In this document: positions 1 through 64,000 of the stretch, piece by piece | How positions within the stretch are numbered: the first letter of the stretch is position 1 | Layout of the letters: the number at the start of each line of letters is the position of its first letter | Source: Propioniciclava sp. MC1595 | GTDB lineage: Bacteria; Actinomycetota; Actinomycetes; Propionibacteriales; Propionibacteriaceae | Length of the DNA: 64,000 bases | Direction: 5' to 3' | Assembly (NCBI RefSeq): GCF_017569205.1 | Contig: NZ_CP071870.1 | Location: 372,001-436,000 of the forward strand | Program-made: the position numbers and the translations under genes | Notes under the pieces: generated by a model | Told to the model about the DNA's origin: nothing | The model's database searches: none | What the model saw: only the letters and a program-made list of their open reading frames with translations

Positions 1-512
1 GTGAGGGTCCAGCCGGTGTCCCAGGCGCTGGCGAGCAGGATGCCGAGGGTGGGGCCGGCCATGAACGCCATCTCGGTGACGACCGAGTCCAGCGCGAGGC
101 CTGCGCGGCGCTGGGAGTTGGGCACCGCGGCCAGCACCAGCTGGCGGGTGAGCACGAACCACGGCACGGCGAGCAGGCCGACCCCGCCCATGACGAAGAG
201 CAGCGGCCAGTAGTCCAGGAACGGCGCCGCCACGAACGCGACGGGCAGCAGCACGAGCGAGGGCAGCAGGGTGCGGCGCAGGCCGATGGTGTCGAGCAAG
301 CGCCCGCGCAGGGGCGAGGCGAGCGCGATCGCGATCGTGAACACGGCCGTCAGGAGGCCGGCGCGGGCGTAGGTCTGGCCGAGGGCACCGACGACGTGCA
401 GCGTCAGGACGACGCCGGCGCCGAACCACGGGGCCTTGCCGAGTGCGCCGAGCAGCACCGCCTGCCGTACGGCGGGCAGGCGCCAGATGTCGGCGTAGGC
501 GGCGAAGTTCAC
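1..512 (-). CDS. MFS transporter, N-terminal part (runs off window)
   Basis: The minus strand from a GTG at 512 is open to the window edge and encodes about 170 residues with alternating hydrophobic segments. It includes a typical MFS loop between helices 2 and 3 (around SPLRGRLLDTIGLRRTLLPS) and the pattern MAFMAGPTLG near the end. Drug or metabolite efflux by the major facilitator superfamily is inferred; the substrate is unknown. The GTG is the first start after an in-frame TAG only three codons upstream, and it lies 9 nt after the stop of the quinone oxidoreductase gene, so the two are probably co-transcribed. The C-terminal half lies outside the window. Confidence 0.75.
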   Translation of the reverse strand, partial: MNFAAYADIWRLPAVRQAVLLGALGKAPWFGAGVVLTLHVVGALGQTYARAGLLTAVFTIAIALASPLRGRLLDTIGLRRTLLPSLVLLPVAFVAAPFLDYWPLLFVMGGVGLLAVPWFVLTRQLVLAAVPNSQRRAGLALDSVVTEMAFMAGPTLGILLASAWDTGWTL

Positions 513-521
513 CGCACGAGA

Positions 522-1493
522 CTAGAAGGTGAGGACGATCTTCCCCACATTGTTGCCGCCGGTGAGCTGCTCGTGCGCCTGCCGGACCTCGTCGATGCCG
601 AACCGGGTCTCGTGGGCGACCTTGATCTCGCCCGCCGTGATCAGCGGCCACACCTCGGCGGCGACGCGGGCCACGATCGCGGCCTTCTCGTTCACCGGCC
701 GGTAGCGCAGCGACGTCGCGGTGACCGTGGCGCCCTTGTTCAGCAGCAGGCCGAGGTTGAGCTCGCCCTTCACGCCGCCCTGCAGGCCGATGACGACCAT
801 GCGGCCGCGGCGGGCCAGCGACTTCACGTTGGCGTCGAGGTACTTGGCGCCCATGATGTCGAGGATCACGTCGACGCCCTTGCCGTCGGTGGCCTCCTTG
901 AGCTGGGTGACCCAGTCGTCGTGGTAGTCCAGCGCGATGTCGGCGCCGAGCTTGCGGCAGACCTCGAGCTTCTCGGCCGAGCCCGCGGTGGTCGCCACGC
1001 GGCAGCCCTGGCCCTTGGCGTACTGGATCGCGAAGCTACCGATGCCCCCGGCACCCCCGTGCACGAGGAAGGTCTCGCCGGGGCGCAGGCCCACGTGGTC
1101 CATGTTCGAGACGACCGTGGCGGCCACCTCGACCAGCCCGGCGGCGGTGACCAGGTCGACGCCCTCGGGCGGCGCGATCACCTGCCCGGCGGGCACCGCG
1201 ACCAGCTCGGCGTAGCCGCCGCCGGCCAGCAGGGCCACGCACGGGTCGCCGACCGACCAGCCCTCGACGTCGTCGCCGACCGCCTCGACGTGGCCGGAGA
1301 CCTCGAGCCCGATCGTGTCGGTGGTGCCCTTCGGCGGCGGGTAGTGGCCCTGCCGCTGCAGGATGTCGGCGCGGTTCACGCCCGCGGCGACGGTGCGGAT
1401 CAGCAGTTCGCCCGGCCCCGCGGTGGGGTCCTCGACGTCGGCGATCTGCAGGACCTCGGGTCCACCCGGCTCTGTGACAACGACGGCACGCAT
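522..1493 (-). CDS. NAD(P)H-quinone oxidoreductase, MDR superfamily (PIG3-like)
   Basis: This 323-residue zinc-free medium-chain dehydrogenase has a GroES-like N-terminal half and a Rossmann domain with the nucleotide loop GGAGGIG at residues 146-152. The opening MRAVVVTEPGGPEVL and the stretch AAGVNRADILQRQG are typical of the PIG3/quinone oxidoreductase branch, which reduces quinones with NADPH. The length is normal for the family. A TAGGGT -10 box at 1500-1505 sits exactly 6 nt before the ATG, so the transcript is probably leaderless. An MFS gene follows after 9 nt, suggesting an operon. The physiological substrate cannot be read from the sequence. Confidence 0.9.
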   Translation of the reverse strand: MRAVVVTEPGGPEVLQIADVEDPTAGPGELLIRTVAAGVNRADILQRQGHYPPPKGTTDTIGLEVSGHVEAVGDDVEGWSVGDPCVALLAGGGYAELVAVPAGQVIAPPEGVDLVTAAGLVEVAATVVSNMDHVGLRPGETFLVHGGAGGIGSFAIQYAKGQGCRVATTAGSAEKLEVCRKLGADIALDYHDDWVTQLKEATDGKGVDVILDIMGAKYLDANVKSLARRGRMVVIGLQGGVKGELNLGLLLNKGATVTATSLRYRPVNEKAAIVARVAAEVWPLITAGEIKVAHETRFGIDEVRQAHEQLTGGNNVGKIVLTF

Positions 1494-1499
1494 GGGTCA

Positions 1500-1505
1500 A
1501 CCCTA
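1500..1505 (-). promoter_or_regulatory. -10 box of the quinone oxidoreductase gene
   Basis: TAGGGT on the minus strand, 6 nt before the ATG at 1493. This spacing implies a leaderless mRNA starting at or next to the start codon. Confidence 0.5.
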
Positions 1506-1529
1506 GTCGGGCAGCACAGGCCCCGCCGC

Positions 1530-1535
1530 TAGGAT
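1530..1535 (+). promoter_or_regulatory. -10 box of tRNA-Ser(UGA)
   Basis: TAGGAT lies 11 nt before the mature 5' end of the tRNA, a suitable -10 position. I do not see a convincing -35 box. Confidence 0.4.
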
Positions 1536-1546
1536 GTTCCCGATCT

Positions 1547-1631
1547 GGCGAGATCGCATAGTGGACTAGTGCAGCCGCCTTGAAAGCGGCCGAGGGGCAA
1601 CCCTCCGTGGGTTCGAATCCCACTCTCGCCG
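1547..1631 (+). tRNA. tRNA-Ser(UGA)
   Basis: An 85-nt class II tRNA. The acceptor stem GGCGAGA pairs with TCTCGCC. The anticodon stem GCCGC/GCGGC encloses loop CTTGAAA with anticodon TGA. There is a long variable arm, typical of serine tRNA, and a T arm GTGGG-TTCGAAT-CCCAC. CCA is not encoded. It reads UCA and, by wobble, other UCN codons. Confidence 0.96.
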
Positions 1632-1632
1632 C

Positions 1633-2082
1633 GTGGCTGCAGACCGGTTCGTCATCACCCCCCGCCCGCCCGTGCGCGCGTTCGCGGTCGCGGCGCTGCT
1701 CGCCGCGGGCGGCGCCGTCGTCGCGGTGCTCCCGGTCGAGGGGGCGCTGAGGGTCGCGGTCATCGTGCTGGGCGTCCTGCTGATCGTCGCCGCGGCCGCG
1801 TTGCTGGGGGCCGCCGTCGCGGCGTCCCGCCGCCAGCAGGTGGTGGTCGAGCTCGACGAGGCCGGGTACCGCGTGGACTCGCCGGCCGGCGTCCGGGCCG
1901 GGACCTGGAAGGACGTCACCCGCGTCACCACCGCCCCCGGGCGGATCACGCTGCACCAGGGCGCCGACGAGCGCGTCCACCTCGTCGCGCCGCAGGGCCA
2001 GCTGCCCGAGCTCGACGCGATCGTGAAGGCCGTCAGCGAGCACCTCGACGCCGACCGCGGCTACACGGTCTGGGAGGGCTGA
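1633..2082 (+). CDS. Small membrane protein of unknown function, PH-like tail
   Basis: 149 residues: a short N-terminus, two hydrophobic helices (about residues 15-35 and 38-62), then a polar C-terminal domain of about 85 residues that could sit in the cytoplasm and resembles bacterial PH-like domains. I recognise no family with certainty. The GTG start is only 2 nt after the tRNA-Ser 3' end, so the mRNA may be released by tRNA processing and translated without a leader. An alternative start is the GTG at 1672. The gene ends 2 bp before the convergent LCP gene. Confidence 0.6.
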   Translation: MAADRFVITPRPPVRAFAVAALLAAGGAVVAVLPVEGALRVAVIVLGVLLIVAAAALLGAAVAASRRQQVVVELDEAGYRVDSPAGVRAGTWKDVTRVTTAPGRITLHQGADERVHLVAPQGQLPELDAIVKAVSEHLDADRGYTVWEG

Positions 2083-2083
2083 C

Positions 2084-3739
2084 TCAGCCCTTCTGCTCCT
2101 CGGTGGGGTAGGGCTCGGGGTTGTACGCGCACTCGTCCACGACCGACGACGGCGCCGCGGGGGTGGGCGAGCCGCTCGGGGTCGCGCTCGGGCGGGGCGA
2201 CGGCGTCCCGGACGCCGCGGGCGAGGGCTGGGTGCCGGGCGCGGGCGTCGCCGGGGCGGCCGCGGACGTCGGGGCGGCCGGCGGGGCCGGGCGGATGGCG
2301 TCCTGGACCCTCGCGCGGACGAGCTCCCAGTCGGGGTTGCTGGTGGAGAAGCCGTCCTTGTCGTTCTCGAAGGAGACCGACGTCATCGTGCCGTCCTTGA
2401 CCCGCAGGGCGAGCGCCACCATGGCGGGCAGCCGGCGGTTCGGGACGTCGGAGTTCACGATCTCGCGGCCGGCCCGGCTGAGCGCCTCGTAGTTGGCCAG
2501 CACCGTCGTCGGGTTGGCCTCCTTCACCACGGCCTGGATCACGCAGCGCTGGCGGGACATCCGGTCGTAGTCGCCGGTCGCGATGCCGTAGCGGCCGCGG
2601 GCGAACCAGAGGGCGTCCTCGCCGTTGAGGTGCTGGTCGGGGCCGGGGGGCAGCCAGCGGTCGGGCGGGATGTCACCGTCGGTGCGCCCACCCACCGGCA
2701 CCGGGCGGTTGATGTTCACGGTGATGCCGCCGAGCGCGTTGACGAACTCGACGAAGCCCTGCATGTTGACCATCGCGTAGTAGTCGACCTTGAGGCCGAG
2801 CGCGGCGCCGACGCCGAGCTTGAGGGCCTCAGCGCCCGGGTCCTCGACACCGGCGGGGATGGCCTCGGGCGCCAACTGGGGGACCGAGTCGTAGATCGCG
2901 TTCAGCGCGTACGCCTGGTCGTTGAGCCGGCCGCTGGTGAAGCCCTGGGGGAACCGCTCGGCCAGCGCGCTGCCGGCCGGGAAGGGGATCTTCTGGGTCT
3001 GGCGGGGCAGGCTGAACAGGACGGTGTCACCGGTGTGCGTGTCCATCGACGCCAGGATCACGGTGTCGGTGCGCGTGCCGGTGCGGTCGGCGCCGGCGTC
3101 GCCACCGAGGACCAGCACGTTCAGCCGGTCCTTGTTCGCCCACGGGTCGACGGCGTTGCCGAAGTCCCCGGTGTCGTCGTCGCTCGAGACCTGGGCGCCC
3201 TCGTGGCCGAACACGCCGTTGATGAGCAGCGACGTGTCGCGGATCGCGCGGGCCGCACCGAACGACGGAGTCGCGACGCCGAGCACCATCGCCCCGACGA
3301 GCAGGCCGCCGAGGAGGCGCTGCCACCACGCGGCGGGGCGGGGGCGCAGCGCGAGGTGGGTCACCACGATGCTGGCGGCCCACACCACGCCGAACACGAT
3401 CGCGGCCACCCACAGGATCGTCAGCATGGTCGGGACGACCAGTGCGGCCAGCGCGAGGTTGGGGTTCAGCCACGCGGTGAGGCCGACGGCCACGGCGAGG
3501 AGCAGCGAGAGAACGAGCAGGATGATCCCCGCCACGCGCCACCGGGTGCGGGTCAGGCCCAGCCCCGGGAGCACGGTGCCCGCCAGCGCCCAGCCGATCG
3601 ACCCGGCGAAGGAGCGGTGCTGGGAGGCCTGGTCGGCCACGCGGCGGCCGGGTCGCGCGGGAGAGGTGGGGCTCGTCGGGGTCGACTCGAGCGCATGGGC
3701 AGCCTCGTAGGCGCTCTCGCGGTCGGTCCTGCGGGCCAT
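2084..3739 (-). CDS. LytR-CpsA-Psr (LCP) family cell-wall polymer ligase
   Basis: About 551 residues. An N-terminal cytoplasmic stretch is followed by roughly four hydrophobic segments (residues about 65-165), then an LCP domain (about 200-425) starting at LNVLVLGGDAG and containing the conserved RTDTVILASMD and LPRQT motifs. A Pro/Ala/Ser/Thr-rich C-terminal tail follows. LCP enzymes transfer undecaprenyl-linked anionic glycopolymers to peptidoglycan outside the cell. The ATG at 3739 is preferred over an upstream TTG (3751) because GGAGG lies 5 nt before it. The number of membrane segments is higher than the single anchor of classical LytR proteins. Confidence 0.88.
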   Translation of the reverse strand: MARRTDRESAYEAAHALESTPTSPTSPARPGRRVADQASQHRSFAGSIGWALAGTVLPGLGLTRTRWRVAGIILLVLSLLLAVAVGLTAWLNPNLALAALVVPTMLTILWVAAIVFGVVWAASIVVTHLALRPRPAAWWQRLLGGLLVGAMVLGVATPSFGAARAIRDTSLLINGVFGHEGAQVSSDDDTGDFGNAVDPWANKDRLNVLVLGGDAGADRTGTRTDTVILASMDTHTGDTVLFSLPRQTQKIPFPAGSALAERFPQGFTSGRLNDQAYALNAIYDSVPQLAPEAIPAGVEDPGAEALKLGVGAALGLKVDYYAMVNMQGFVEFVNALGGITVNINRPVPVGGRTDGDIPPDRWLPPGPDQHLNGEDALWFARGRYGIATGDYDRMSRQRCVIQAVVKEANPTTVLANYEALSRAGREIVNSDVPNRRLPAMVALALRVKDGTMTSVSFENDKDGFSTSNPDWELVRARVQDAIRPAPPAAPTSAAAPATPAPGTQPSPAASGTPSPRPSATPSGSPTPAAPSSVVDECAYNPEPYPTEEQKG

Positions 3740-3794
3740 CACAGCCTCCAATGGGGGGATTCTCGTCGAGTATACTCGCCGCCGGCCTGCCCTT

Positions 3795-3823
3795 TTGCCC
3801 GTCTGCCGGGCGGGCGGTAGGCT
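3795..3823 (+). promoter_or_regulatory. Promoter of tRNA-Ser(GCU)
   Basis: -35 TTGCCC (3795-3800), a 17-bp spacer, and -10 TAGGCT (3818-3823), ending 14 nt before the tRNA. This is good sigma-70-type spacing. A perfect palindrome GAGTATACTC lies a little further upstream, on the LCP side. Confidence 0.6.
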
Positions 3824-3837
3824 TTCACCTCGGCCGA

Positions 3838-3930
3838 GGAGGTGTCGCCTAGTCAGGTCTATGGCGCCCGCCTGCTAAGCGGGTTTGGGGGTTAACCCCA
3901 TCGCGAGTTCAAATCTCGCCACCTCCGCCA
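3838..3930 (+). tRNA. tRNA-Ser(GCU), CCA encoded
   Basis: A class II tRNA. Acceptor GGAGGTG pairs with CACCTCC. The anticodon loop CTGCTAA carries anticodon GCT for AGC/AGU. There is a long variable arm, and CCA is encoded at 3928-3930. It differs from tRNA-Ser(UGA) 2.2 kb upstream, so it is not a duplicate. Confidence 0.96.
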
Positions 3931-3931
3931 C

Positions 3932-3963
3932 GAACGCCCGAGCCCACCAGGGCTCGGGCGTTC
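3932..3963 (+). terminator. Intrinsic terminator after tRNA-Ser(GCU)
   Basis: A perfect 14-bp stem GAACGCCCGAGCCC / GGGCTCGGGCGTTC closes on a 4-nt loop (ACCA) directly after the tRNA. The T-tract is weak, as usual in GC-rich Gram-positive bacteria. Confidence 0.8.
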
Positions 3964-4009
3964 ATCTGTTCCCGCCCGCGCGGCTGTCCGGGCGGTGGAT
4001 ACTGCAGCC

Positions 4010-4612
4010 ATGCGCCCCCTGTCGGCCCTGGCCGGACTGCTCCTGGTCACCACGCTCAGCGCCTGCACGGCCGGTCAGCCGACCCCGTCGCCGGTCGTCA
4101 GCACCCCCGCCACGTCGCCCGTCGCCTCGCCCACCCCGACCCGCGCGTTCGTGTGCGTGTCCCCCGAGGTCACCGTCGAGCCGCAGGGCGAGACGACGTG
4201 GAAGGTCAGGGCCGTCCAGGTGCGCGAGACGGCCGCCGACGGGTCGATGTCGCTCGTCGACATGCCCGGGGAGGAGGTGACCCGCGGCGTCACGTGGGCC
4301 GATGACGAGCCGTGGCTGACCGACCCGGCCGTCCGTGCGGCGGTCGAGGAACAGGTCCCGTCCGACCTGGCGGACGGCCTGCGGATCGTGTCCGACCTGC
4401 TCGGCCAGAACCCCATGCCGGGCATCATGCTGGCCTACCACGGCGTCCACGAACAACCGGTCGCGGTCACGGTGACCTGCGCCGACGGCACCACCGCCCA
4501 CGGCACCGGCGCCACGTGGACCCTCTCCGAGACCGGCATCCTCGACTGCGAGGACCGGCCGACCCCGAAGGACGACATCCCGGCCCGCGTCGCCGACCAG
4601 TACTGCCCCTGA
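4010..4612 (+). CDS. Secreted lipoprotein of unknown function
   Basis: 200 residues with a lipoprotein signal peptide: MRPLSALAGLLLVTTLSAC contains the lipobox LSAC with Cys19 as the predicted lipidated residue. A short Thr/Pro/Ser-rich linker follows, then a domain of about 140 residues that I do not recognise, with several cysteines (CVSP, TCADG, LDCED, QYCP). It is expected on the outer face of the membrane. The ATG at 4010 is chosen over the in-frame GTG at 3995 because it gives a compact signal peptide and has GATACT exactly 6 nt upstream as a leaderless-type -10. Confidence 0.75.
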   Translation: MRPLSALAGLLLVTTLSACTAGQPTPSPVVSTPATSPVASPTPTRAFVCVSPEVTVEPQGETTWKVRAVQVRETAADGSMSLVDMPGEEVTRGVTWADDEPWLTDPAVRAAVEEQVPSDLADGLRIVSDLLGQNPMPGIMLAYHGVHEQPVAVTVTCADGTTAHGTGATWTLSETGILDCEDRPTPKDDIPARVADQYCP

Positions 4613-4622
4613 GAGGCCTCGC

Positions 4623-4628
4623 TAGGCT
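4623..4628 (+). promoter_or_regulatory. -10 box of the DUF4185 gene
   Basis: TAGGCT, 6 nt before the GTG at 4635. Predicted leaderless start. Confidence 0.5.
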
Positions 4629-4634
4629 CGCGTC

Positions 4635-6716
4635 GTGCCCCGCCCCGTGCTCGGACCCTCGTCGCTCGCCGCCGCCCCCCGGCCCGGCCGCGCCGGCCTG
4701 CGCGGCTGGCTCGCGCCAGGCCTGCTGCACGCGCTGGTGCTGGACGCCGCGGGCCCGGGCCTGCGCCACTACGAGCGGGCCCAGGAGCGCCCCGACCAAG
4801 GGTGGGCGCGGCTCGACCTCGTCAGCCCGGACGCCGTGGGCCCCGGTGCGCTCGTGGTCGCCTCCGGGGTGCTGCACGCCCTCGTGCCGGAGGACGGCGG
4901 GATCGCCCACCACGTGAAGGCGGCCCTGCCCCGCGTCGCCGCGTCGGGTGAGCACACCCTCGACCCCAACACCTGGGGACGCCGGGGCGAGCCCCTGCCC
5001 GGCAGCACCGTCACCGCCACCCGGGACGCCCGGGGCGTGCTCGCCGCCGTCGGGGACGACGACGGCACGACCCTGTGGCGGTTCGAGGGTGGCTGGCGCC
5101 GCACGGAGCACCTCCCCGGCGCCCGGGACGTGCTCGTCGCGCCCGGCGCCGTCGTCGCCGACCTCGGGGGCGAGCTGAGCCTGCGCCTGCGGGGCGCCTG
5201 GCGCCGGCTGGGGCTGGGGGCCGGGACGGCGTCCGGGTCGCTCGTCGCGGACGCGGGGGGCTGGCTCCTGGCCGTCCCGCGCGGGGATGTGCTCGAGACC
5301 TGGCGCATCGGCCGAGACGGCGCCGTCACCCCCCACGCCACCCTCACGTGGGGTGCGGGGACCATCGACGGGGTCGCGCTGGCACCGGCCGGGCGCGGGC
5401 CCATCCACGCGCTGACCGACGAGGCGGGCTCGGTGCTCCAGCACCGGCGCCACGCGGCGGGCGGCGCGTGGATGCGCGTGACCTGCCTGCGCCTGCACGA
5501 CACCAGCCCGTTCACGGTCGAGGAGCGCGAGTCGACCAAGCTCGCGCAGGTGTCGGGGGAGACCGACACCCAGCCGGTCCGCGAGGGCGGGCGACGGCTG
5601 ACGCTGAGCCGCTCGACGACGAGGTCGGGGGTGCTGGGGACCGACCTCGGCGTCCGGGTCGAGCACCTGGGCGACGACCTGATGGTCTTCGGGGACACCC
5701 ACTGGCACCGCCGCCCGTGGCTGACCACGCGCGACGCGATCGCGCGCATCGACCCCACGGGGCCGATCGACGGGCTGCCGGGGTTCACGTTCCACGGGGC
5801 GCCGCTGCGCGTGCGCGGGTGGGGCGTGACGATGCGGGAGTACGACGTGCCGCTGGACGCCTTCTCCGTCGGCGACGACCTGTACGGCTTCTTCACGTCG
5901 AACCACTTCCGGCGTGGGCAGGTCATGGGCCGCTCGGTCCTGGCCGTGCACCGCGGGCCGGTGCGCGTGGACCCGCGCTCGCGGCGTCCGGTCACGTTCA
6001 CCGGCGCGCGCACGTTCTCGGAGCGGTACTTCATCAACGTGTCGGTGCAGCGCCTGCCCGGATCCGCGCTCGGCCTGCCCCGGGAGGGCGAGGTGCTCGC
6101 CGTCTGGGGCTCGGGGTCCTACCGGGCCGGCGACCTGCGGCTGGCGGTGCTCGACCCCGAGTCCGCCGCCGGTGGCCGACCGCGCGTGCGGTACTGGGCC
6201 GGGCTCTCGGCGTCCGGACAACCGCGCTGGAGCGAGCGCGAGGCCGACGCCCGCCCGCTGCTGCACCCGTCGGCGCTGGGGGAGGTGTCGGTGCGGTGGG
6301 TGCCCGAGGCCGGCCGGTTCCTGTTCCTGGGCTGCTCCGGCCCCGAGGACCCGATCGGACTGTCGGTCTGGTTGCGCACCGCCGAGGCGCCGTGGGGCCC
6401 GTGGTCGCCGCGGCACCGGCTCCTGGACTGGGCGGCGCGCGGCATGTGGTTCGACGACCCGTACTCGCGGTTCATCAAGGCACTCGGAGACGGCACGGAC
6501 CCGGTCGGCGACCGCATCTTCCGGGTGCAGGCCGACATGACGGGCGCGGCCTACGCGCCGTTCTTCTTCGACGCGCGTGCCGACGGCGGCGAGCTCGTGC
6601 TGCGGTACACGTTGTCGACCTGGAACCCCTACCAGGTGGTGCTCATGGCCCACCGGCTCGGCAGCGACGTGCTGGGGCCGGTGGCTCAGGGCAGCGCGTC
6701 GGTCGACCTCGGGTAG
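4635..6716 (+). CDS. DUF4185 domain-containing protein
   Basis: 693 residues. The C-terminal half (about 340-690) has the look of DUF4185: a five-bladed-propeller-type series with FGDTHW, DLYGFFTSNHF, TFSERYFINVSVQRLP, EVLAVWGSG and NPYQVVLMAHRL. The N-terminal half also shows repeated Trp/Gly-rich strands, so the whole chain may be propeller-like. No signal peptide is evident. The function is unknown; the resemblance is to glycan-active or glycan-binding propellers. The GTG start is supported by a TAGGCT box 6 nt upstream. Its 3' end overlaps the convergent ribokinase gene by 31 bp. Confidence 0.75.
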   Translation: MPRPVLGPSSLAAAPRPGRAGLRGWLAPGLLHALVLDAAGPGLRHYERAQERPDQGWARLDLVSPDAVGPGALVVASGVLHALVPEDGGIAHHVKAALPRVAASGEHTLDPNTWGRRGEPLPGSTVTATRDARGVLAAVGDDDGTTLWRFEGGWRRTEHLPGARDVLVAPGAVVADLGGELSLRLRGAWRRLGLGAGTASGSLVADAGGWLLAVPRGDVLETWRIGRDGAVTPHATLTWGAGTIDGVALAPAGRGPIHALTDEAGSVLQHRRHAAGGAWMRVTCLRLHDTSPFTVEERESTKLAQVSGETDTQPVREGGRRLTLSRSTTRSGVLGTDLGVRVEHLGDDLMVFGDTHWHRRPWLTTRDAIARIDPTGPIDGLPGFTFHGAPLRVRGWGVTMREYDVPLDAFSVGDDLYGFFTSNHFRRGQVMGRSVLAVHRGPVRVDPRSRRPVTFTGARTFSERYFINVSVQRLPGSALGLPREGEVLAVWGSGSYRAGDLRLAVLDPESAAGGRPRVRYWAGLSASGQPRWSEREADARPLLHPSALGEVSVRWVPEAGRFLFLGCSGPEDPIGLSVWLRTAEAPWGPWSPRHRLLDWAARGMWFDDPYSRFIKALGDGTDPVGDRIFRVQADMTGAAYAPFFFDARADGGELVLRYTLSTWNPYQVVLMAHRLGSDVLGPVAQGSASVDLG

Positions 6717-7576
6717 GAGGGTTGCGCGCCCCGGCCCGTGCACGCGAACGCGCCCACGCGGGCGGCGAACGCGGCGGCCGCGGCGAGGTCGTCGCCGGCC
6801 AGGAGGCGGGTGGCGAGCGCGCCGACGAAGGCGTCCCCGGCGCCGGTGGTGTCGACCACGTCGACCTGGGGTGAACGGACCTCGGCCGTGTGCTCCGGTC
6901 CCCCCACCAGCGCCCCCTTCGCACCCCGGGTCATCCCGACGCTGGGCACGCCGGAGTCGACCAGCGCCGCCACCACCGCGTGGTCGCCGTGCGCGTGCTC
7001 GCCCAGCATGCGCAGCGCGAGGCTGCCCTCGTGCTCGTTGACCACCAGGGGGTCGGCGCGGCGGAGCACGTCGGGGGAGACGGCGATGACCGGCGCGAGG
7101 TTGACGACGAGCCGGCCGGTGGCCAGCCGGGCGGCGGCCTCGATCCCGTCGCGCGGGATCTCGCCCTGGAGGACGACCACGTCGGCGTCCTGGATGAGGG
7201 CGGCGGCCGCGCCCACGGCGTCCGCGTCGACGCTGCGGTTCGCGCCACCCTCGATGAGGATCGAGTTCTCGCCGGTGTCGTCGACGTACACCACGGCGAT
7301 GCCGGTCGCGCCCGGCACCCGGCGCACGTGGGTGAGGTCGACGCCCGCGTCGGCGAGCAGGGCGAGCGCCGGCTCGGCGAAGGTGTCCTCGCCCACCGCG
7401 CCCACCATCGCGACCGGCGCGCCGAGCCGGGACGCCGCCACGGCCTGGTTGGCGCCCTTGCCGCCGGGTGCCAGCTCGCGGGCGTGCGCATGCAGGGTCT
7501 CGCCCGGGCGCGGGATGCGCTCGCAGGGCAGGATGAGGTCCAGGTTGATGGAGCCGCCGACGACGATGCCTCGCAT
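6686..7576 (-). CDS. rbsK: Ribokinase-like PfkB family sugar kinase
   Basis: 296 residues with both PfkB signatures: an N-terminal GGSINLDL and APGGKGANQAV segment (about residues 7-45) and the C-terminal DTTGAGDAF (242-250), whose Asp248 is the expected catalytic base. Length and motifs match ribokinase, which phosphorylates D-ribose to ribose 5-phosphate using ATP. Other pentoses or deoxyribose are possible. The ATG at 7576 has TACCCT exactly 6 nt upstream. The gene diverges from rraA with only 37 bp between start codons. An FGGY sugar kinase and a LacI-type stump nearby point to a small sugar-use neighbourhood. Confidence 0.88.
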   Translation of the reverse strand: MRGIVVGGSINLDLILPCERIPRPGETLHAHARELAPGGKGANQAVAASRLGAPVAMVGAVGEDTFAEPALALLADAGVDLTHVRRVPGATGIAVVYVDDTGENSILIEGGANRSVDADAVGAAAALIQDADVVVLQGEIPRDGIEAAARLATGRLVVNLAPVIAVSPDVLRRADPLVVNEHEGSLALRMLGEHAHGDHAVVAALVDSGVPSVGMTRGAKGALVGGPEHTAEVRSPQVDVVDTTGAGDAFVGALATRLLAGDDLAAAAAFAARVGAFACTGRGAQPSYPRSTDALP

Positions 7577-7582
7577 GGTCGA

Positions 7583-7588
7583 AGGGTA
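7583..7588 (-). promoter_or_regulatory. -10 box of the ribokinase gene
   Basis: TACCCT on the minus strand, 6 nt before the ATG. It lies back to back with the rraA -10 box 13 bp away, so the two promoters overlap. Confidence 0.5.
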
Positions 7589-7601
7589 CGCCGCGCGGTC
7601 G

Positions 7602-7607
7602 TAGAGT
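7602..7607 (+). promoter_or_regulatory. -10 box of the rraA-like gene
   Basis: TAGAGT, 6 nt before the GTG at 7614. Predicted leaderless start overlapping the divergent ribokinase promoter. Confidence 0.5.
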
Positions 7608-7613
7608 GGCACC

Positions 7614-8081
7614 GTGATCGCCACCGCCGACATCTACGACCAGCACGGCGAGGAGCTCGCCTCGTGCAGCACGCAGTTCCGCGACTTCGGGGGCCGTCGG
7701 GCCTTCACCGGCGTCGTCGAGACCCTCTCGGTGGACCGGGACAACCAGCTCGTCAAGGAGATCCTGAACACGCCCGGTGCGGGCAAGGTGCTCGTCGTCG
7801 ACGGGCAGGGCTCGCTCGAGTCCGCCCTGATGGGCGACATGATCGCCGCGGCCGCCGTCGCCAACGGGTGGGAGGGCGTGATCATCCACGGCGCGGTCCG
7901 CGACTCGGTGGCGTTGGGTGAGATGGACCTCGGCGTCAAGGCCCTCGGCACCAACCCGCGCAAGAGCGCCAAGGACGGCGTCGGAGCCCGCGGCGGGGTC
8001 GTCTCCTTCGGCGGGGCCGACTTCGCGCCCGGCGCGACCGTGTGGGCCGACCCCGACGGGATCCTGGTCACGCGCGCCTGA
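7614..8081 (+). CDS. rraA: RraA family protein (HMG/CHA aldolase or RNase E inhibitor fold)
   Basis: 155 residues, the usual length for RraA. It opens with the ATADIYD motif and contains GQGSLESALMGDMIAAAAVANG and HGAVRDSVALGEMDLGVKALG, the core that forms the ring-shaped trimer. In this family G-x20-R-D-x2-D-type sites mark class II 4-hydroxy-4-methyl-2-oxoglutarate aldolase, and the RD of GAVRDS is present. In E. coli the same fold inhibits RNase E. Which role applies here cannot be decided from the sequence. The GTG start is supported by TAGAGT 6 nt upstream. Confidence 0.85.
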   Translation: MIATADIYDQHGEELASCSTQFRDFGGRRAFTGVVETLSVDRDNQLVKEILNTPGAGKVLVVDGQGSLESALMGDMIAAAAVANGWEGVIIHGAVRDSVALGEMDLGVKALGTNPRKSAKDGVGARGGVVSFGGADFAPGATVWADPDGILVTRA

Positions 8082-8100
8082 ACCTCTGCCCCGCTGCTGA

Positions 8101-9564
8101 CTACTGCTGGCGCGCGGCCAGGGCCTGCTGGGTGTCGCGGGAGGCCTCGTGCAGCGAGCCGTACAGCGCGTACAGCTCCTCGTAGGGGCCGGGTCGGGGC
8201 TCGAGGGTGTCGGCGGCCGGGTTCCAGGCGTCGATGTCGAGGGTGTCGTCGAGCAGGCGGGCCGCAAGGAAGGCGTCCCCGAACGACGCGCCCACCGACT
8301 TCTCGCGCAGCACCTGCGGGCGCCCGATCACGTCGGTCATGATCTGCGGCCACAGGCTGCCCGTGGTGCCGCCGCCGACCGCGACGACGCGCTCGATCGG
8401 GACGCCCGCGTCGGCGTACGTCTCCACGTTGTGCCGGACGCCGAACGCCGTCGCCTCCAGCGCCGCCCGGTAGAGGTCGCCGCGGGTGTGGGCGAGGGTG
8501 AGCCCGACGATGGTGCCGCGGGCGTCGGGGTCCTGGATGGGCGTCCGCTCGCCGGCGAAGTACGGCAGCATGAGCAGGCCGTTGGCCCCGGGGGTGGACG
8601 CCGCGGCCTCGGCCGAGAGCGTGGCGTAGTCGGCGCCGGTGAGGTCGCGCAACCACGTGGTGATCGCGCCCGAGGTGGCCATGCCGCCGGCGAGGTTGTA
8701 CTGGCCGGCGACGAGGCCGGTGGTGCCCCACATGTGGGGGTGCCGCACGCGCTGGGTCGTGTTGCCGACCAGGAACATCGTGGTGCCGTACATGAGCATC
8801 AGGTCGCCCGGCTTCGTGGCGCCGACCGAGAGCCCCTCGGCCCACGCATCGATGGTGCCCACGGTCACCGGGATGCCCTCGGGCAGGCCCGTCTCGGACG
8901 CCGCCCGTGCGGTGATGCGGCCGGCCTCGTCGCCGGCCCAGGCCAGGCGCGGGAGGTCGATGCCGGGGGCGACCGCCTCGGCCCACGGGGTGTGCCACTC
9001 CTGGGTCGCGGCGTCGTAGAGCGGCGTGGACTGCGAGGCGGACTGCCGGTCGAGCACGTACTTGCCGGTGAGGTGCGCCACGAGCAGCGAGGCGGGCATG
9101 TGGAACCGGGTGGACCGCTCGTAGGCCTCGGGGGCGTGTCGCGCGAACCAGCGGAACTTGGGGCCGGCCGCCTGCGTGGTCAGGTAGGTGTCGGTGCGCT
9201 CGAAGATGGCCTCGGCGCCGAGTTCGTCGTCGAGCTCGTCGATCTCGGCCGTCGCGCGCATGTCGACGCCGTAGAGGGCGCTCTTCGTCGTCGGGGTGTT
9301 GTCGGCGTCGGTGAGCTGCACGCAGGGGCCCATGCCCGAGACACCGACCGCGGCGACGGTGGCGCCCGTGCTGCGGAGGAGCTCGCCGGTGATCGAGACG
9401 AACTCGTCCCACCAGACGGCGCCGTCCATCTCGAACTGGCCCGGGCGCGGGTTGTCGACCCGGTGCTGGCGGCTGGTCTGGGCGATCACCGTGCCCGCGT
9501 GGTCGACCAGCACGCCCTTCGTGCTCGACGTGCCGACATCAACCCCGAGGTAGACCCCGTCCAT
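8101..9564 (-). CDS. FGGY-family carbohydrate kinase (xylulokinase-like)
   Basis: 487 residues with the FGGY two-domain ATPase pattern. The phosphate-1 motif YLGVDVGTSSTKGVLVD is at the N-terminus. WWDEF and GVSGMGPCVQL follow. The C-terminal adenosine motif AVGGGTTGSLWPQIMTDV precedes the conserved SVGASFGDAFLAA. Such kinases phosphorylate xylulose, ribulose, gluconate or related sugars; xylulose is most likely on length and motifs but not certain. The ATG at 9564 has AGGAAGGA upstream and is preferred over the longer ORF. Stumps of a LacI regulator and a sialidase-like enzyme just upstream suggest a larger sugar locus that was lost. Confidence 0.85.
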   Translation of the reverse strand: MDGVYLGVDVGTSSTKGVLVDHAGTVIAQTSRQHRVDNPRPGQFEMDGAVWWDEFVSITGELLRSTGATVAAVGVSGMGPCVQLTDADNTPTTKSALYGVDMRATAEIDELDDELGAEAIFERTDTYLTTQAAGPKFRWFARHAPEAYERSTRFHMPASLLVAHLTGKYVLDRQSASQSTPLYDAATQEWHTPWAEAVAPGIDLPRLAWAGDEAGRITARAASETGLPEGIPVTVGTIDAWAEGLSVGATKPGDLMLMYGTTMFLVGNTTQRVRHPHMWGTTGLVAGQYNLAGGMATSGAITTWLRDLTGADYATLSAEAAASTPGANGLLMLPYFAGERTPIQDPDARGTIVGLTLAHTRGDLYRAALEATAFGVRHNVETYADAGVPIERVVAVGGGTTGSLWPQIMTDVIGRPQVLREKSVGASFGDAFLAARLLDDTLDIDAWNPAADTLEPRPGPYEELYALYGSLHEASRDTQQALAARQQ

Positions 9565-9601
9565 GGCCGATCCTTCCTGAGCCGTCCTCCGGCCCACCTT
9601 G

Positions 9602-9721
9602 TCACTCGCCGGCGAGCAGGTCGAGCGGGACACGGGTCAGCGCGATCCCGCGGCGCTGCCACGTGTAGGTCACCCACAACTCGTCGCCCACCACCCGGGT
9701 CGAGGGGTAGGAGAACTCACC
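9602..9721 (-). pseudogene. C-terminal stump of a sialidase-like (BNR) glycosidase
   Basis: The minus strand encodes about 39 residues ending in a stop at 9602. The segment EFSYPSTRVVGDELWVTYTW, followed by QRRGIALTRV, is the typical last blade of exo-sialidase-type propellers. Everything upstream is missing: beyond about 9721 the DNA becomes the coding sequence of a LacI regulator on the other strand. Identification rests on this short tail only. Confidence 0.5.
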
Positions 9722-10140
9722 TGGCGGGCTGGAGGCAGGCCTACCAGGAGGTGGGGCGTCCGGCACCCGAGGAACTCGTGCGGCACGTGCCCTACACGGT
9801 CAACGGTGGCGAGACCGGCGTGACCGACCTGCTCGCCCTGCCCGAGCCGCCCGACGCGATCTTCGCGGCCAACAACAAGCTGGCCGCCGGTGTGATCCGG
9901 GTGCTGTTCGAGCGCGGGCTCGAGTCGGGCCAGATCGGCGTCACCTCGCTCGGCGGGCTTCCGCTGGTGACGTGGCAGCCGCGCGGCATCCAGGTGTGGC
10001 ACCTGCCCGCCCGGGACCTCGGCACCGAGGCCGCCAAGGTGCTGCTCGAGCGCATCCAGGGCGAGACCACCCCACCGCGCACGATCGTGCTCGACACCCT
10101 CACCTCCGACGACCAGGACGGGTACGACCGGATCGACTGA
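9721..10140 (+). pseudogene. C-terminal part of a LacI-family regulator, N-terminus missing
   Basis: The frame ending at the TGA 10138-10140 encodes about 139 residues matching the effector-binding C-terminal half of LacI regulators: LAGWRQAYQEVG, then AIFAANNKLAAGVIRVLFERG, TSLGGLPL and AAKVLLERIQGE. The helix-turn-helix and hinge are absent, and upstream DNA is the tail of a sialidase gene on the opposite strand. The frame is open further upstream only by chance in GC-rich DNA. It is unlikely to bind DNA. It was probably the local regulator of the sugar genes next to it. Confidence 0.75.
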
Positions 10141-10174
10141 GCTGCTGCCTGGCCCTACCCCCGCCGGCTCCGGA

Positions 10175-11392
10175 TCAGGCCGCGCTGTCGGGGTTCTGCG
10201 CCCACAGGTCGGGGCCGAAGACCTCGTAACGGATCCGCTCGGGGGAGACGCCCTTGGCGATGAGCTGCTTGCGCATCGCGTTCATGAACTCCAGCGGGCC
10301 GCACATGAACACCGTCGAGTCGGCGGGGATGTCGGCGTCGGTGAGGTCCATGAAGCCCTCGCGGGCGGGGTGCAGCGTGGGCGCGCTGGTGGCGTCCGCC
10401 TCGTACCAGTTCTGCGCCCTGGCGTCGGTCATCGACAGCACCTGTCGGCGCAGCGACGCATACAACGCGTGGGTGCTGTGCGCCTTGTCGGCGTGGAACA
10501 TGCGCACGGTGCGCTCGGGCTGGCGGCGGGACAGGTCCTCGAGGATCGCCGCGACCGGCGTGATGCCGATGCCCGCCGACACCAGCACGATGGGGCCGTC
10601 GGAGTCGTCCAGCACGAGGTCGCCGCACGGCTGCGAGACGTCCAGGACCGTGCCGGGCTGGGCGTGGTCGCCGAGCCAGTTCGACACCTGGCCGTCGGGG
10701 GCGCCGTCGACGCCGCGCACCCGCTTGATCGTCACGCGCAGCGTGTCACCCCGCGGACCGGACGAGATGGTGTACTGCCGTGGCTGCCGTTGGCCACCCG
10801 GCAGGTCGACCGCGATCGCCACGTACTGGCCGGTCTCGTGCCGCGGCGCCTCGCCCTGCACGGGGGCGAGCACCAGCGAGAAGATGTCGTCGTTCTCCTC
10901 GAACCTCTCCACGACGCGGTACTTCCGCCACGGCTGGGCGGGGTCGGTGCCGCCGAGGGCGTACAGCTTGGCCTCCTCGGCGATGAGGGCGCAGCCGAAC
11001 AGCCAGTAGACCTCGTCCCAGGCGGCGGCCACCTCGGGGGTGACGGCGTCCCCGAGCACGGTGCCGACGGCCTTCATCAGGTGGTGGCCCACGATGGTGT
11101 ACTCCTGCGCCTTGATGCCCAGGCTGACGTGCTTGTGGGCGATGCGCTGCATGACGGGGGTGAAGTCGGGGGCGTTCGGGTCGATCAGGTTGACCGCGTA
11201 CGCGACCACGGACGCCGCGAGCGCCTTCGGCTGCTCGCCGATCGCCTGGTTGGCCTTGTTGAAGACGCGCATCAGCCCGGGGTGCGCGGCGAACATGTCG
11301 GGGTAGAAGGTCTTGGTGATGGTCTCGGCGTTCTCGGCCACGACCGCCGCGGTGGCCTTGACGATCGCCTCGGAGGCGGGGGACAGCTTCAT
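10175..11392 (-). CDS. hmp: Flavohaemoglobin, nitric oxide dioxygenase
   Basis: 405 residues with the three-domain Hmp architecture. The globin domain (1 to about 145) has TyrB10 (FY, residue 30), GlnE7 (GEQP, about 54) and proximal His88 in HKHVS. The FAD domain contains RQYTISSG. The NAD domain contains VSAGIGITPVAAIL and ends in the conserved MCGPLEFM region. It converts NO plus O2 to nitrate using NADPH and protects against nitrosative stress. The ATG at 11392 has AAAGGG upstream. The upstream region contains an ATGCAT palindrome but I cannot assign a regulator. The gene faces downstream of pckG. Confidence 0.95.
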   Translation of the reverse strand: MKLSPASEAIVKATAAVVAENAETITKTFYPDMFAAHPGLMRVFNKANQAIGEQPKALAASVVAYAVNLIDPNAPDFTPVMQRIAHKHVSLGIKAQEYTIVGHHLMKAVGTVLGDAVTPEVAAAWDEVYWLFGCALIAEEAKLYALGGTDPAQPWRKYRVVERFEENDDIFSLVLAPVQGEAPRHETGQYVAIAVDLPGGQRQPRQYTISSGPRGDTLRVTIKRVRGVDGAPDGQVSNWLGDHAQPGTVLDVSQPCGDLVLDDSDGPIVLVSAGIGITPVAAILEDLSRRQPERTVRMFHADKAHSTHALYASLRRQVLSMTDARAQNWYEADATSAPTLHPAREGFMDLTDADIPADSTVFMCGPLEFMNAMRKQLIAKGVSPERIRYEVFGPDLWAQNPDSAA

Positions 11393-11498
11393 GGGATGAC
11401 CCTTTCTGACGTCGACGTTGATGTCATCGCCCAACCTAGGGCCCCCCGGTTTTGGAGGATGCATTCGGTTTATCCCCGCCCCTGACAAGCCCGGACGC

Positions 11499-11532
11499 CG
11501 AAGGCCCGGCCCCACAGGGGGCCAGGCCTTCG
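11499..11532 (-). terminator. Intrinsic terminator of pckG
   Basis: 15-bp arms CGAAGGCCCGGCCCC / GGGGCCAGGCCTTCG close on a 4-nt loop. The single mismatch on the plus strand (C:A) becomes a G:U pair only in RNA read from the minus strand, which supports its use by pckG. Confidence 0.75.
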
Positions 11533-11554
11533 CTGATGGGAATCAGCTGGTGGA

Positions 11555-13399
11555 TCAACGAGCGGCGTGCTCGGGGTCGATCCGGTCGCGCAGGTCGTCG
11601 AGCTGGTCCTTGAGCGCCTGGGGGAGCTTCTTGCCGAACTGCTTGAAGTACTCCTCCGTCAGGTCGGCCTCCTTGGCCCACGCGTCGGCGTCCAGGGCGA
11701 AGATCTTGTCCAGGGTCTCCTGGTCGATGTCCAGGCCCTCGACGTTCAGGTCACCCTTCTCGGGCAGACGACCCGAGATGGCGTCGACAGCGTCGACCTC
11801 ACCGAGGACGCGCTTGATGGCCCACTCGATCGGGCGAGCGTTGTCGCCGAAGCCCGGCCACAGGAACTTGCCGTTCTGGTCCTTGCGGAACCAGTTGACC
11901 TGGAAGATCTTCGGGGCCTTGTCGCCGAGGACCTTGCCCATGTCCAGCCAGTGCTGCCAGTAGTCGGCCATGTTGTAGCCGCAGAAGGGCAGCATGGCGA
12001 ACGGGTCGCGGCGCAGCGAGCCGACCGAACCCTCAGCAGCAGCGGTCTGCTCGGAGGACACCGTCGCACCGATGAACACGCCGTGCTCCCAGTCGTAGGC
12101 CTCGGCCACGAGCGGGACGTTGGAGGCGCGGCGGCCACCGAACAGGATGATGTCGACCGGGACACCGGCCGGGTCCTCCCAGTTCGGGGCGATCGTGTCG
12201 GCCTGGTCGGCGCGCACGGTGAAGCGGCTGTTCGGGTGGGCGGCGGGAGCGTCGGACTCCGGCGTCCAGTCGTTGCCCTTCCAGTCGATCAGGTGCGCGG
12301 GCTTCTCGTCGGTGAGGCCCTCCCACCACACGTCGCCGTCGTCGGTCAGCGCGACGTTGGTGAAGATGACGTCGTGGTCGAGCGACTTCAGCGCGATCGG
12401 GTTGGTCTTCTCGGAGGTGCCGGGGGCGACGCCGAAGAAGCCGGCCTCGGGGTTGATGGCGTAGAGCTTGCCGTCCTTGCCCGGGCGCATCCACGCGATG
12501 TCGTCACCGACGGTCTCGACCTTGATGCCGGGGATCGTCGGCTGCAGCATGGCCAGGTTGGTCTTGCCACAGGCGCTCGGGAACGCGGCGGTGAGGTAGA
12601 GCTCCTTGTTGTCGGCCTCGCGGGTGAGCTTCAGGATGAGCATGTGCTCGGCCATCCAGCCGTCGCGGCGGGCCATCGTGGAGGCGATGCGCAGGGCGAA
12701 GCACTTCTTGCCCAGCAGCGCGTTGCCGCCGTAGCCGGAGCCGTAGGAGATGATCTCGTTGGTCTCCGGGAAGTGGGTGATGTACTTGTCGTCGTTGCAG
12801 GGCCACGCGACGTCGTCACGCTTGTTGCCCTCGGCGTCGACCAGCGGGTAGCCGACCGAGTGCAGGGCCTTGACCCACGGCGCACCCTTGGCGATGAGGT
12901 CCATGGCCTCGGCGCCCATGCGGGTCATGATCCGCATGTTCAGGACGACGTACTCGGAGTCGGAGATCTCGACGCCCAGCTGGGAGATGTCGCCACCGAG
13001 GGGGCCCATCGAGAAGGGGATCACGTACATCGTGCGGCCGCGCATGGCGCCGTCGAAGAGACCGTTGAGGGTCTCGCGCATCTCGTTCGGGTCGGCCCAG
13101 TTGTTCGTGGGGCCGGCGTCCTCCTCCTTCTCGGAGCAGATGTAGGTGCGCGACTCGACACGGGCGACGTCGGAGGGGGCCGAACGGGCGAGGAAGGAGT
13201 TGGGGCGCTTCTCCTCGTTGAGCTTGATGAACACACCGGAGTCGACGAGTTCCTGGTTGAGGCGGTCACGCTCGGCCTCGGAACCGTCCACCCAGTAGAT
13301 CGCGTCGGGCTTGGTCAGAGCGGCGACCTCTTCGACCCACGACACGAGGTCGGCAGGCGCGTTGGCAGGCGCGTTGTTCGGGATGGTTTCGACGGTCAT
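11555..13399 (-). CDS. pckG: Phosphoenolpyruvate carboxykinase (GTP)
   Basis: 614 residues, the normal length of the GTP-dependent enzyme. The kinase-1 loop with the hyper-reactive cysteine is [13 protein letters not shown]. Other conserved segments are [27 protein letters not shown] and [15 protein letters not shown]. It makes PEP from oxaloacetate and GTP for gluconeogenesis; in some actinobacteria it runs anaplerotically. An AAAGGAG ribosome-binding site lies before the ATG. The gene ends with a strong hairpin (11499-11532). No damage is visible. Confidence 0.98.
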
Positions 13400-13557
13400 T
13401 GTGCTCCTTTGCGTTACTGCTCACCGACGGGTCGTCGACGAGCTCCTTGACCAGTTCCGCTGTGAACATCCTGCACCGCTGGCGTGGTTTTCAACCAACC
13501 GAGGTGCCCGTTGCCTATACTGCGGCACCCGCCGCGGCAGGGCCTGGGGAAAGCAAC

Positions 13558-13591
13558 GGCGCCCCGCACCAACAGTGTGGTGCGGGGCGCC
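13558..13591 (-). terminator. Intrinsic terminator after tRNA-Arg(ACG)
   Basis: A perfect 14-bp stem GGCGCCCCGCACCA / TGGTGCGGGGCGCC with a 6-nt loop lies directly downstream of the tRNA on the minus strand, followed in that direction by GTTGCTTTCC. Confidence 0.8.
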
Positions 13592-13596
13592 TCTGG

Positions 13597-13669
13597 CGCG
13601 CTTGGAGGGACTCGAACCCCCAACCTTCTGATCCGTAGTCAGATGCTCTATCCATTAAGCTACAAGCGC
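13597..13669 (-). tRNA. tRNA-Arg(ACG)
   Basis: A 73-nt tRNA. Acceptor GCGCTTG pairs with CAAGCGC. The anticodon stem TCTGA/TCAGA encloses loop CTACGGA, giving anticodon ACG (wobble A is expected to become inosine and read CGN). The T loop is TTCGAGT. CCA is not encoded. An integrase stump lies on its 5' side. Confidence 0.95.
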
Positions 13670-13842
13670 ATCGGTCGGTGACCGAGTAGATACATTACTA
13701 CCCTTCCAGCGCCACGTCCAAACGAGGTCCTGAGTTGCGTGGGGTGCCCGCTCTGCCGCGCGTGGCGGCCCGGACTGGACCACAACTCCAGAGTTGCAGC
13801 CCCGAGTGTTGTCTGGCCTGCGGGGGTGGCGCATGCTCAGCC

Positions 13843-14509
13843 ATGGACACCGCACCAGCCGCCACCATCGTGCTGTTCCCCGCCGACACCAAGGACCCGC
13901 TCGCTCGCGCAGTCGCCGCCCCGCCGCCCGAACGTCCCGCCGGAGTCACCCACGCTGGGCCTGTCCCACCTCCAGTTCGAGGCCACGCTCCACGCCGGCC
14001 GGACGTCGCCCAACCCCAACGACTTCGCCCTTGTCGCCATGCTCGGGTTGTTGGGCCTGCGGATCTTCGAGGCGTGCGGTGCCGACATCGCCGATCTCGG
14101 CGAGGAACACGGACACCGCGTCCTCAAGGTGCGCGGGAAGGGCGGCAAGGTCGTGCTCACCCCGCTCCCACCCGCAGTCCAACGCGCCATCGAAGCCGCC
14201 GTGGCCGGGCGAACGGAGGGGCCGGACCTTCGCACCCGCCGCGGCACGCGCATGGACAGGCACTGCGCCACCCGCAGGCTCAAACGACTCGCCGTCCAAG
14301 CGCACATCACGTTGCCCCGCATGCACCCTCACATGCTGCGACACACCTTCGTCACCACGATGCTGGACGCGGGCGTCGACCTCCGCGACGTCCAGATCGC
14401 AGCCCGTCATGCGGACCCCCGCACGACCATGCGCTACGACCGTGCCCGCAAGAACCTCGACCGTCACCCCAACTACATTCTCGCCGCGTACATGGCATCC
14501 GGCACCTGA
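13843..14509 (+). pseudogene. Tyrosine recombinase/integrase, N-terminus degraded
   Basis: From about 13965 the frame ending at 14509 encodes the catalytic domain of a tyrosine integrase: GLLGLRIFEACGADI (catalytic Arg), KGGKV (Lys), HPHMLRHTF (His-x-x-Arg), ARHADPRTT (His) and MRYDRA (Tyr). The N-terminal SAM-like core-binding domain is missing. A plausible start, MDTAPAATIVLFPADTK from an ATG at 13843, lies in a different frame, which suggests an indel near 13930-13965. It lies about 170 bp from the 5' side of tRNA-Arg, not at the 3' side typical of attachment sites. It is probably a relic of a mobile element. Confidence 0.65.
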
Positions 14510-14780
14510 CCAGCGCACCCATTTTCGCGGCGGCCCGGGGGCAGGGTTGGGCATCCGGGTTCACGTCACGGGCCGGGCGACGGTGCTGGCCCATCCGCAT
14601 CCAGCTGGCGTCCCAACGCCAGCGGAGTGAAGGACGGGCCGCGGGGTGGGCCAGTGCCAGCCAGGTCAGCGGCGGCTCGTCGATCCCCTCTGCCGAGGGT
14701 GGCCAGCGACCGGCCGTTCGGGGCCCAACCGGCGCGGTGCTTCGGGGGCGGCCGGTGGTCTCCTGTGTCACGGTGTAGAC

Positions 14781-15254
14781 ATGGACCAACTCATCGTCGG
14801 TGACGAAGTTTTCACGATCACCAAGGCGAGCCGCTCGGACGTGTCCGCGCTGGTGGAACTCCTCAGGGACGACTTCCTCGGAAAGGGCCGGGAACTACCC
14901 AACTTGGCGCCCTATGAGATTGCCTTCGATGACATCGACCATGATCCAAACCAGTTCTTGGCAGCGATTCGCAATCAAAGCGGAGAACTTGTTGGGACCC
15001 TGCAACTCACACTGATCCCGGGTCTGGCGAGGGGCGGCGCCAAGCGCCTGCAGATCGAAGCCGTTCGCCTGGCATCCTCGACCCGCGGTACTGGGTTGGG
15101 CACCGCCGTTTTCGCCTGGGCTCACGACTACGGGAAGAAGCATGGGGCGACGCTGGCTCAGCTGACCTGCGACAAGCAGCGCACGGATGCCCACCGCTTC
15201 TACGAACGTCTCGGCTATGCAGCTACCCACCAGGGGTACAAGTTGTCCCTGTAG
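14781..15254 (+). CDS. GNAT family N-acetyltransferase
   Basis: 157 residues with the GNAT fold order. The acetyl-CoA pyrophosphate loop appears as RLASSTRGTGLGTAVFAWA (R/Q-x-x-G-x-G/A type), followed by the motif B pattern AHRFYERLGYAATHQGYKL. Small GNATs with this C-terminal signature usually acetylate amines of small molecules or antibiotics; the substrate is unknown. Its base composition is less GC-rich than the neighbours, so it may be a transferred gene together with the integrase relic upstream. The 270 bp before it hold no recognisable gene. Confidence 0.8.
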   Translation: MDQLIVGDEVFTITKASRSDVSALVELLRDDFLGKGRELPNLAPYEIAFDDIDHDPNQFLAAIRNQSGELVGTLQLTLIPGLARGGAKRLQIEAVRLASSTRGTGLGTAVFAWAHDYGKKHGATLAQLTCDKQRTDAHRFYERLGYAATHQGYKLSL

Positions 15255-15284
15255 ATGTCCGGATCTGCCGCTCGGAGGAACGTC

Positions 15285-15695
15285 TCAGCCGTCCCGGCGA
15301 GCTCGCCAAGCCAGTGCTGCCAGCAGGGCGGTTGTGGGAGTCCACGTCGCTCGCTCGGGCCAGGAAGGCGAGATGCCGTTCAGGACGGCACCCACACCCA
15401 TCAGTGCGGTGATTCCGGTCAGGACATGGCGGCGCACCCTCAGCGGGGTGCGATGACTCACGATCGCGACAGAGAGTTCGCTGTAGAGGAGCGCGGCTCC
15501 TGCGCTCACGACCCTGAGGCGGCTGGGAAGCACGCCGATGTGAGCGCCGCCGTAGCTGGCTCGGCCCCAAGGGGTCCCGATCGCAAGGGCTGCTTGGAAG
15601 GCGGCCAGCCCTGCCAGCCCCACGGCCACTGCTCCACGCTCCACGGAGCGTCGCTGGTGCTCAGCACCCTGTCGCGTCTGCCTCGGCCCAGTCAC
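15285..15695 (-). CDS. Small integral membrane protein
   Basis: 136 residues with about four hydrophobic segments (AVAVGLAGLAAFQAALAIG, a middle pair around VVSAGAALLYSELSVAIV and VLTGITALMGVGAVLNGI, and a C-terminal one). The GAHIGVLPSRLRVVSAGAAL segment resembles a conserved family of four-helix hypothetical membrane proteins in actinobacteria. The function is unknown. The start is a GTG at 15695 without a strong ribosome-binding site, so the N-terminus is uncertain. Confidence 0.55.
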   Translation of the reverse strand: MTGPRQTRQGAEHQRRSVERGAVAVGLAGLAAFQAALAIGTPWGRASYGGAHIGVLPSRLRVVSAGAALLYSELSVAIVSHRTPLRVRRHVLTGITALMGVGAVLNGISPSWPERATWTPTTALLAALAWRARRDG

Positions 15696-15810
15696 ACGGC
15701 CATCATGCCTCGGCCGGTCATGCCGCTTTCAGTGCGTTGTTCAGTGCGGCTCTCCGTGTCTCGGTGACGTGCCACGGCTGCGTCCGGTCTCGCGTCGAGG
15801 ATGATGGGGC

Positions 15811-16228
15811 ATGGACAACCCCACCCGAGGCGTCTATCCGTTCGACCCAGCCCTGCACGCGCGCGCCCTGGCCATCCTCGCCGAACCGTTGCGAGCAGCC
15901 GGTATGGGGGAGCCGCCGATGCTCGACACGAACAACCCGGGTTCCATGTCCCTCATGTGGCACGCCGAGGGCGGCGGAGAGCGTCCCCGCCCGGACTCAC
16001 CCGTGTGGACCCACGGCGGCTGCTACGACGTGGTCGTCCGCTGGGCCGAGTCCGGCAGGCTGGACGTCCACACCGAGGGCGGCCAGATGGTCGACGAGCC
16101 CTGGCCGTCGACGCTCGAGGCGTTCGACGCCGCGCTTGCACGTCGCCGCCCGAATCGGTGCGGTGATCGAGGCCGACATCAAGCGTTTCGAGGACGAGGA
16201 CGACGGCTACCTGCCCGGCACCAGGTGA
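15811..16228 (+). pseudogene. Hypothetical protein, frameshifted near 16135
   Basis: The ATG at 15811 opens a reading frame (MDNPTRGVYPFDPALHARAL onward) that looks coding up to about EAFDAAL. There the natural continuation HVAARIGAVIEADIKRFEDE, ending in a stop at 16228, lies in another frame. One inserted or deleted base near 16133-16140 explains this. The intact product would have about 138 residues. I do not recognise the family. The single-base nature makes a sequencing error as likely as real decay. Confidence 0.6.
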
Positions 16229-16355
16229 ACGTGGACGCGGCGGGCCCCGAACTAGGGAACAGGGTCGCGGGGTGTCCCGGGGAGCTGGCTCTGGACGCCG
16301 TCGATCGGCGGGTGCGCCATGAAGCACCCGCGAGTCCGCACCCAAGGAGCCCCCC

Positions 16356-16922
16356 ATGAGCCGTCCCGTCGTCGCCGCCCTGTTCTCCTCGCTCGACGGG
16401 GTCGTCTCCGACCCCTACCTCTTCCAGTACGACTCCTTCGACGAGGGCCTGGGCCAGTTCATGACCGAGGCCATCGGACGCGTCGCCGCCGGCATCCTCG
16501 GCCGCACCACCTACGAGCAGTGGGCGGGCTACTGGCCGAACCAGGCCCCCGAGGAGGACGCCTCCTTCGCCGACTTCATCAAACGGCTGCCCAAGTACGT
16601 GGCCTCGCGCACCCTCACCCAGGACGACCTCACCTGGCAGAACTCCACCCTCATCGAGGCCGACCTGCTCGACTTCGTCCGCCAACTCAAGCAGACCGAC
16701 GGCGGGGCGGTGGGCGTCCAAGGATCGATCTCGGTCGTGCGCCAACTGGCCGCCGCCGGACTGCTCGACGAACTCACCCTCTGCCTGCACCCGGCGGTGG
16801 CGGGGGAGGGCGTCCGGTTGTTCGCCGACGCCGCACCCCTGCGTCTCGAGCTGCTCGACTCGCGCATCACCGAGAAGGGCAACGCGATCCTCACGTACGG
16901 GCCCGGGCTCACGATCGGGTAG
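16356..16922 (+). CDS. Dihydrofolate reductase-like (RibD C-terminal) protein
   Basis: 188 residues with the fold shared by DHFR and the RibD reductase domain. It shows SLDGVVSDP near the N-terminus, GRTTYEQWAGYWP, GAVGVQGSISVVRQLAAAGL (nucleotide-binding Gly-rich turn) and DELTLCLHPAVAGEGVRLF. These proteins are NADPH-dependent reductases of uncertain substrate, common in actinobacteria as extra copies and not the housekeeping folA. AAGGAG lies before the ATG. The gene is convergent with the tautomerase gene with a 1-bp gap. Confidence 0.88.
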   Translation: MSRPVVAALFSSLDGVVSDPYLFQYDSFDEGLGQFMTEAIGRVAAGILGRTTYEQWAGYWPNQAPEEDASFADFIKRLPKYVASRTLTQDDLTWQNSTLIEADLLDFVRQLKQTDGGAVGVQGSISVVRQLAAAGLLDELTLCLHPAVAGEGVRLFADAAPLRLELLDSRITEKGNAILTYGPGLTIG

Positions 16923-16923
16923 G

Positions 16924-17361
16924 TCAGCCGAGCGCGTTCAGGTGGTGGCGGGTGTCGTCGTCGAGGGACGCCAACCACGCGGCCTCGTCCCCTGCCGCGG
17001 GCAGGACGTACCCGTACTCGACCATGTTCGCGGGCGGCAGGTCGACGAGGTAGACCCACACCGCCCGGCGGGGGACGCCCAGCGCCTCACGCACCGCACC
17101 GCCCAGCGCGTCGAGCAGGGCCGCCTTCTGCTCGGGCGTGCGTCCGGCGCGGATCTGCCCGTGCACGAACACCAGCTCGTCGGCGATCGGGGCGCCGCCG
17201 ACGAAGTGGCGGTCGGCATCCACCTCCTCGAAGACGACCTGGGCAAAGAAGCCCTGCGCGCCGGTGGCCGCAGTGTGGGCGGTGGTGATCGCGCGGGCGA
17301 GGGTGGCGCGGGCGTCGCCGTTGAGGCGTCCGGTGGTGGTGCGCACGGTGTAGGTCGGCAT
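16924..17361 (-). CDS. Tautomerase family protein
   Basis: 145 residues starting MPTYTV, so cleavage of Met exposes the catalytic Pro1 of the 4-oxalocrotonate tautomerase superfamily. Two beta-alpha-beta halves are visible, with the second half containing ALLDALGGAVREALGVPRRAVWVYL. This longer fused form resembles MSAD/CgX-type members rather than the 60-residue 4-OT. The substrate is unknown. TACCCT exactly 6 nt before the ATG supports this start, rejecting the longer upstream ORF. Confidence 0.85.
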   Translation of the reverse strand: MPTYTVRTTTGRLNGDARATLARAITTAHTAATGAQGFFAQVVFEEVDADRHFVGGAPIADELVFVHGQIRAGRTPEQKAALLDALGGAVREALGVPRRAVWVYLVDLPPANMVEYGYVLPAAGDEAAWLASLDDDTRHHLNALG

Positions 17362-17367
17362 GGGGCG

Positions 17368-17373
17368 AGGGTA
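17368..17373 (-). promoter_or_regulatory. -10 box of the tautomerase gene
   Basis: TACCCT on the minus strand, 6 nt before the ATG at 17361. Predicted leaderless start. Confidence 0.45.
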
Positions 17374-17457
17374 GGAGTCGGGTGGGGGCCGGTCAACGCC
17401 CCTTGTCTGCCCGGGGTGAGCTTGGGTGGCGCGCCGCGACATGCGACGATGCGCAGC

Positions 17458-18044
17458 GTGGATTCGGCCCTCTTCGTGCAGGCACTCGGTGCCTTCTTCG
17501 CCATCATGAACCCGTTCATCGCCCTGCCGATGTTCCTGGCGCTGACCAGCGGTTACGACCACGCACGGCAGCGCCGCACCAGCCTGCGCGTGGTCGTCTA
17601 CAGCGCGGTGTGAGCATCGTGGTCATGGCGAGTGGCTCGGCGATCCTGGGGTTCTTCGGCATCTCGGTGAGCCACTTCCGGGTGGCCGGCGGCATCGTGC
17701 TGATGACCATCGGCCTCGGCATGCTGAACGGTGGCAGCTCGGCCCACGAGGGCACCCCGACCGAGAAGGCCCGCATGCGCACTCGGGCGATGGCCTCGGC
17801 CGGGGGCGAGGCGGGCGTGACGGCGACGGGTCCGGCGTCCGGGCCGGCGCACGACGCCCACCCCGATGCGGCGGCCGACATCTCGTTCTACCCGCTGACG
17901 TTCCCGATGATCCTGGGCCCGGGGTCGATCGCGTCGATCGTCATCTTCACCGGCCAGGCCGACGGGGTGCCCGGCATCGTCGCCGCCATCGCCGTCGCGA
18001 TGGTGATCGCCGGCCTGCAGGAGCTGATCCCGATCCTGCGGTGA
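17458..18044 (+). pseudogene. MarC family membrane protein, frameshifted and probably shortened
   Basis: The first frame (GTG 17458, VDSALFVQALGAFFAIMNPF) is the start of MarC proteins but hits a stop at 17611-17613. The next frame continues exactly where expected with SIVVMASGSAILGFFGISVS, FRVAGGIVLMTIGLGMLNGG and FYPLTFPMILGPGSIASIVI, ending at 18044. A one-base indel near 17605 explains the break. The part after GPGSIAS is also short compared with MarC, going quickly to a tail-like AGLQELIPILR, so a second, in-frame deletion is likely. MarC proteins are six-helix membrane proteins of unclear function. Confidence 0.75.
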
Positions 18045-18128
18045 GCCCCCGGCATCCTCCGATCGGATGACCCCAGGTCGGGGCGGGTGGGGGAGGTTCG
18101 AGGGCGGCCGCCACGGAACCCTTGGGGT

Positions 18129-19034
18129 ATGGCACTCATCACCGTCTCCGGGCTCACCAAGTCGTACGGCACGCACCAGGTCCTCCACGGCATCGACCTC
18201 ACCGTCGACGAGGGCGAGATCGTGGGCGTGCTGGGGCCCAACGGCTCGGGCAAGACCACGGCGGTCGAGTGCATCGGAGGCCTCCGCGCCCGCGACGGCG
18301 GCACGGTCGACATCGCGGGCATGGACCCGGCGACCGACCCCCTCGCCCTCCGCGAGATGCTCGGCATGCAGCTGCAGCAGTGCCGCCTCCCCAACCGGAT
18401 GCGCGTCGGCGAGGCCCTCGACCTCTACTCCGCCTTCTACGCCAACCCCCGCCCGGCCGGCGAGCTGCTCGAGAGCTTCGGCCTCGCCGCCCACGCCGGG
18501 CAGCCCTTCGGCAAGCTGTCGGGCGGCCAGCAGCAGCGCCTCTCGATCGCGCTCGCCCTCATCGGACGCCCCCGCATCGCCTTCCTCGACGAGCTGACCA
18601 CCGGCCTCGACCCGGCCGCCCGCCGCGAGATCTGGGAGTACCTCGGCCTGCTCCGCGACGAGGGCGTCACCATGCTGCTCGTCACCCACTTCATGGAGGA
18701 GGCCGCCTTCCTCTGCGACCGCGTCGTCATCCTCGAGGACGGCCGCATCGTCGCCGCCGGCACCCCCGCCGACATCGCCGCGGGCACCGGCGGCCAGGAG
18801 ACCTCCTTCGCCGCCGACCCGGCCATCGATCTGGACGCCCTCCGTCGCCTCCCCGGTGTGACGTCGGTGAGTGTCGACCGCGGACGCGTCAGCGTCCAGG
18901 GCGACGCCGACTCCCCGCAGGTGGTCCTCGCGGCGCTCGCCGGCAGCGGGATCGTCGCCCGCCAGCTGCGCGTCACCACCCCCTCGCTCGACGACGCCTA
19001 CCTCTCGCTCACCCAGGAAGGGTCCCTCCGATGA
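18129..19034 (+). CDS. ABC exporter ATP-binding protein
   Basis: 301 residues. Walker A is GPNGSGKTT (about 37-45), the signature LSGGQQQR, Walker B IAFLDE followed by LTTGLD, and the His-loop VTHFMEE. The C-terminal extension of about 80 residues is typical of ABC-2-type drug or antibiotic exporters (DrrA/CcmA-like). It should power export with the permease encoded next, whose ATG overlaps its stop by 4 bp. A two-component system follows, so this is a four-gene stress-response or self-protection operon. The substrate is unknown. Confidence 0.93.
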   Translation: MALITVSGLTKSYGTHQVLHGIDLTVDEGEIVGVLGPNGSGKTTAVECIGGLRARDGGTVDIAGMDPATDPLALREMLGMQLQQCRLPNRMRVGEALDLYSAFYANPRPAGELLESFGLAAHAGQPFGKLSGGQQQRLSIALALIGRPRIAFLDELTTGLDPAARREIWEYLGLLRDEGVTMLLVTHFMEEAAFLCDRVVILEDGRIVAAGTPADIAAGTGGQETSFAADPAIDLDALRRLPGVTSVSVDRGRVSVQGDADSPQVVLAALAGSGIVARQLRVTTPSLDDAYLSLTQEGSLR

Positions 19035-19831
19035 CCGCCGCCACCGCCCCCGCCACCCGCAGCCTCGCCACCACCACCCCCACGGACCGGTTCACCCGCG
19101 CGTTCGCCGCGCACCTCCGCAGCGAGACCCGCCTGATCCTCCGGGAGGCGGCCGCGCTCATCTTCGGGGCCGTCCTCCCGCTGGCGGCGATCATCGTGAT
19201 GTCGGCGATCCCGGCCGCGCGCGAGCCGCTGGCCGACTTCGGCGGGCTCTCGGTCGTGCGCACCTACCAGCCCACGATCCTGCTGTTCGCCACCTCGGTG
19301 CTGGGGCTCACCATCGTTCCCGCGATCCTGGGCGGCTACCGGCAGGGGGGCATCCTGCGCCGGCTGCGCACGACGCCGGCCTCGCCGGCCACGCTGCTCG
19401 CGGCGCTGTTCGTGGTCGTCGCCGCCGTCGGTCTGGTCGTGGCCGCCCTCATCGTGGCGGTCCCGGCCATCGCGGGCGCCGGGCTCCCCGAGCACCTCGG
19501 CTGGTTCGCGCTCGCGGCGGTCCTCAGCCTGGTGGCCTTCCTCGCCCTCGGAACCCTGCTCGCCGCGGTCGTCCCGTCGCCGCAGGTCGCGGCCGGGCTC
19601 GGCAACGTCGTCGCCGCCCTGATGTGGTTCTCCGCCGGCCTGTGGCTGCCGCGCGTGTTCTTCCCCGACTGGCTGGTGACCCTCACCGACCTGACCCCGG
19701 GCGGCGCCGCGACGCAGGCGATGATCGACGCCGCGGTCGGCGTCCAGCCCTCGTGGCAGCCCTTCGTGGTGCTCGTCGTCTGGACCGCCGCGGCCGCCCT
19801 CGTCGCCGTCCGCACCTTCCGCTGGGAGTGA
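19031..19831 (+). CDS. ABC-2 type exporter permease
   Basis: 266 residues with six hydrophobic segments and the ABC-2 pattern: an N-terminal cytoplasmic stretch, a first helix (AALIFGAVLPLAAIIVMSAI), GGYRQGGILRRLRTTPASP between helices 2 and 3 (the coupling loop typical of DrrB-like permeases), and a final helix before FRWE. It forms the membrane part of the exporter with the upstream ATPase (4-bp ATGA overlap, so translationally coupled). Confidence 0.9.
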   Translation: MTAATAPATRSLATTTPTDRFTRAFAAHLRSETRLILREAAALIFGAVLPLAAIIVMSAIPAAREPLADFGGLSVVRTYQPTILLFATSVLGLTIVPAILGGYRQGGILRRLRTTPASPATLLAALFVVVAAVGLVVAALIVAVPAIAGAGLPEHLGWFALAAVLSLVAFLALGTLLAAVVPSPQVAAGLGNVVAALMWFSAGLWLPRVFFPDWLVTLTDLTPGGAATQAMIDAAVGVQPSWQPFVVLVVWTAAAALVAVRTFRWE

Positions 19832-19841
19832 GTCGGGCAGG

Positions 19842-21080
19842 ATGAGCACCATGACCACCCGCCGCGAGGAGCTCCCGCTCGGAGTCCCGCTCGGCCTGCT
19901 CGGGGCCAGCCTGGTCGCAGCGGTCGTGATGGCGCTGGCGGGCGTCCCGGTCGTGCGGGTGGCCGACCTGCCCTGGTTGGTCGCCCTCGCCGTCGCGCTG
20001 GCGGTCGTCCGGGTCGCGGCCCACCGGCCCGGCACCTCCGAGGGCCGGCGCGTGTTCCTCTTCTGGATCAACCTCGGCCTGGCCCTCGCCGCCGTCTGGC
20101 TGTCGCCCGCGTTCGGCCTCTACCTCTTCATCGGCTACTTCGAGTCGGCGGGCTTCCGGTCGGTGCCGCAGCGCCTCGCGGGCATGGTCGGCGTCGCGCT
20201 GGTCATCGCGGTCGCCCAGGTCGGCGGGCCGCGTTCCGTGCTCTTCATCCCGCTCGTCTACGCCGCGTTCGTGGCCGTGAACCTCGCGATCACCGGGCTC
20301 ATGTTCGTGCTCAACCGCCGCCGCGAGGGGCTCTACGTCGAGCTTGCCCGCACCAACGACGAGCTGCGCGCCGAGCAGCAGCGCTCGGCCACACTGCGCG
20401 ACCAGCTCGTCGCCCAGGCCCACGAGGCCGGCATCGCCGAGGAGCGCGCCCGCCTCTCCCGCGAGATCCACGACACCGTCGCGCAGGACCTCGTCGCCAT
20501 CATCGCCCAGCTCGACGCGGCGTCCGCGGCCGTCGACCCGGCCGAGCGCGACCGTCGCCTCTCCATCGTGGACGCCGCCGCCCGCGAGGCCCTCGACGAG
20601 GCCCGCCGGGCTGTGCGCGCCCTCGCGTCGCCGCGCCTCGACGACGCCGACCTGCCGCTCGCCCTCGACGACCTGCTCGGCCAGTGGCGCGCCGCCACCG
20701 GGTTGGACGGCGAGCTCACCGTGGCGGGCACGGCCACCGCGACCGGCCACGACGACGTGCTGCTGCGCGTCGCCCAGGAGGGGCTGGCCAACGTCTCCAA
20801 GCACTCCCGCGCGCGCCGGGCCGACGTGGTGCTGCGCTACGAGGGCAGCGAGGCCAGCCTCGCGATCGCCGACGACGGACTGGGCTTCGACCCCGACCAG
20901 CCCCACCAGGGGTTCGGCCTGCGCGGCATGCGCGACCGCCTGGCGGCGGTGGGTGGACGCCTCGAGGTCGCGTCCACGCCCGACGGCACCCATCTGGTCG
21001 CCCACGTGCCCCTGGGTGGGGATGCCACGCCAGGCGAGGCCCCCGCAGAGCAGCCCGCCCCGACCGAGGAGGACCGATGA
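19842..21080 (+). CDS. Sensor histidine kinase, NarL/DesK type
   Basis: 412 residues. The N-terminal half contains about five membrane helices with little between them, as in intramembrane-sensing kinases. A coiled region follows, then the HisKA_3 phospho-acceptor motif SREIHDTVAQDL and a HATPase domain with ADDGLGFD and GFGLRGMRDRL. It should sense membrane or antibiotic stress and phosphorylate the response regulator whose ATG overlaps its stop by 4 bp. The neighbouring exporter is its likely target. An alternative start is the ATG at 19851. Confidence 0.92.
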   Translation: MSTMTTRREELPLGVPLGLLGASLVAAVVMALAGVPVVRVADLPWLVALAVALAVVRVAAHRPGTSEGRRVFLFWINLGLALAAVWLSPAFGLYLFIGYFESAGFRSVPQRLAGMVGVALVIAVAQVGGPRSVLFIPLVYAAFVAVNLAITGLMFVLNRRREGLYVELARTNDELRAEQQRSATLRDQLVAQAHEAGIAEERARLSREIHDTVAQDLVAIIAQLDAASAAVDPAERDRRLSIVDAAAREALDEARRAVRALASPRLDDADLPLALDDLLGQWRAATGLDGELTVAGTATATGHDDVLLRVAQEGLANVSKHSRARRADVVLRYEGSEASLAIADDGLGFDPDQPHQGFGLRGMRDRLAAVGGRLEVASTPDGTHLVAHVPLGGDATPGEAPAEQPAPTEEDR

Positions 21081-21691
21081 TCACCGTCGTCATCGCCGAC
21101 GACCACCCCCTGGTGCGGGACGGGATCGTCGCGATCCTCGCCCGCGAGCCCGACCTGGAGGTGCTGGCCCAGGCGGGGTCTGGGCCCGAGGCCGTGGCGA
21201 TGGTCGCGCACCACGACCCCGACGTCGTGCTCATGGACCTCCGCATGCCCGGCGGTGACGGCGTCGACGCGATCCGCACGCTGCGCGGTCAGCGGTCCGA
21301 CCGGCCGCGCATCCTCGTGCTGACCACCTACGACACCGACCGCGACATTCGCGCCGCGCTGGCCGCCGGGGCCGACGGCTACCTGCTCAAGGACACCCCG
21401 CGCGCCGACCTGATCCGCGCCGTCCGCGACCTGGCCGCAGGGCGACCGGTGCTCGCGGCGTCCGCGCTCGCCGCCCTGGCCGGGCGCGGGGCCGGGCCCG
21501 TCGCGCTCACCGCCCGCGAGGCCGACGTGGTGCGCGAACTGGCCGCCGGCGGCACCAACCGCGAGGCCGCCGCGCGGCTGCACGTGAGCGAGACCACGTT
21601 CAAGACCCACCTGTCGCGGGTGTACGAGAAGCTCGGGGTCTCCGACCGGGCGGCGGCCGTGCGGGTCGCCTATGAGCGCGGCCTGATCTGA
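21077..21691 (+). CDS. Response regulator, NarL/FixJ family
   Basis: 204 residues. The receiver domain has the acidic pocket IADDHPLVRDG, phospho-acceptor Asp54 in VLMDLRMPGG, and the switch Lys in LLKDTPRADL. The C-terminal LuxR-type helix-turn-helix is LTAREADVVRELAAGGTNRE with HVSETTFKTHLSRVYEKLGV. It is the partner of the kinase immediately upstream and most probably controls the ABC exporter genes of the same operon. Confidence 0.94.
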   Translation: MITVVIADDHPLVRDGIVAILAREPDLEVLAQAGSGPEAVAMVAHHDPDVVLMDLRMPGGDGVDAIRTLRGQRSDRPRILVLTTYDTDRDIRAALAAGADGYLLKDTPRADLIRAVRDLAAGRPVLAASALAALAGRGAGPVALTAREADVVRELAAGGTNREAAARLHVSETTFKTHLSRVYEKLGVSDRAAAVRVAYERGLI

Positions 21692-21738
21692 GGGGCGGGC
21701 GGGCGTAGGGTGGCTGGGTCCCACCCCCGAGGGAGAGC

Positions 21739-22917
21739 ATGTCCACCTGGATCGCACAGGGCCAGCTCGCGCTGGTCAACGCCCTGATCGTCTTCGTCGT
21801 CACGTTCGTGCCGGTGGTCGCCTGGCAGTACCGGCGCTACGGACGCCCCAACGCCGCGCGCCTGTTGGGCGCGTTCGGGCTGGCGTCGTACACGACGGCG
21901 CTGCTGACCTACACGTGGCTGCCGCTGCCCGACCGCGACACCCTCGACTGCACGCGGGCGCCGATCCCGCAGGCGGTGCCGGGCGCGTTCGTCGGCGACA
22001 TCGCCCGCGCTCTTGACCGGTTCGGGTTGCCCGACGCGCTGTGGTCGTTCACCGTGCTGCAGGTCGTGCTGAACGTGGTGCTGTTCGTGCCGTGGGGCGT
22101 GGTCGTGCGGCAGTTCCTGCACCGGGGGTTGCTGGTGGCGACGCTGAGTGGGTTCGGGGCGTCCGTGTTCATCGAGACCGCCCAGCTGACCGGGCTGTTC
22201 GGCATCTACCCGTGCGCCTACCGCACTTTTGACGTCGATGACGTGCTCACCAACACCCTCGGCGCCCTGATCGGTGCGCTGATCGCGCCGTTGCTGCTCG
22301 CCTGGATGCCCCACGCCCGCGACCTCGCCGTGCAGCGCCACGTGCCGCGGCCGGTGACGATGGTCCGGCGGTGGCTGGGCATGCTGGCCGACGCGTTCGC
22401 GTTCACGGTGCTGTCGGCGGTGCTGTCGATCCTCACGCTGGTGGGGGCGCTGGTGCTCGGCGTCGACACCAGCGGTGGCATCGCGTCGCTGGGCTGGGTG
22501 GGCTTCGCGATCACTGTCGGCATCCCGTGGATCGTCTGCTTCGTCGTGCCGCCCTGGGGTGGTTACGCGGCGTCGGGTGGCCAGTACATGGTGTGGCTGA
22601 CGCCGATGTGGCGCGATTCAGCGGGTGAGCTGACCCACGGGACGCTGGTGCAACGGCTGGTGCGGGCCCACGTCGTGCCCGGCCCGATGCTGCTCACCTT
22701 GGTGCTCGACTGGTGGCTGAAGCTCGACCCGTGGGCCAGCCTGCCGTGGCTCGTGATCGCCGCGACGGCGGTCGTGATGGTGCCCTTCACGCGCACGTTC
22801 CGGTCGCTGAGCGGCGTCGTCACCGGCTGCGAGGTGGTCGACATCCGCACGGTCGACGACATCCCGGACGAGGTGATCCCGCCCGTTCTACCGACCCGAG
22901 ATCACCCGGTGATCTGA
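21739..22917 (+). CDS. VanZ family membrane protein
   Basis: 392 residues with about nine hydrophobic segments. The N-terminal 200 residues match VanZ: TYTWLPLPDRDTLDC, LNVVLFVPWGVVVRQ, GFGASVFIETAQLTGLFGIY and FDVDDVLTNTLGALIG. The C-terminal part has an RDD-like membrane pattern (ADAFAFTVLSAVLS, later PMWRDSAGE). VanZ of Tn1546 confers low-level teicoplanin resistance; the role of chromosomal homologues is unknown. TAGGGT at about 21705 and GAGGGAGAGC before the ATG indicate a normal leadered transcript separate from the upstream operon. Confidence 0.85.
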   Translation: MSTWIAQGQLALVNALIVFVVTFVPVVAWQYRRYGRPNAARLLGAFGLASYTTALLTYTWLPLPDRDTLDCTRAPIPQAVPGAFVGDIARALDRFGLPDALWSFTVLQVVLNVVLFVPWGVVVRQFLHRGLLVATLSGFGASVFIETAQLTGLFGIYPCAYRTFDVDDVLTNTLGALIGALIAPLLLAWMPHARDLAVQRHVPRPVTMVRRWLGMLADAFAFTVLSAVLSILTLVGALVLGVDTSGGIASLGWVGFAITVGIPWIVCFVVPPWGGYAASGGQYMVWLTPMWRDSAGELTHGTLVQRLVRAHVVPGPMLLTLVLDWWLKLDPWASLPWLVIAATAVVMVPFTRTFRSLSGVVTGCEVVDIRTVDDIPDEVIPPVLPTRDHPVI

Positions 22918-22955
22918 GCCCCGCAGCAGGTCGTTCGCCGCGGGCCTTCCCGGTG

Positions 22956-24392
22956 CTACTCGAGGAGGACCGCCTGGGCGTCGCTCCCGGTGGCACACGG
23001 CGTCCGCGCGGGCCGCAGTGGTGTCTGGTCGACCGGCGGTCTGGACCGGGGTGGCGTGAACACGGGTTGGCCTTCGTCGTCGATCCGAACGGTCCAGCGG
23101 GTGGGTGGAGCCCCGCGGTCGAAGAAGCGGAGCGGCTCGACCGTGCCGTGGTGGTGCGGGCACAGGAGCACCAGGTTCCCCAGTGCCGTATCGCCGCCCG
23201 CCCACCACGGAGTGATGTGGTGTGCCTCGCAGGCGTGCGCCTGGACGCGGCAGCCCGGGAACGCGCAGCCCTGGTCGCGAACCTCCAGTGCGCGCCGGAT
23301 GCCCGGTGTGACGAGCCGCTGCTCGCGCCCGACGTCGAGCGGCACGCTGGCGGAACCCAGGATCACGGGCAGGACGTTCGCGTCGCAGGCGAGTCGGCGC
23401 AGTTCACCGGCGGTCAGCTGCTCACCGCCCGCGAGCACGCCGGCTTGCTCGGCGCGCTCGAGAAGGTCGTCGTAGGAGAGGGTGACCACCACGGTCGGCC
23501 TCATCGAGGTCGCGCGCCCGGCGGTCGACGGCTGTGTCGCGGACGCGTCGGCAGTCCTAGGGAACTGCCCCTCAGTCGGCCTCCGCGCGGAGCCCACCTG
23601 AGGCCGCGCCGCGACCAGCGCGACCAACCCGTCGGCGGTGCGCTGTTCGGAGGTCCTCAGACCGGCCTCGTCGTGGCGATCCCCGGCGTGTTCCAAGGCG
23701 CGCCGGTTGGAGACGGAGTGCGCCTCCACGAGTCGCTTGAAGGCCTCGCCCTCGAGCGTCGGCAGTTGCCCGCGGAACCGGAGGCTGCCGTCCCCGTCGG
23801 GACTGAAGACCAGCGACCGAGCGGCCCAGGCGCGCTTGCGTTGGGCGTCCAGGCGGGAGAGTTCGTCCTCCACCGCGTCCACCTCCGGGGCGACGGCTTC
23901 GAGGACGCGCCGGGTCTGCCGGGCGAGATCCTTCGCGTCGACGAGGTGGGCCTTGCCGAGCAGGATGTCCTCCGCCTGCTCGCGCTGCTCGTGACTGAGC
24001 GTGGCCGGCAGCTCGCCCAGGACCTTGTCGATGGCCCGGGCCTGGGCGACGGAGACATCGCCCGCCAGCGTCGCCTCGGCCACCTTCGGGTGCGCGGTGA
24101 TGTCCTTGCCGGCGTACACCCACGATGAGGCCTCTCCGGCGGTCACCTTGGCCGAGACAGCGAGCAGGGACTTGATGCTCGTCCCGCGTGCCGCCTCCGC
24201 GGATCGCGCCCGGTCGGCCTCGGCCACGAGCACGGCACGCAGGGCCTCCACCTGGCGCCCGAGCGCGACCACCTCCGTGACGAGCGCAAGGCGGGCCTCG
24301 GCGTCCAGACGCTTGCGACCCATGTGGTCGACTGAGCTCAGCAGCGAGCGCGCGCCGGCCAGAGCGGTGGCGGTGGGGGTGCGCTCGTCCAT
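22956..24392 (-). CDS. DUF222/HNH endonuclease (13E12-repeat type)
   Basis: 478 residues. The N-terminal DUF222 domain (about 30-330) is helical and rich in Ala/Glu/Arg. The C-terminal HNH nuclease domain contains RALEVRDQGCAFPGCRV, CEAHHITPWWAGGDTALGN and LVLLCPHHH, with the Cys pairs and His residues of the zinc-bound fold. This family is abundant and multi-copy in actinobacteria, often tied to mobile elements; its biological role is unclear. TAGCGT lies 6 nt before the ATG, so a leaderless mRNA is likely. Confidence 0.92.
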   Translation of the reverse strand: MDERTPTATALAGARSLLSSVDHMGRKRLDAEARLALVTEVVALGRQVEALRAVLVAEADRARSAEAARGTSIKSLLAVSAKVTAGEASSWVYAGKDITAHPKVAEATLAGDVSVAQARAIDKVLGELPATLSHEQREQAEDILLGKAHLVDAKDLARQTRRVLEAVAPEVDAVEDELSRLDAQRKRAWAARSLVFSPDGDGSLRFRGQLPTLEGEAFKRLVEAHSVSNRRALEHAGDRHDEAGLRTSEQRTADGLVALVAARPQVGSARRPTEGQFPRTADASATQPSTAGRATSMRPTVVVTLSYDDLLERAEQAGVLAGGEQLTAGELRRLACDANVLPVILGSASVPLDVGREQRLVTPGIRRALEVRDQGCAFPGCRVQAHACEAHHITPWWAGGDTALGNLVLLCPHHHGTVEPLRFFDRGAPPTRWTVRIDDEGQPVFTPPRSRPPVDQTPLRPARTPCATGSDAQAVLLE

Positions 24393-24398
24393 GGCTCC

Positions 24399-24404
24399 AC
24401 GCTA
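24399..24404 (-). promoter_or_regulatory. -10 box of the HNH endonuclease gene
   Basis: TAGCGT on the minus strand, 6 nt before the ATG at 24392. Confidence 0.4.
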
Positions 24405-24519
24405 CGGAACCGAGCGCCTGAATAGAACGCCTGACGGGAAATGTGGAGAACTCGGTCAACTTGTCCACATCTGCCCGCGCCCCTTGACAGCCCAGCGAAG
24501 CAACCCACCTCAGGGCCCA

Positions 24520-25166
24520 TCAGCGCAGCACGATCTCCTGGCGGTTGAGCTTCACCGCGTGCCCGGTGGCAGTGTTGGTGCAGGTCACGCCCGACTCGGC
24601 GCTGCTGCACATGAAGTCGCCCAGGCGCAGGGCGTTGCCTGGGAACGCCGCCGGGTCGCTCGCGCACGAGTACACCGGAACGCCGTCGGCGAGGTCCACC
24701 TCGGTGGCCGGGCCGGGGCCGTCGACGCAGTCGACCTCGGGGACCGTGCCGGTGAACTCCATGGGGATCGCGCACGTGACCCCGTCGGGCCGCATCGCGC
24801 AGGCGAGCCGCGTCGAGGGGACGCAAAATCGACACTGGGTGTGGCCCAACGCGCGACGTCGAGCGTGGCGGAGGGCTCCGGGGTGGGATCCGATGGAGCG
24901 AAACCGTCACTTGTCGTCGGTGCCGGGCTCGGCGAGGCGACCACGCTCGGCGCGGGCTCGGCCACGGGCGGCACCGCACCCGGCCGGAACACCAGGCCGC
25001 CCACCACGGCCACGACCGCGACCAGTCCCAGGGCCGACGTGGTCAGCACCCGGCGCCGGATCGTCCGGTGCCCGGAGGCGACGACGGGGTCGACGTCGAC
25101 CACGAGAGCATTGCGCAAGCCGCTGGCCTGGAGGTCGCGGCGGAGCAGGTCCTCGAAGCCGTTCAT
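24520..25166 (-). pseudogene. Membrane-anchored anti-sigma-like protein, frameshifted near 24826
   Basis: The ATG at 25166 starts MNGFEDLLRRDLQASGLRNA, a short cytoplasmic part, then one membrane helix (VLTTSALGLVAVVAVVGGLV) and a Pro/Ser/Thr linker. The frame breaks at a TTTT run (24824-24828). The natural continuation is STRLACAMRPDGVTCAIP up to GVTCTNTATGHAVKL and the stop at 24520, a small extracellular domain with paired cysteines. The start overlaps the sigma factor stop by 4 bp, so it was probably co-translated with it. The indel sits in a homopolymer, so sequencing error is possible. A sister copy of its last 33 residues is at 25582-25683. Confidence 0.7.
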
Positions 25167-25580
25167 GACAGGAGTCCTTCCTCGGCGTAGCGGGCGCGGA
25201 GCGAGGCCAGCCCGCGGGCGGCGTTCGACTTCACGGTGCCCAGCGACAGGCCCAACTGGTCGGCGACCTCACGCTCGGAGAGGTCGGCGTAGTAACGCAG
25301 CACCACGACCCGGCGCTGCTGCGGGGGCAGGGTGGCGAGCATGCAGCCGACGCGGTCGTGCTCCTCGACCTGCTCGAAGCCGGACGCCGACACGGGTGCG
25401 TGCGCCTCGACCGCCTCGTCCGAGACCACCTCGCCGTGCCGCTTGCGCCAGGCGTCGACGCTCGCGTTGACGAGGATCCGGCGCGCGTAGGCGGGGGCGT
25501 CGTCGTGCCGCACGCGCGACCATGCGAGGTACGTCTTCAGCAGCGCGGTCTGGACCAGGTCGTGGGCCTGCTCGCGGTCG
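25163..25580 (-). pseudogene. SigE-family ECF sigma factor, 5' end lost
   Basis: About 138 residues remain. Part of region 2 is present (AHDLVQTALLKTYLAW, then DAPAYARRILVNASVDAWRK). Region 4 is complete (LPPQQRRVVVLRYYADLSER, GLSLGTVKSNAARGLASLR). The roughly 30 N-terminal residues expected for the SigE family are missing, because at about 25580 the sequence changes to the tail of a different gene on the plus strand. An internal ATG-like start gives a 116-residue ORF (from 25513) lacking most of region 2, which would not bind core RNA polymerase normally. It is followed by its anti-sigma-like partner. Confidence 0.75.
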
Positions 25581-25581
25581 G

Positions 25582-25683
25582 GGTGACTTCCAGTGCGTGA
25601 ACTGGGAGGACACCGTCGAGTGCACCAACACCGCGACCGGGCACGGCATGCACCTGTCCCCGCGGGCCATCATCACCCGTTGA
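25582..25683 (+). pseudogene. C-terminal stump of a paralogue of the 24.5-kb anti-sigma-like protein
   Basis: The plus strand reads GDFQCVNWEDTVECTNTATG followed by HGMHLSPRAIITR and a stop at 25681-25683. This is clearly related to the end of the minus-strand protein at 24520 (GDFMCSSAESGVTCTNTATG, then HAVKLNRQEIVLR). Nothing upstream belongs to it: its 5' part is missing and is replaced by the truncated sigma gene on the other strand. Confidence 0.7.
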
Positions 25684-25742
25684 CCCCTGCCCACCTCCAC
25701 GATCGGACGCCGGCGGCCCAGGCTGCCGGCGTCCGGCCGCGT

Positions 25743-26990
25743 CTACAGCCAGCGGCGCCCGGACAGCAGGCCGAGCAGGTGGTCGAGGACGCCGCTGCCC
25801 ATGCGGAGTCCGTTGTGCTCGTACTCGCTGGTCACCCAGGTGCGGCAGTCGGGCAGCATGGCGGCCGTCTCGAGGGAGTACTCGAGCGGCACGTAGGCGT
25901 CGCGCGCGTACACGGCGGCCGCGACGGGCACGTCGGCCTCGGCCAGCTTCTCGGGGAAGTACAGCTGCGGCCACGGGTGCTCGGCGAGCAGGTCGGCGGC
26001 CTCGGCCCAGCCGTTCAACTCGGACGCCTCGGCGAACAGACTGCGGTGCAGGTGCTCGCCGGCGAGGAGGGTCGGGTCCTCGCGCACGGCGTCGGGCATG
26101 GTGCGGTCGGCGGCCCAGCGGGTCCGGACGCCGTCGGCGTAGCTGGACTCGTGGAACACCGCGTACAGCGGGTTGCGCGCCCCGAAGGGAAGGGCCGCCG
26201 CGAGGTCGTGCGCGAACGCGGGGGAGCGGTGGTCGAGTTCGAGCAGGTAGTGCAGCTGCTCCGCCCCGCCCTGCGCGCCGAGCTTGTGCCCGAGCGTGCG
26301 CAGGCGGTCGGGGGAGACGGCGTCCCCGTTGGGGAGGACGATCTCGCCGGCCGCGGCCAGCCCGGTGAGCTGCCGGATGCGCTCCCGGTCGCCGGGGAAC
26401 CACCGGTAGTACTGCTCGGACTTCCCGACCATGATCTGCCAGGTCGCGGCGTAGACGTCCTCGATGGGGTGCTGCACCGCGCTCAGCCCGCCGGTGATGA
26501 CCGCGCCCGCGAGGCTCTCGGGGCGCACCGACAGGTAGTGCAGTGCGGTGAACCCGCCGAAGGACTGGCCGAGGATCGTCCACGTGCGCGCGCCCAGCGC
26601 CTCGCGCACCGCCTCGCAGTCGTTGACGATCTCGTCGGCGCGGAAGTGGGTCAGGTACTCGGCGGTCGCCTCGCTGCCGGCCAGATCGGACGCCGGGCCG
26701 AACGGCGTCGACCGCCCCGTCCCGCGCTGGTCGAGCATGACGACCTGGTAGTCCTGCAGCGCGCGGCGCAGCCACGGCGGGTTGTCGGGTCCCAGTGACG
26801 GGCGCGGCGCCTCGTGGCCCGGGCCGCCCTGCAGGAACACCAGGTACGGCTTGTCCTCCCCGCCCTCGCCGGTGACGACGCGGGCGAAAACCTCGATGGT
26901 CCCCGCGCCGTCGTTGGCGTGGTCGAGGGGGACGTCGAGGAACAGGTTGGTGAGGGTCAGTCCGGGCAGCCGGTCCGTGCTGGTGCGCAT
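25743..26990 (-). CDS. Alpha/beta-hydrolase, S33 proline iminopeptidase-like
   Basis: 415 residues. The oxyanion motif is FLQGGPGHE, the nucleophile elbow GQSFGG carries the catalytic Ser, and MLDQRGTGRSTP lies between them, the classical prolyl aminopeptidase order. The family removes N-terminal proline (or small apolar residues) from peptides. The C-terminal cap and the GRRWL end fit a cytosolic 45-kDa member. TAGCCT lies exactly 6 nt before the ATG, so the mRNA is probably leaderless. Confidence 0.87.
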   Translation of the reverse strand: MRTSTDRLPGLTLTNLFLDVPLDHANDGAGTIEVFARVVTGEGGEDKPYLVFLQGGPGHEAPRPSLGPDNPPWLRRALQDYQVVMLDQRGTGRSTPFGPASDLAGSEATAEYLTHFRADEIVNDCEAVREALGARTWTILGQSFGGFTALHYLSVRPESLAGAVITGGLSAVQHPIEDVYAATWQIMVGKSEQYYRWFPGDRERIRQLTGLAAAGEIVLPNGDAVSPDRLRTLGHKLGAQGGAEQLHYLLELDHRSPAFAHDLAAALPFGARNPLYAVFHESSYADGVRTRWAADRTMPDAVREDPTLLAGEHLHRSLFAEASELNGWAEAADLLAEHPWPQLYFPEKLAEADVPVAAAVYARDAYVPLEYSLETAAMLPDCRTWVTSEYEHNGLRMGSGVLDHLLGLLSGRRWL

Positions 26991-26996
26991 GGCGTC

Positions 26997-27002
26997 AGGC
27001 TA
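26997..27002 (-). promoter_or_regulatory. -10 box of the S33 peptidase gene
   Basis: TAGCCT on the minus strand, 6 nt before the ATG at 26990. The end of the inverted repeat at 27004-27072 abuts it. Confidence 0.45.
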
Positions 27003-27003
27003 G

Positions 27004-27072
27004 TGCTCGCAGAATGTGCTCCTTCGACGTAATGCACGTGGCGCAAAGAGCAAGGAGCACATTTCGCGAGCA
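27004..27072. repeat. Imperfect inverted repeat between guaA and the peptidase gene
   Basis: The 21-nt arms, TGCTCGCAGAATGTGCTCC (plus TT) at 27004-27024 and its reverse complement at 27052-27072, have only two mismatches and enclose 27 nt. It lies downstream of guaA (minus strand) and directly upstream of the peptidase promoter. It could terminate guaA, although no T-tract follows, or be an extragenic palindromic element. Confidence 0.65.
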
Positions 27073-27082
27073 GACGGTCAGC

Positions 27083-28069
<987 letters not shown>

Positions 28070-28099
28070 GACTTCTCCTCAGGCCTTGGCTGCGTGCCC

Positions 28100-28105
28100 A
28101 GCCTA
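28100..28105 (-). promoter_or_regulatory. -10 box upstream of guaA
   Basis: TAGGCT on the minus strand, 30 nt before the ATG, leaving a leader with the GAGGAG ribosome-binding site. It argues that the short guaA is a complete gene. Confidence 0.4.
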
Positions 28106-28163
28106 TTGCCGCGGCTCACCGCTGGTGCATTCCCGGACGCCGCGGGCTGCGGCCGGGCGTCAC

Positions 28164-29078
28164 TCAGGGGGCCTGCCTGACCGCCTTCACGATGGCGTCG
28201 CCCGACCAGGTCGAGTTGACGAGCACCCGGCGCAGGGTGAGGGCGGGGGCGCCGGGATCGACCGGCTTCTCACCCAGCTGGAACGCCGTGGTGTAGCCCG
28301 CCTCGGCCAGGTGGGGAAGCGCCGCGGGGTTCCACGCGCCGTAGGGGTAGGCGAACGTCTCGACGGCCTGCCCGGAGTGCTTGCGCAGGGTGGCGCGTGC
28401 CTCGTCGAACTGGATCCGCCAGTCGTCGCCGGAGTACTTGGTGACCTGGTGGTGGTCCCACGTGTGGGATCCGATGGTGTGCCCCGCGTCGGCCAGCCCC
28501 TTGATCTGCTTCGGGGTGATCCACCCGGACTTGCCGATCACCACGGTCATCACGAAGAACGTGCCGACCATGCCCCGCCGGACCAGCTCCGGCCCCGCGA
28601 CCAGCGGCTGGCTGTCCTTGCCGTCGTCGAAGCTGATGATCACGGGGTTGTCGGGCAGGGACGCCCCGCCGAGGTGGGCCAGGTAGTCGTCGGGGCTGAT
28701 GGTCGTATAGCCGGCCTCGGCGAGCCCATCGAGCTGGCGCCTGAAGTTGGCCGGCGGGCAGATCAGCACCTGCTTGCTGTAGGACGAGTCGTCCTTCGTC
28801 CAGTCGCGGATCTGGTGGTAGCACAGCACCGGCACCGTGGCCCGTTCTGCCAGCACGGTGCCGCTCGGTGTGGGCGACGGCGTCGGGCTCGGCGTGGGTG
28901 AGACCGTGGCCGGGCCGGCGCTCCAGGTGGGGGACTCCGTGGGCCCCGCTGCGGCGGACGTCGGCGGACTGCCGGGTGCCGCTGGTTCGGCGGAGGGACG
29001 CACCGCGCAGCCGGCGAGCAGTGCGGTCGCTCCGGTCAGGAGCAGGCGACGACGAGACAGATCCCGGGGGGTGGGCAT
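28164..29078 (-). CDS. Polysaccharide deacetylase, exported lipoprotein
   Basis: 304 residues. The N-terminus has a twin-arginine motif and a lipobox (SRRRLLLTG, then LLAGC). A Pro/Ser/Thr-rich linker follows, then a NodB domain (about 95-300) with VPVLCYHQI, the metal-binding SFDDGKDS, SHTWDHH and FAYPYGAWNP. It should remove acetyl groups from peptidoglycan or other wall glycans outside the cell. TAGGGT lies 6 nt before the ATG. It is not overlapped by neighbours and probably forms its own unit. Confidence 0.9.
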   Translation of the reverse strand: MPTPRDLSRRRLLLTGATALLAGCAVRPSAEPAAPGSPPTSAAAGPTESPTWSAGPATVSPTPSPTPSPTPSGTVLAERATVPVLCYHQIRDWTKDDSSYSKQVLICPPANFRRQLDGLAEAGYTTISPDDYLAHLGGASLPDNPVIISFDDGKDSQPLVAGPELVRRGMVGTFFVMTVVIGKSGWITPKQIKGLADAGHTIGSHTWDHHQVTKYSGDDWRIQFDEARATLRKHSGQAVETFAYPYGAWNPAALPHLAEAGYTTAFQLGEKPVDPGAPALTLRRVLVNSTWSGDAIVKAVRQAP

Positions 29079-29084
29079 GTGGCC

Positions 29085-29090
29085 ACCCTA
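29085..29090 (-). promoter_or_regulatory. -10 box of the polysaccharide deacetylase gene
   Basis: TAGGGT on the minus strand, 6 nt before the ATG at 29078. Confidence 0.45.
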
Positions 29091-29126
29091 CGCCCGCTTC
29101 GCGAGGGCCCGTCCGTGACCCTCGGC

Positions 29127-30044
29127 TCAGCGGTGACGCACGCCCGGCAGCCGCACCAGGCGGTCACGTAGTCCGGCGCCGCGCTCCAGCATCGACACCC
29201 GCATGGCCAGACTGGACGCCGCCCGCAGTCCCTGCGTCCGCGCGGCCCGAGTGCGCTGGTAGTGCCGCAGGGCGCGGGGGACGTCCATCGTGCTGAGCGC
29301 CTGACCCAACGCCACGGCGTCCAGGATGGACTCGCAGGCACCCCGCCCGAGATTGGGTGCCATGGCGTGGGCGGCGTCCCCGATCAGGACCGCCCGGCCC
29401 GAGCTCAGCCGCCAGCGCGCCGGCGCGACCCAGAGGTCCTGCCGCAGGATGGCCGCCGGGGTAGTGGCGCCGATCAGCGCCTCTGCCTCGGCCCCGAACC
29501 GCGCGGCGAGCGCGACGGCGACCCGGTGGGCGGTGGCGTCGCCCCAGGCCGAGATGTTCGCGAACTCCCCGTTGGCGCGGTGCGCGAGGTACCAGTTCGA
29601 CTCCCCGGACGCCGTCCGCCCCGACCATGAGGTCGCCCGCCAACGTGTCAGGCGCCCCACCCGCCCCGTGCTGCGGACCACCGAGGCCGGGACCGCGGCG
29701 TCCAAGGCCTTGAGGAGGTGGGGGCGCGTGACCAGGTGCGCGCTCCGGTTCTCGATCACGTGCAGGGTGCGCCGCGCGCCGTCGGCGAGCTCGAACCGGT
29801 CGATCAGCCTCGCGTTCGCGCGCACGGTATCGCCGACGCCGATGCTGTCGAGCGCGGCCATCACGTCGGGCCACATGGCGAGCCCGGCTCCGGCCGGCGG
29901 GCGATCGGGCGCCTGTTCGTGCAGCGTCACGGACCAGCGCTCGGGGTCCAGCGTCGCCGCGAGGGCGAGGCCGGCGATGCCGCCGCCTACTACAGAAATA
30001 GTGCCAATTTCAGGGAAGTTACTATGAATGTAGTAACTCGACAA
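29127..30044 (-). pseudogene. FAD-dependent monooxygenase (UbiH/PheA type), internally damaged
   Basis: The N-terminal Rossmann motif TISVVGGGIAGLALAATL and the FAD/NADH-binding GRAVLIGDAAHAMAPNLGRG are intact, so this is a class A flavoprotein hydroxylase. The central DG motif is out of frame: DTLAGDLMVGADGVRG reads in another frame near 29610-29655. The 50 or so residues normally following GVRS are missing before ESNWYLAHRANGEF. One indel plus one internal deletion explain this. The frame stays open overall (ending at 29127) but the product is unlikely to work. The start is unclear: the TTG at 30044 is the only standard in-frame codon. It is divergent from a TetR gene. Confidence 0.7.
30017..30038. 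promoter_or_regulatory. Probable TetR operator
   Basis: A perfect 8-bp inverted repeat AGTTACTA-TGAATG-TAGTAACT lies between the divergent monooxygenase and TetR genes. A TACTAT -10-like box (30020-30025) falls inside it. Size, symmetry and position fit a TetR operator controlling both genes. Confidence 0.65.
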
Positions 30045-30054
30045 GGGGGAGTGG

Positions 30055-30585
30055 ATGGGCCGGCGCGAGGAGTTGGGGGACGCGGCGATCGCCGTGGTGT
30101 CCGCCGCGGGGCTCAAGGGGCTGACGCACCGCGCGGTCGACACCATGGCCGAGGTGCCGGCGGGCACGACATCCAACTACTTCCGCACCCGGCAGGCCCT
30201 CGTGGACGCCGTCGCCGACCGCATCGAGCAGCGCGACCTCGAGGTGTGGGCCGCCCTGGGCGCGCCGCCCGAGACCTTCGAGGCCTTCACCCACTGGCTG
30301 GGTGCGTTCGCGCGGGCGATGGTCGTCGAGCACGGCGAGCTGTCCCGGGTGCGGTTCTCGCTCTTCATGGCCGACCCCGACCGGTACGCCCCGGGCCACG
30401 ACCGGTTCCTGGGCAGCGTGGCGGGGGCCCTGCAGCTCCTCGGGGTCGAGGGCAGCGACGTCGTGGCGCCCGCGTTCCTCGACTACCTCGACGGGGTCAT
30501 CCTCCACGGCACCACGGTCCGGCCGCACGCGGTGCCGACCGCGGAGGTCATCGCCGCGAACCTCGCGCGCCTCGCCGGTCACTGA
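30055..30585 (+). CDS. TetR/AcrR family transcriptional regulator
   Basis: 176 residues. The N-terminal helix-turn-helix is GLKGLTHRAVDTMAEVPAGT followed by TSNYFRTRQALVDAV, the TetR signature. The C-terminal helical domain is the ligand pocket. AAGGGGGAG lies before the ATG. It should repress itself and the divergent FAD monooxygenase through the 22-bp palindrome at 30017-30038, a common arrangement where the regulator senses the enzyme's substrate. Confidence 0.9.
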   Translation: MGRREELGDAAIAVVSAAGLKGLTHRAVDTMAEVPAGTTSNYFRTRQALVDAVADRIEQRDLEVWAALGAPPETFEAFTHWLGAFARAMVVEHGELSRVRFSLFMADPDRYAPGHDRFLGSVAGALQLLGVEGSDVVAPAFLDYLDGVILHGTTVRPHAVPTAEVIAANLARLAGH

Positions 30586-30670
30586 CGAATCCCGCGCGGG
30601 CGGGACGCCGCGTGTTGCCTTTTGGGCCCCTCGAACGTTGGGTGGGGGAGAGTCCGATGGAAAGGGCGGC

Positions 30671-31050
30671 ATGGACGCGGAGGCATTCGACCGGTACTTC
30701 ACCGCGCGATACCCCGTGCTCGTCGGGCACGTGACGGCCATGTGGGGCGACCCGGGCGCCGCCGCCGACGCCGTCCAGGAGGCCTTCGTCCGGGCGTGGA
30801 CCAAGCGCCGCGAGTTCGGACGCCACCCCCACCCCGACGCGGCCGAGTGGATCAGCCTGCAGCGCGCCCTGCGCGAACCGCCCCCCAACCAGCGGGACGC
30901 CATGTCCTGCACTACCTCGCCGACCTCCCGGTCGCCCGGGTCGCCGAGGAACTGGACGCCCAGCCGGGCACCGTCCGCGTGTGGCTCTCCCGCGGACGGG
31001 ACCGCCTCGGCGTCCTCCTCGACGAGGACAAGGAGCCCCGCCATGCGTGA
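30671..31050 (+). pseudogene. SigE-family ECF sigma factor with internal deletion and frameshift
   Basis: From the ATG at 30671, MDAEAFDRYFTARYPVLVGH and DAVQEAFVRAWTKRREFGRH give sigma region 2. After AEWI (about 30855) the sequence jumps straight to SLQRALREPPPNQRDAM, so the linker between regions 2 and 4 is lost. Then, at ATGTCC (about 30901), a missing base shifts the frame. The natural continuation is LHYLADLPVARVAEELDAQP and GTVRVWLSRGRDRLG, ending at 31048-31050. Restoring one G after ATG repairs the frame. It is paired with a membrane protein gene whose ATG overlaps its end by 8 bp. Confidence 0.75.
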
Positions 31051-32316
31051 ACAGGACCTCCGTGATCTCCTCAGCCGCTACACGCCCTCCGGCGAGGGTG
31101 CGCCCGCGGCGTCCAGCATCAGGGGTCGCGCGGCCCGCCGCCGGCTGGTCCCGGTGGGGGTGGCGGCGGTGGCCGTCGTGACGGCCGGGGCGCTGCTGGT
31201 CCCGCAGGTGCTGACTCAGCCGGCGGTGCCCGCACCCGCGGCGTCCCCGACTGTGCCCGCCACACCAGCGAGCGGGACGCCGATGCCCACCCCGTCCGCC
31301 ACCCCGTCGCCCGTGGTGACGCCGACGCTGTCGTGCCCGGAGATCAGGGACGCGTGGCGCGAGGCGCTCACGGCACCCCTGGAGCTGCCGTCGGGGTTGG
31401 GCTCCAACCTCAGGCTGATGGCCGTGCGCGGCGAGGCGGTCACGGTGGGCAGGCGAACGGACGCCTCGTGCGCCACCACTTCCCCCACGGCATGGACGGC
31501 GACTCGTTCGTCCTCCCGTCGATCGCGGACGGAGCGACCCTGATCCTCCCCGAGCTCACCGAGGAGCGCATCGTCTTCGGGGAGCGGTGGTCGTCCAGCA
31601 GTCCGCGGTGGTGGCGCTTCTTCGTGCAGGAGGGCGCTGGCGCCGAACCTCGGCTGCTGGTCGAGGAACGGGACGTCATCGGACCCGAGGTCTTCTGGGT
31701 CGACGGCGATGTTCTGCGCTGGGTCGACTTCGTCCGTGAGGACGGTGCCCTACCGGAGCGCGACCGCCTGACCCAGATCCGGGTGGACGACCCGGACGCC
31801 GTGCCGCAGGTGGTCCTCGAGGTCGAGGCATCGGGTCATCCGATCCTGTTGGAGGACCTCATCCTGTTCAAGCCGGAAGGCACGTGGGTCGCGTACGACC
31901 GCCACACCCTCGAGGAAGCGACCATCCCGTCTTTCATCCCCCCCGATGACTACTGGCGGTTCCAGGGAGGCAACGAGGTGATCCATGACCTCGACAGGGT
32001 CGACGGCACCGAGGAACTGGTCCTGACCGATGTGGTGACCGGAGAGTCGCGCCCGATCTGGAAGGGCCCGCTCACCGACATCGTCACCGTCGAAGGCGAC
32101 ACGGCACTGGTCCTGAGAGGCCGCACGGTCACCTTGGTGGATCTGAACTCGGGCAACCAGCTCGAGATCATGGACGACAACGGCACCACCGAGGGGATGC
32201 AAATGACCCCCGAGCTGATGGGGGATCTCGTCGTGCGCCGAGCCAACGGCCCGCGCGGTGACACGGGCAGCATGGCGCGGTTGTCCGACCTGCCGACTAC
32301 GATCCCTACGTGCTGA
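31043..32316 (+). pseudogene. Membrane-anchored anti-sigma-associated protein, frameshifted near 31448
   Basis: The ATG at 31043 overlaps the sigma gene. MREQDLRDLLSRYTPSGEG is followed by one membrane helix (VGVAAVAVVTAGALLV), a Pro/Thr/Ser-rich linker and the start of an extracellular domain. At about 31446-31450 the frame shifts. GRLVRHHFPHGMDGDSFVLP and a beta-rich repeat domain (DGDVLRWVDF, DGDTALVLRGRTVTLVD-like strands) continue to the stop at 32316. The whole would have about 423 residues, perhaps with a propeller-like outer domain. It is analogous to the sigma/anti-sigma pair at 24.5-25.6 kb. Confidence 0.65.
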
Positions 32317-32349
32317 GCGGTCGCCAATCTCTACTGACTTCGGGGCAGA

Positions 32350-32805
32350 TCAGAATTGGTCCAGCCGCCCGCTGCTGAGGGTATGTTCCACCCGGTCCGC
32401 GACGAATCCGACTGCGAGGATGGCGGTCTCCAAGGTTCGTGTGGACAGGCCTTCGATTGGAAGTGCCATCGAGAGGTACTGGAACGGGAACAGTCGCGTC
32501 CGTCCGAACAGTTGGAAGTCGTTCAGGACGATATCCATGATTCGGGAGAATTCGTCGTCGTCGGCATCGTAATAGCCGCCCGAGTGTCGGGACATCCGGG
32601 ACATGACTTGCAGGACCTCAGGAAACGAGATGCTAGGGGCGCCGAAGCGTTCCAGAGTTGGTCTGACGATGTGCCTCAACTCCACGAACTGTGACCGTCC
32701 GGCCAAGCCTTCTGCAACTTCAACGACGAGCAGATCTGAAGCTCGGTGGACGACCTGCCACTTGGGGCTGTTCTCGACTTCCCAGAAGAGCTTGGCGATC
32801 GTCAT
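32350..32805 (-). CDS. Hypothetical protein at the left end of the defence island
   Basis: 151 residues, soluble, no recognised domain. It begins MTIAKLFWEVENSPKWQVVH and has a leucine-rich C-terminal half. Base composition is lower in GC than the chromosome and like that of the defence genes upstream on the same strand. It lies 77 bp after the end of the interrupted sigma-like gene, so it may be the last gene of that operon. Its role is unknown. Confidence 0.55.
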   Translation of the reverse strand: MTIAKLFWEVENSPKWQVVHRASDLLVVEVAEGLAGRSQFVELRHIVRPTLERFGAPSISFPEVLQVMSRMSRHSGGYYDADDDEFSRIMDIVLNDFQLFGRTRLFPFQYLSMALPIEGLSTRTLETAILAVGFVADRVEHTLSSGRLDQF

Positions 32806-32882
32806 GGCTTTCCTCCCGTTGCCAATTCGGCTCTCATCAACTGTGCCAGTTTCATTTCAACAGGGTCGAGGCGTAGGGTCGG

Positions 32883-34582
32883 TCACCCTTCTATCAGTTC
32901 TTGGAAGGCCTCGGCCCACAGTTCATCCCCACGCTTGATCAAGGTCTCGAAAACCTGATCCTTGGGTACCCCGATTGCCTCGGCAACGCGATCGCCGTCT
33001 GCACAGTCGGCCTCGGGTAGCCCGGTGAGCCGGCTCAAACGCTCGGCTGGGGTCTCGGCATGCCTCGGGGGCGCCACGAGGGACATGTCGACTCCGAGTC
33101 GCTCGCCGAAGCTCAACCTGAGGACGTCGCCAACTTGGGCTCCCAATGCGTTCGCCTGTGCTTGGAGTGAGCCGATGCTGGGACCTACATGGGTCTTCTC
33201 TGACCAAGTCACTGGGATGTGCGCGATCGGGTTCCTAAGCAGCAATCCAGGATTGCCCGGGGCGAGCCCAAGGAATGTCCCTATCTCGTGAGGTATAGCT
33301 CTCCCACTGCCGCGGAGGATGTCACCATCCACTGGCACATGCCAGATCAAACTCTCTCCCAGCAAGCAGAGCCCTTGAACCTGTTCCGCCTTGTCGCGCG
33401 GAACGAACGGATCATCCGCTCGCCTCAAAGCGACGATGTAGCCGCTGACTTTGAAGATGGGTGCATAGCAGTACATGGACACGGACGCTGTGGAAACCTC
33501 GTACGTCTCCTCCAACTCTTGGGCCAAGTCGGAAATCAACCGTGGCCCGCCCTGCAAGCGGGAGACCATCAGGTCGACAACCGTGGTGTAGCGCGTGCCA
33601 CCCCAGGAGCTGAGACCGAGCTTCGTTTTCGTTACCCTGCTTAGTCGCTTGTCCTCAAACACGCGTTGACGGAAAGAGCGAACCGAGCCCTTTCCCACGA
33701 CATCGAACAAGTCGTCCAGTTCCTGCGGTTCGTCCCGAAGTTCCAGAACTGCAATTGTCTTGTCCACCAGCGAGCCGGTCCAGTCGACCAGCTGCTCGTC
33801 GACGCGGTACAGCCCGGCAATTTGGTCAATAGCAAGCGGCACGTGCTCCGCCAGGACACCGGCGCCCTCGAGCAGTTCGATCAGTTCGTACTCGTCGATC
33901 ACCCGTTCATTCCCATCGACGCGGGGGAGATCCTTGACGGATGGCAGAGTGAAACCGTCGCGGATCAACATGCCAGCCGACTGCTTGTACCCCGCTAGCC
34001 AGCGGATGAGGTTTCGGACACGTCGGTCCGCTTTGGGCACGCAGCCCTCTAGCAATGCCAGCGGCGCGATGCTGCCCGCCTGGCGGATCAGGGTCTGGAC
34101 TGCCCAGCGCACCGGGAGCCAGTCCTCCGCGTGCTCAAGGTGGTGGCGGATGTCTGCGTCGGCCGGACCCTCCAACTGGCGTACGCGTTCCCGCGTCACA
34201 TGGAAGTCGGTCGCCAATTCCTCCAATGTGCGCCTCACCGGGCCGGCCATCCGTTCCACCAGAATTGCCGAATGGCGAGGATCGATGGTTTGGAGGTACG
34301 CAGAGACGACAGCGTTGGCGCTTCGTTGGGCGCCGGCCGGCAGCAACGTTGAGTTCACCATCTCCCACGCGGCCTCGACTTCTACAGGTCGTTGAGAGTC
34401 CTTGAGGCCGGCCAAGGCTCCCCAAGTTGACTCTCCGGTGGTAGTCGATGCCCAAGCCGCCAAGAGACCCAGCGCGTTCAACCACTCTTGGTGGTCGGAC
34501 CCGGGGGGCGCAGTGGATTGCCAGCGCTCCACGGCGTCGTCGTCTTGGACGTCGATCGCCAATCGGCCATCCAGCACGACTA
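32883..34582 (-). pseudogene. Large protein with sigma region 4-like HTH, 3' part, split by an IS
   Basis: This portion encodes about 566 residues. Near its start RRTLEELATDFHVTRERVRQ matches the sigma-70 region 4 helix-turn-helix, but no region 2 follows, so it is not a normal sigma factor. The rest is a mixed helical/beta protein ending in GDELWAEAFQELIEG, of no family I recognise. The 5' part lies beyond the IS at 35484-35816. Removing the IS and one target copy joins MSSEAL to VVLDGRLAIDV in frame, giving a protein of about 676 residues. The gene is the last large member of the ATPase/Z1/nuclease/AIPR operon. Confidence 0.75.
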
Positions 34583-34600
34583 GGGCGTGTCGCGTAACTG
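34583..34600 (+). repeat. Left terminal inverted repeat of the IS
   Basis: GGGCGTGTCGCGTAACTG, an exact reverse complement of 35466-35483. Confidence 0.9.
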
Positions 34601-34630
34601 ATTTGGGTGGTTTGGGTCAGGGTTGTCTTT

Positions 34631-35486
34631 GTGACCAGGAGTCCTCAGTTCAGTGACGAGATGTGGGCGCGGATTGAGCCGTTGATGCCGCGTGGGGGCG
34701 CGAAGGGCGGCCGTCCGTGGAATGACCACCGGCGGACGGTGGAGGGCATCTGTTGGCGGTTGCGGACGGGGTCGCCGTGGCGGGACGTGCCGGCCGAGTT
34801 CGGATCGTGGTCGAGCTTGTGGCGCCGCTTCAACGCGTGGGCCCAGGACGGTACCTGGGACAAGATCCTCACCGCCATCGCCGGTTCACCGGAGGCAGAA
34901 GGTCTGGTCGCGGTGGTGGACGGCACGATCGTGCGGGCCCACAAGCACGCTGCCGGCGCCCGAAAAGGGGGATCCACCGAACTACAAGAATCCTCGGGCC
35001 GAACCAGCTGATCACGCCTTGGGGCACTCCCGTGGCGGGTGGACGACGAAGTCCCACGCCCTGGTCGACGCCTCCGGTCACCTGTGCTCGCTGGTGGTCA
35101 CCCCGGGTCAGGCCGGTGAGAACCCCCGCCTGTTGGATGTGATCGATCTTGCCCCTCACCGGGTTGTCCGGGTGGTCGCGGACAAGGCCTACTCCCATCC
35201 CTCGACCCGAACCGAGCTCCGGCGGCGAAGGATCAAGGTGACCATCCCCGAACGCTCCGACCAGATCGCCCGTCGCAAGGCCAAGGGCAGCCGCGGCGGT
35301 CGCCCACCTGCCTTCGATCCCACCATCTACAAGGGCAGGAACGTGGTGGAACGCTTCTTCAACCGGATCAAGGAGTTCCGCGCCATCGCCACCCGCTACG
35401 ACAAACTCGCTCGCAACTACCGCGCCGGCCTCGTCCTGGCCAGCACCATCATCTGCCTACGAGACCAGTTACGCGACACGCCCTAG
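34631..35486 (+). CDS. IS5-family DDE transposase, made by frameshifting
   Basis: The first frame (GTG 34631, SDEMWARIEPLMPRGGAKGG) carries the DUF4096-like DNA-binding part and the first catalytic Asp (AVVDGTIVRAHKHAAG); it ends at 35011. The second frame, +1 relative to it, carries the second Asp (RVVADKAYSHPS) and the Glu segment (NVVERFFNRIKEFRAIATRY) and ends at 35486. The switch fits AAAAGGGGG at 34963-34971, a slippery run, so programmed frameshifting is likely, as in many IS5 relatives. The stop codon TAG is made by the target CTAG, outside the IS proper. All catalytic residues are present. Confidence 0.85.
35466..35483 (+). repeat. Right terminal inverted repeat of the IS
   Basis: CAGTTACGCGACACGCCC, an exact reverse complement of 34583-34600. 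Confidence 0.9.
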
Positions 35487-35816
35487 GGCCTCTGAGCTCA
35501 TCTGGTTGAACAGCGCAACGAAGTCCGCTGGCTCGACGCTTCCCCCAGCTCGCGACACCAAGTCGTCAATGCTCATGCCGAGGACCCAGCCGACTCTCGT
35601 CCACAGATCCCCGTTGGGTGGACGCAGGAGCATCTCTCGGAGTTGCTCGAGCGCGGCCATCTCCCCGTGGCTGGCAGGCACAAGATCGAGAGCCGGCGCC
35701 GCCAATGGAATATCCCTGAGCAAAGCCAGCGGGGGGAACAGCGCGCCGACTGGGTCGGCGGCCCTGCCCGCGTCTACCGAGCTTGCGGCTGTTGAATTCC
35801 AGTGGCATGGGCGCAT
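35484..35816 (-). pseudogene. Sigma-like defence gene, 5' part, split by an IS
   Basis: The ATG at 35816 follows GAAAGGGG and lies 10 bp after the AIPR stop. It encodes about 111 residues (MRPCHWNSTAASSVDAGR to FNQMSSEAL) up to the IS target at 35484. The remainder of the gene is at 32883-34582. As it stands, translation runs into the IS and stops after four codons (GRVA). The N-terminal part is helical, with no domain I can name. Confidence 0.7.
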
Positions 35817-35828
35817 CGAAATCCCCTT

Positions 35829-37868
35829 TCAGTCTGAGAACCCCAAGCGGCGGGCTTCGGCGATCGCCCTTGCGCCTTGAATGGCCTGCTTCCGAGAGGG
35901 CGTACGTTCGGCGCTGGCGATCCTGCCGAGGCTGAAGGCGAGGCTGCGCTGCCAAGGTTCGAGGCTGCCCGTCTGCTTGGCCCACCCACTCAGTGAGAAC
36001 CACACGTCGCTGGGGATCGCCACCACTGTTGCGAGTGCAGCAGCCTCGTCTTCAGACATCTGCTCACCGATGCTCGCGGAAGATGTGGTCTTGGTGCGTA
36101 CGCTCCCCCGATCCATCTCGGGGCCGAGGGCGGCGGGAACCGACCACTCGAGAGCTTGCACCGCGACCCAACACGCCTCCTTCTTGGCCCACTCACCCAC
36201 GTTGCGAGTGCCGGCGGAGTCAAGTAGGACCCCATGTACGAGTGGCGCCAACTCGGAGATCGCCTCTGCCAGGGCAGGTGAAAGCTCTTGGCGGCGCCAG
36301 ATAGCCCGCAGATCGATCTGCTGGCCGGTCGCGTGCAAGAGTCGTGCCAGCATGTAGGTGACTGTCTGCGAACGGTATCCGCCCAGCTTGAGGGAACCGA
36401 CGAGACGCTCGGACTGCCGGAACAGGATCGCCTTTGCCACCAAGCTCTCGAAGTAGTTCTGGTCTGGTTTGAACGTCGACCCTCGCTTGCTCAGGCGGAT
36501 CATGAATTCCCTGAAGTTCTTCTCTGCACCCAAGGACACGATGTGTGGCAATTGGTCCCAAGTATTCTCGAACTTGGCCAAGTCAGTCTTGGTGAACTTC
36601 TGAGAAACGGGGTGCTCTTGCTTGAACTTCCGCTGCTGGGCCGGGGTGCGGCTTCTGCCGTGCGCATCTGCGTACTGGCCGCGGGCGCGCTCATAGAACC
36701 ATCGGGTGAGATCGTTTGTGCCAGCCTTGCCGGGTGCCCAGATGGTGCGAGACAGCCGCTCAATCTCGACGTGGAAGGGGTCGTTCGCGCTGAAGTCGGC
36801 CAGATTCACCCTGTTCTGGCTGTTGGCGTACTCGCTGATCCTGGGCACCAAGTCGAGTAGGAGGGTGGGTTCAACCACCGAGACTTTGGCTTGAACGTGG
36901 ATCTCGCTGAGATCCGCCTTGTGGCGAACCTTCGCAAAGTGGAGGGATGCGCTCGTCTGGCCACCGTTGACGATCTGGAGATCCCTGATCTCAGCCAAGC
37001 CTCGACCACCACCAGGCAAATCGACGAGGGTGACTCCAGATGCCGTCATCGAGATGCCGTTGTTGTAGGCCAAGAAGCGTCTCGGAGCGGTCTTGATCGT
37101 TTCTTGGATTCCCCGGTTCACCTTCCCGCGTGACTGGAGGAACGAACGGACATTGAGTTCAAGCAGGCGGGGGCCGTGCTTTTCGTAGATGTTCGCGATG
37201 AACTCCGCCGGAAGCAGGGTGAGGTACGCCGCGTAGAAACCCGGGTCGCCTTGGGGACCAAGGCAGGGGATGGGTTCTCCCCATTCAGCGAGGACATCAA
37301 CCGTGATGGACTCCTGAACGCGTCCGCTCGTTGTGAGCTGATGCAGCCGCTCCAAGTCCCAGACCGCATGGTGAACCCGACGGCGTTCGGAGGTGGTGGG
37401 ACCCGGTACCTGCGTTCGCAGGATCGCGTTGGTGAGGATTACGAGTCGTACTTCGCCAACTCGCCGCCATACCTCCTCGATCCTGTGGGCCATGTCCCAG
37501 CTCGGGGCCGACTCCTCCAGGGAAGAGTGCAACCCACGATGGGCGCGTTCCGCGAAGGTCGAGAGGCGGCGGAAATGGGTATCGAGGTCGGCCTTGACCA
37601 AGGACTGAGGCTCTAGTTCACCGCGATAGTCGGTGAGGAACAGCCACAGCGTGCTTTCGTCCTCACTCAAGGTGAATCCCGAGGCGCGCGCGCCAGTGGC
37701 TTGGTAGAAGGCCACTTGGGCGTCGTCGATCTCGCCCGCCTCCGTGAGCACCTCGAACATGTACTCCGTAAAGGCCTCAGGAAGGGACCGCTCTTGACCT
37801 TCTTCCGCTGCGTCGAGCGAGATCTCCCGCTGCAAGTCCAGCAGGAACTCCGTGAGTGCTACTGCCAA
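35829..37868 (-). CDS. AIPR (abortive infection phage resistance) family protein
   Basis: About 679 residues. The hallmark AIPR segments are present: NRGIQETIKTAPRRFLAYNN (the F-x-x-x-NNGI motif) and IRDLQIVNGGQTSASLHFA (the IVNG-x-QT motif), followed by NRVNLADFSANDPFHVEIE. AIPR proteins are linked to phage abortive infection and restriction-type operons; their biochemical activity is not settled. The TTG at 37868 is chosen because GGAGGAA precedes it and it overlaps the upstream nuclease gene by 10 bp. The ATG at 37904 is the alternative. Confidence 0.82.
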   Translation of the reverse strand: MAVALTEFLLDLQREISLDAAEEGQERSLPEAFTEYMFEVLTEAGEIDDAQVAFYQATGARASGFTLSEDESTLWLFLTDYRGELEPQSLVKADLDTHFRRLSTFAERAHRGLHSSLEESAPSWDMAHRIEEVWRRVGEVRLVILTNAILRTQVPGPTTSERRRVHHAVWDLERLHQLTTSGRVQESITVDVLAEWGEPIPCLGPQGDPGFYAAYLTLLPAEFIANIYEKHGPRLLELNVRSFLQSRGKVNRGIQETIKTAPRRFLAYNNGISMTASGVTLVDLPGGGRGLAEIRDLQIVNGGQTSASLHFAKVRHKADLSEIHVQAKVSVVEPTLLLDLVPRISEYANSQNRVNLADFSANDPFHVEIERLSRTIWAPGKAGTNDLTRWFYERARGQYADAHGRSRTPAQQRKFKQEHPVSQKFTKTDLAKFENTWDQLPHIVSLGAEKNFREFMIRLSKRGSTFKPDQNYFESLVAKAILFRQSERLVGSLKLGGYRSQTVTYMLARLLHATGQQIDLRAIWRRQELSPALAEAISELAPLVHGVLLDSAGTRNVGEWAKKEACWVAVQALEWSVPAALGPEMDRGSVRTKTTSSASIGEQMSEDEAAALATVVAIPSDVWFSLSGWAKQTGSLEPWQRSLAFSLGRIASAERTPSRKQAIQGARAIAEARRLGFSD

Positions 37869-38854
37869 GGCAATTCCTCCAGTCGCGGTATCAAGCTGGC
37901 CCATGGGGTCACAAATGGTTCGAGAGCGCTTCGCTCCACGCAGTAGGAGACATCGCGCATCCCGGTGGGAAGTTGAGATGGGACAATGCGAGGGAACCCC
38001 TCTCGGACATGGAGCAGTTCCTGAGAGCGCACCAAGAAGCGTTCGGGACGCGTGTCGGCCAAAGAGCGGTGCCATCCAGAGGCCATTAGGCGGTCCTCGA
38101 AGGCCAAGTGGGTGTCTGGGGGCAGGTGGTTGGTGGCGATGTCCAGGATGAGCTCCGCCAGAGTCATGCCCGTCCCATCAGCTCGCTCATCGAGCCGAAT
38201 GTAGGCCACGAACAACTGGTCCACTCCCACCTCGTCGAGCTGCCGCTCGGAGGTGATTCTGAGCTGGCCGTCCCCGTTGCCGCGGAAGGACTTGACTTCA
38301 ACGGCGGTGCCGCTGGCTAGAAAATCCTGGACAGCGGGGTCTGGACCATGCCATGCGCTCAACGCGCCGGATGGCCCGAGTGCCGGGAGGAACAGGTCCC
38401 GTAGAGTGATCAGCTCAGCGAACAGCCCGGCGGCGGCTTCGGAACTGAAACGGTCACGCGCGGCTGCGAAGAAGCTTTGCCAAGCGACGACTCGCTCCAG
38501 TACGCGAGCGGCCGCTCCCTGCCCTGGCTGAGCAGCCAGTACGCGCACCACATCATCCGCTAGCTCTGTGAACATCGGGTCTCCGCCACGACCCGCGTTG
38601 GACGTCAACTGCACGGTGACTTGATCGGAATCGACCTGTAACCCGACCTCGAGTCCGCGCGAAGACGTCCTACGGCGGGGAAGGCCTTCGGGCTTCCCGT
38701 AGATCGTCATGATGACGCGCTTGGACCGGCTCGGTCGACTCTCCCCGAAGAACACATCATGCCCGGAATCAGGGATCACCCGGCGCCGAACCCAGCCAGT
38801 ACCTTCGGGCTCAGCCGCCAAGCTGCTCCAGATCGCGGCCTGCGAGTCACTCAT
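37859..38854 (-). CDS. PD-(D/E)XK motif nuclease (DUF4420-like)
   Basis: 331 residues. A restriction-endonuclease-like core is visible around PAVQDFLASGTAVEVKSFRG: Asp, then Glu-x-Lys, with a hydrophobic strand. This is followed by RITSERQLDEVGVDQLFVAY, as in the PD-(D/E)XK proteins that accompany Z1 ATPases. It is the most likely DNA-cleaving subunit of this operon. The ATG at 38854 overlaps the Z1 gene's end by 8 bp. Its 3' end overlaps the AIPR gene. Confidence 0.82.
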   Translation of the reverse strand: MSDSQAAIWSSLAAEPEGTGWVRRRVIPDSGHDVFFGESRPSRSKRVIMTIYGKPEGLPRRRTSSRGLEVGLQVDSDQVTVQLTSNAGRGGDPMFTELADDVVRVLAAQPGQGAAARVLERVVAWQSFFAAARDRFSSEAAAGLFAELITLRDLFLPALGPSGALSAWHGPDPAVQDFLASGTAVEVKSFRGNGDGQLRITSERQLDEVGVDQLFVAYIRLDERADGTGMTLAELILDIATNHLPPDTHLAFEDRLMASGWHRSLADTRPERFLVRSQELLHVREGFPRIVPSQLPTGMRDVSYCVERSALEPFVTPWASLIPRLEELPWQ

Positions 38855-41675
38855 CTTCGAATTCCTCATCGTCCCATCCGAACTCCTTCTTGAGCTCGAC
38901 CAAGTTCACTTGATACTCGATCGGCTTGGCTCGGTCTGACCAAGGGAACGAGGTCGCGAAACCGACGAACGGGGTGTTGTCGGGCTGATTGTCGAACTCT
39001 GACCACTGGGAAGGGTCCAGCGCGTACAGGAGAAGTAGGCCTTGAGACTTGTGGCGGCTTCGCCTTTCCCGGAAGGCTGAAGGCTTACGTGGTGCCTCGA
39101 CGTTGGGGTCGAATCGGGCGCTCTGTTCCCACGCCTCGACGGTTTCGCGCAGCGCCTCGTCCCACTCGGGTGATCCTTGCACCATGTCAATCAGCTCGTG
39201 GTGCGGGCTGACCAGACGACGGATCGTGTATCGGGTGGATGCTCGGCTGGGGTTGTGATGCTGGCGGGTTGTCAGGCCGATCGAGAGCGGTCCCACGTGC
39301 GTTCGGGTGCTCCCGGATTGCACGTCGCCCAGCACGACGGTCCAGGAGGTCAGCTCGTTATCGGCTACCCGAGACGTTATGTAGCTGCTCAAGGCCGTGG
39401 GCTGGACCTTGATGGCCGCTCGCTCCGCGCGATAGTTCGCAAGGAAGCCGAGGATCAGATCGGAGTGCACGTTGCGCCAAACCAAGGTGCCGTCAGGACT
39501 GTCAGAGACCGGCTGCCCGAGAGAGCCCGTCAGTGTGGTCAAGGCGCTCCAGTTCTGCGGTCGGTCCGCAGCTCGGAACGTCACCGTTTCTGCGATTGAT
39601 CCGCTGAAGGAGACGCTGAGCTTCTGCGCGTGCCGAAGCTTCGCAGGAGATGTGACCAAGAGCCCGTCGGGGTGCTGCCGAACGCGGAGGCCAAACTCTT
39701 CAGGTGTCTTGCCCACGGCTGACATCGCGTCGAACTCGTTTTGGAGCTCGGCGGTGGCGGCGGTGATCCGCTCGTACCAATCCTTGAGTCTGCTCGTCGT
39801 GTACAAGCGACACAGGTCCATGTAGCCAGGGCGATACCCGAACCACCGACCCATCTGCATGAGCGTGTCGTACATGCGGCTCGCCCTGAGGTAGTAAGAG
39901 ACACTCAGACCTTCGAGTGTGAGGCCTCGGGACAGCTTGTCACCGCCGACAGCGATGACGCTCACGCCCTCCGGATGGTCGACGTATGTGAGTGAGTCCT
40001 CGGACCGTCCATTCAAGACCCTCACGTGAGTACGGCTGGCGATTTCGTCCAACGCTGCCCAGAGATCTTCGAACGGCGGCATTTCACCGGTGAGAGCCGC
40101 CATATCTCCGTGCCTCGAGAAGTGGTTGTGCGTCGGTACGAAGTCATCCTCATAGAGCTGTTTCGCGCGGCTACGGAGCGTAGGTGCAGCGCCCTCGCCG
40201 TAGCGCAGCCTGCGCTGCATGTCCTCCAACAACGTTCGGAGCTGGTCCCCGACACGCGCCTGGGTGGAGATGTATCGCGTTACATGGACCAGCATCGAGT
40301 GATGCTTACCGCCCTGCCCGCGGATCTGCCTAACTGCCCCTGCCATCAGGAAGGCCAAGGTCGCCTCGATCAAGGATTCGGGGAGGTCTTCACCAGGCAG
40401 GTCACCGGCCTTGTGTAGATCGGGGAGCCAAGCCTCATGGTCCGAAATGCCTCGGAAGATGGGGAGTGCTTCCACGGCCTCGATTGCGTTCTCCGTATCC
40501 TCACGCAGGCCAAATACCCGTTCAGGGCCGACATAGGTGCTGGGCACTGGAAGGTTGAGTATGAAGCTGCGGGGGAAGAGATCTCGTCCTGCCGCGCTGT
40601 GGTCGGCGTCCGGGTCGATGAAGATGTTCGCGAAGGGGGTGGCTGTGTAAGCGATGTAGGATGCGCGATCAAACGTGTCCATGAACTTTCTGATTAGGCC
40701 GTTGATGACGGACGGGTCAGTTTCTTCATCCCCGTAACCCTCGGCCTTCGTGTTGACGGATGCATGGTCCGCCTCATCGTCAATCATCAGCATCGGGACG
40801 CCGCGAACCCGGTTCTTGCCAGTGTGGGGATCCACTTCCTTGGTCAGGTTGGTGGCCCACTTGTACAGGTTCGTGAGGATGGATTTGTTCTTCTTCACCA
40901 CGAGCACAATGGGATCGGCGCCGCCCGGCGCAACTCCAAGGTTCTTGGCTACGGTGAGACGAAAGTCTCCATTCTCCGCGGATGACGTGAATGAGTTGAC
41001 TATGAGGCGATGGCCCGCCAAGCGACCGACCCCGATGCGGTTATCGTCGGCAGCCTTCGAAGCAACCATGATCTTACGGGTGTCGAATCCGAGGATGCCC
41101 TCGTCGATGCGTGATTGTGTCTGGCTTCGCAGACTGTTGTGAATTCCCGCGAGGATAACGATCAACTTGTAACCGTTGTCGATGGCCTTGGCCACCAACC
41201 CGATGTAGTTGCCCGTCTTTCCAGACTGGACCTGCCCTGCGACCAGCCCTCGACGATCCCAAGGCCCCTCTCTTTCGGGGTCCTCAAGTCTCCCCAGGAT
41301 GTCGTCGGTGACCTCGTCGAGCCGACTGATCGCCGAACTCGGCATGCCCCCGTTCTTTAGGAAGCGCTGGTAGCGCTGCCAGAAGGGCCAATCCTTCTTT
41401 GACTCCAACTTCTCGGGGAGCCATGGCAGGTGGTCTGCATCGTCTGACAGCGAACTCCAGTTCCCGACGAAAACATTGTTGCTGGCTTCGATGTCGCGGA
41501 TCAGCTGTTCTTCATCCAAGTCTTCATGCGGCCCGGCACTTGTGGTGTTCCGAACAAACTGCGTGGCCGATCGTACCCATTCTCGAAGCTGTTCAGGGGA
41601 CACCGCGTGCCCCTGCGCCTTTGCGTTGTCAAGGAACATCTGCACCGTCTGTCTGACCAATGCCGCACTCGTCAT
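38847..41675 (-). CDS. Z1 domain protein, helicase-like ATPase
   Basis: 942 residues. Walker A is GLVAGQVQSGKTGNYIGLVA. A DExx box lies in MLMIDDEADHAS. The C-terminal helicase lobe has VGGDKLSRGLTLEGLSVSYY and the arginine-finger motif MQMGRWFGYRPGYMDL. This is the superfamily 2-like Z1 architecture found in predicted restriction-type operons together with GHKL ATPases and PD-(D/E)XK nucleases. It would move along or remodel DNA. The start overlaps the ATPase gene's stop by 4 bp, indicating translational coupling and fixed stoichiometry. Confidence 0.9.
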   Translation of the reverse strand: MTSAALVRQTVQMFLDNAKAQGHAVSPEQLREWVRSATQFVRNTTSAGPHEDLDEEQLIRDIEASNNVFVGNWSSLSDDADHLPWLPEKLESKKDWPFWQRYQRFLKNGGMPSSAISRLDEVTDDILGRLEDPEREGPWDRRGLVAGQVQSGKTGNYIGLVAKAIDNGYKLIVILAGIHNSLRSQTQSRIDEGILGFDTRKIMVASKAADDNRIGVGRLAGHRLIVNSFTSSAENGDFRLTVAKNLGVAPGGADPIVLVVKKNKSILTNLYKWATNLTKEVDPHTGKNRVRGVPMLMIDDEADHASVNTKAEGYGDEETDPSVINGLIRKFMDTFDRASYIAYTATPFANIFIDPDADHSAAGRDLFPRSFILNLPVPSTYVGPERVFGLREDTENAIEAVEALPIFRGISDHEAWLPDLHKAGDLPGEDLPESLIEATLAFLMAGAVRQIRGQGGKHHSMLVHVTRYISTQARVGDQLRTLLEDMQRRLRYGEGAAPTLRSRAKQLYEDDFVPTHNHFSRHGDMAALTGEMPPFEDLWAALDEIASRTHVRVLNGRSEDSLTYVDHPEGVSVIAVGGDKLSRGLTLEGLSVSYYLRASRMYDTLMQMGRWFGYRPGYMDLCRLYTTSRLKDWYERITAATAELQNEFDAMSAVGKTPEEFGLRVRQHPDGLLVTSPAKLRHAQKLSVSFSGSIAETVTFRAADRPQNWSALTTLTGSLGQPVSDSPDGTLVWRNVHSDLILGFLANYRAERAAIKVQPTALSSYITSRVADNELTSWTVVLGDVQSGSTRTHVGPLSIGLTTRQHHNPSRASTRYTIRRLVSPHHELIDMVQGSPEWDEALRETVEAWEQSARFDPNVEAPRKPSAFRERRSRHKSQGLLLLYALDPSQWSEFDNQPDNTPFVGFATSFPWSDRAKPIEYQVNLVELKKEFGWDDEEFEDE

Positions 41676-43153
41676 ATGTGGGTCTCCTTGAGCGTCGCAA
41701 TGATTTCTGGGTATGAGTTGAAAGGTTCCGCCGCAGCGAGGCGTTCGATGGCAACTTCGGGAGAGAGGCCAGTGCCTAGGAGTCCCATGTAGGCGAAATC
41801 GGCGAACGACCCCAAATCGCGTTTGTGTTGGTCGAATGGAGCCGGCGCGTGTTCAACCGCAGCTGCGACCGAAATTCCGATCAGAGGAACTGGAACGGTC
41901 TCCTCTGCAAACTTGAGGGCCCGTTGGATCAGCTGTCGTTTATCGCCTGCTTCGGCGATCAGTGTCTGAATCACCGGGTGTTCGCGGTTGATTTTGTATC
42001 GCTTGTGGCCCGCCCGGTCTAGGATCTCCAGCCACCCGAACACGAAGGGTTGAGAGGTCTTTCGGGCAAGCAGCTTCCCGCGGTGACGATAGACCTGCTC
42101 CGCGCGTGACCGCGTCGCTCGCGCGATGCGGCGGAGATGCTCATGGAGTTCCCCGGGGGGGCGTGCAGTGGACTTCTTGACATCAACCTGCCAGTGATGG
42201 TCAAGAGAGGACGGGAACTCAACAGCGATCCGGGCGAGTTTCGTGTGCTCGTCCTTGCTGAAGCCCAAACCAAGCCAGTCCCCTTGTACCAGCAGGCGGT
42301 TGGACCGGTAGACGTAGAAGCCCTGTTGCTGGTTCCAACCCGCAGCCCCTGCATGGCGATCCGCGGCTTCCTCCGACAGCTTGTTGCGGTGAGGCAGTAC
42401 GTATGAGGTGACCCGAATCAAATCGCCTCGATACGGGAGGGACTCCTCCGCCAAGACTTGAGTTGCGGAATGGGACAGCAAGAAGGGATCCCACGGGTCG
42501 ATGGGCTTCCCGTTGATTGTGATCTGGACGCGTCCGGCTCCAACCAAGAAGCGATGGAACGTGGCTTCGAGGTGCCGCCGAACGCGGTCAGTTACTTGGA
42601 GGAAGCGGTGGTGGGCCTTTGTGTCGGTCACCGAGGATTCGCCGACCAATCGGTCCGCCTTGGTCCATTGCACCACTGTTCCGCTCGGCTGTGGAGGCGG
42701 ATCGGGTTGGAACCCGTTGGGAGGCGTCCGCAGGAGGCGCCACTCGCCCGACAGCGCCACGGTGTCGAGATCCCATCGACGCGTTGACACTTGGCCGGTC
42801 CTGGCCGATCGGCTCACCACCGTCAGCTCACGTGCTTGGGAGAAGGAAGCAGTCTTGAGCCCCAGCCCGAAGCGGCCAAGGTCATTGTGGGCGCGCTCTT
42901 CCGAAGGGCTGGTGCTTCCCGGTCGCATTGCACTGACGAGGTCCGGCTCCGTGATCCCCTGCCCGTCGTCTGTCACGCGGATGGAGGAGTTGCCTCCATC
43001 CCAGTGGAAGTCGACCTCAACCAACTTCGCGCCCGCAGAGATGCTGTTGTCCACTAGGTCTGCGATGGCAGATTCGGGGGAATACCCAAACGCTCGTAAA
43101 GACTCGATGAGGGCATCCGCCCGCGGTTCGGCGATGTCCCACTCGTCAGTCAT
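41672..43153 (-). CDS. GHKL (MORC/Hsp90-like) ATPase of a defence operon
   Basis: 493 residues. The Bergerat fold is complete: N box AIADLVDNSISAGAKLVEVD, G1 box RVTDDGQGI, G2 box DLGRFGLGLKTASFSQA. The C-terminal half resembles the S5-like and extension domains of MORC/MutL-type ATPases. Such proteins clamp DNA on ATP binding and are known from restriction-linked operons. It is first in a minus-strand operon with Z1, nuclease, AIPR and sigma-like genes, and divergent from vsr. The ATG at 43153 is preferred over an upstream in-frame start; the ribosome-binding site AAAGGA is at an unusual distance (12 nt). Confidence 0.88.
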   Translation of the reverse strand: MTDEWDIAEPRADALIESLRAFGYSPESAIADLVDNSISAGAKLVEVDFHWDGGNSSIRVTDDGQGITEPDLVSAMRPGSTSPSEERAHNDLGRFGLGLKTASFSQARELTVVSRSARTGQVSTRRWDLDTVALSGEWRLLRTPPNGFQPDPPPQPSGTVVQWTKADRLVGESSVTDTKAHHRFLQVTDRVRRHLEATFHRFLVGAGRVQITINGKPIDPWDPFLLSHSATQVLAEESLPYRGDLIRVTSYVLPHRNKLSEEAADRHAGAAGWNQQQGFYVYRSNRLLVQGDWLGLGFSKDEHTKLARIAVEFPSSLDHHWQVDVKKSTARPPGELHEHLRRIARATRSRAEQVYRHRGKLLARKTSQPFVFGWLEILDRAGHKRYKINREHPVIQTLIAEAGDKRQLIQRALKFAEETVPVPLIGISVAAAVEHAPAPFDQHKRDLGSFADFAYMGLLGTGLSPEVAIERLAAAEPFNSYPEIIATLKETHI

Positions 43154-43374
43154 TTCAGGGGCTTGTCCTTTCCGCCGGTCCTCGCCAACGGCGAACACTG
43201 GTTTCGGGGCAGTCTAGGGCTTGCGTCTGAAAGCCGGAACTTCAGGTAGGCCCCCTCGGCCTGTCGTCGACAATCGGCCGCCCCTGAGGTGATGCCGGGA
43301 CTCCCGGTGTGTCTATGGTGTGGGCTAGGTTCGATGGCGCTCATGGCGTGTCATTGGCAGGGAGGTTGAGCGTG

Positions 43375-43851
43375 ATGCGAGTGCCAGCCGTTGGACCGCC
43401 GAGTGACGCCGTAAGGCGCCGCATGGAATCACAGAGGCGAAAGGACACATCGCCTGAGCTGGCGCTGCGCAAGGCACTGTTCATTCGGGGTTTGCGATAT
43501 CGGATCCATTGGCCTGTGCCCGGCCGACCTCGGCGGACGATCGACGTGGCCTTCCCGAAGGCCCGGGTGGCCGTCTTCGTGGATGGCTGTTTCTGGCACG
43601 GATGCCCCATCCACAGCGTGGCACCCAAGAACAATGGCCAGTGGTGGGAACGCAAGTTGGCAGCAAACGCAGCCCGAGATGAGGAGACAAACCAATCCTT
43701 GGCTGCGGCGGGTTGGCAAGTCCTTCGAGCATGGGAACACGAAGATCCCACCGACGTGGCAGTCCGGGTCTGGGGCCTCGTCAAGGGAGGGGACCTACAA
43801 CTGGGCGGCAACCATCTTGGCCACCTGCTCGACCACGGGAACGACGATTGA
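43375..43851 (+). CDS. vsr: Very short patch repair endonuclease (Vsr)
   Basis: 158 residues. The conserved motifs are MESQRRKDTSPELALRKAL, TIDVAFPKARVAVFVDGCFW followed by HGCP (catalytic Asp and zinc ligands), WWERKLAANAARDEE, and GWQVLRAWEHE. Vsr nicks beside T:G mismatches formed when 5-methylcytosine deaminates, so it protects Dcm-type sites. This fits the Dcm-like methyltransferase and EcoRII-type enzyme next to it. GGAGG precedes both GTG 43372 and ATG 43375. Its 3' end overlaps the convergent methyltransferase gene by 57 bp. Confidence 0.93.
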   Translation: MRVPAVGPPSDAVRRRMESQRRKDTSPELALRKALFIRGLRYRIHWPVPGRPRRTIDVAFPKARVAVFVDGCFWHGCPIHSVAPKNNGQWWERKLAANAARDEETNQSLAAAGWQVLRAWEHEDPTDVAVRVWGLVKGGDLQLGGNHLGHLLDHGNDD

Positions 43852-44988
43852 GTTGCCGAACTGTTTGTAAGCCTGGGTGTCTGACACAGGGATCTTGAAC
43901 GTGTCCGGGAAGCCCATCAGGCGCGCGCACTCCCGTGGCGTGAGCCGTCGCGGCAGTTCGCCTTCTCCTCGGCTGACCAGCACCTCGGAGCCATCCTTGT
44001 AGTACCGCGCGCTGAGAGTTCGAGCGACGTCCTCGTCACCCACCAAGCCGAAACCGAACCCGTTCCCTGCGGCGCGGTGCTTGTTGGCGTAGTTCTGCAA
44101 GTAGGTCCAGAGGTGTTCGGTCAGCGTGTACTTACCCGCCACCTCGGCGCGTGGGCCGGTCGTGTAGGGCGCCTCAGGCGCCTCGCTGCCGTCCTCGGGG
44201 TGCAGGATGTCGCCCATGGTCGGTCCGAAGAGAGGCTCTTCAAGGTCCGCGAACTCGAAATCATTGGCGTCCCGGAAACCCACGATGAACACGCGCTTCC
44301 GCATCTGCGGGACCCACGGGGATGCGTCGATGACCTGGTAGTGGACGTCGTAGCCGAGCTCCACCTGGAGGGTGCGCATGATCGTTCGGAACGTGCGGCC
44401 CTTGTCGTGCGAGGCAAGGTTCTTGACGTTCTCGAGCATGAAGGCGCGCGGCCGCTTCTCGTCGATGATCCGGGCGATGTCGAAGAAGAGTGTCCCTTGG
44501 GTCTCGTCCTGAAAACCGTGCGGCCTGCCCAAGGCGTTCTTCTTGGACACGCCGGCGATGGAGAACGGCTGGCAGGGGAAACCGCCGATGAGGACATCGT
44601 GGTCGGGGACGTCGGCCGCCTTCACTTGGGTGATGTCCCCGGCGAAGGTGTGACCCTCCGTGGTGCCGAAGTTCTCCAGATAGGTCTGCTGCGAGAACTT
44701 GTTCCACTCCGAGGTGAAGACGCATCGGCCGCCAGCTGCCTCGAATCCCAACCGGGTACCGCCGACGCCTGCGAACAGGTCGATGAACGTGAAGCTGGCC
44801 GGCCTGGTCGCCTTGGCGAGCTCCGCGCGCAACAGCGTGTCGATCTTCTTGGGAGGTGTGCTGTCCCCAGCGAGCCATCGGCGGACGGTCCGTTCGGTGT
44901 ACCCCGTCAGCTCGGCGATCTGGGGTTGGGTAAAAGTTCGGGCGACGTGAGCCAACAGCGGGTTGGTGCTGGGCTGGGTCAAGGTCAT
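43795..44988 (-). CDS. dcm: DNA (cytosine-5) methyltransferase, Dcm/M.EcoRII-like
   Basis: 397 residues. An N-terminal helix-turn-helix (FTQPQIAELTGYTERTVRRW) precedes the C5-methylase core. Motif I is FIDLFAGVGGTRLGFEAAGG, motif IV GGFPCQPFS with the catalytic Cys, motif VI FMLENVKNL, and motif X YKQFGNSIVVPVVEQ. It would methylate the same site cut by the EcoRII-type enzyme encoded divergently, probably CCWGG. In M.EcoRII-like enzymes the N-terminal part represses its own promoter, and a palindrome covers the -10 box here. GAGG lies 8 nt before the ATG at 44988. Confidence 0.92.
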   Translation of the reverse strand: MTLTQPSTNPLLAHVARTFTQPQIAELTGYTERTVRRWLAGDSTPPKKIDTLLRAELAKATRPASFTFIDLFAGVGGTRLGFEAAGGRCVFTSEWNKFSQQTYLENFGTTEGHTFAGDITQVKAADVPDHDVLIGGFPCQPFSIAGVSKKNALGRPHGFQDETQGTLFFDIARIIDEKRPRAFMLENVKNLASHDKGRTFRTIMRTLQVELGYDVHYQVIDASPWVPQMRKRVFIVGFRDANDFEFADLEEPLFGPTMGDILHPEDGSEAPEAPYTTGPRAEVAGKYTLTEHLWTYLQNYANKHRAAGNGFGFGLVGDEDVARTLSARYYKDGSEVLVSRGEGELPRRLTPRECARLMGFPDTFKIPVSDTQAYKQFGNSIVVPVVEQVAKMVAAQL

Positions 44989-45012
44989 GTGGGCCACCTC
45001 TGGGAATGAATG

Positions 45013-45047
45013 CGGACATTCTGTCCGGGTCTGCTACCGCGAGTCAA
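45013..45047 (-). promoter_or_regulatory. Methyltransferase promoter with operator over its -10
   Basis: On the minus strand, -35 TTGACT (45042-45047), an 18-bp spacer, and -10 CAGAAT (45018-45023). A perfect palindrome CGGACA-TTC-TGTCCG (45013-45027) exactly covers the -10, as expected for autorepression by the methylase HTH. Binding is inferred. Confidence 0.5.
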
Positions 45048-45122
45048 CTGGACGGGTTTCACGGTAACGGCCGCGTCCGACAGTCCTGGCATGCGGTGCT
45101 GAGATCGCCTTAGATGAGAGGC

Positions 45123-46343
45123 ATGCCCGACGACGTGCTGTCCTTTGAAAAGCCGGATCTGGAGCTTGCAGCTGCTGCGGTGATCGACGCAACGGGTGCC
45201 GATGTGGCCTACTGCAAGTTCCTCACGCCCAATGACACGGGGGAGACCGCGTCCCACCAAGCTGGCTTCCACGTGGCGAAGGGCGCTTGGCCTGTGATCC
45301 TCGACCACGAGGGGATGAAGGGCCAGAACACTGACAAGGACTGGCGCATCTGCTGGAACGGCCAGCACATCACGGACTCGAGAGCGATCTACTACGGGCA
45401 GGGAACCAGGAACGAGTACCGCCTCACACGATTCGGCACGGACTTCCCGTACCGGCACCCCGAGAACACAGGGGACCTCTGGGTCCTGACACGGAGGGCT
45501 GGATCGTCCCAGTTGAACGCGTGGGTGCTCAGCTCCGAAGCAGCTGTGGACGAGTTCCTCGGAGCCTTTGCGTTGAGCCCGGAGAACACGAACCAACTGC
45601 TGGACCAGCGGAGAGGTCGCTCGGCCACTGTTCCAGACCAAGCTGATCGCGAAGCACGCCTCATCAGCGAGTACGTCGCCGGGCTCCCGGAAGGGTTGTT
45701 CCCCACGACATACGAGATCTCGCGCTCAGCCCGCGCCATCGACGCGCAAGTCCACAGGGACGCGGCTCCCGGACTTGGGCCCGACTCAGTCATCAAGCGT
45801 TGGGCGGAACTCGAGTATCGGATCTTTCTCGCCGTGGAGGAGCGCACGTACGGGGATCTGGTGGCTGAAGGGTTCGAGACAGTAGACGAGTTCGTGGACG
45901 TGGCGAACCGAGTCCTCAACCGGCGCAAGTCCCGTGCTGGCCATTCCCTGGAGAACCACCTCGCCGCCATCTTCGACGACGCAGGTGTGGGATACGAAGC
46001 CCAAGTACGGACCGAGGGGAATCGGAAGCCTGACTTCATTTTCCCGTCCGCTCAGCGTTACCACGACCGAGATTGGCCGGATTCTCGCCTCGTGTTCCTG
46101 GCTGCAAAGACCACGTGCAAGGACCGGTGGCGCCAGATCCTGAACGAGGCGGCACGAATCCCGCACAAGCATCTGTTCACGCTGCAGCAGGGCATCACGA
46201 GTGCCCAGCTGGACGAGATGTCAGAGGCGGGGGTGACGCTTGTAGTGCCCGCGGACAACAAGCGGACCTTCCCGCCGGAGCATCGGGACTGGATCCTCAG
46301 CCTCGCGGAGTTCATCGCGCTGGTGCGTGAGGTCACGGTCTAG
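45123..46343 (+). CDS. Type II restriction endonuclease, EcoRII family
   Basis: About 406 residues, close to EcoRII (404). The C-terminal catalytic domain matches strongly: SRAGHSLENHLAAIF, EGNRKPDFIFPSAQRYHD (Asp and Tyr), FLAAKTTCKDRWRQILNEA (catalytic Lys and Arg) and KHLFTLQQGITSAQLDEM. The N-terminal part corresponds to the effector DNA-binding domain that makes EcoRII a type IIE enzyme needing two sites. The expected target is CCWGG; this is inferred from the family. The ATG at 45123 has TAGATG 6 nt upstream; the ATG at 45114 is an alternative. It diverges from the methyltransferase gene. Confidence 0.93.
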   Translation: MPDDVLSFEKPDLELAAAAVIDATGADVAYCKFLTPNDTGETASHQAGFHVAKGAWPVILDHEGMKGQNTDKDWRICWNGQHITDSRAIYYGQGTRNEYRLTRFGTDFPYRHPENTGDLWVLTRRAGSSQLNAWVLSSEAAVDEFLGAFALSPENTNQLLDQRRGRSATVPDQADREARLISEYVAGLPEGLFPTTYEISRSARAIDAQVHRDAAPGLGPDSVIKRWAELEYRIFLAVEERTYGDLVAEGFETVDEFVDVANRVLNRRKSRAGHSLENHLAAIFDDAGVGYEAQVRTEGNRKPDFIFPSAQRYHDRDWPDSRLVFLAAKTTCKDRWRQILNEAARIPHKHLFTLQQGITSAQLDEMSEAGVTLVVPADNKRTFPPEHRDWILSLAEFIALVREVTV

Positions 46344-46400
46344 CCGGAGGCAGCAGGGCCGAGCCCGCGGCGTCCAGACAGCTCTGGAAACCCGATCGGG

Positions 46401-46406
46401 TACTTT
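46401..46406 (+). promoter_or_regulatory. -10 box of the M28 peptidase gene
   Basis: TACTTT, 6 nt before the GTG at 46413. Predicted leaderless start. Confidence 0.4.
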
Positions 46407-46412
46407 CTGCAC

Positions 46413-47792
46413 GTGAAGACCCCCCGCCGCTGGCTGTTGATCGGCATCGCTGCTGTCGTGGTCGTCGCGCTCGTCGCCGTGTGGTTCCAGTGGAACAACC
46501 GACCGCGGATCATCCCGGCGGTGGACTCGGCCGCCTTGCGCGAGGCGATCACCACCGAGGACCTGATGGCGCACATCCGCGAGCTCGAGCGCATCGCCGA
46601 CGCCAACGGCGGCAACCGGCAGGCGGGGACGCCGGGGCACGAGGCGTCCATGGCCTACGTCGAGGCGCAGCTCAAGGAGGCCGGCTACGAGACCCGGCGC
46701 CAGGAGTTCTCCTACGAGCGGAGCGGGATCGTCGACGCGTCTCTGGCCGTCGGCCCGGGTGGGGAGCAGGCGCTGACGCGGGGGGAGGACTTCCAGCCGC
46801 TCGGCGGATCCGGGAGCGCCGCCGGCCGCGTGACCGCCGTCGACGTGAACCTCGAGGGCGACCGGCGCTCCACCAGCGGATGCCAGGAGGACGACTTCGA
46901 GGGGTTCCCGGCCGGGGACATCGCCCTGCTGCAGCGCGGCTCGTGCACCTTCCTGGCCAAGACCCTCAACGCGCGCCAGGCCGGGGCGAGCGCCGTCGTG
47001 GTGTTCAACCAGGGCGACGCCGACGACCGCACGGGCGTGTTCATGGGCCAGGTGCAGGACGCCGACCTCGACATCCCGGTCGTGACGACCACCTACGACA
47101 TGGGCGCCGCGTGGGCGACCCAGCCGACCGAGCTGACCCTGAACGTCGAGTGGCGGGAAGGCATGGTCGAGACCGCGAACGTGCTCGCCGACCTGCCCGG
47201 CACCAGCGGGCGGACCGTTGTCGTCGGCGCCCACCTGGACGGGGTGTCCAGCGGGGCGGGGATCAACGACAACGGGTCCGGGGTTGCCGTCGCCCTCGAG
47301 GTGGCCCGGCACCTGGCCGAGGTGGGCGTGCAGCCGGAGCATGGCGTCCGGTTCGCGTTCTGGAGCGGTGAGGAGGACGGGCTGTGGGGGTCGACCCACT
47401 ACGTCCAGGACCTCGACGAGCCCGCCCGGCAGGCCACCGAGGTGTACCTCAACCTCGACATGGTCGGCTCACCCAACCCGACGCCGTATGTCTACGCCGG
47501 CTTCGGGGAGGGCGACCACCCGGTCGGGAAGGTCATGGCCGACCACCTGCGCGAGCAGGGGGCCGAGCCCGTCGACGCCACGTTCGAGGACAGCGACCAC
47601 CGGCCGTTCCTGTACGCCGACATCCCCGTCGGCGGGCTGTTCACCGGCGCCTACCTCGACGAGGGGGCCGGTGTGCCCGACCCGTGCTACCACGAGTCCT
47701 GCGACCGGGCCGACAACATCGACGCCGACATGCTGGGCCTGATGGCCGACACGCTCGCGCACGGGGTGCTGGCGGTGGCCCGGCCCGCCTAG
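46413..47792 (+). CDS. M28 family zinc aminopeptidase, membrane-anchored
   Basis: 459 residues. An N-terminal helix (RWLLIGIAAVVVVALVAVWF) acts as signal or anchor. A PA insert domain (about 130-250, with FPAGDIALLQRGSCTFLAKT) lies before the catalytic core. Two-zinc ligands are visible in order: GAHLDGV, INDNGSG, SGEEDGLWG, NLDMVGS and SDHRPF. It trims peptides outside the cell; amino-acid preference is unknown. The gene returns to chromosome-like high GC and marks the right edge of the defence island. Confidence 0.9.
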   Translation: MKTPRRWLLIGIAAVVVVALVAVWFQWNNRPRIIPAVDSAALREAITTEDLMAHIRELERIADANGGNRQAGTPGHEASMAYVEAQLKEAGYETRRQEFSYERSGIVDASLAVGPGGEQALTRGEDFQPLGGSGSAAGRVTAVDVNLEGDRRSTSGCQEDDFEGFPAGDIALLQRGSCTFLAKTLNARQAGASAVVVFNQGDADDRTGVFMGQVQDADLDIPVVTTTYDMGAAWATQPTELTLNVEWREGMVETANVLADLPGTSGRTVVVGAHLDGVSSGAGINDNGSGVAVALEVARHLAEVGVQPEHGVRFAFWSGEEDGLWGSTHYVQDLDEPARQATEVYLNLDMVGSPNPTPYVYAGFGEGDHPVGKVMADHLREQGAEPVDATFEDSDHRPFLYADIPVGGLFTGAYLDEGAGVPDPCYHESCDRADNIDADMLGLMADTLAHGVLAVARPA

Positions 47793-47816
47793 GTCACACC
47801 TGGGGCCGGCTGGCTC

Positions 47817-48185
47817 GTGCTCTGGACGCTTGCCTGGGCGGCGAGCCTCGCCGCTGCCCAGGTTTGGGCCCCAGGTGATCTGGGGCCCGGAGCAGACGAA
47901 GGCCAGCGTGGTGGCGGTCATGCTGAACGTCCTGGTGGGCGCCGGCTGGGTGATCTGCTTCGCACGCTTCATCAAGGCCCAGGACGATCTTTGGCGCAAG
48001 ATCATGCAGGACGCGTGGCGGTGACCCTCGGGTCCGGCTGGGTCGCCGGCTTCGGGGTGTCGCGCCAGTCGGTCAATGCGATCGGGACGGGGAAGTTCGA
48101 CCCGAGCCTGCCGGTCGCCTTCCGACTGGCGCTGCTCTTCGAACTCCCGATCGAAGACATCTTCAGTTTCGAGCCCACGCCGTAG
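47817..48185 (+). pseudogene. Membrane protein fused to the end of an HTH regulator; frameshifted
   Basis: Three frames piece together one decayed locus. LWTLAWAASLAAAQV is followed in the next frame by VIWGPEQTKASVVAVMLNVL and GAGWVICFARFIKAQDDLWR with KIMQDA, then back in the first frame by VAVTLGSGWVAGF. This is a small membrane protein. It then joins directly to GVSRQSVNAIGTGKFDPSLP, RLALLFELPIEDIF and a stop at 48185, the second half of a Cro/C1-type HTH regulator. Such membrane-protein/regulator gene pairs are common, so a deletion near 48055 removed the end of one and the start of the other. Two indels (about 47875 and 48010) add to the damage. Confidence 0.6.
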
Positions 48186-48320
48186 AGGCCGCTGCGACAC
48201 GGCACACGGTTGGGTGGGTTCAACCCGACCATCGGATGGAAACCGACCCGCCCGGCTTGCCCGGTGGCGCACAATGGCTGATCGGGCCTCCACACGTCGG
48301 CCCGGAGGAGTTGATCAGCC

Positions 48321-48785
48321 ATGGGAGTCCACGCGCAGAGCGCGACTGCGACCGTCGATCCGTCGATCGTCTGGGAGCGTTGGACCGAGCCCGAGTACTG
48401 GCCGCAGGATGACCCGTCGATCCTGCGGGCCAAGCGCAACGGACCGCTCGCGAAGGGCGCGGTCGGCGTCCTGCGCTGGAAGAAGGGTGGCCGCTCGACC
48501 TACCGCATCGTCGAGGTGGACCGCTCGGCCCTGCGCTTCGTCACCGAGACCAAGCTGCCGCTGGCCACCGCCACCTATGCGCGTGAGTTGACCCGCCCCG
48601 AGGTTGAGGGCTCGGACGCCGAGGGTGCCGTCGACGTCGACCCCGACGCGCGTGTGCTGACCCACCGGCTCACCATCAAGGGCCCCCTGGCCAAGGTCTG
48701 GGACCGCTTCGTCGGTCGGCCGATGGCCGCCGAGCTGCCCGGGGTGCTGGACAGCATCATCGCTGCGGCAAGCGTTACGCACTGA
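48321..48785 (+). CDS. SRPBCC family (START-like) protein
   Basis: 154 residues with the helix-grip pattern: SATATVDPSIVWERWTEPEY at the start, RIVEVDRSALRFVTETKLPL in the middle and a long amphipathic C-terminal helix (VWDRFVGRPMAAELPGVLDS). Polyketide cyclase/dehydrase-type SRPBCC proteins bind hydrophobic ligands; the ligand is unknown. GGAGGAG lies before the ATG. Confidence 0.8.
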   Translation: MGVHAQSATATVDPSIVWERWTEPEYWPQDDPSILRAKRNGPLAKGAVGVLRWKKGGRSTYRIVEVDRSALRFVTETKLPLATATYARELTRPEVEGSDAEGAVDVDPDARVLTHRLTIKGPLAKVWDRFVGRPMAAELPGVLDSIIAAASVTH

Positions 48786-48800
48786 GGGGCGTTGAACCCG

Positions 48801-49802
48801 TTACTGCGGGAGTTTCGCCCACGCTTCGTCGCAGTGGGGGCAGGCAGGCAGGGCCAAGTGGTCCTGGTGGGGAACGAAGTAGGCGCCGCAGAGGCCGCGC
48901 ACTGCCCGCCCTTCGATGGTGCGTCCGGCGAGGTGCTTCCGGTGCGTGTAGTGGCTGTGTCGCCCCGGCTCTGACTGGACCAGGATGCCCTCCTCTGCCA
49001 AGGTGCTGAGGAGTGAGGTCCGCTCGGGGACGTGGCCCGGCTCGACGATGGTCGAGAAGGTGTTCCGGAACCTGTCCCACCCCTGCTCCGGGGGGCTGAT
49101 CGAGATGAGCACGCGGAGGGCGAGTTGCCAGGACAGGTTCGAGCCCTCGTAGGAGCGGCAGGTTGCGATGTCGACGTCGACTTCGTCGGCCTCGTAGTCG
49201 GCTTCGCGCACCTGCGTCAGAGCGATGGTGATCTCGGCGAATGTCTCCTCGCGGACTGGATGCCGGACGGTGACGTGGGTTGTCCCGCCGCCTCCCACCG
49301 TGGACAAGGCTGCACGCACCTGATCCTGGATTGCGAGCTCCCACCCGGTCACGATGCGGGCGGCGGTTTCCTGCTTCAGGAGGAGAACATCCTCGGCCTG
49401 TGGCAACCATGACGCGGCCAACCCCGCGCTGTCCTGCCGGCGGACGCGCTCATAGAAGTCGTCCCAGTCCAGGTGACCTCCCTTGGCCAGCCCTGCCACC
49501 ACGAGCCAGTGGACCCCCGAGTCTGGATCCAGCCACACCCCGCCGCGCCATTGCCCGGTCTTGATCTCCAGGAGTTGCAGGTTCGTGCACCCAGAGATGG
49601 GCCCCTCCACGTTGGTGATGTCGCTGCCGTGGGGAAGCGCTTCGGCCGCCTTCTGGACCAAGGGGTGGGGCAGCTCGCTCAGGGGATGCAGGTCTGCGAT
49701 CCGTGCGTTCGCCAGTGAGCGCATCGGTTGTGGCGAAGCCCACCCCGCAGTCAGGTCCTCACGGAGGACTCTGAGCGTAGGGCGGGCTCGGCGGCTGTGC
49801 AC
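48801..49802 (-). CDS. Hypothetical protein with C-terminal Cys-rich motif
   Basis: 333 residues, soluble. The C-terminus (GRAVRGLCGAYFVPHQDHLA, then LPACPHCDEAW) has three cysteines spaced like the short zinc-binding tail of DUF3039 proteins. The central part contains HVTVRHPVREETFAEITIAL and a winged-helix-like stretch (TLAEEGILVQSE). It follows an HTH gene by 49 bp on the same strand, an arrangement reminiscent of regulator/effector or toxin pairs, but no toxin domain is visible. The GTG start is supported by CATGAT 6 nt upstream. Confidence 0.55.
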   Translation of the reverse strand: MHSRRARPTLRVLREDLTAGWASPQPMRSLANARIADLHPLSELPHPLVQKAAEALPHGSDITNVEGPISGCTNLQLLEIKTGQWRGGVWLDPDSGVHWLVVAGLAKGGHLDWDDFYERVRRQDSAGLAASWLPQAEDVLLLKQETAARIVTGWELAIQDQVRAALSTVGGGGTTHVTVRHPVREETFAEITIALTQVREADYEADEVDVDIATCRSYEGSNLSWQLALRVLISISPPEQGWDRFRNTFSTIVEPGHVPERTSLLSTLAEEGILVQSEPGRHSHYTHRKHLAGRTIEGRAVRGLCGAYFVPHQDHLALPACPHCDEAWAKLPQ

Positions 49803-49851
49803 TCATCGATCATGACGGATCAGTGTGCGGCTCAGGGCGAATGCCACGCAG

Positions 49852-50250
49852 TCAGAGCAGATCGGCGATCTCGTCAATGGCGCCACTGCGGGTTTCGTGC
49901 TGCTTGGCGAAGCGCTCGGCAAGCTCGCGTCGATCGTGGTCTCGTTCGGCTTCGAAGGCGATGACGTCACTCAGTCGGATACGGCGGTCACGACCGACGC
50001 GGTGCGACACGATCTCGCCCCTGTCCAATAGTTTGTACAAATGTGACCGGCTCATGCCCAAGCGTTCGGCAACCTGGTTGGGAGTGAGCGTGGCATGCCC
50101 GTCGACGGTCACAAGGCCCTCGCCGTCACGAATGCAACGGGCCACGCTCATAAGGACGTCGCGCAGCTCAGGGCCGACCTCGGCACAAGCAAAGTGCTCA
50201 AGGGCCTCTAGATGTTCAACGGGAATGTTGGTCGTCTCAATAGTTCTCAC
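49852..50250 (-). CDS. Excisionase-type helix-turn-helix protein
   Basis: 132 residues. The DNA-binding motif TLTPNQVAERLGMSRSHLYK with LLDRGEIVSHRVGRDRRI is the MerR/excisionase-like HTH (first part of the excisionase family). A charged C-terminal helix (FEAERDHDRRELAERFAKQH) could bind a partner. In actinobacteria this form often acts as antitoxin upstream of a toxin gene; here the following gene is the 333-residue unknown protein. The start is a GTG at 50250. Confidence 0.8.
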   Translation of the reverse strand: MRTIETTNIPVEHLEALEHFACAEVGPELRDVLMSVARCIRDGEGLVTVDGHATLTPNQVAERLGMSRSHLYKLLDRGEIVSHRVGRDRRIRLSDVIAFEAERDHDRRELAERFAKQHETRSGAIDEIADLL

Positions 50251-50357
50251 GGGAAGCTGCTCTCAAAAGTGGCACACATGTCGTAGGTGTCACAGATGAT
50301 TCTAGGCGGGTGTAGCGGGTTGTGCAAGCGGAGCTGCCACATGGCGACCGCAACGTC

Positions 50358-51455
50358 TCAGGCAGACGAGGCCGGCAGGTCGGGGAACGCAGCCACCACG
50401 CCTGGGTGGGTGAGGCGTCCGGCATGGGTGTTGAGGCCCTCGGCCAGGGCCGGGTCGGCGTCCGCGGCCTTCGCCCAGCCCTGCTCGGCGATGCGACGCA
50501 CGTACGGCAACGTCGAGTTCGTGAGCGCCCACGTGGAGGTGTTCGGCACCGCGCCGGGCATGTTCGCCACGCAGTAGAACACCGAGTTGTGCACCGTGTA
50601 GGTGGGGTCGTCGTGGGTGGTCGGGTGGGAGTCCTCGAAGCAACCGCCCTGGTCGACCGCCACGTCGACGAGCACCGAACCCGGCTTCATCTGCGACACC
50701 ATCTCGTTGGTGACCAGCTTCGGCGTGCGGGCACCCGGGACGAGCACCGTGCCGATCACCAGGTCGGCGGCCAGCACCTGCTCGCGCACGGTGAGGGTCG
50801 AGGACAACAGGGTGTCCACGGCGTCGTCGAACTTCCACATGATCTGGCGCAGCTTGTCGAGGTCGGTGTCGAGCACCGTGACGTCGGCGCCCATGCCGAG
50901 CGCGACGCTCGCCGCGTTCTGGCCCGCGATGCCGCCACCGAGGATGACGACCTTCGCGCTGGGGACCCCAGCGACGCCGCCCATCAGGACCCCGCGTCCG
51001 CCCTGTGCCTTGAGCAGCGCGTGCGCACCCATCTGGGGAGCCAGGCACCCCGCCACCTCGGACATCGGGTAGAGCAGCGGCAGCTGGCCATTGGGCAGGC
51101 GGACCGTCTCGTAGGCCACGCCCGTCGTGCCCGCGTCGAGGAGCGCCTCGGTGAGCGGGCGGTCGGGCGCCAGGTGCAGGTAGGTGAACAGGACCTGCTC
51201 GTCGGTGAGGAAGTGGAACTCCTCGGGCGTCGGCTCCTTGACCTTGAGGACCAGCTCACCCGACCACGCGCCGTCGGTGTCGACGATCTGCGCGCCGACC
51301 TTGGCGTAGTCGTCGTCGGTGATGGACGACCCCAGGCCGGCGTCCTTCTCGATGAGGACCTCGTGGCCCGCCTCGACCAGGTCGAGCACGCCCACGGGCG
51401 TGATCGCGACGCGGTACTCGCGGACCTTCGTCTCCTTCGGGATCGAGACCCTCAT
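50358..51455 (-). CDS. ald: Alanine dehydrogenase
   Basis: 365 residues, the normal length. It starts MRVSIPKETKVREYRVAITP. Substrate-site Lys is in LVLKVKEP and the catalytic His in FTYLHLAPDR. The Rossmann NAD site is VVILGGGIAGQNAASVALGM. It interconverts alanine and pyruvate plus ammonium with NAD and links carbon and nitrogen metabolism. The ATG at 51455 lies 4 nt after the stop of a DUF5302 gene, so the two are co-transcribed. Confidence 0.96.
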   Translation of the reverse strand: MRVSIPKETKVREYRVAITPVGVLDLVEAGHEVLIEKDAGLGSSITDDDYAKVGAQIVDTDGAWSGELVLKVKEPTPEEFHFLTDEQVLFTYLHLAPDRPLTEALLDAGTTGVAYETVRLPNGQLPLLYPMSEVAGCLAPQMGAHALLKAQGGRGVLMGGVAGVPSAKVVILGGGIAGQNAASVALGMGADVTVLDTDLDKLRQIMWKFDDAVDTLLSSTLTVREQVLAADLVIGTVLVPGARTPKLVTNEMVSQMKPGSVLVDVAVDQGGCFEDSHPTTHDDPTYTVHNSVFYCVANMPGAVPNTSTWALTNSTLPYVRRIAEQGWAKAADADPALAEGLNTHAGRLTHPGVVAAFPDLPASSA

Positions 51456-51459
51456 CGGT

Positions 51460-51645
51460 CTAACCCCCGGCCTTGCGCCGGAACGTGCGCTTGCCCCCCT
51501 GCTGACCGTGGGGCCCACCGGCCGCCTTCGCACCGCCTTGCGCGCCCGCCGCACTGCCGTGCTGGGCGTTCTTCTTGGCCTCCAGGGCAGCCTTCATCTG
51601 CTCCTTCGGGTCGACGACCTTGTCACCGTCCTTTGCTTCACTCAT
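51460..51645 (-). CDS. DUF5302 small protein
   Basis: 61 residues. MSEAKDGDKVVDPKEQMKAA opens a charged N-terminal helix. An Ala/Gly/Gln-rich stretch follows, then the conserved basic end GGKRTFRRKAGG typical of DUF5302 in actinobacteria. The function is unknown. It is directly upstream of ald. CAGAGT lies 6 nt before its ATG, suggesting a leaderless mRNA that also carries ald. Confidence 0.75.
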   Translation of the reverse strand: MSEAKDGDKVVDPKEQMKAALEAKKNAQHGSAAGAQGGAKAAGGPHGQQGGKRTFRRKAGG

Positions 51646-51739
51646 GCGCCCACTCTGGCACATGGGGGCGACACGCGGGGGGTCAGGGGCCGGGGAGGCG
51701 GTCGTGGAAGTTCGTCGGGCGGTTGGGCAGGATGGGTCC

Positions 51740-52204
51740 ATGGCTCTCCACAGTGCAGGTCTCCTGCCGTTTACGTTGGTGGATGGCCAGTTGCGGGTTT
51801 TCATCGTGCACATGGGCGGCCCCTTCTGGGGCCATCGCGACGACGGCGGCTGGTCACTGGCGAAGGGCATGTACACGCCCGGCGAGGAGACGCCCGAGGA
51901 CGCGGCCCGGCGCGAGTTCTCCGAAGAGGTGGGCTGCGAGCCGCCCGAGGGTGAGCTGATCGACCTGGGTGAGGTCCGGTTGTCGTCGGGGAAGCGGGTG
52001 CGCGGATTCGCCGTCGAGGCGTCCGAGGACCTGTGCTTCGTCGAGAGCAACACCTTCGAGGTGGAGTGGCCGCGGCGGTCCGGTCGGTTCCGCACCTACC
52101 CCGAGGTCGATCGCGCGGACTGGTTCGACGTCGAGGTCGCCCGCACCAAGGTGACCCTCGGCCAGATCCCCCTGTTGGACGCCCTGGCCCGCATGGTGGG
52201 TTAG
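51740..52204 (+). CDS. NUDIX hydrolase
   Basis: 154 residues. The Nudix box is GMYTPGEETPEDAARREFSE followed by EVG (G-x5-E-x7-REUXEEXGU). The pattern FWGHRDDGGWSLAKG before it is typical of small diadenosine or nucleotide pyrophosphohydrolases. The substrate is not predictable. CAGGAT lies 6 nt before the ATG. It overlaps the convergent DUF6054 gene by 4 bp. Confidence 0.9.
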   Translation: MALHSAGLLPFTLVDGQLRVFIVHMGGPFWGHRDDGGWSLAKGMYTPGEETPEDAARREFSEEVGCEPPEGELIDLGEVRLSSGKRVRGFAVEASEDLCFVESNTFEVEWPRRSGRFRTYPEVDRADWFDVEVARTKVTLGQIPLLDALARMVG

Positions 52205-52542
52205 CTGCCCTCCGCGTAGGCATCGATGACCTGAGCGGCCTTGTCGAGCCAGGTCATCTCCCCGATCGGGAGCACCTTGAAAAAGCTTGCCTCGGTGCCC
52301 CCGCTGGTGATGACGCTGGCGTGGAGCGTGCCCCGGTGCTCGGCCAGCGAGAGCGCCATGCTGACGCGGTTGCCGCCGAACATCGAGTAGCGCTCGTACA
52401 CCCGGAACGCCGTGCGCACCTCGCCGAGGGTGAGGTCCGTGCCGTCCTCCGCGGTGGCGGAGATGCTGCCCATGATGTTGTCGTGGAAGTAGGGCAGGAA
52501 GCTGCTGATCGACCCGGGGAATGACCGCTCGTACTTCGCCAT
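52201..52542 (-). CDS. DUF6054 family protein
   Basis: 113 residues. MAKYERSFPGSISSFLPYFH, then MGSISATAEDG and the central GNRVSMALSLAEHRGTLHAS match a small conserved family of unknown function (DUF6054). It ends with an amphipathic helix (WLDKAAQVIDAYAEG). No membrane segment. CACACT lies 6 nt before the ATG. A five-unit 22-bp repeat array lies in the upstream intergenic region. Confidence 0.7.
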   Translation of the reverse strand: MAKYERSFPGSISSFLPYFHDNIMGSISATAEDGTDLTLGEVRTAFRVYERYSMFGGNRVSMALSLAEHRGTLHASVITSGGTEASFFKVLPIGEMTWLDKAAQVIDAYAEGS

Positions 52543-52573
52543 GGGGCCAGTGTGCTCGCGTGGGCGACCCTGT

Positions 52574-52683
52574 GCAGGCTGTCGGCGGACGGAGGTCGGG
52601 CTCTCGGCGCAGGGAATGCAGGCTGTCGGCGCACAAAACCCAAGCCCTCGGCGGCTAGAACTGAAGCCCTGGTCGTGCCTCCC
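52574..52683. repeat. 22-bp tandem repeat array, five units
   Basis: Units start at 52574, 52596, 52618, 52640 and 52662. Each has a 14-bp core of the type CCAAGCCCTCGGCG or GCAGGCTGTCGGCG plus a variable 8-bp tail, often ending AAAC or GAAC. The period is exactly 22. The same unit occurs three times at 60142-60207. The array lies between the divergent DUF6054 and helicase genes. Confidence 0.75.
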
Positions 52684-52795
52684 GCTCCGCCGCGGCGCAA
52701 CACGCCCAACACGCCCTCTCCGGTGTTTGACCCGCTCGCTCGGGGGAGGGCTAGGGTCGGGGTCCTATGTCTTCCCCGAGCACCCCCGCGCGCGC

Positions 52796-54556
52796 ATGAG
52801 CCAGTCGGCGTTCGACCGGCTCGGTCCGGCGTTCCCGCAGCGCGCTCCGTGGGGAACGGCGACCAAGCTGCGCGCCTGGCAGCAGGAAGCACTCGACCTC
52901 TACCTCAGCTCCGCGCCCCGCGACTTCCTCGCCGTCGCCACCCCCGGCGCCGGCAAGACGACGTTCGCGCTTCGGGTGGCGTCCGAGCTGTTGCACGCCC
53001 GGGTGGTGCGCCGCGTGATCGTGGTCGCCCCGACCGAGCACCTCAAGGTGCAGTGGGCGGACGCCGCCGCGAAGGTTGGCATCCAGCTCGACCCGGGGCT
53101 GGGCGGGCGCAAGCGCGGGCGCTCGCGGCAGTACGACGGGGTCGCGGTCACCTACGCCGGCGTCGCGGCGGCGATGCTCAGCTACCAGACCATGACGGCG
53201 AACTTCGACACGCTGGTGATCCTCGACGAGGTCCACCACGCCGGCGACGCCCTGGCCTGGGGCGACGCGGTGCGCGACTCGTTCCAGTACGCGACGCGAC
53301 GGCTGATGCTGACGGGTACGCCCTTCCGCTCGGACGAGAACCCCATCCCCTTCGTCACCTACGTCGAGGGGCACGGCGGCGAGAAGGTCTCCCGCGCCGA
53401 CTACACCTACGGCTACGCCGAGGCGCTGCGCGACCACGTCGTGCGCCCGGTGGTGTTCATGAACTACGGCGGGCCCATGCGGTGGCGCACCAAGTCGGGC
53501 GACACGGTCGAGGCCAACCTGGGTGAGCTGCTCACCAAGGACGTCTCGGCCCAGGCCTGGCGCACCGCCCTCGACCCCAAGGGGGAGTGGATCTCGGCGG
53601 TCCTGCGGGCCGCGGACAAGCGGCTCAGCGAGGTGCGACGACACGTCCCGGACGCCGGCGGCCTCGTCATCGCCACCAACCAGACCAACGCCCGGGCGTA
53701 CGCGCGCGTGCTGGAGTCGATCACCGGGACCAAGCCCACGGTGGTGCTGTCGGACGACGCCGGGGCGTCGGGTCGGATCGAGGCCTTCTCGGCGTCCGAC
53801 GAGCGGTGGATGGTCGCCGTGCGGATGGTGTCCGAGGGCGTCGACGTGCCGCGGCTGGCGGTCGGGGTGTACGCGACCGCGACGTCCACGCCCCTGTTCT
53901 TCGCGCAGGCCGTCGGGCGCTTCGTGCGGACCCGCCGCCGCGGGGAGGTGGCCACCGTGTTCCTGCCGACCGTGCCGATCGTCCTCGCGCACGCGTTCTC
54001 CCTGGAGCTGCAACGCGACCACGTGCTGGGGCGACGGAGGGCGTCTGAGGAGATGGACGTGTGGGCCGAGGCCGAGGCCCTGCTGGAGGCCGCGAACCGA
54101 CGCGAGGCGGCGTCCGACGACCTGATGGGGGCGTTCGAGGCGCTCGATTCGGCGGCGACCTTCGACCACGTGCTGTTCGACAGCCAGCAGTTCGGGATGC
54201 ACGCCGTGCCCACGTCGGACGACGAGGCCGACTACCTCGGCCTGCCCGGGCTGCTCGAACCCGACCAGATAACCCACCTGCTACGCGAACGGCAGCGGCG
54301 GCAGGTGCGGAGGCACGAACGGTCCGAGCGGCGGGAGCGCGTGACGCCCGAGGTGTCGCTGCACCGCGCCCTCGCGGCCCGCCGCAAGGAGCTGAACACA
54401 CTGGTGTCGCAGTACGCGCGCGTGAAGGGGGTACCGCACAGCCACGTGCACGCTGAACTGCGCCGCCAGTGCGGTGGGCCGGCACTGGCGGCGGCGACCA
54501 CGGACCAGGTCGAGGCGCGGATCACGATGATCCGGGGTTGGCAGGCGCGCGTGTGA
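52796..54556 (+). CDS. DEAD/DEAH-type superfamily 2 helicase
   Basis: 586 residues. Walker A is ATPGAGKTTFALRVA, motif II LVILDEVHHAG (DEVH), motif III LMLTGTPFRSDE, and the second lobe has VSEGVDVPRLAVGVY and the motif VI AQAVGRFVRTRRRGE. A basic C-terminal region (RERQRRQVRRHERSERRERV) could bind nucleic acid. Proteins of this class unwind or remodel DNA/RNA; a specific role is unknown. The ATG at 52796 is the first in-frame ATG near the conserved start; the frame is open further upstream through the repeat array, which is probably not coding. Confidence 0.88.
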   Translation: MSQSAFDRLGPAFPQRAPWGTATKLRAWQQEALDLYLSSAPRDFLAVATPGAGKTTFALRVASELLHARVVRRVIVVAPTEHLKVQWADAAAKVGIQLDPGLGGRKRGRSRQYDGVAVTYAGVAAAMLSYQTMTANFDTLVILDEVHHAGDALAWGDAVRDSFQYATRRLMLTGTPFRSDENPIPFVTYVEGHGGEKVSRADYTYGYAEALRDHVVRPVVFMNYGGPMRWRTKSGDTVEANLGELLTKDVSAQAWRTALDPKGEWISAVLRAADKRLSEVRRHVPDAGGLVIATNQTNARAYARVLESITGTKPTVVLSDDAGASGRIEAFSASDERWMVAVRMVSEGVDVPRLAVGVYATATSTPLFFAQAVGRFVRTRRRGEVATVFLPTVPIVLAHAFSLELQRDHVLGRRRASEEMDVWAEAEALLEAANRREAASDDLMGAFEALDSAATFDHVLFDSQQFGMHAVPTSDDEADYLGLPGLLEPDQITHLLRERQRRQVRRHERSERRERVTPEVSLHRALAARRKELNTLVSQYARVKGVPHSHVHAELRRQCGGPALAAATTDQVEARITMIRGWQARV

Positions 54557-54631
54557 TGCCCGACCGGGCCGAAGACCCTCGGGGTTCGACGTCCCCCTGA
54601 CGAGGAGGGAGTTTCGGCGCCATCATGGGGT

Positions 54632-55055
54632 ATGCAGATTCACGACGACGTGCACGAGTTCGATGTTCCCTGCGCGGCACAGCCCCGCATTCGAAGCCTT
54701 CACGCTGCGCACCGCGGAGTGGTGGTCCGCTGAGGCGGTCGGCAGCCCCGACACCTTCAGCCACGTGTTCTTCGAGCCGGTGGTGGGCGGTCGTGTCCAG
54801 GAGATCGCCTCCGACGGCACGCAGACCTTCCGCGGCGAGGTCAAGGAGTGGAAGCCCGGCCGGCGCCTGGTGTTCACCTTCAGCAAGGCCGAGGACGCCG
54901 TCCATCCGTCCACGATCTCGGTGGACTTCATCCACACCGGGGACGACGCGGCCACCGTCCGGATCCACCACCTGACCGGTGACGAGGACCGGTTCAACAA
55001 CTGGGACGGCTTCGTCAAGCCCTACGCCGCGCTGTTGGGCGTCTACACCCACTGA
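54632..55055 (+). pseudogene. SRPBCC/AHSA1-like protein with N-terminal frameshift
   Basis: From 54690 on, AFEAFTLRTAEWWSAEAVGS, FFEPVVGGRVQEIASDG, EVKEWKPGRRLVFTFSKAED and HHLTGDEDRFNNWDGFVKPY are a clear AHSA1-type SRPBCC domain ending at 55055. The natural N-terminus (ATG 54632, MQIHDDVHEFDVPCAAQP) lies in a different frame and joins after an indel near 54680-54690. Alternatively translation begins at the ATG 54663 (MFPARHSPAFEAF), which would lack the first strand. The ligand is unknown. Confidence 0.7.
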
Positions 55056-55087
55056 CCCGGCACAGCTGGACCGAGGAGCGCCGCCCG

Positions 55088-56386
55088 TCAGGCCTCTTCG
55101 GGGTCGAGCTGGGCCGGCTCGGGGACGCCGCGGAGCTCGCGCCAGCTGGGCAGGCGCCAGTCGTTGCGCTGGAGCGCGAAGAACATGCCCACCATGAACG
55201 CCAGGGCGGTGGCGATGGCGCCGATGAGGACGGTCCAGCGGGCGCCCCAGGCGTCGCCGATCCAGCCGATCATCGGGGCGCCGAGGGGCGTGCCGCCGAG
55301 GAAGATCATCATGTAGAGCGCCATCACGCGGCCGCGCATGACCGGCTCGGTGGTGAGCTGCACCGAGGCGTTCGCGGTGGTCATGACGGTCAGGGCGGTG
55401 AGCCCGACCGGGATGAGGAGGATCGCGAACATCTCGTAGGTCGGGGCGAGCGCGAGAGCGAAGGTGGCGATCGCGAAGCCCATGAGGGCGCCGAGCATGG
55501 TCGACAGGCGTGGGCGCGGCCGGCGGGCTGCCATGAGCGCGGCGGTGAGTGAACCGACGGCCATGATCGAGCCGAGGATGCCGTACGCGTCGGCGCCCTT
55601 GCCGTACACCTCGGTGGCCATGAGGGCGTTGGTGATCTGGAAGTTCATCCCGAAGGTGCCGAGCATGAAGACGATGAACATGACCAGCTGGATGTCGGGG
55701 CGTCCGGCGACGTAGCGGATGCCCTCGCGCACCGAGCCACGGCCGCGGCGGATGGGGGCCGGGGTGAGCTGGGAGGGATCCATGGCGAGGAGCGCGAGGA
55801 TCACCGGGATGAACGTGAACGCGTTGATCAGGAGGCTGGGGCCGACGCCTGCAACGGCGATCATCAGACCGGCGACGGCCGGGCCCACGAGCCGGGCGCC
55901 GTTGAAGCTGGTCGAGTTGAGGCCGACCGCGTTCGGGAGGAGCTCGGGCGGCACCATCTCGGAGGCGAACGCCTGGCGGGTTGGGTTGTCGACCGCGGTC
56001 ACGACGCCCTGGAGGAAGGCCAGCACGTAGACGTGCCACAACTCGGTGACGTTGAACACGACGAGCAGGGCGAGGGTGGCGGCGTTGAGGGCGAGGAGCA
56101 CCTGGGTCCAGACGAGGATGATGCGCTTGGGGAACCGGTCGGCGACCGCGCCGCCCCAGGCGCCGAACAGCACCATCGGGAGGAACTGCAGGCCGGTGAC
56201 GTAGCCGACCGCCGAGGCGGAGTGGTCGGTCAGGATCGTCAGCACGAGCCAGGTCTGCGCGATGCGCGCCATCCAGGTGCCGATGTTCGAGATCAGGCCG
56301 CCCCAGAAGAACAGCCTGTAGTTGCGCAGCCTCAGGCTGGCGAACATCGGGGTGCGCGCGGGCGCGATCGTGGGGGTCTGGGTCAC
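55088..56386 (-). CDS. MFS transporter, DHA3/EntS-like
   Basis: 432 residues with twelve hydrophobic segments. The conserved loop WGGAVADRFPKRIILVWTQV between helices 2 and 3 and NPTRQAFASEMVPPELLPNA are characteristic of the MFS_3 (EntS/MefA-like) branch that exports siderophores or drugs. Its ATG overlaps the stop of an upstream marR gene by 4 bp, so the pair is a self-regulated efflux operon. The substrate is unknown. Confidence 0.9.
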   Translation of the reverse strand: MTQTPTIAPARTPMFASLRLRNYRLFFWGGLISNIGTWMARIAQTWLVLTILTDHSASAVGYVTGLQFLPMVLFGAWGGAVADRFPKRIILVWTQVLLALNAATLALLVVFNVTELWHVYVLAFLQGVVTAVDNPTRQAFASEMVPPELLPNAVGLNSTSFNGARLVGPAVAGLMIAVAGVGPSLLINAFTFIPVILALLAMDPSQLTPAPIRRGRGSVREGIRYVAGRPDIQLVMFIVFMLGTFGMNFQITNALMATEVYGKGADAYGILGSIMAVGSLTAALMAARRPRPRLSTMLGALMGFAIATFALALAPTYEMFAILLIPVGLTALTVMTTANASVQLTTEPVMRGRVMALYMMIFLGGTPLGAPMIGWIGDAWGARWTVLIGAIATALAFMVGMFFALQRNDWRLPSWRELRGVPEPAQLDPEEA

Positions 56387-56811
56387 GCGTGGATCACCTT
56401 CTGGAGGATGTCGGTCGCCTCACGGAGGACCTTGAGTTCGTCGGGGGAGAGCCCCTGGAGGCGACGGACCATCCAGTCGTCGCGGCTCGCGCGGGTGCGC
56501 TGCACCATCTCGGCGCCAGCCTCGGTGAGGGAGAGCAGGTGGCGTCGGCCGTCGTCGGGGTCGAGGGTGCGCGCGACGAACCCGGCCTCGACGAGGCTGT
56601 TCACCGTGCGGGTCATGCTCGGGGCGCTCACCTCCTCGATGCGGGCCAGTTCGCCGGCGGTGCTCGCGAGGCCCATCGACAACTTGGCGAGCGCGCTGAA
56701 GTGGTGCGGCGGGATCTCGTGGCAGTTGTCGAACCGCACACGGCGGCTGACGTGCTGGCACGCGATGCGCACGTCGCTGGCGAGGCTGAGGAGGGGGTCA
56801 CGGTCGGGCAC
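56383..56811 (-). CDS. MarR family transcriptional regulator
   Basis: 142 residues with the winged helix: STAGELARIEEVSAPSMTRT (recognition helix), VEAGFVARTLDPDDGRRHLL (wing with the DxRR motif) and a C-terminal dimerisation helix. It should repress itself and the co-transcribed MFS gene and respond to the exported compound. The GTG start lies only 8 nt after a TAGGCT -10 box, so the mRNA is nearly leaderless. Confidence 0.92.
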   Translation of the reverse strand: MPDRDPLLSLASDVRIACQHVSRRVRFDNCHEIPPHHFSALAKLSMGLASTAGELARIEEVSAPSMTRTVNSLVEAGFVARTLDPDDGRRHLLSLTEAGAEMVQRTRASRDDWMVRRLQGLSPDELKVLREATDILQKVIHA

Positions 56812-56817
56812 GATTGC

Positions 56818-56847
56818 TTAGCCTAGCTCATTAGCTGAGGTAATCAA
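56818..56847 (-). promoter_or_regulatory. marR promoter overlapped by an imperfect palindrome
   Basis: Minus strand: -35 TTGATT (56842-56847), 16-bp spacer, -10 TAGGCT (56820-56825). A 26-bp imperfect palindrome (56818-56843, 9 of 13 positions symmetric, with two TAGCT cores) covers the spacer and -10. This is a good MarR operator candidate. Confidence 0.5.
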
Positions 56848-56853
56848 ATGGAG

Positions 56854-56947
56854 AGTGGTGGTTTCTCTCCAGGGGATGGAGGAGGCGCGGCTGGGTTGAG
56901 CGTGACTGGGTGTCCGGGCCGCCATCCTCTGGAGAGAAACCACCACT
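56854..56947. repeat. Long inverted repeat upstream of the DUF559-like gene
   Basis: The 26-nt arms (56854-56879, beginning AGTGGTGGTTTCTCTCCAG, and its reverse complement 56922-56947) have one mismatch and enclose 42 nt. It lies between the divergent marR promoter and the next plus-strand gene. It has no transposase and no CRISPR-like spacing, and could form a large hairpin in RNA or cruciform DNA. Confidence 0.75.
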
Positions 56948-56988
56948 CCCGTCGGAGCACCTGACAGGACCCGCCTAAACCAAGGGGC

Positions 56989-57921
56989 ATGGAGCACGCG
57001 TGGCGTCGGGCCCTCGAGGCGCGAGACGGGTTGATCGTCCGGCGGGAGCACCCATCGCTGGGTTCGGCGTTCGATCGCGCCCTGCGACAGGGGCACATCG
57101 TGCCGGTGCTGGCCGGCATCTACCGGGACGCCGCTGCCGAACTGGACCTCGCGACCCGGATCCGGGCCGCCCTCATCATGGATCTCAACGCGGTGGTCGT
57201 GGGGGAGGCGGCCGCGACGCTGGGGTGGTGGCCCGACCGGGCCGCGACCACGGTGGACCTCGCGACCCGGGGTCGCCCTGCAGACGGGGACGGCATCCGC
57301 TGGTGCCGGCGTCAGATCCCGCTCGACCTCACCGTCGACCGCGGCGACGTGCGGTTCACCGATGCGCCCCTCACCGTGCTCGACCTCCTGCCCACGCTCG
57401 GGGGCACGGTCATCGACGAGGCGCTTCGCCTGAGGGCGGTCACGCTCGGCCAACTCGAGACGGTGTTCGCGGGGCTCCCTGTCCGGCCCGGCGATGCTCT
57501 GCGCCGGGCCCTGCTCGACGACTCGCGGGACCAGCCCTGGTCCGAGGCCGAGCGGGAGTTCCAGCGCCAGAACCGTGACCTCGACCTGCCGCACGCCCAC
57601 CGCACGAACCACCCGGTCACCCTTCCCGACGGCACGGTCCGCTTCCTCGACTACGCACTGCCCGACCTCCTGCTCGCGTTCGAGGTCGACGGTTGGGAGA
57701 CCCATGGATCCAGGGAGGCCTTCCTCCGGGACCGGGACTCCGACGCCCAGCTGGCTGCCTTGGGCTGGCAGCGCATCCGGTTCGCCGCCACGACGATCTT
57801 CGACGACCCGGAAGGCGTGAAGGCGACGGTGCGCAGCATCGTGGCAGCCCGCGAGGGACTGTTCCGGGGGCTCCCGGCGGCGTCACGCCCACGCGCGCGC
57901 AGGCGGGGTGGGCGCGCGTAG
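56989..57921 (+). CDS. AbiEi-like/DUF559 (Vsr-fold) protein
   Basis: 310 residues. The N-terminal part (about 1-120) resembles the winged-helix AbiEi antitoxin-type domain: FDRALRQGHIVPVLAGIYRD. The C-terminal part has a DUF559/Vsr-like nuclease fold: RFLDYALPDLLLAFEVDGWE, then THGSREAFLRDRDSDAQLAA and GWQRIRFAATTIFDDP. Such single-gene fusions are widespread and multi-copy in actinobacteria; the role is unproven. AAGGGGC precedes the ATG. Confidence 0.78.
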   Translation: MEHAWRRALEARDGLIVRREHPSLGSAFDRALRQGHIVPVLAGIYRDAAAELDLATRIRAALIMDLNAVVVGEAAATLGWWPDRAATTVDLATRGRPADGDGIRWCRRQIPLDLTVDRGDVRFTDAPLTVLDLLPTLGGTVIDEALRLRAVTLGQLETVFAGLPVRPGDALRRALLDDSRDQPWSEAEREFQRQNRDLDLPHAHRTNHPVTLPDGTVRFLDYALPDLLLAFEVDGWETHGSREAFLRDRDSDAQLAALGWQRIRFAATTIFDDPEGVKATVRSIVAAREGLFRGLPAASRPRARRRGGRA

Positions 57922-57924
57922 GCT
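57919..57924 (+). promoter_or_regulatory. -10 box of the TIGR01777 gene
   Basis: TAGGCT overlapping the upstream stop codon, 6 nt before the ATG at 57931. Predicted leaderless start. Confidence 0.5.
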
Positions 57925-57930
57925 GAGGGC

Positions 57931-59349
57931 ATGCCCGTCTTCGAGCGCACCAGCCGGTACCCGTATCCGCGATCGACGGTGTTCGCGTGGCACACCCGGC
58001 CGGGTGCGTTCGCCCGGCTCAGCCCTCCCGGGATGGTCACCGCTCTGAAGCTGCACACCGACGGGATCAACGTGGGGTCTGAGGCCGAGCTCCTCATCAG
58101 CCACCCGCTCGTCGCCGGACTGCTGCCCGACATCCCGCGCCCGGGCGCCCGCAAGGGTGCGCCGATCGGGGTGCGCTGGCTGGTGCGCCACGTCGAGCTG
58201 GTCCCCAACGAGAGGTTCGTCGACGAGCAGGTACGCGGCCCGTTCAAGTCCTGGCGCCACGAGCACCACTTCGCCGACGGCCCCGGCGGCTCGACGATCA
58301 TCACCGACCGCGTGATCTGGGAGCTCCCGGTCACCCTCCCCGGACGCCTCGACCAGGCCCTCGTCGAGATGCAGCTCGACGGACTCTTCGCGTTCCGCGA
58401 GCGCCAGCTCCGCGACGACCTCGACCTGCACACCCGCCTCGCGGCGAGCCCGCGCCGGGTCGTCGTCGCCGGGGCATCCGGTCTCATCGGCACCCAGCTC
58501 TGCGCGCTGCTCACCTCGGGCGGACACCACGTCACCCGGCTGGTGCGCACGTCGGCCAAGGGCAAGCCCGACGCCGCCCGCTGGGATCCCGCCGCCCACA
58601 AGCTCGACCCCCGCATCCTCGAGGGGGCCGACGCCGTCGTAAACCTGTCGGGCCACTCCATCGGCGGGCGGTTCACCCGCGGCCACAAGGGGAAGGTCCT
58701 CACGTCCCGCCTCGATGCGACCGCCACCCTCGCGGGCGCCGCCGCCGAGGCAAAGGTCCCGACCCTCGTCCAGGCCTCGGCGATCGGCTACTACGGCCCG
58801 CGGCGTCCGAACGAGCTGTTGACCGAGGACTCAGCCCCCGGCGACGGCTTCCTGGCCGCCACCGTCCGGGCCTGGGAGGCCGCCGCGCAGCCGGCCGCGG
58901 ATGCCGGCGTCCGGGTCGCACTGCTGCGCACCGGCATCGTGCTCAGCGAGGGCGGGGGAGCGCTCGCGCCCCAGGTGCCGCTGTTCTCGCTCGGCGTGGG
59001 CGGGCGCCTCGCCGCGCCCGACGCGTGGTTCAGCTGGGTCGGCCTCGACGACGTGGCGCGGGCGTACGTGCACACGATCCTGACCGACGTGGTCGAGGGG
59101 CCCACCAACCTGGTCGGGCCGCGCCCGGTCACGCACCAAGAGTTCGCCACCACCCTCGGCCGCGTGCTGCACCGGCCGGCGGTCGTGCCGACGCCGGCGA
59201 TCGGCCCCAAGCTCGTGCTCGGTGCCGAGGGCTACGACGAGATGATCGACACCGACCAGCGGGTGTCGGCGGCGAAGCTGGGCGAGTCCGGGTTCTGGTT
59301 CGCGCAGGGCACCCTGGCCGAGGCGCTGCGGCACGCGCTCATGCGCTGA
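57931..59349 (+). CDS. TIGR01777 family NAD-dependent epimerase fused to SRPBCC domain
   Basis: 472 residues. The N-terminal domain (1 to about 165) is SRPBCC-like (FERTSRYPYPRSTVFAWHTR, HHFADGPGGSTIITDRVIWE). The C-terminal SDR domain starts with RVVVAGASGLIGTQLCALLT and contains QASAIGYYGPRRPNELLTED and FSWVGLDDVARAYVHTI, the signature of TIGR01777/YfcH-type epimerases. The fusion is common in actinobacteria. The substrate is unknown. TAGGCT exactly 6 nt before the ATG fixes the start. Confidence 0.9.
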   Translation: MPVFERTSRYPYPRSTVFAWHTRPGAFARLSPPGMVTALKLHTDGINVGSEAELLISHPLVAGLLPDIPRPGARKGAPIGVRWLVRHVELVPNERFVDEQVRGPFKSWRHEHHFADGPGGSTIITDRVIWELPVTLPGRLDQALVEMQLDGLFAFRERQLRDDLDLHTRLAASPRRVVVAGASGLIGTQLCALLTSGGHHVTRLVRTSAKGKPDAARWDPAAHKLDPRILEGADAVVNLSGHSIGGRFTRGHKGKVLTSRLDATATLAGAAAEAKVPTLVQASAIGYYGPRRPNELLTEDSAPGDGFLAATVRAWEAAAQPAADAGVRVALLRTGIVLSEGGGALAPQVPLFSLGVGGRLAAPDAWFSWVGLDDVARAYVHTILTDVVEGPTNLVGPRPVTHQEFATTLGRVLHRPAVVPTPAIGPKLVLGAEGYDEMIDTDQRVSAAKLGESGFWFAQGTLAEALRHALMR

Positions 59350-59366
59350 CCGGACGCCGCGACGAG

Positions 59367-60134
59367 ATGGCCTCCAGCGCGTCGCCCGCCGTGGGTCGGG
59401 CCCTCGACATCCTGACCCACCTCGCCCGGCAGACCGGGGCGGTCGGGGCATCGGCGATCGCGCGCGACCTGGGCCTGCCCCGCTCGTCGACGTACCACCT
59501 GCTCGCCGTGCTGGAGGAGCGCGGCTTCGTGCTGAGGCTGCCCGAGTCGCGCGGCTGGGCGCTCGGTGCCTCGGCGTACGGGCTGACCAGCGCGTACACC
59601 CCGCACGAGGGGCTCGAGCGGCTGGCCCGGCCGGTGATGCGGGCGCTCGCGGCTGAGCAGGGCGTGACCGTGCACCTCGGGATCCTGCGTGGCCCGCTCA
59701 CCCTCTACCTGCTCAAGGAGTCGCCCGCCGGAGCCACCGACGAACCGTCGCTCGTCACCGCCGTGGGGGTGCTGCTGCCCGCCCACCTGACCGCGTCGGG
59801 GCGGGCGATCCTGGCCCAATTGCCCGAGGCGACCGTGCGGGCTCTGTACACGCGGCCGGGCGACTTCGTGTCGCGCACGGGGCGCGGGCCGCGCGGTCTG
59901 GGCGACCTGCTGGGCGAGCTCGGCCCCGAGCGGGCGCGTGGGTGGTCCGAAGAGGTCGAACTCGTCACGCCCGGCCTGCGCTCGGTCGGAGCCGCCGTGT
60001 TCGACCTGCACCGCCAGCCCGTCGCGGCGCTGAGCTGCACGTGGCGGGCACGGGTCCCGGCCCGGGACGCCGAGCCGATCGTGTCCGCCCTGCTGGCCGG
60101 GGCGTCCGAGGTGTCGCGCCGGCTGGGTGGGTGA
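59367..60134 (+). CDS. IclR family regulator, probably of histidine use
   Basis: 255 residues. The N-terminal winged helix is VGRALDILTHLARQTGAVGA followed by SAIARDLGLPRSSTYHLLAV. The C-terminal effector domain contains GVTVHLGILRGPLTLYLLKE and the VELVTPGLRSVGAAVFDLH region. It lies 17 bp after the TIGR01777 gene and next to hutH, so control of the hut genes is likely; two palindromes lie between hutH and hutU as candidate sites. The effector would be urocanate or histidine, by analogy. Confidence 0.88.
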   Translation: MASSASPAVGRALDILTHLARQTGAVGASAIARDLGLPRSSTYHLLAVLEERGFVLRLPESRGWALGASAYGLTSAYTPHEGLERLARPVMRALAAEQGVTVHLGILRGPLTLYLLKESPAGATDEPSLVTAVGVLLPAHLTASGRAILAQLPEATVRALYTRPGDFVSRTGRGPRGLGDLLGELGPERARGWSEEVELVTPGLRSVGAAVFDLHRQPVAALSCTWRARVPARDAEPIVSALLAGASEVSRRLGG

Positions 60135-60141
60135 GAAGCAA

Positions 60142-60207
60142 CCAAGCCCTGGCCGCGTGAAACCCAAGCCCTCGGCGCGGAAAACTCAAGCCCTCGGCGC
60201 GTCCCGC
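60142..60207. repeat. 22-bp tandem repeat array, three units
   Basis: Units start at 60142, 60164 and 60186: CCAAGCCCTGGCCGCGTGAA, then CCAAGCCCTCGGCGCGGAAA and TCAAGCCCTCGGCGCGTCCC, each completed by two more bases. Same unit and period as the array at 52574-52683. It spans the convergent ends of the iclR and hutH genes, and the third unit supplies the last seven hutH codons. Confidence 0.8.
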
Positions 60208-61745
60208 GGCGGTAGGGGGCCGGTGACGGACGCCGCGGCCTCGACGAGGGATCCTGCCGCGACCAGGCCCACCACGGACTCGATCTCCGGGGCCAGGAAC
60301 CGGTCGGTGCCGGGGCCGGGGACGTGTTCGCGAATGCGCGCCACGACGGCCGCCGTCGCGGGGGCCGAACCCAGCTCGCGCAGGTCGAGCGCGCGGGCCG
60401 CGGTCAAGGCCTCGCCGGCCAGTACCCGGGTAAGCCCGTCAAGCGAGCGGCGCAGCTTGCGGGCGGCGTGCCAGCCGAGGGAGACGTGGTCCTCCTGCAT
60501 GGCCGAGCTCGGGATCGAGTCGGCCGACGCGGGCACGGCCAGGCGCTTGAGCTCGGCGACCACCCCGGCCTGCATGTACTGCAGGATCATGTGCCCCGAG
60601 TCGACGCCCGGGTCGTCGGCCAGGAACGGTGGCAGCCCGTGGTTGCGCTTGGCGTCGAGGAAACGGTCGGTGCGGCGCTCCGACATCGAGGCCACGTCGG
60701 CGACCGCTATCGCGAGGAAGTCGAGCACGTAGGCGACCGGTGCGCCGTGGAAGTTGCCGTTGGACTCCACGCGCCCGTCCGGGGTGACGACCGGGTTGTC
60801 GATCACCGAGGCCAGCTCCCGCTGGGCGACCAGCATGGCGTGCACCAGGGTGTCCCGGGCGGCGCCGGTGACCTGGGGTGCGCAGCGCAGCGAGTAGGCG
60901 TCCTGGACGATCGGGCAGTCGGGATCGTCGCGGTGCCGCGCCACGATCGGTGACCCGTCCAGCACCGCGCGCATCGTCGCCGCCGACAGCCCCTGCCCGG
61001 GGTGGGGTCGCATGGCGTGCAGGTCCTCGGCGAAGACGCGGTCGGTGCCCATCAGCCCCTCGACGGACAGGGCGGCGATCACGTCGGTCGTCGCCAGCAG
61101 GACGCCGAGGTCGTGACACGCCAGCACCAGCTGGCCCAGCATGCCGTCGGTGCCGTTGATGAGCGCCAGTCCCTCCTTCTCGGCGAGCACCAGCGGTTCG
61201 ATCCCGACCTCGGCCAGCACCTCGGCAGCAGGACGACGCACGCCCGCGGCGTCCCGCACCTCGCCCTCGCCCATGGCGGCGAGCGCGCAGTGCGACAGCG
61301 GGGCGAGGTCGCCCGAGCAGCCGAGCGAGCCGTACTCGTGCACGACCGGGGTGATGCCCGCGTTGAGCAGGGCGGCGTAGGTCTCGACCACGACCGGCCG
61401 GACGCCCGTGCGCCCGCTCGCCAGCGTCGACAGCCGCAGCAGCATCATCGCCCGGACGACCTCGCGCTCGACCTCAACCCCTGACCCCGCCGCGTGCGAG
61501 CGGATCAGCGACACCTGCAGCTGGGCTCGCTTCTCGGGGGCGATGTGCTTGGTTGCCAGCGCCCCGAACCCGGTCGAGACGCCGTAGACCGGGCGGTCCG
61601 ACGCGGCGAGTTGCTCGATGTGGCGGCGGGTGGTGGCCACGGCGTCCAGAGCTTCGGGTGACACGCGAACGGGCGCGTCGTGCCTTGCCACGGCGACGAC
61701 GTCGTCGAAGCTGACCGGTCCGGTGCCGACGGTGACCTCATGCAT
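60186..61745 (-). CDS. hutH: Histidine ammonia-lyase
   Basis: 519 residues. The MIO cofactor site is GSLGCSGDLAPLSHCALAAM, so the tripeptide is Cys-Ser-Gly instead of the usual Ala-Ser-Gly. Other signatures are YGVSTGFGALAT, QDAYSLRCAPQVTGAARDTL and SNGNFHGAPVAYVLDFLAIA. It converts L-histidine to urocanate, the first step of the Hut pathway, with hutU and hutI encoded divergently. The last codons (PPRDAPRA) lie in the 22-bp repeat, so the C-terminus may have been altered by it. Confidence 0.96.
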   Translation of the reverse strand: MHEVTVGTGPVSFDDVVAVARHDAPVRVSPEALDAVATTRRHIEQLAASDRPVYGVSTGFGALATKHIAPEKRAQLQVSLIRSHAAGSGVEVEREVVRAMMLLRLSTLASGRTGVRPVVVETYAALLNAGITPVVHEYGSLGCSGDLAPLSHCALAAMGEGEVRDAAGVRRPAAEVLAEVGIEPLVLAEKEGLALINGTDGMLGQLVLACHDLGVLLATTDVIAALSVEGLMGTDRVFAEDLHAMRPHPGQGLSAATMRAVLDGSPIVARHRDDPDCPIVQDAYSLRCAPQVTGAARDTLVHAMLVAQRELASVIDNPVVTPDGRVESNGNFHGAPVAYVLDFLAIAVADVASMSERRTDRFLDAKRNHGLPPFLADDPGVDSGHMILQYMQAGVVAELKRLAVPASADSIPSSAMQEDHVSLGWHAARKLRRSLDGLTRVLAGEALTAARALDLRELGSAPATAAVVARIREHVPGPGTDRFLAPEIESVVGLVAAGSLVEAAASVTGPLPPRDAPRA

Positions 61746-61756
61746 GCCGACGAGTC

Positions 61757-61814
61757 TGACCCACGGGTCAAGGGGGCGCAGCGGCTGAGGGAGGGTGTGT
61801 CTCGAATCCGAGAC
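61757..61814. promoter_or_regulatory. Two candidate operators between hutH and hutU
   Basis: A perfect palindrome TGACCC-AC-GGGTCA (61757-61770) lies 12 bp before the hutH start, and a near-perfect GTCTCG-AATC-CGAGAC (61799-61814) lies nearer hutU. Both fit binding of a dimeric regulator such as the adjacent IclR protein. Confidence 0.45.
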
Positions 61815-61858
61815 GCGAGGCGGGTCGGTGCTCGCCGCGCCGCCGCGCGGGGGTGACC

Positions 61859-63526
61859 ATGAGGGGCATGGCGAAGACGATCCGCGCCCCCCGGGGCCTC
61901 GACCTGACCACCCGCGGCTGGCAGCAGGAGGGCGCCCTGCGCATGCTCATGAACAACCTCGACCCCGAGGTCGCCGAGCACCCCGAGCAGCTGGTGGTCT
62001 ACGGCGGCTCCGGCAAGGCGGCACGGTCGTGGGAGGCGTACGACGCGATCGTCCGCACCCTGCAGACCTTGGACGCCGACGAGACCCTGCTCGTGCAGTC
62101 GGGCAAGCCGGTGGGCGTGTTCCGGACCCACGAGTGGGCGCCGCGGGTGCTGATCGCGAACTCCAACCTGGTCGGTGACTGGGCGACGTGGGAGCACTTT
62201 CGCTCGCTCGAACGCGAGGGCCTGATGATGTACGGCCAGATGACCGCGGGGTCGTGGATCTACATCGGCACGCAGGGGATTCTGCAGGGCACCTTCGAGA
62301 CCTTCGGCGCCGTCGCCCGCAAGCGCTTCGGCGGCACCCTCGCCGGCACGATCACCCTCACCGCCGGCCTCGGCGGCATGGGCGGCGCGCAGCCGCTGGC
62401 CGTCACCATGAACGAGGGCGTCGCCCTCTGCATCGAGTGCGACGACTCGCGCATCGAGCGCCGCCTGGAGCACCGCTACCTGGACGTCCGGGCCGACGAC
62501 CTCGACCATGCGATCGCGCTGGCAAATGAGGCGAAGGCGTCCCGGACGCCACTGAGTATCGGGCTGCTGGGCAACGCCGCCGAGCTCGTGCCGGCGTTTC
62601 TGGAGCGGCACCGCGGCAGCGACGTGCAGATCGACGTCGTCACCGACCAGACCTCGGCGCACGACCCGCTGATGTACCTGCCGATCGGGGTGCCGGTCGA
62701 GGACATGGCCGAGCGCGCGGCGTCCGACCCCGAGGGCTTCACCCGCGACGCCCAGGCCTCCATGGCCGCCCACGTGGCGGCGATGGTCGGCTTCGCGGAT
62801 GCGGGCGCGGAGGTCTTCGACTACGGCAACTCGATCCGCGACGAGGCGCGCAAGGGCGGCTTCGAGCGGGCGTTCGACTTCCCGGGGTTCGTGCCGGCGT
62901 ACATCCGGCCGCTGTTCGAGGAGGGCAAGGGCCCGTTCCGCTGGGCGGCGCTGTCGGGCGACCCCGAGGACATCGCGAAGACGGACGCCGCCATCCTCGA
63001 GCTGTTCCCCGAGGACGAGCACCTGCGCCGCTGGATCACCATGGCCGGCGAGCGCGTGCACTTCCAGGGGCTGCCCGCCCGCATCTGCTGGCTGGGCTAC
63101 GGCGAGCGCCACCGGGCCGGGCTGAGGTTCAACGAGATGGTCGCCGCCGGCGAGATCGGGCCCATCGCCATCGGTCGCGACCACCTCGACTCCGGTTCGG
63201 TCGCCTCGCCCTACCGCGAGACCGAGGCCATGGCCGACGGCACGGACGCCGTGGCCGACTGGCCGCTGCTGAACGCCCTGCTGAACACCGCATCGGGGGC
63301 GAGCTGGGTGTCGATCCACCACGGCGGCGGCGTCGGGATCGGTCGTTCTATCCACGCCGGGCAGGTGTGTGTGGCCGACGGTTCGGAGCTGGCCGCGCAG
63401 AAGCTCGAGCGGGTGCTCACCAACGACCCCGGCACCGGCGTCATGCGCCACGTGGACGCCGGTTACGAGCACGCCCGCGAGGTGGCTCGCGAGCGCGGGG
63501 TGCGCATCCCGATGATGGAGGGATGA
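61859..63526 (+). CDS. hutU: Urocanate hydratase
   Basis: About 555 residues, the usual length. [20 protein letters not shown] at the N-terminus, [16 protein letters not shown], the NAD-binding [20 protein letters not shown], and [20 protein letters not shown] are family hallmarks. NAD+ is a tightly bound electrophile in the conversion of urocanate to imidazolonepropionate. The ATG at 61859 has GGGGGTG upstream; the ATG at 61868 (MAKTIRAP) is an equally plausible start. Its stop overlaps hutI. Confidence 0.97.
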
Positions 63527-64000
63527 TGTCCCTCCTGGTCGACCACATCGGCGAACTCGTCACCAACGACCCCTCGGTTGGGGAGGGCGCGCTCGGGGTT
63601 GTGCGTGACGCCGCGCTCGTCGTCGAGGACGGCCGGGTCGTGTGGGTCGGGCCGGCGGCGTCCGTCGACCGCGGCACCGACGAGGTGTTGGACGCCGCGG
63701 GTGCGGCAGTGGTGCCCGGCTTCGTCGAGTCGCACAGCCACTTGGTGTTCGCCGGGGATCGCGCGGCGGAGTTCGCGGCGCGGATGGCGGGGGAGTCGTA
63801 CGCGGCCGGTGGGATCCGGACGACGCTGGCGGCGACCCGGGCGGCGTCGGACGGTGAACTCGGCGCCAACCTCATGCGGCTCGCCGCCGAATACCGCCGG
63901 CAGGGGACCACCACGCTCGAGGTGAAGTCGGGCTACGGCCAGACCGTGACCGACGAGTCGCGGTCGGTGCAGCTCGCGGCCCGATTGGCCGACGAGGCCA
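63526..64000 (+). CDS. hutI: Imidazolonepropionase, N-terminal part (runs off window)
   Basis: About 158 residues to the window edge, from ATG 63526 ([19 protein letters not shown]). GGAGG lies 4 nt before it; the ATG at 63523 overlaps the hutU stop. The metal-binding amidohydrolase motif [18 protein letters not shown] and the HutI signature [19 protein letters not shown], then [12 protein letters not shown] are present. It opens the imidazolone ring to formiminoglutamate, the third Hut step. The rest lies outside the window. Confidence 0.93.

Follow-up and report, generated by a model that had tools for sequence, protein, structure and literature searches.

What is a row of near-identical 22-bp units between two divergent genes of a Propioniciclava chromosome, and does it belong to something larger? 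We addressed this question in a window of 64,000 bp (positions 372001 to 436000 of the 3,430,973-base single-contig genome, hereafter the own genome), whose internal numbering is used for the two arrays described in this and the following paragraph. The original prediction had placed five units with an exact 22-bp period at positions 52574 to 52683; the number and the period, the latter also returned by TRF, were borne out, while the true start lies one base further on, with units beginning at 52575, 52597, 52619, 52641, and 52663 (span 52575 to 52684). Each unit is composed of a 13-bp core and a 9-bp spacer, and two main types can be told apart: type A, with the core C[AG]GGCT[GC]TCGGCG and spacers often ending GGAAGG or GGAACA, and type B, with the core CAAGCCCTCGGCG and spacers often ending AAACY. 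On the plus strand, units 1 (52575 to 52596) and 3 (52619 to 52640) are of type A (CAGGCTGTCGGCG), unit 2 (52597 to 52618) is a type A variant (CGGGCTCTCGGCG), and unit 4 (52641 to 52662) has the type B core. The array extends past unit 5 by half a unit, up to 52697, and this last portion (52663 to 52697), made of the diverged unit 5 (GAAGCCCTGGTCG) and the half unit CTCCGCCGCGGCG (52685 to 52697), carries the end form GTCGTGCCTCCCGCTYCGCCGCGG, which was found at several other arrays and closes some of them while keeping the 22-bp register. The consensus originally proposed, CCAAGCCCTCGGCG, turned out to fit unit 4 and a second array nearby better than most of array 1, where units 1 to 3 are of type A.

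The neighbors of array 1 are indeed divergent, as predicted: a DUF6054 gene on the minus strand to the left (52201 to 52542) and a DEAD/ResIII helicase gene on the plus strand to the right (52796 to 54556, the start codon, at about 52796, being uncertain). Array 2 (60143 to 60199, plus strand), consisting of two full type B units and a final core, lies between convergent genes, namely, an IclR-type regulator gene on the plus strand (59367 to 60134), ending 8 nt ahead of the array, and an aromatic amino acid lyase gene (PF00221) on the minus strand (60186 to 61745). The TGA stop of the latter (60186 to 60188, minus strand) is located inside array 2, which also encodes the C-terminal PRA of the lyase. 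As a separate observation, the DUF6054 gene, which has the NUDIX gene on one side and the helicase gene on the other, is absent from the corresponding gap of two relatives, Propioniciclava sinopodophylli KCTC 33808 (G009) and the uncultured Propioniciclava MAG CALMPQ (G007).

Core matches with at most one mismatch numbered 32 in the window versus a mean of 6.33 and a maximum of 12 in 100 shuffles. An empty whole-genome search for the core had been named in advance as the result that would speak against the original prediction; the search of the 3.43-Mb genome returned 77 matches to paired cores at fixed spacing versus 1 with the reversed pattern, and 46 versus 0 for a second spaced pattern, whose list overlaps the first. 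BLASTN with array 1 as the query found 45 matches in its own genome, including itself. The repeats are a family beyond chance. We called 66 arrays comprising 174 units, with 2 to 5 units per array (40 stretches were retrieved); at least 2 of the 66 (at genome positions 2483669 and 2846078) are probably chance matches in coding sequence, and the loci L096, L107, and L132 were removed as chance ahead of the folding, placement, and unit-difference counts. Spacers are more similar inside arrays than across arrays, suggesting that units were duplicated locally. CRISPR was considered as well and rejected, since the 9-bp spacers recur within arrays and CRISPR spacers are unique.

The arrays are scattered over the chromosome. 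A stretch from 1.515 to 2.35 Mb, with limits set after viewing the data, contains 1 of 64 arrays (the two probable chance calls excluded) versus 15.6 expected; for 39 merged clusters, the largest empty gap gave a P value of 0.045 and the Rayleigh test one of about 0.002. This stretch faces the apparent origin, the first open reading frames of the contig reading by eye as dnaA, dnaN, and recF, and the depletion of arrays near the terminus is a hint only.

We then determined where the arrays lie relative to genes, which were called with our own codon-score caller, so that neither the gene starts nor the calls of genes that overlap arrays are certain. In the own genome, 54 of the 66 arrays are intergenic, 12 lie inside called genes, and none is at a contig edge; the corresponding numbers for 98 arrays of three relatives picked for carrying arrays (P. 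sinopodophylli, MAG CALMPQ, and MAG S3R_St_70) are 88, 3, and 7. Convergent, co-directional, and divergent gaps hold 21, 25, and 8 of the own intergenic arrays and 33, 45, and 10 of the relatives', and the divergent gap of array 1 is a minority setting (8 of 54). A core lies within 3 nt of a stop codon or overlaps it in 21 of 46 stop-flanked gaps of the own genome (null mean, 8.5; maximum, 15; 2,000 runs) and in 44 of 78 of the relatives' (null mean, 16.5; maximum, 26), the null being random placement with no promoter avoidance in the model. The arrays are mainly a feature of gene 3′ ends, a point beyond the original prediction, as are the several unit types and the fast turnover between species described below.

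The contact with stop codons has a preferred register. Among close cases (an offset of 12 nt or less, overlaps counted), a TGA followed by three bases and then the core (offset 3) accounts for 12 of 27 left-side cases in the relatives and 1 of 10 in the own genome. On the right side, the opposite gene has its stop 0 to 2 nt past the core in 22 of 46 cases in the relatives and 12 of 27 in the own genome. Five proteins of the own genome end PRA or SRA with the stop codon (TGA) supplied by the repeat, whose core, read in frame, is CGCCGAGGGCTTGA or differs from it by one base. The lyase gene at array 2 is among the five, and its P. sinopodophylli ortholog, which has no array, ends differently. 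In co-directional gaps the orientation of the arrays is unbiased (14 versus 11 in the own genome and 25 versus 20 in the relatives). Arrays in convergent gaps point their core end at the nearer stop in 19 of 21 cases in the own genome and 22 of 33 in the relatives, together 41 of 54.

The spacing between cores is fixed. Between neighboring same-strand cores of the retrieved loci in three genomes, a step of 22 bp occurred 265 times, 21 bp once, 24 bp twice, and 20 or 23 bp never. Since the loci had been retrieved with patterns fixing the 22-bp spacing, which arrays of other spacing would escape, a fairer count is that of the step following the first 22-bp step: this was again 22 bp in 124 cases, with 12 scattered larger or smaller values and none of 20, 21, 23, or 24 bp. 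The spacing is kept while the spacers vary, adjacent units (181 pairs) differing at 329 of 1,629 spacer positions versus 147 of 2,353 core positions. Neighboring cores in inverted orientation are regularly spaced as well, with gaps peaking near 5, 16, 27, and 38 bp, i.e., in steps of 11 bp; for 37 such gaps of 0 to 62 bp the best period was 11.0, and 3 of 20,000 random sets did as well over periods of 8 to 23.5. One known motif invited comparison here, the HAIR operator of HspR, with the consensus CTTGAGT-N7-ACTCAAG; the type B inverted pairs resemble its half-site, but the core gaps cluster at the values given above and a gap of 13 bp was seen in only 1 of 37 pairs, and we rejected this assignment.

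A 3′-end location, together with the orientation of the core end toward the nearer stop in most convergent gaps, could also be expected of an RNA-level element such as a transcription terminator or a 3′-UTR stabilizer. Inverted pairs would suit such a role, as 24 of them fold strongly (z, −2.5 to −13.8), at site 629658 the own and P. sinopodophylli copies are hairpins with different arms, each self-complementary by eye, and some array-free relatives have short hairpins, again by eye, at array sites instead. The direct arrays behave otherwise: their mean RNA-fold z scores on the two strands were −0.15 and −0.06 (33 arrays) and 0.26 and −0.11 (40 arrays), showing no folding excess over shuffles on either strand, and the two orientations are about equally used in co-directional gaps. 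Three terminator-like sites were found within 52400 to 60400 of the window, none of them at array 1 or array 2, and neither array has there the hairpin followed by a U tract of an intrinsic terminator. The constant 22 bp despite spacer variation, the 11-bp inverted steps, and the lack of fold excess in direct arrays speak more for a DNA array in helical phase than for an RNA terminator. We consider the RNA-level explanation unlikely for the family, although the strong folding of the inverted pairs leaves room for an RNA role of those pairs in particular.

A phased array bound by protein, to which we give about an even chance, is the most likely explanation, and such an array may serve as a boundary at gene ends. 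The original prediction had reasoned that 22 bp is about two helical turns and would put the sites on one face of the DNA, and this geometry is supported by the spacing, the 11-bp inverted steps, the absence of fold excess in direct arrays, and the unbiased orientation in co-directional gaps; on the whole, the original interpretation is partly supported. The polarity seen in convergent gaps is something that a phased array does not explain by itself. The closest known geometry is that of plasmid iterons, those of R6K being 22 bp long, with which the Propioniciclava arrays share direct repeats in two-turn phase; the difference is that the latter occupy dozens of chromosomal sites, not one origin.

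Mechanistically, the 13-bp cores with their 9-bp spacers would be half-sites lined up in a row at a constant 22 bp, so that two helical turns separate them and every core is on the same DNA face, and a putative sequence-specific DNA-binding protein may fill the row cooperatively, as initiator proteins do plasmid iterons. A filled array could then serve as a gene 3′-end boundary, either as an obstacle to read-through between neighboring, often convergent genes or as a topological or nucleoid anchor. Arrays would grow by local unit duplication and switch type between species, giving each species its own spelling.

Turnover between species was determined by comparing the sites of three retrieved regions with orthologous gaps. 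The gap ahead of the helicase gene holds 5 units in the own genome, 3 in MAG CALMPQ, two opposed arrays (6 and 4 units) in P. sinopodophylli, and none in another member of the genus, G006. At site 634183 there are 2 type B units in the own genome, 3 type A units in MAG CALMPQ, 5 units in P. sinopodophylli, and one degenerate core in G006, and at site 634905 the first three genomes carry 3, 3, and 5 units, respectively, and G006 and G004 lack an array. Both MAG CALMPQ and P. sinopodophylli have no array at site 432143, and the former has none at site 853070. Orthologous gaps differ in the presence, copy number, and type of arrays, turnover is fast between species, and the loss of arrays at such gaps indicates that single arrays are dispensable.

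Such behavior could be that of a mobile repeat, selfish or neutral: a short nonautonomous element put at or beside stop codons by some enzyme and then grown by unit duplication, with intergenic gaps as the places of least harm. The preferred register in which array ends meet stop codons (offset 3 on the left in the relatives, 0 to 2 on the right), the use of the repeat's TGA as a stop by the five genes, the presence or absence and type swaps at orthologous gaps, and the likeness of spacers within arrays, less so between them, all agree with it. Neither the constant 22 bp amid varying spacers nor an obvious mobilizer is accounted for, however: the Y1 (RAYT) transposase domain PF01797 was found in 0 of 13 genus genomes (5 of 14 in the control rings), no target-site duplication was noticed by eye in the few gaps inspected, viral contigs contained 0 exact type A/B pairs, and BLASTN of phages with one P. 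sinopodophylli array as the query gave no match. The same query against plasmids returned only a weak Halorussus record, taken as chance, and a plasmid search with window positions 50358 to 54556 matched through gene homology among the best 20 of 92 matches. We regard a mobile repeat as possible though improbable.

Among dispersed bacterial repeats, the REPs are the best known; they are hairpins and are linked to a known family of transposases. The Propioniciclava arrays resemble REP/BIME elements in being dispersed, between or downstream of genes, with neighbors in opposite orientation and content varying among relatives. Most REPs are found downstream of coding regions, and their GTAG termini often provide stop codons, according to the accessible part of PMC3733652, just as the arrays can supply a stop codon; in E. 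coli, translation can be reduced by REPs that are no more than 15 nt away from a stop codon (PMC12306157, in the part available). In contrast to REPs, the unit is not palindromic (one core of another genome, described below, nearly is), the arrays are mostly direct at 22 bp, and no GTAG/CGTC tag was seen by eye in the unit consensus on either strand. Despite the likeness in place and turnover, the arrays do not qualify as REPs, the 13 genus genomes having no Y1/RAYT match. Another actinobacterial element, MIRU, which appears mobile, inserts at start codons, and carries a coupled open reading frame (PMC12548453, as far as its text was available), shares with the arrays the position at gene boundaries, the type of host, and the apparent mobility, but the arrays lie on the stop side, in 22-bp units, and are too short for an open reading frame. 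In our best reading, the arrays form a family akin to REP/BIME elements, with sites that are spaced as in iterons and would be read by a putative protein whose specificity drifts between species. A literature search, which reached few subscription papers, found no description of such repeats, and the accessible parts of PMC3733652, PMC12306157, PMC12548453, PMC9426551, and PMC5217627 describe no 22-bp phased family of this kind.

We asked how far the family extends. Exact paired cores were found in 57 stretches among 84,980 species genomes (the own genome not being among them), 32 of them in P. sinopodophylli KCTC 33808, 21 in MAG CALMPQ, 1 in the Propionibacteriaceae MAG S3R_St_70, and 3 as single matches in unrelated genomes, which were taken as chance. 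With up to 3 mismatches in the type A/B pattern, 77 genomes, including the own, gave 96 matches in the latter, 155 in P. sinopodophylli, 80 in MAG CALMPQ, 8 in G006, 5 in G012, and 0 to 3 in the rest. Pairs of the shorter motif STCGGCG at a distance of 22 bp numbered 49, 254, and 63 in the first three genomes, 36 in G006, 27 in G011, 7 to 12 in seven other members of the genus, and 3 in G012, versus 0 to 3 for reversed-pattern controls within the genus. The arrays of the Propioniciclava genomes G006 and G011 are spelled CCGGTCCTCGGCG and GAAGTCCTCGGCG, respectively, reach 12 units, and lie within 3 nt of a stop or overlap it in 8 of 15 and 6 of 10 of the arrays in the retrieved loci.

Across 245 genomes of the order, 7 exceeded 45 STCGGCG pairs: the own genome, P. 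sinopodophylli, and five of a single other family, presumably the Nocardioidaceae (G052, 50 matches; G101, 63; G115, 112; G177, 61; G232, 116). Units are spelled CGCCGAGTCGGCGTGAGTTGNN in G052, whose core CGCCGAgTCGGCG is nearly palindromic and whose arrays start 0 or 1 nt past the stop at loci L178 and L177 and farther elsewhere, STCGGCGGTCAGGGAGTGACCT in G101, and GAGTCGGCGTGAACCCGGTGCC in G115, where one array has 30 units. For G006, G011, and these five genomes, the spacing counts are not independent, the loci having been selected on a 22-bp spacing. The arrays of G006, G011, G052, G101, G115, and the own genome have the 22-bp period and TCGGCG in common, with the rest spelled differently; both shared features were built into the search pattern, so that the sharing may reflect common descent, convergence, or search selection. 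The recurrence of the period with a different sequence in another family is a further point that a mobile repeat leaves unexplained.

Words that differ between species, are enriched between genes, and recur as inverted pairs where genes end bring to mind DNA uptake signals (USS/DUS) like those of Haemophilus. The arrays are far fewer and set in a fixed tandem phase, a rigid 22-bp arrangement for which we know of no counterpart. USS form terminator stems in Haemophilus influenzae and number about 1,300 copies versus the 174 units in 66 called arrays found here (PMC5217627, in the part available). An uptake-type signal is a very improbable explanation.

In these arrays, the conserved quantity is the spacing, while the sequence drifts between species and the ends are set on stop codons. 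A speculative extension, which we hold only tentatively, is an order-wide gene-boundary system in which a putative DNA-binding protein of drifting specificity would coevolve with helix-phased gene-end arrays, the 22-bp phase and the TCGGCG kernel being kept and the rest rewritten in each species; such drifting spellings might be likened to those of centromeres or to uptake words. A protein reading the spacing, should there be one, would be a factor in the architecture of gene ends in actinobacteria, and the spellings of the different species provide a natural experiment, ready to hand, with which to find it. Otherwise, the arrays would be a stop-codon-associated repeat without a known mobilizer.

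Several minor observations were made along with these. The segment 626602 to 631131 of the own genome is 95 percent identical in DNA sequence to C40:97140-101695 of P. sinopodophylli; other long matches to that genome are 79 to 89 percent identical, and the segment was therefore probably exchanged recently between the species. Elsewhere, at least one array, that at 3157474 of the own genome, has a counterpart identical in every letter (L118:3322). Gaps of array-poor species contain tandem arrays of other periods, namely, a 20-bp array of about 16 copies in the sister species G005 (L138:9193-9521; unit, CGCCCGCGTTTGGGACGAGT), a 33-bp array in G008 (L143:3162-3393), and a 24-bp array in G003 (L146). 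An Rfam scan of window positions 52100 to 60400 gave no match at the arrays and one weak match to mir-2576 (56851 to 56951; E value, 0.91), far under the gathering score. At 56853 to 56948, within a divergent gap, the window has a 20-bp inverted repeat whose arms match perfectly and enclose a loop of 56 nt, and long inverted repeats of comparable length, with stems that are unrelated by eye, occur in other gaps of MAG CALMPQ (reverse complement of L136, about 9480 to 9590) and P. sinopodophylli (reverse complement of L137, about 5859 to 5956).
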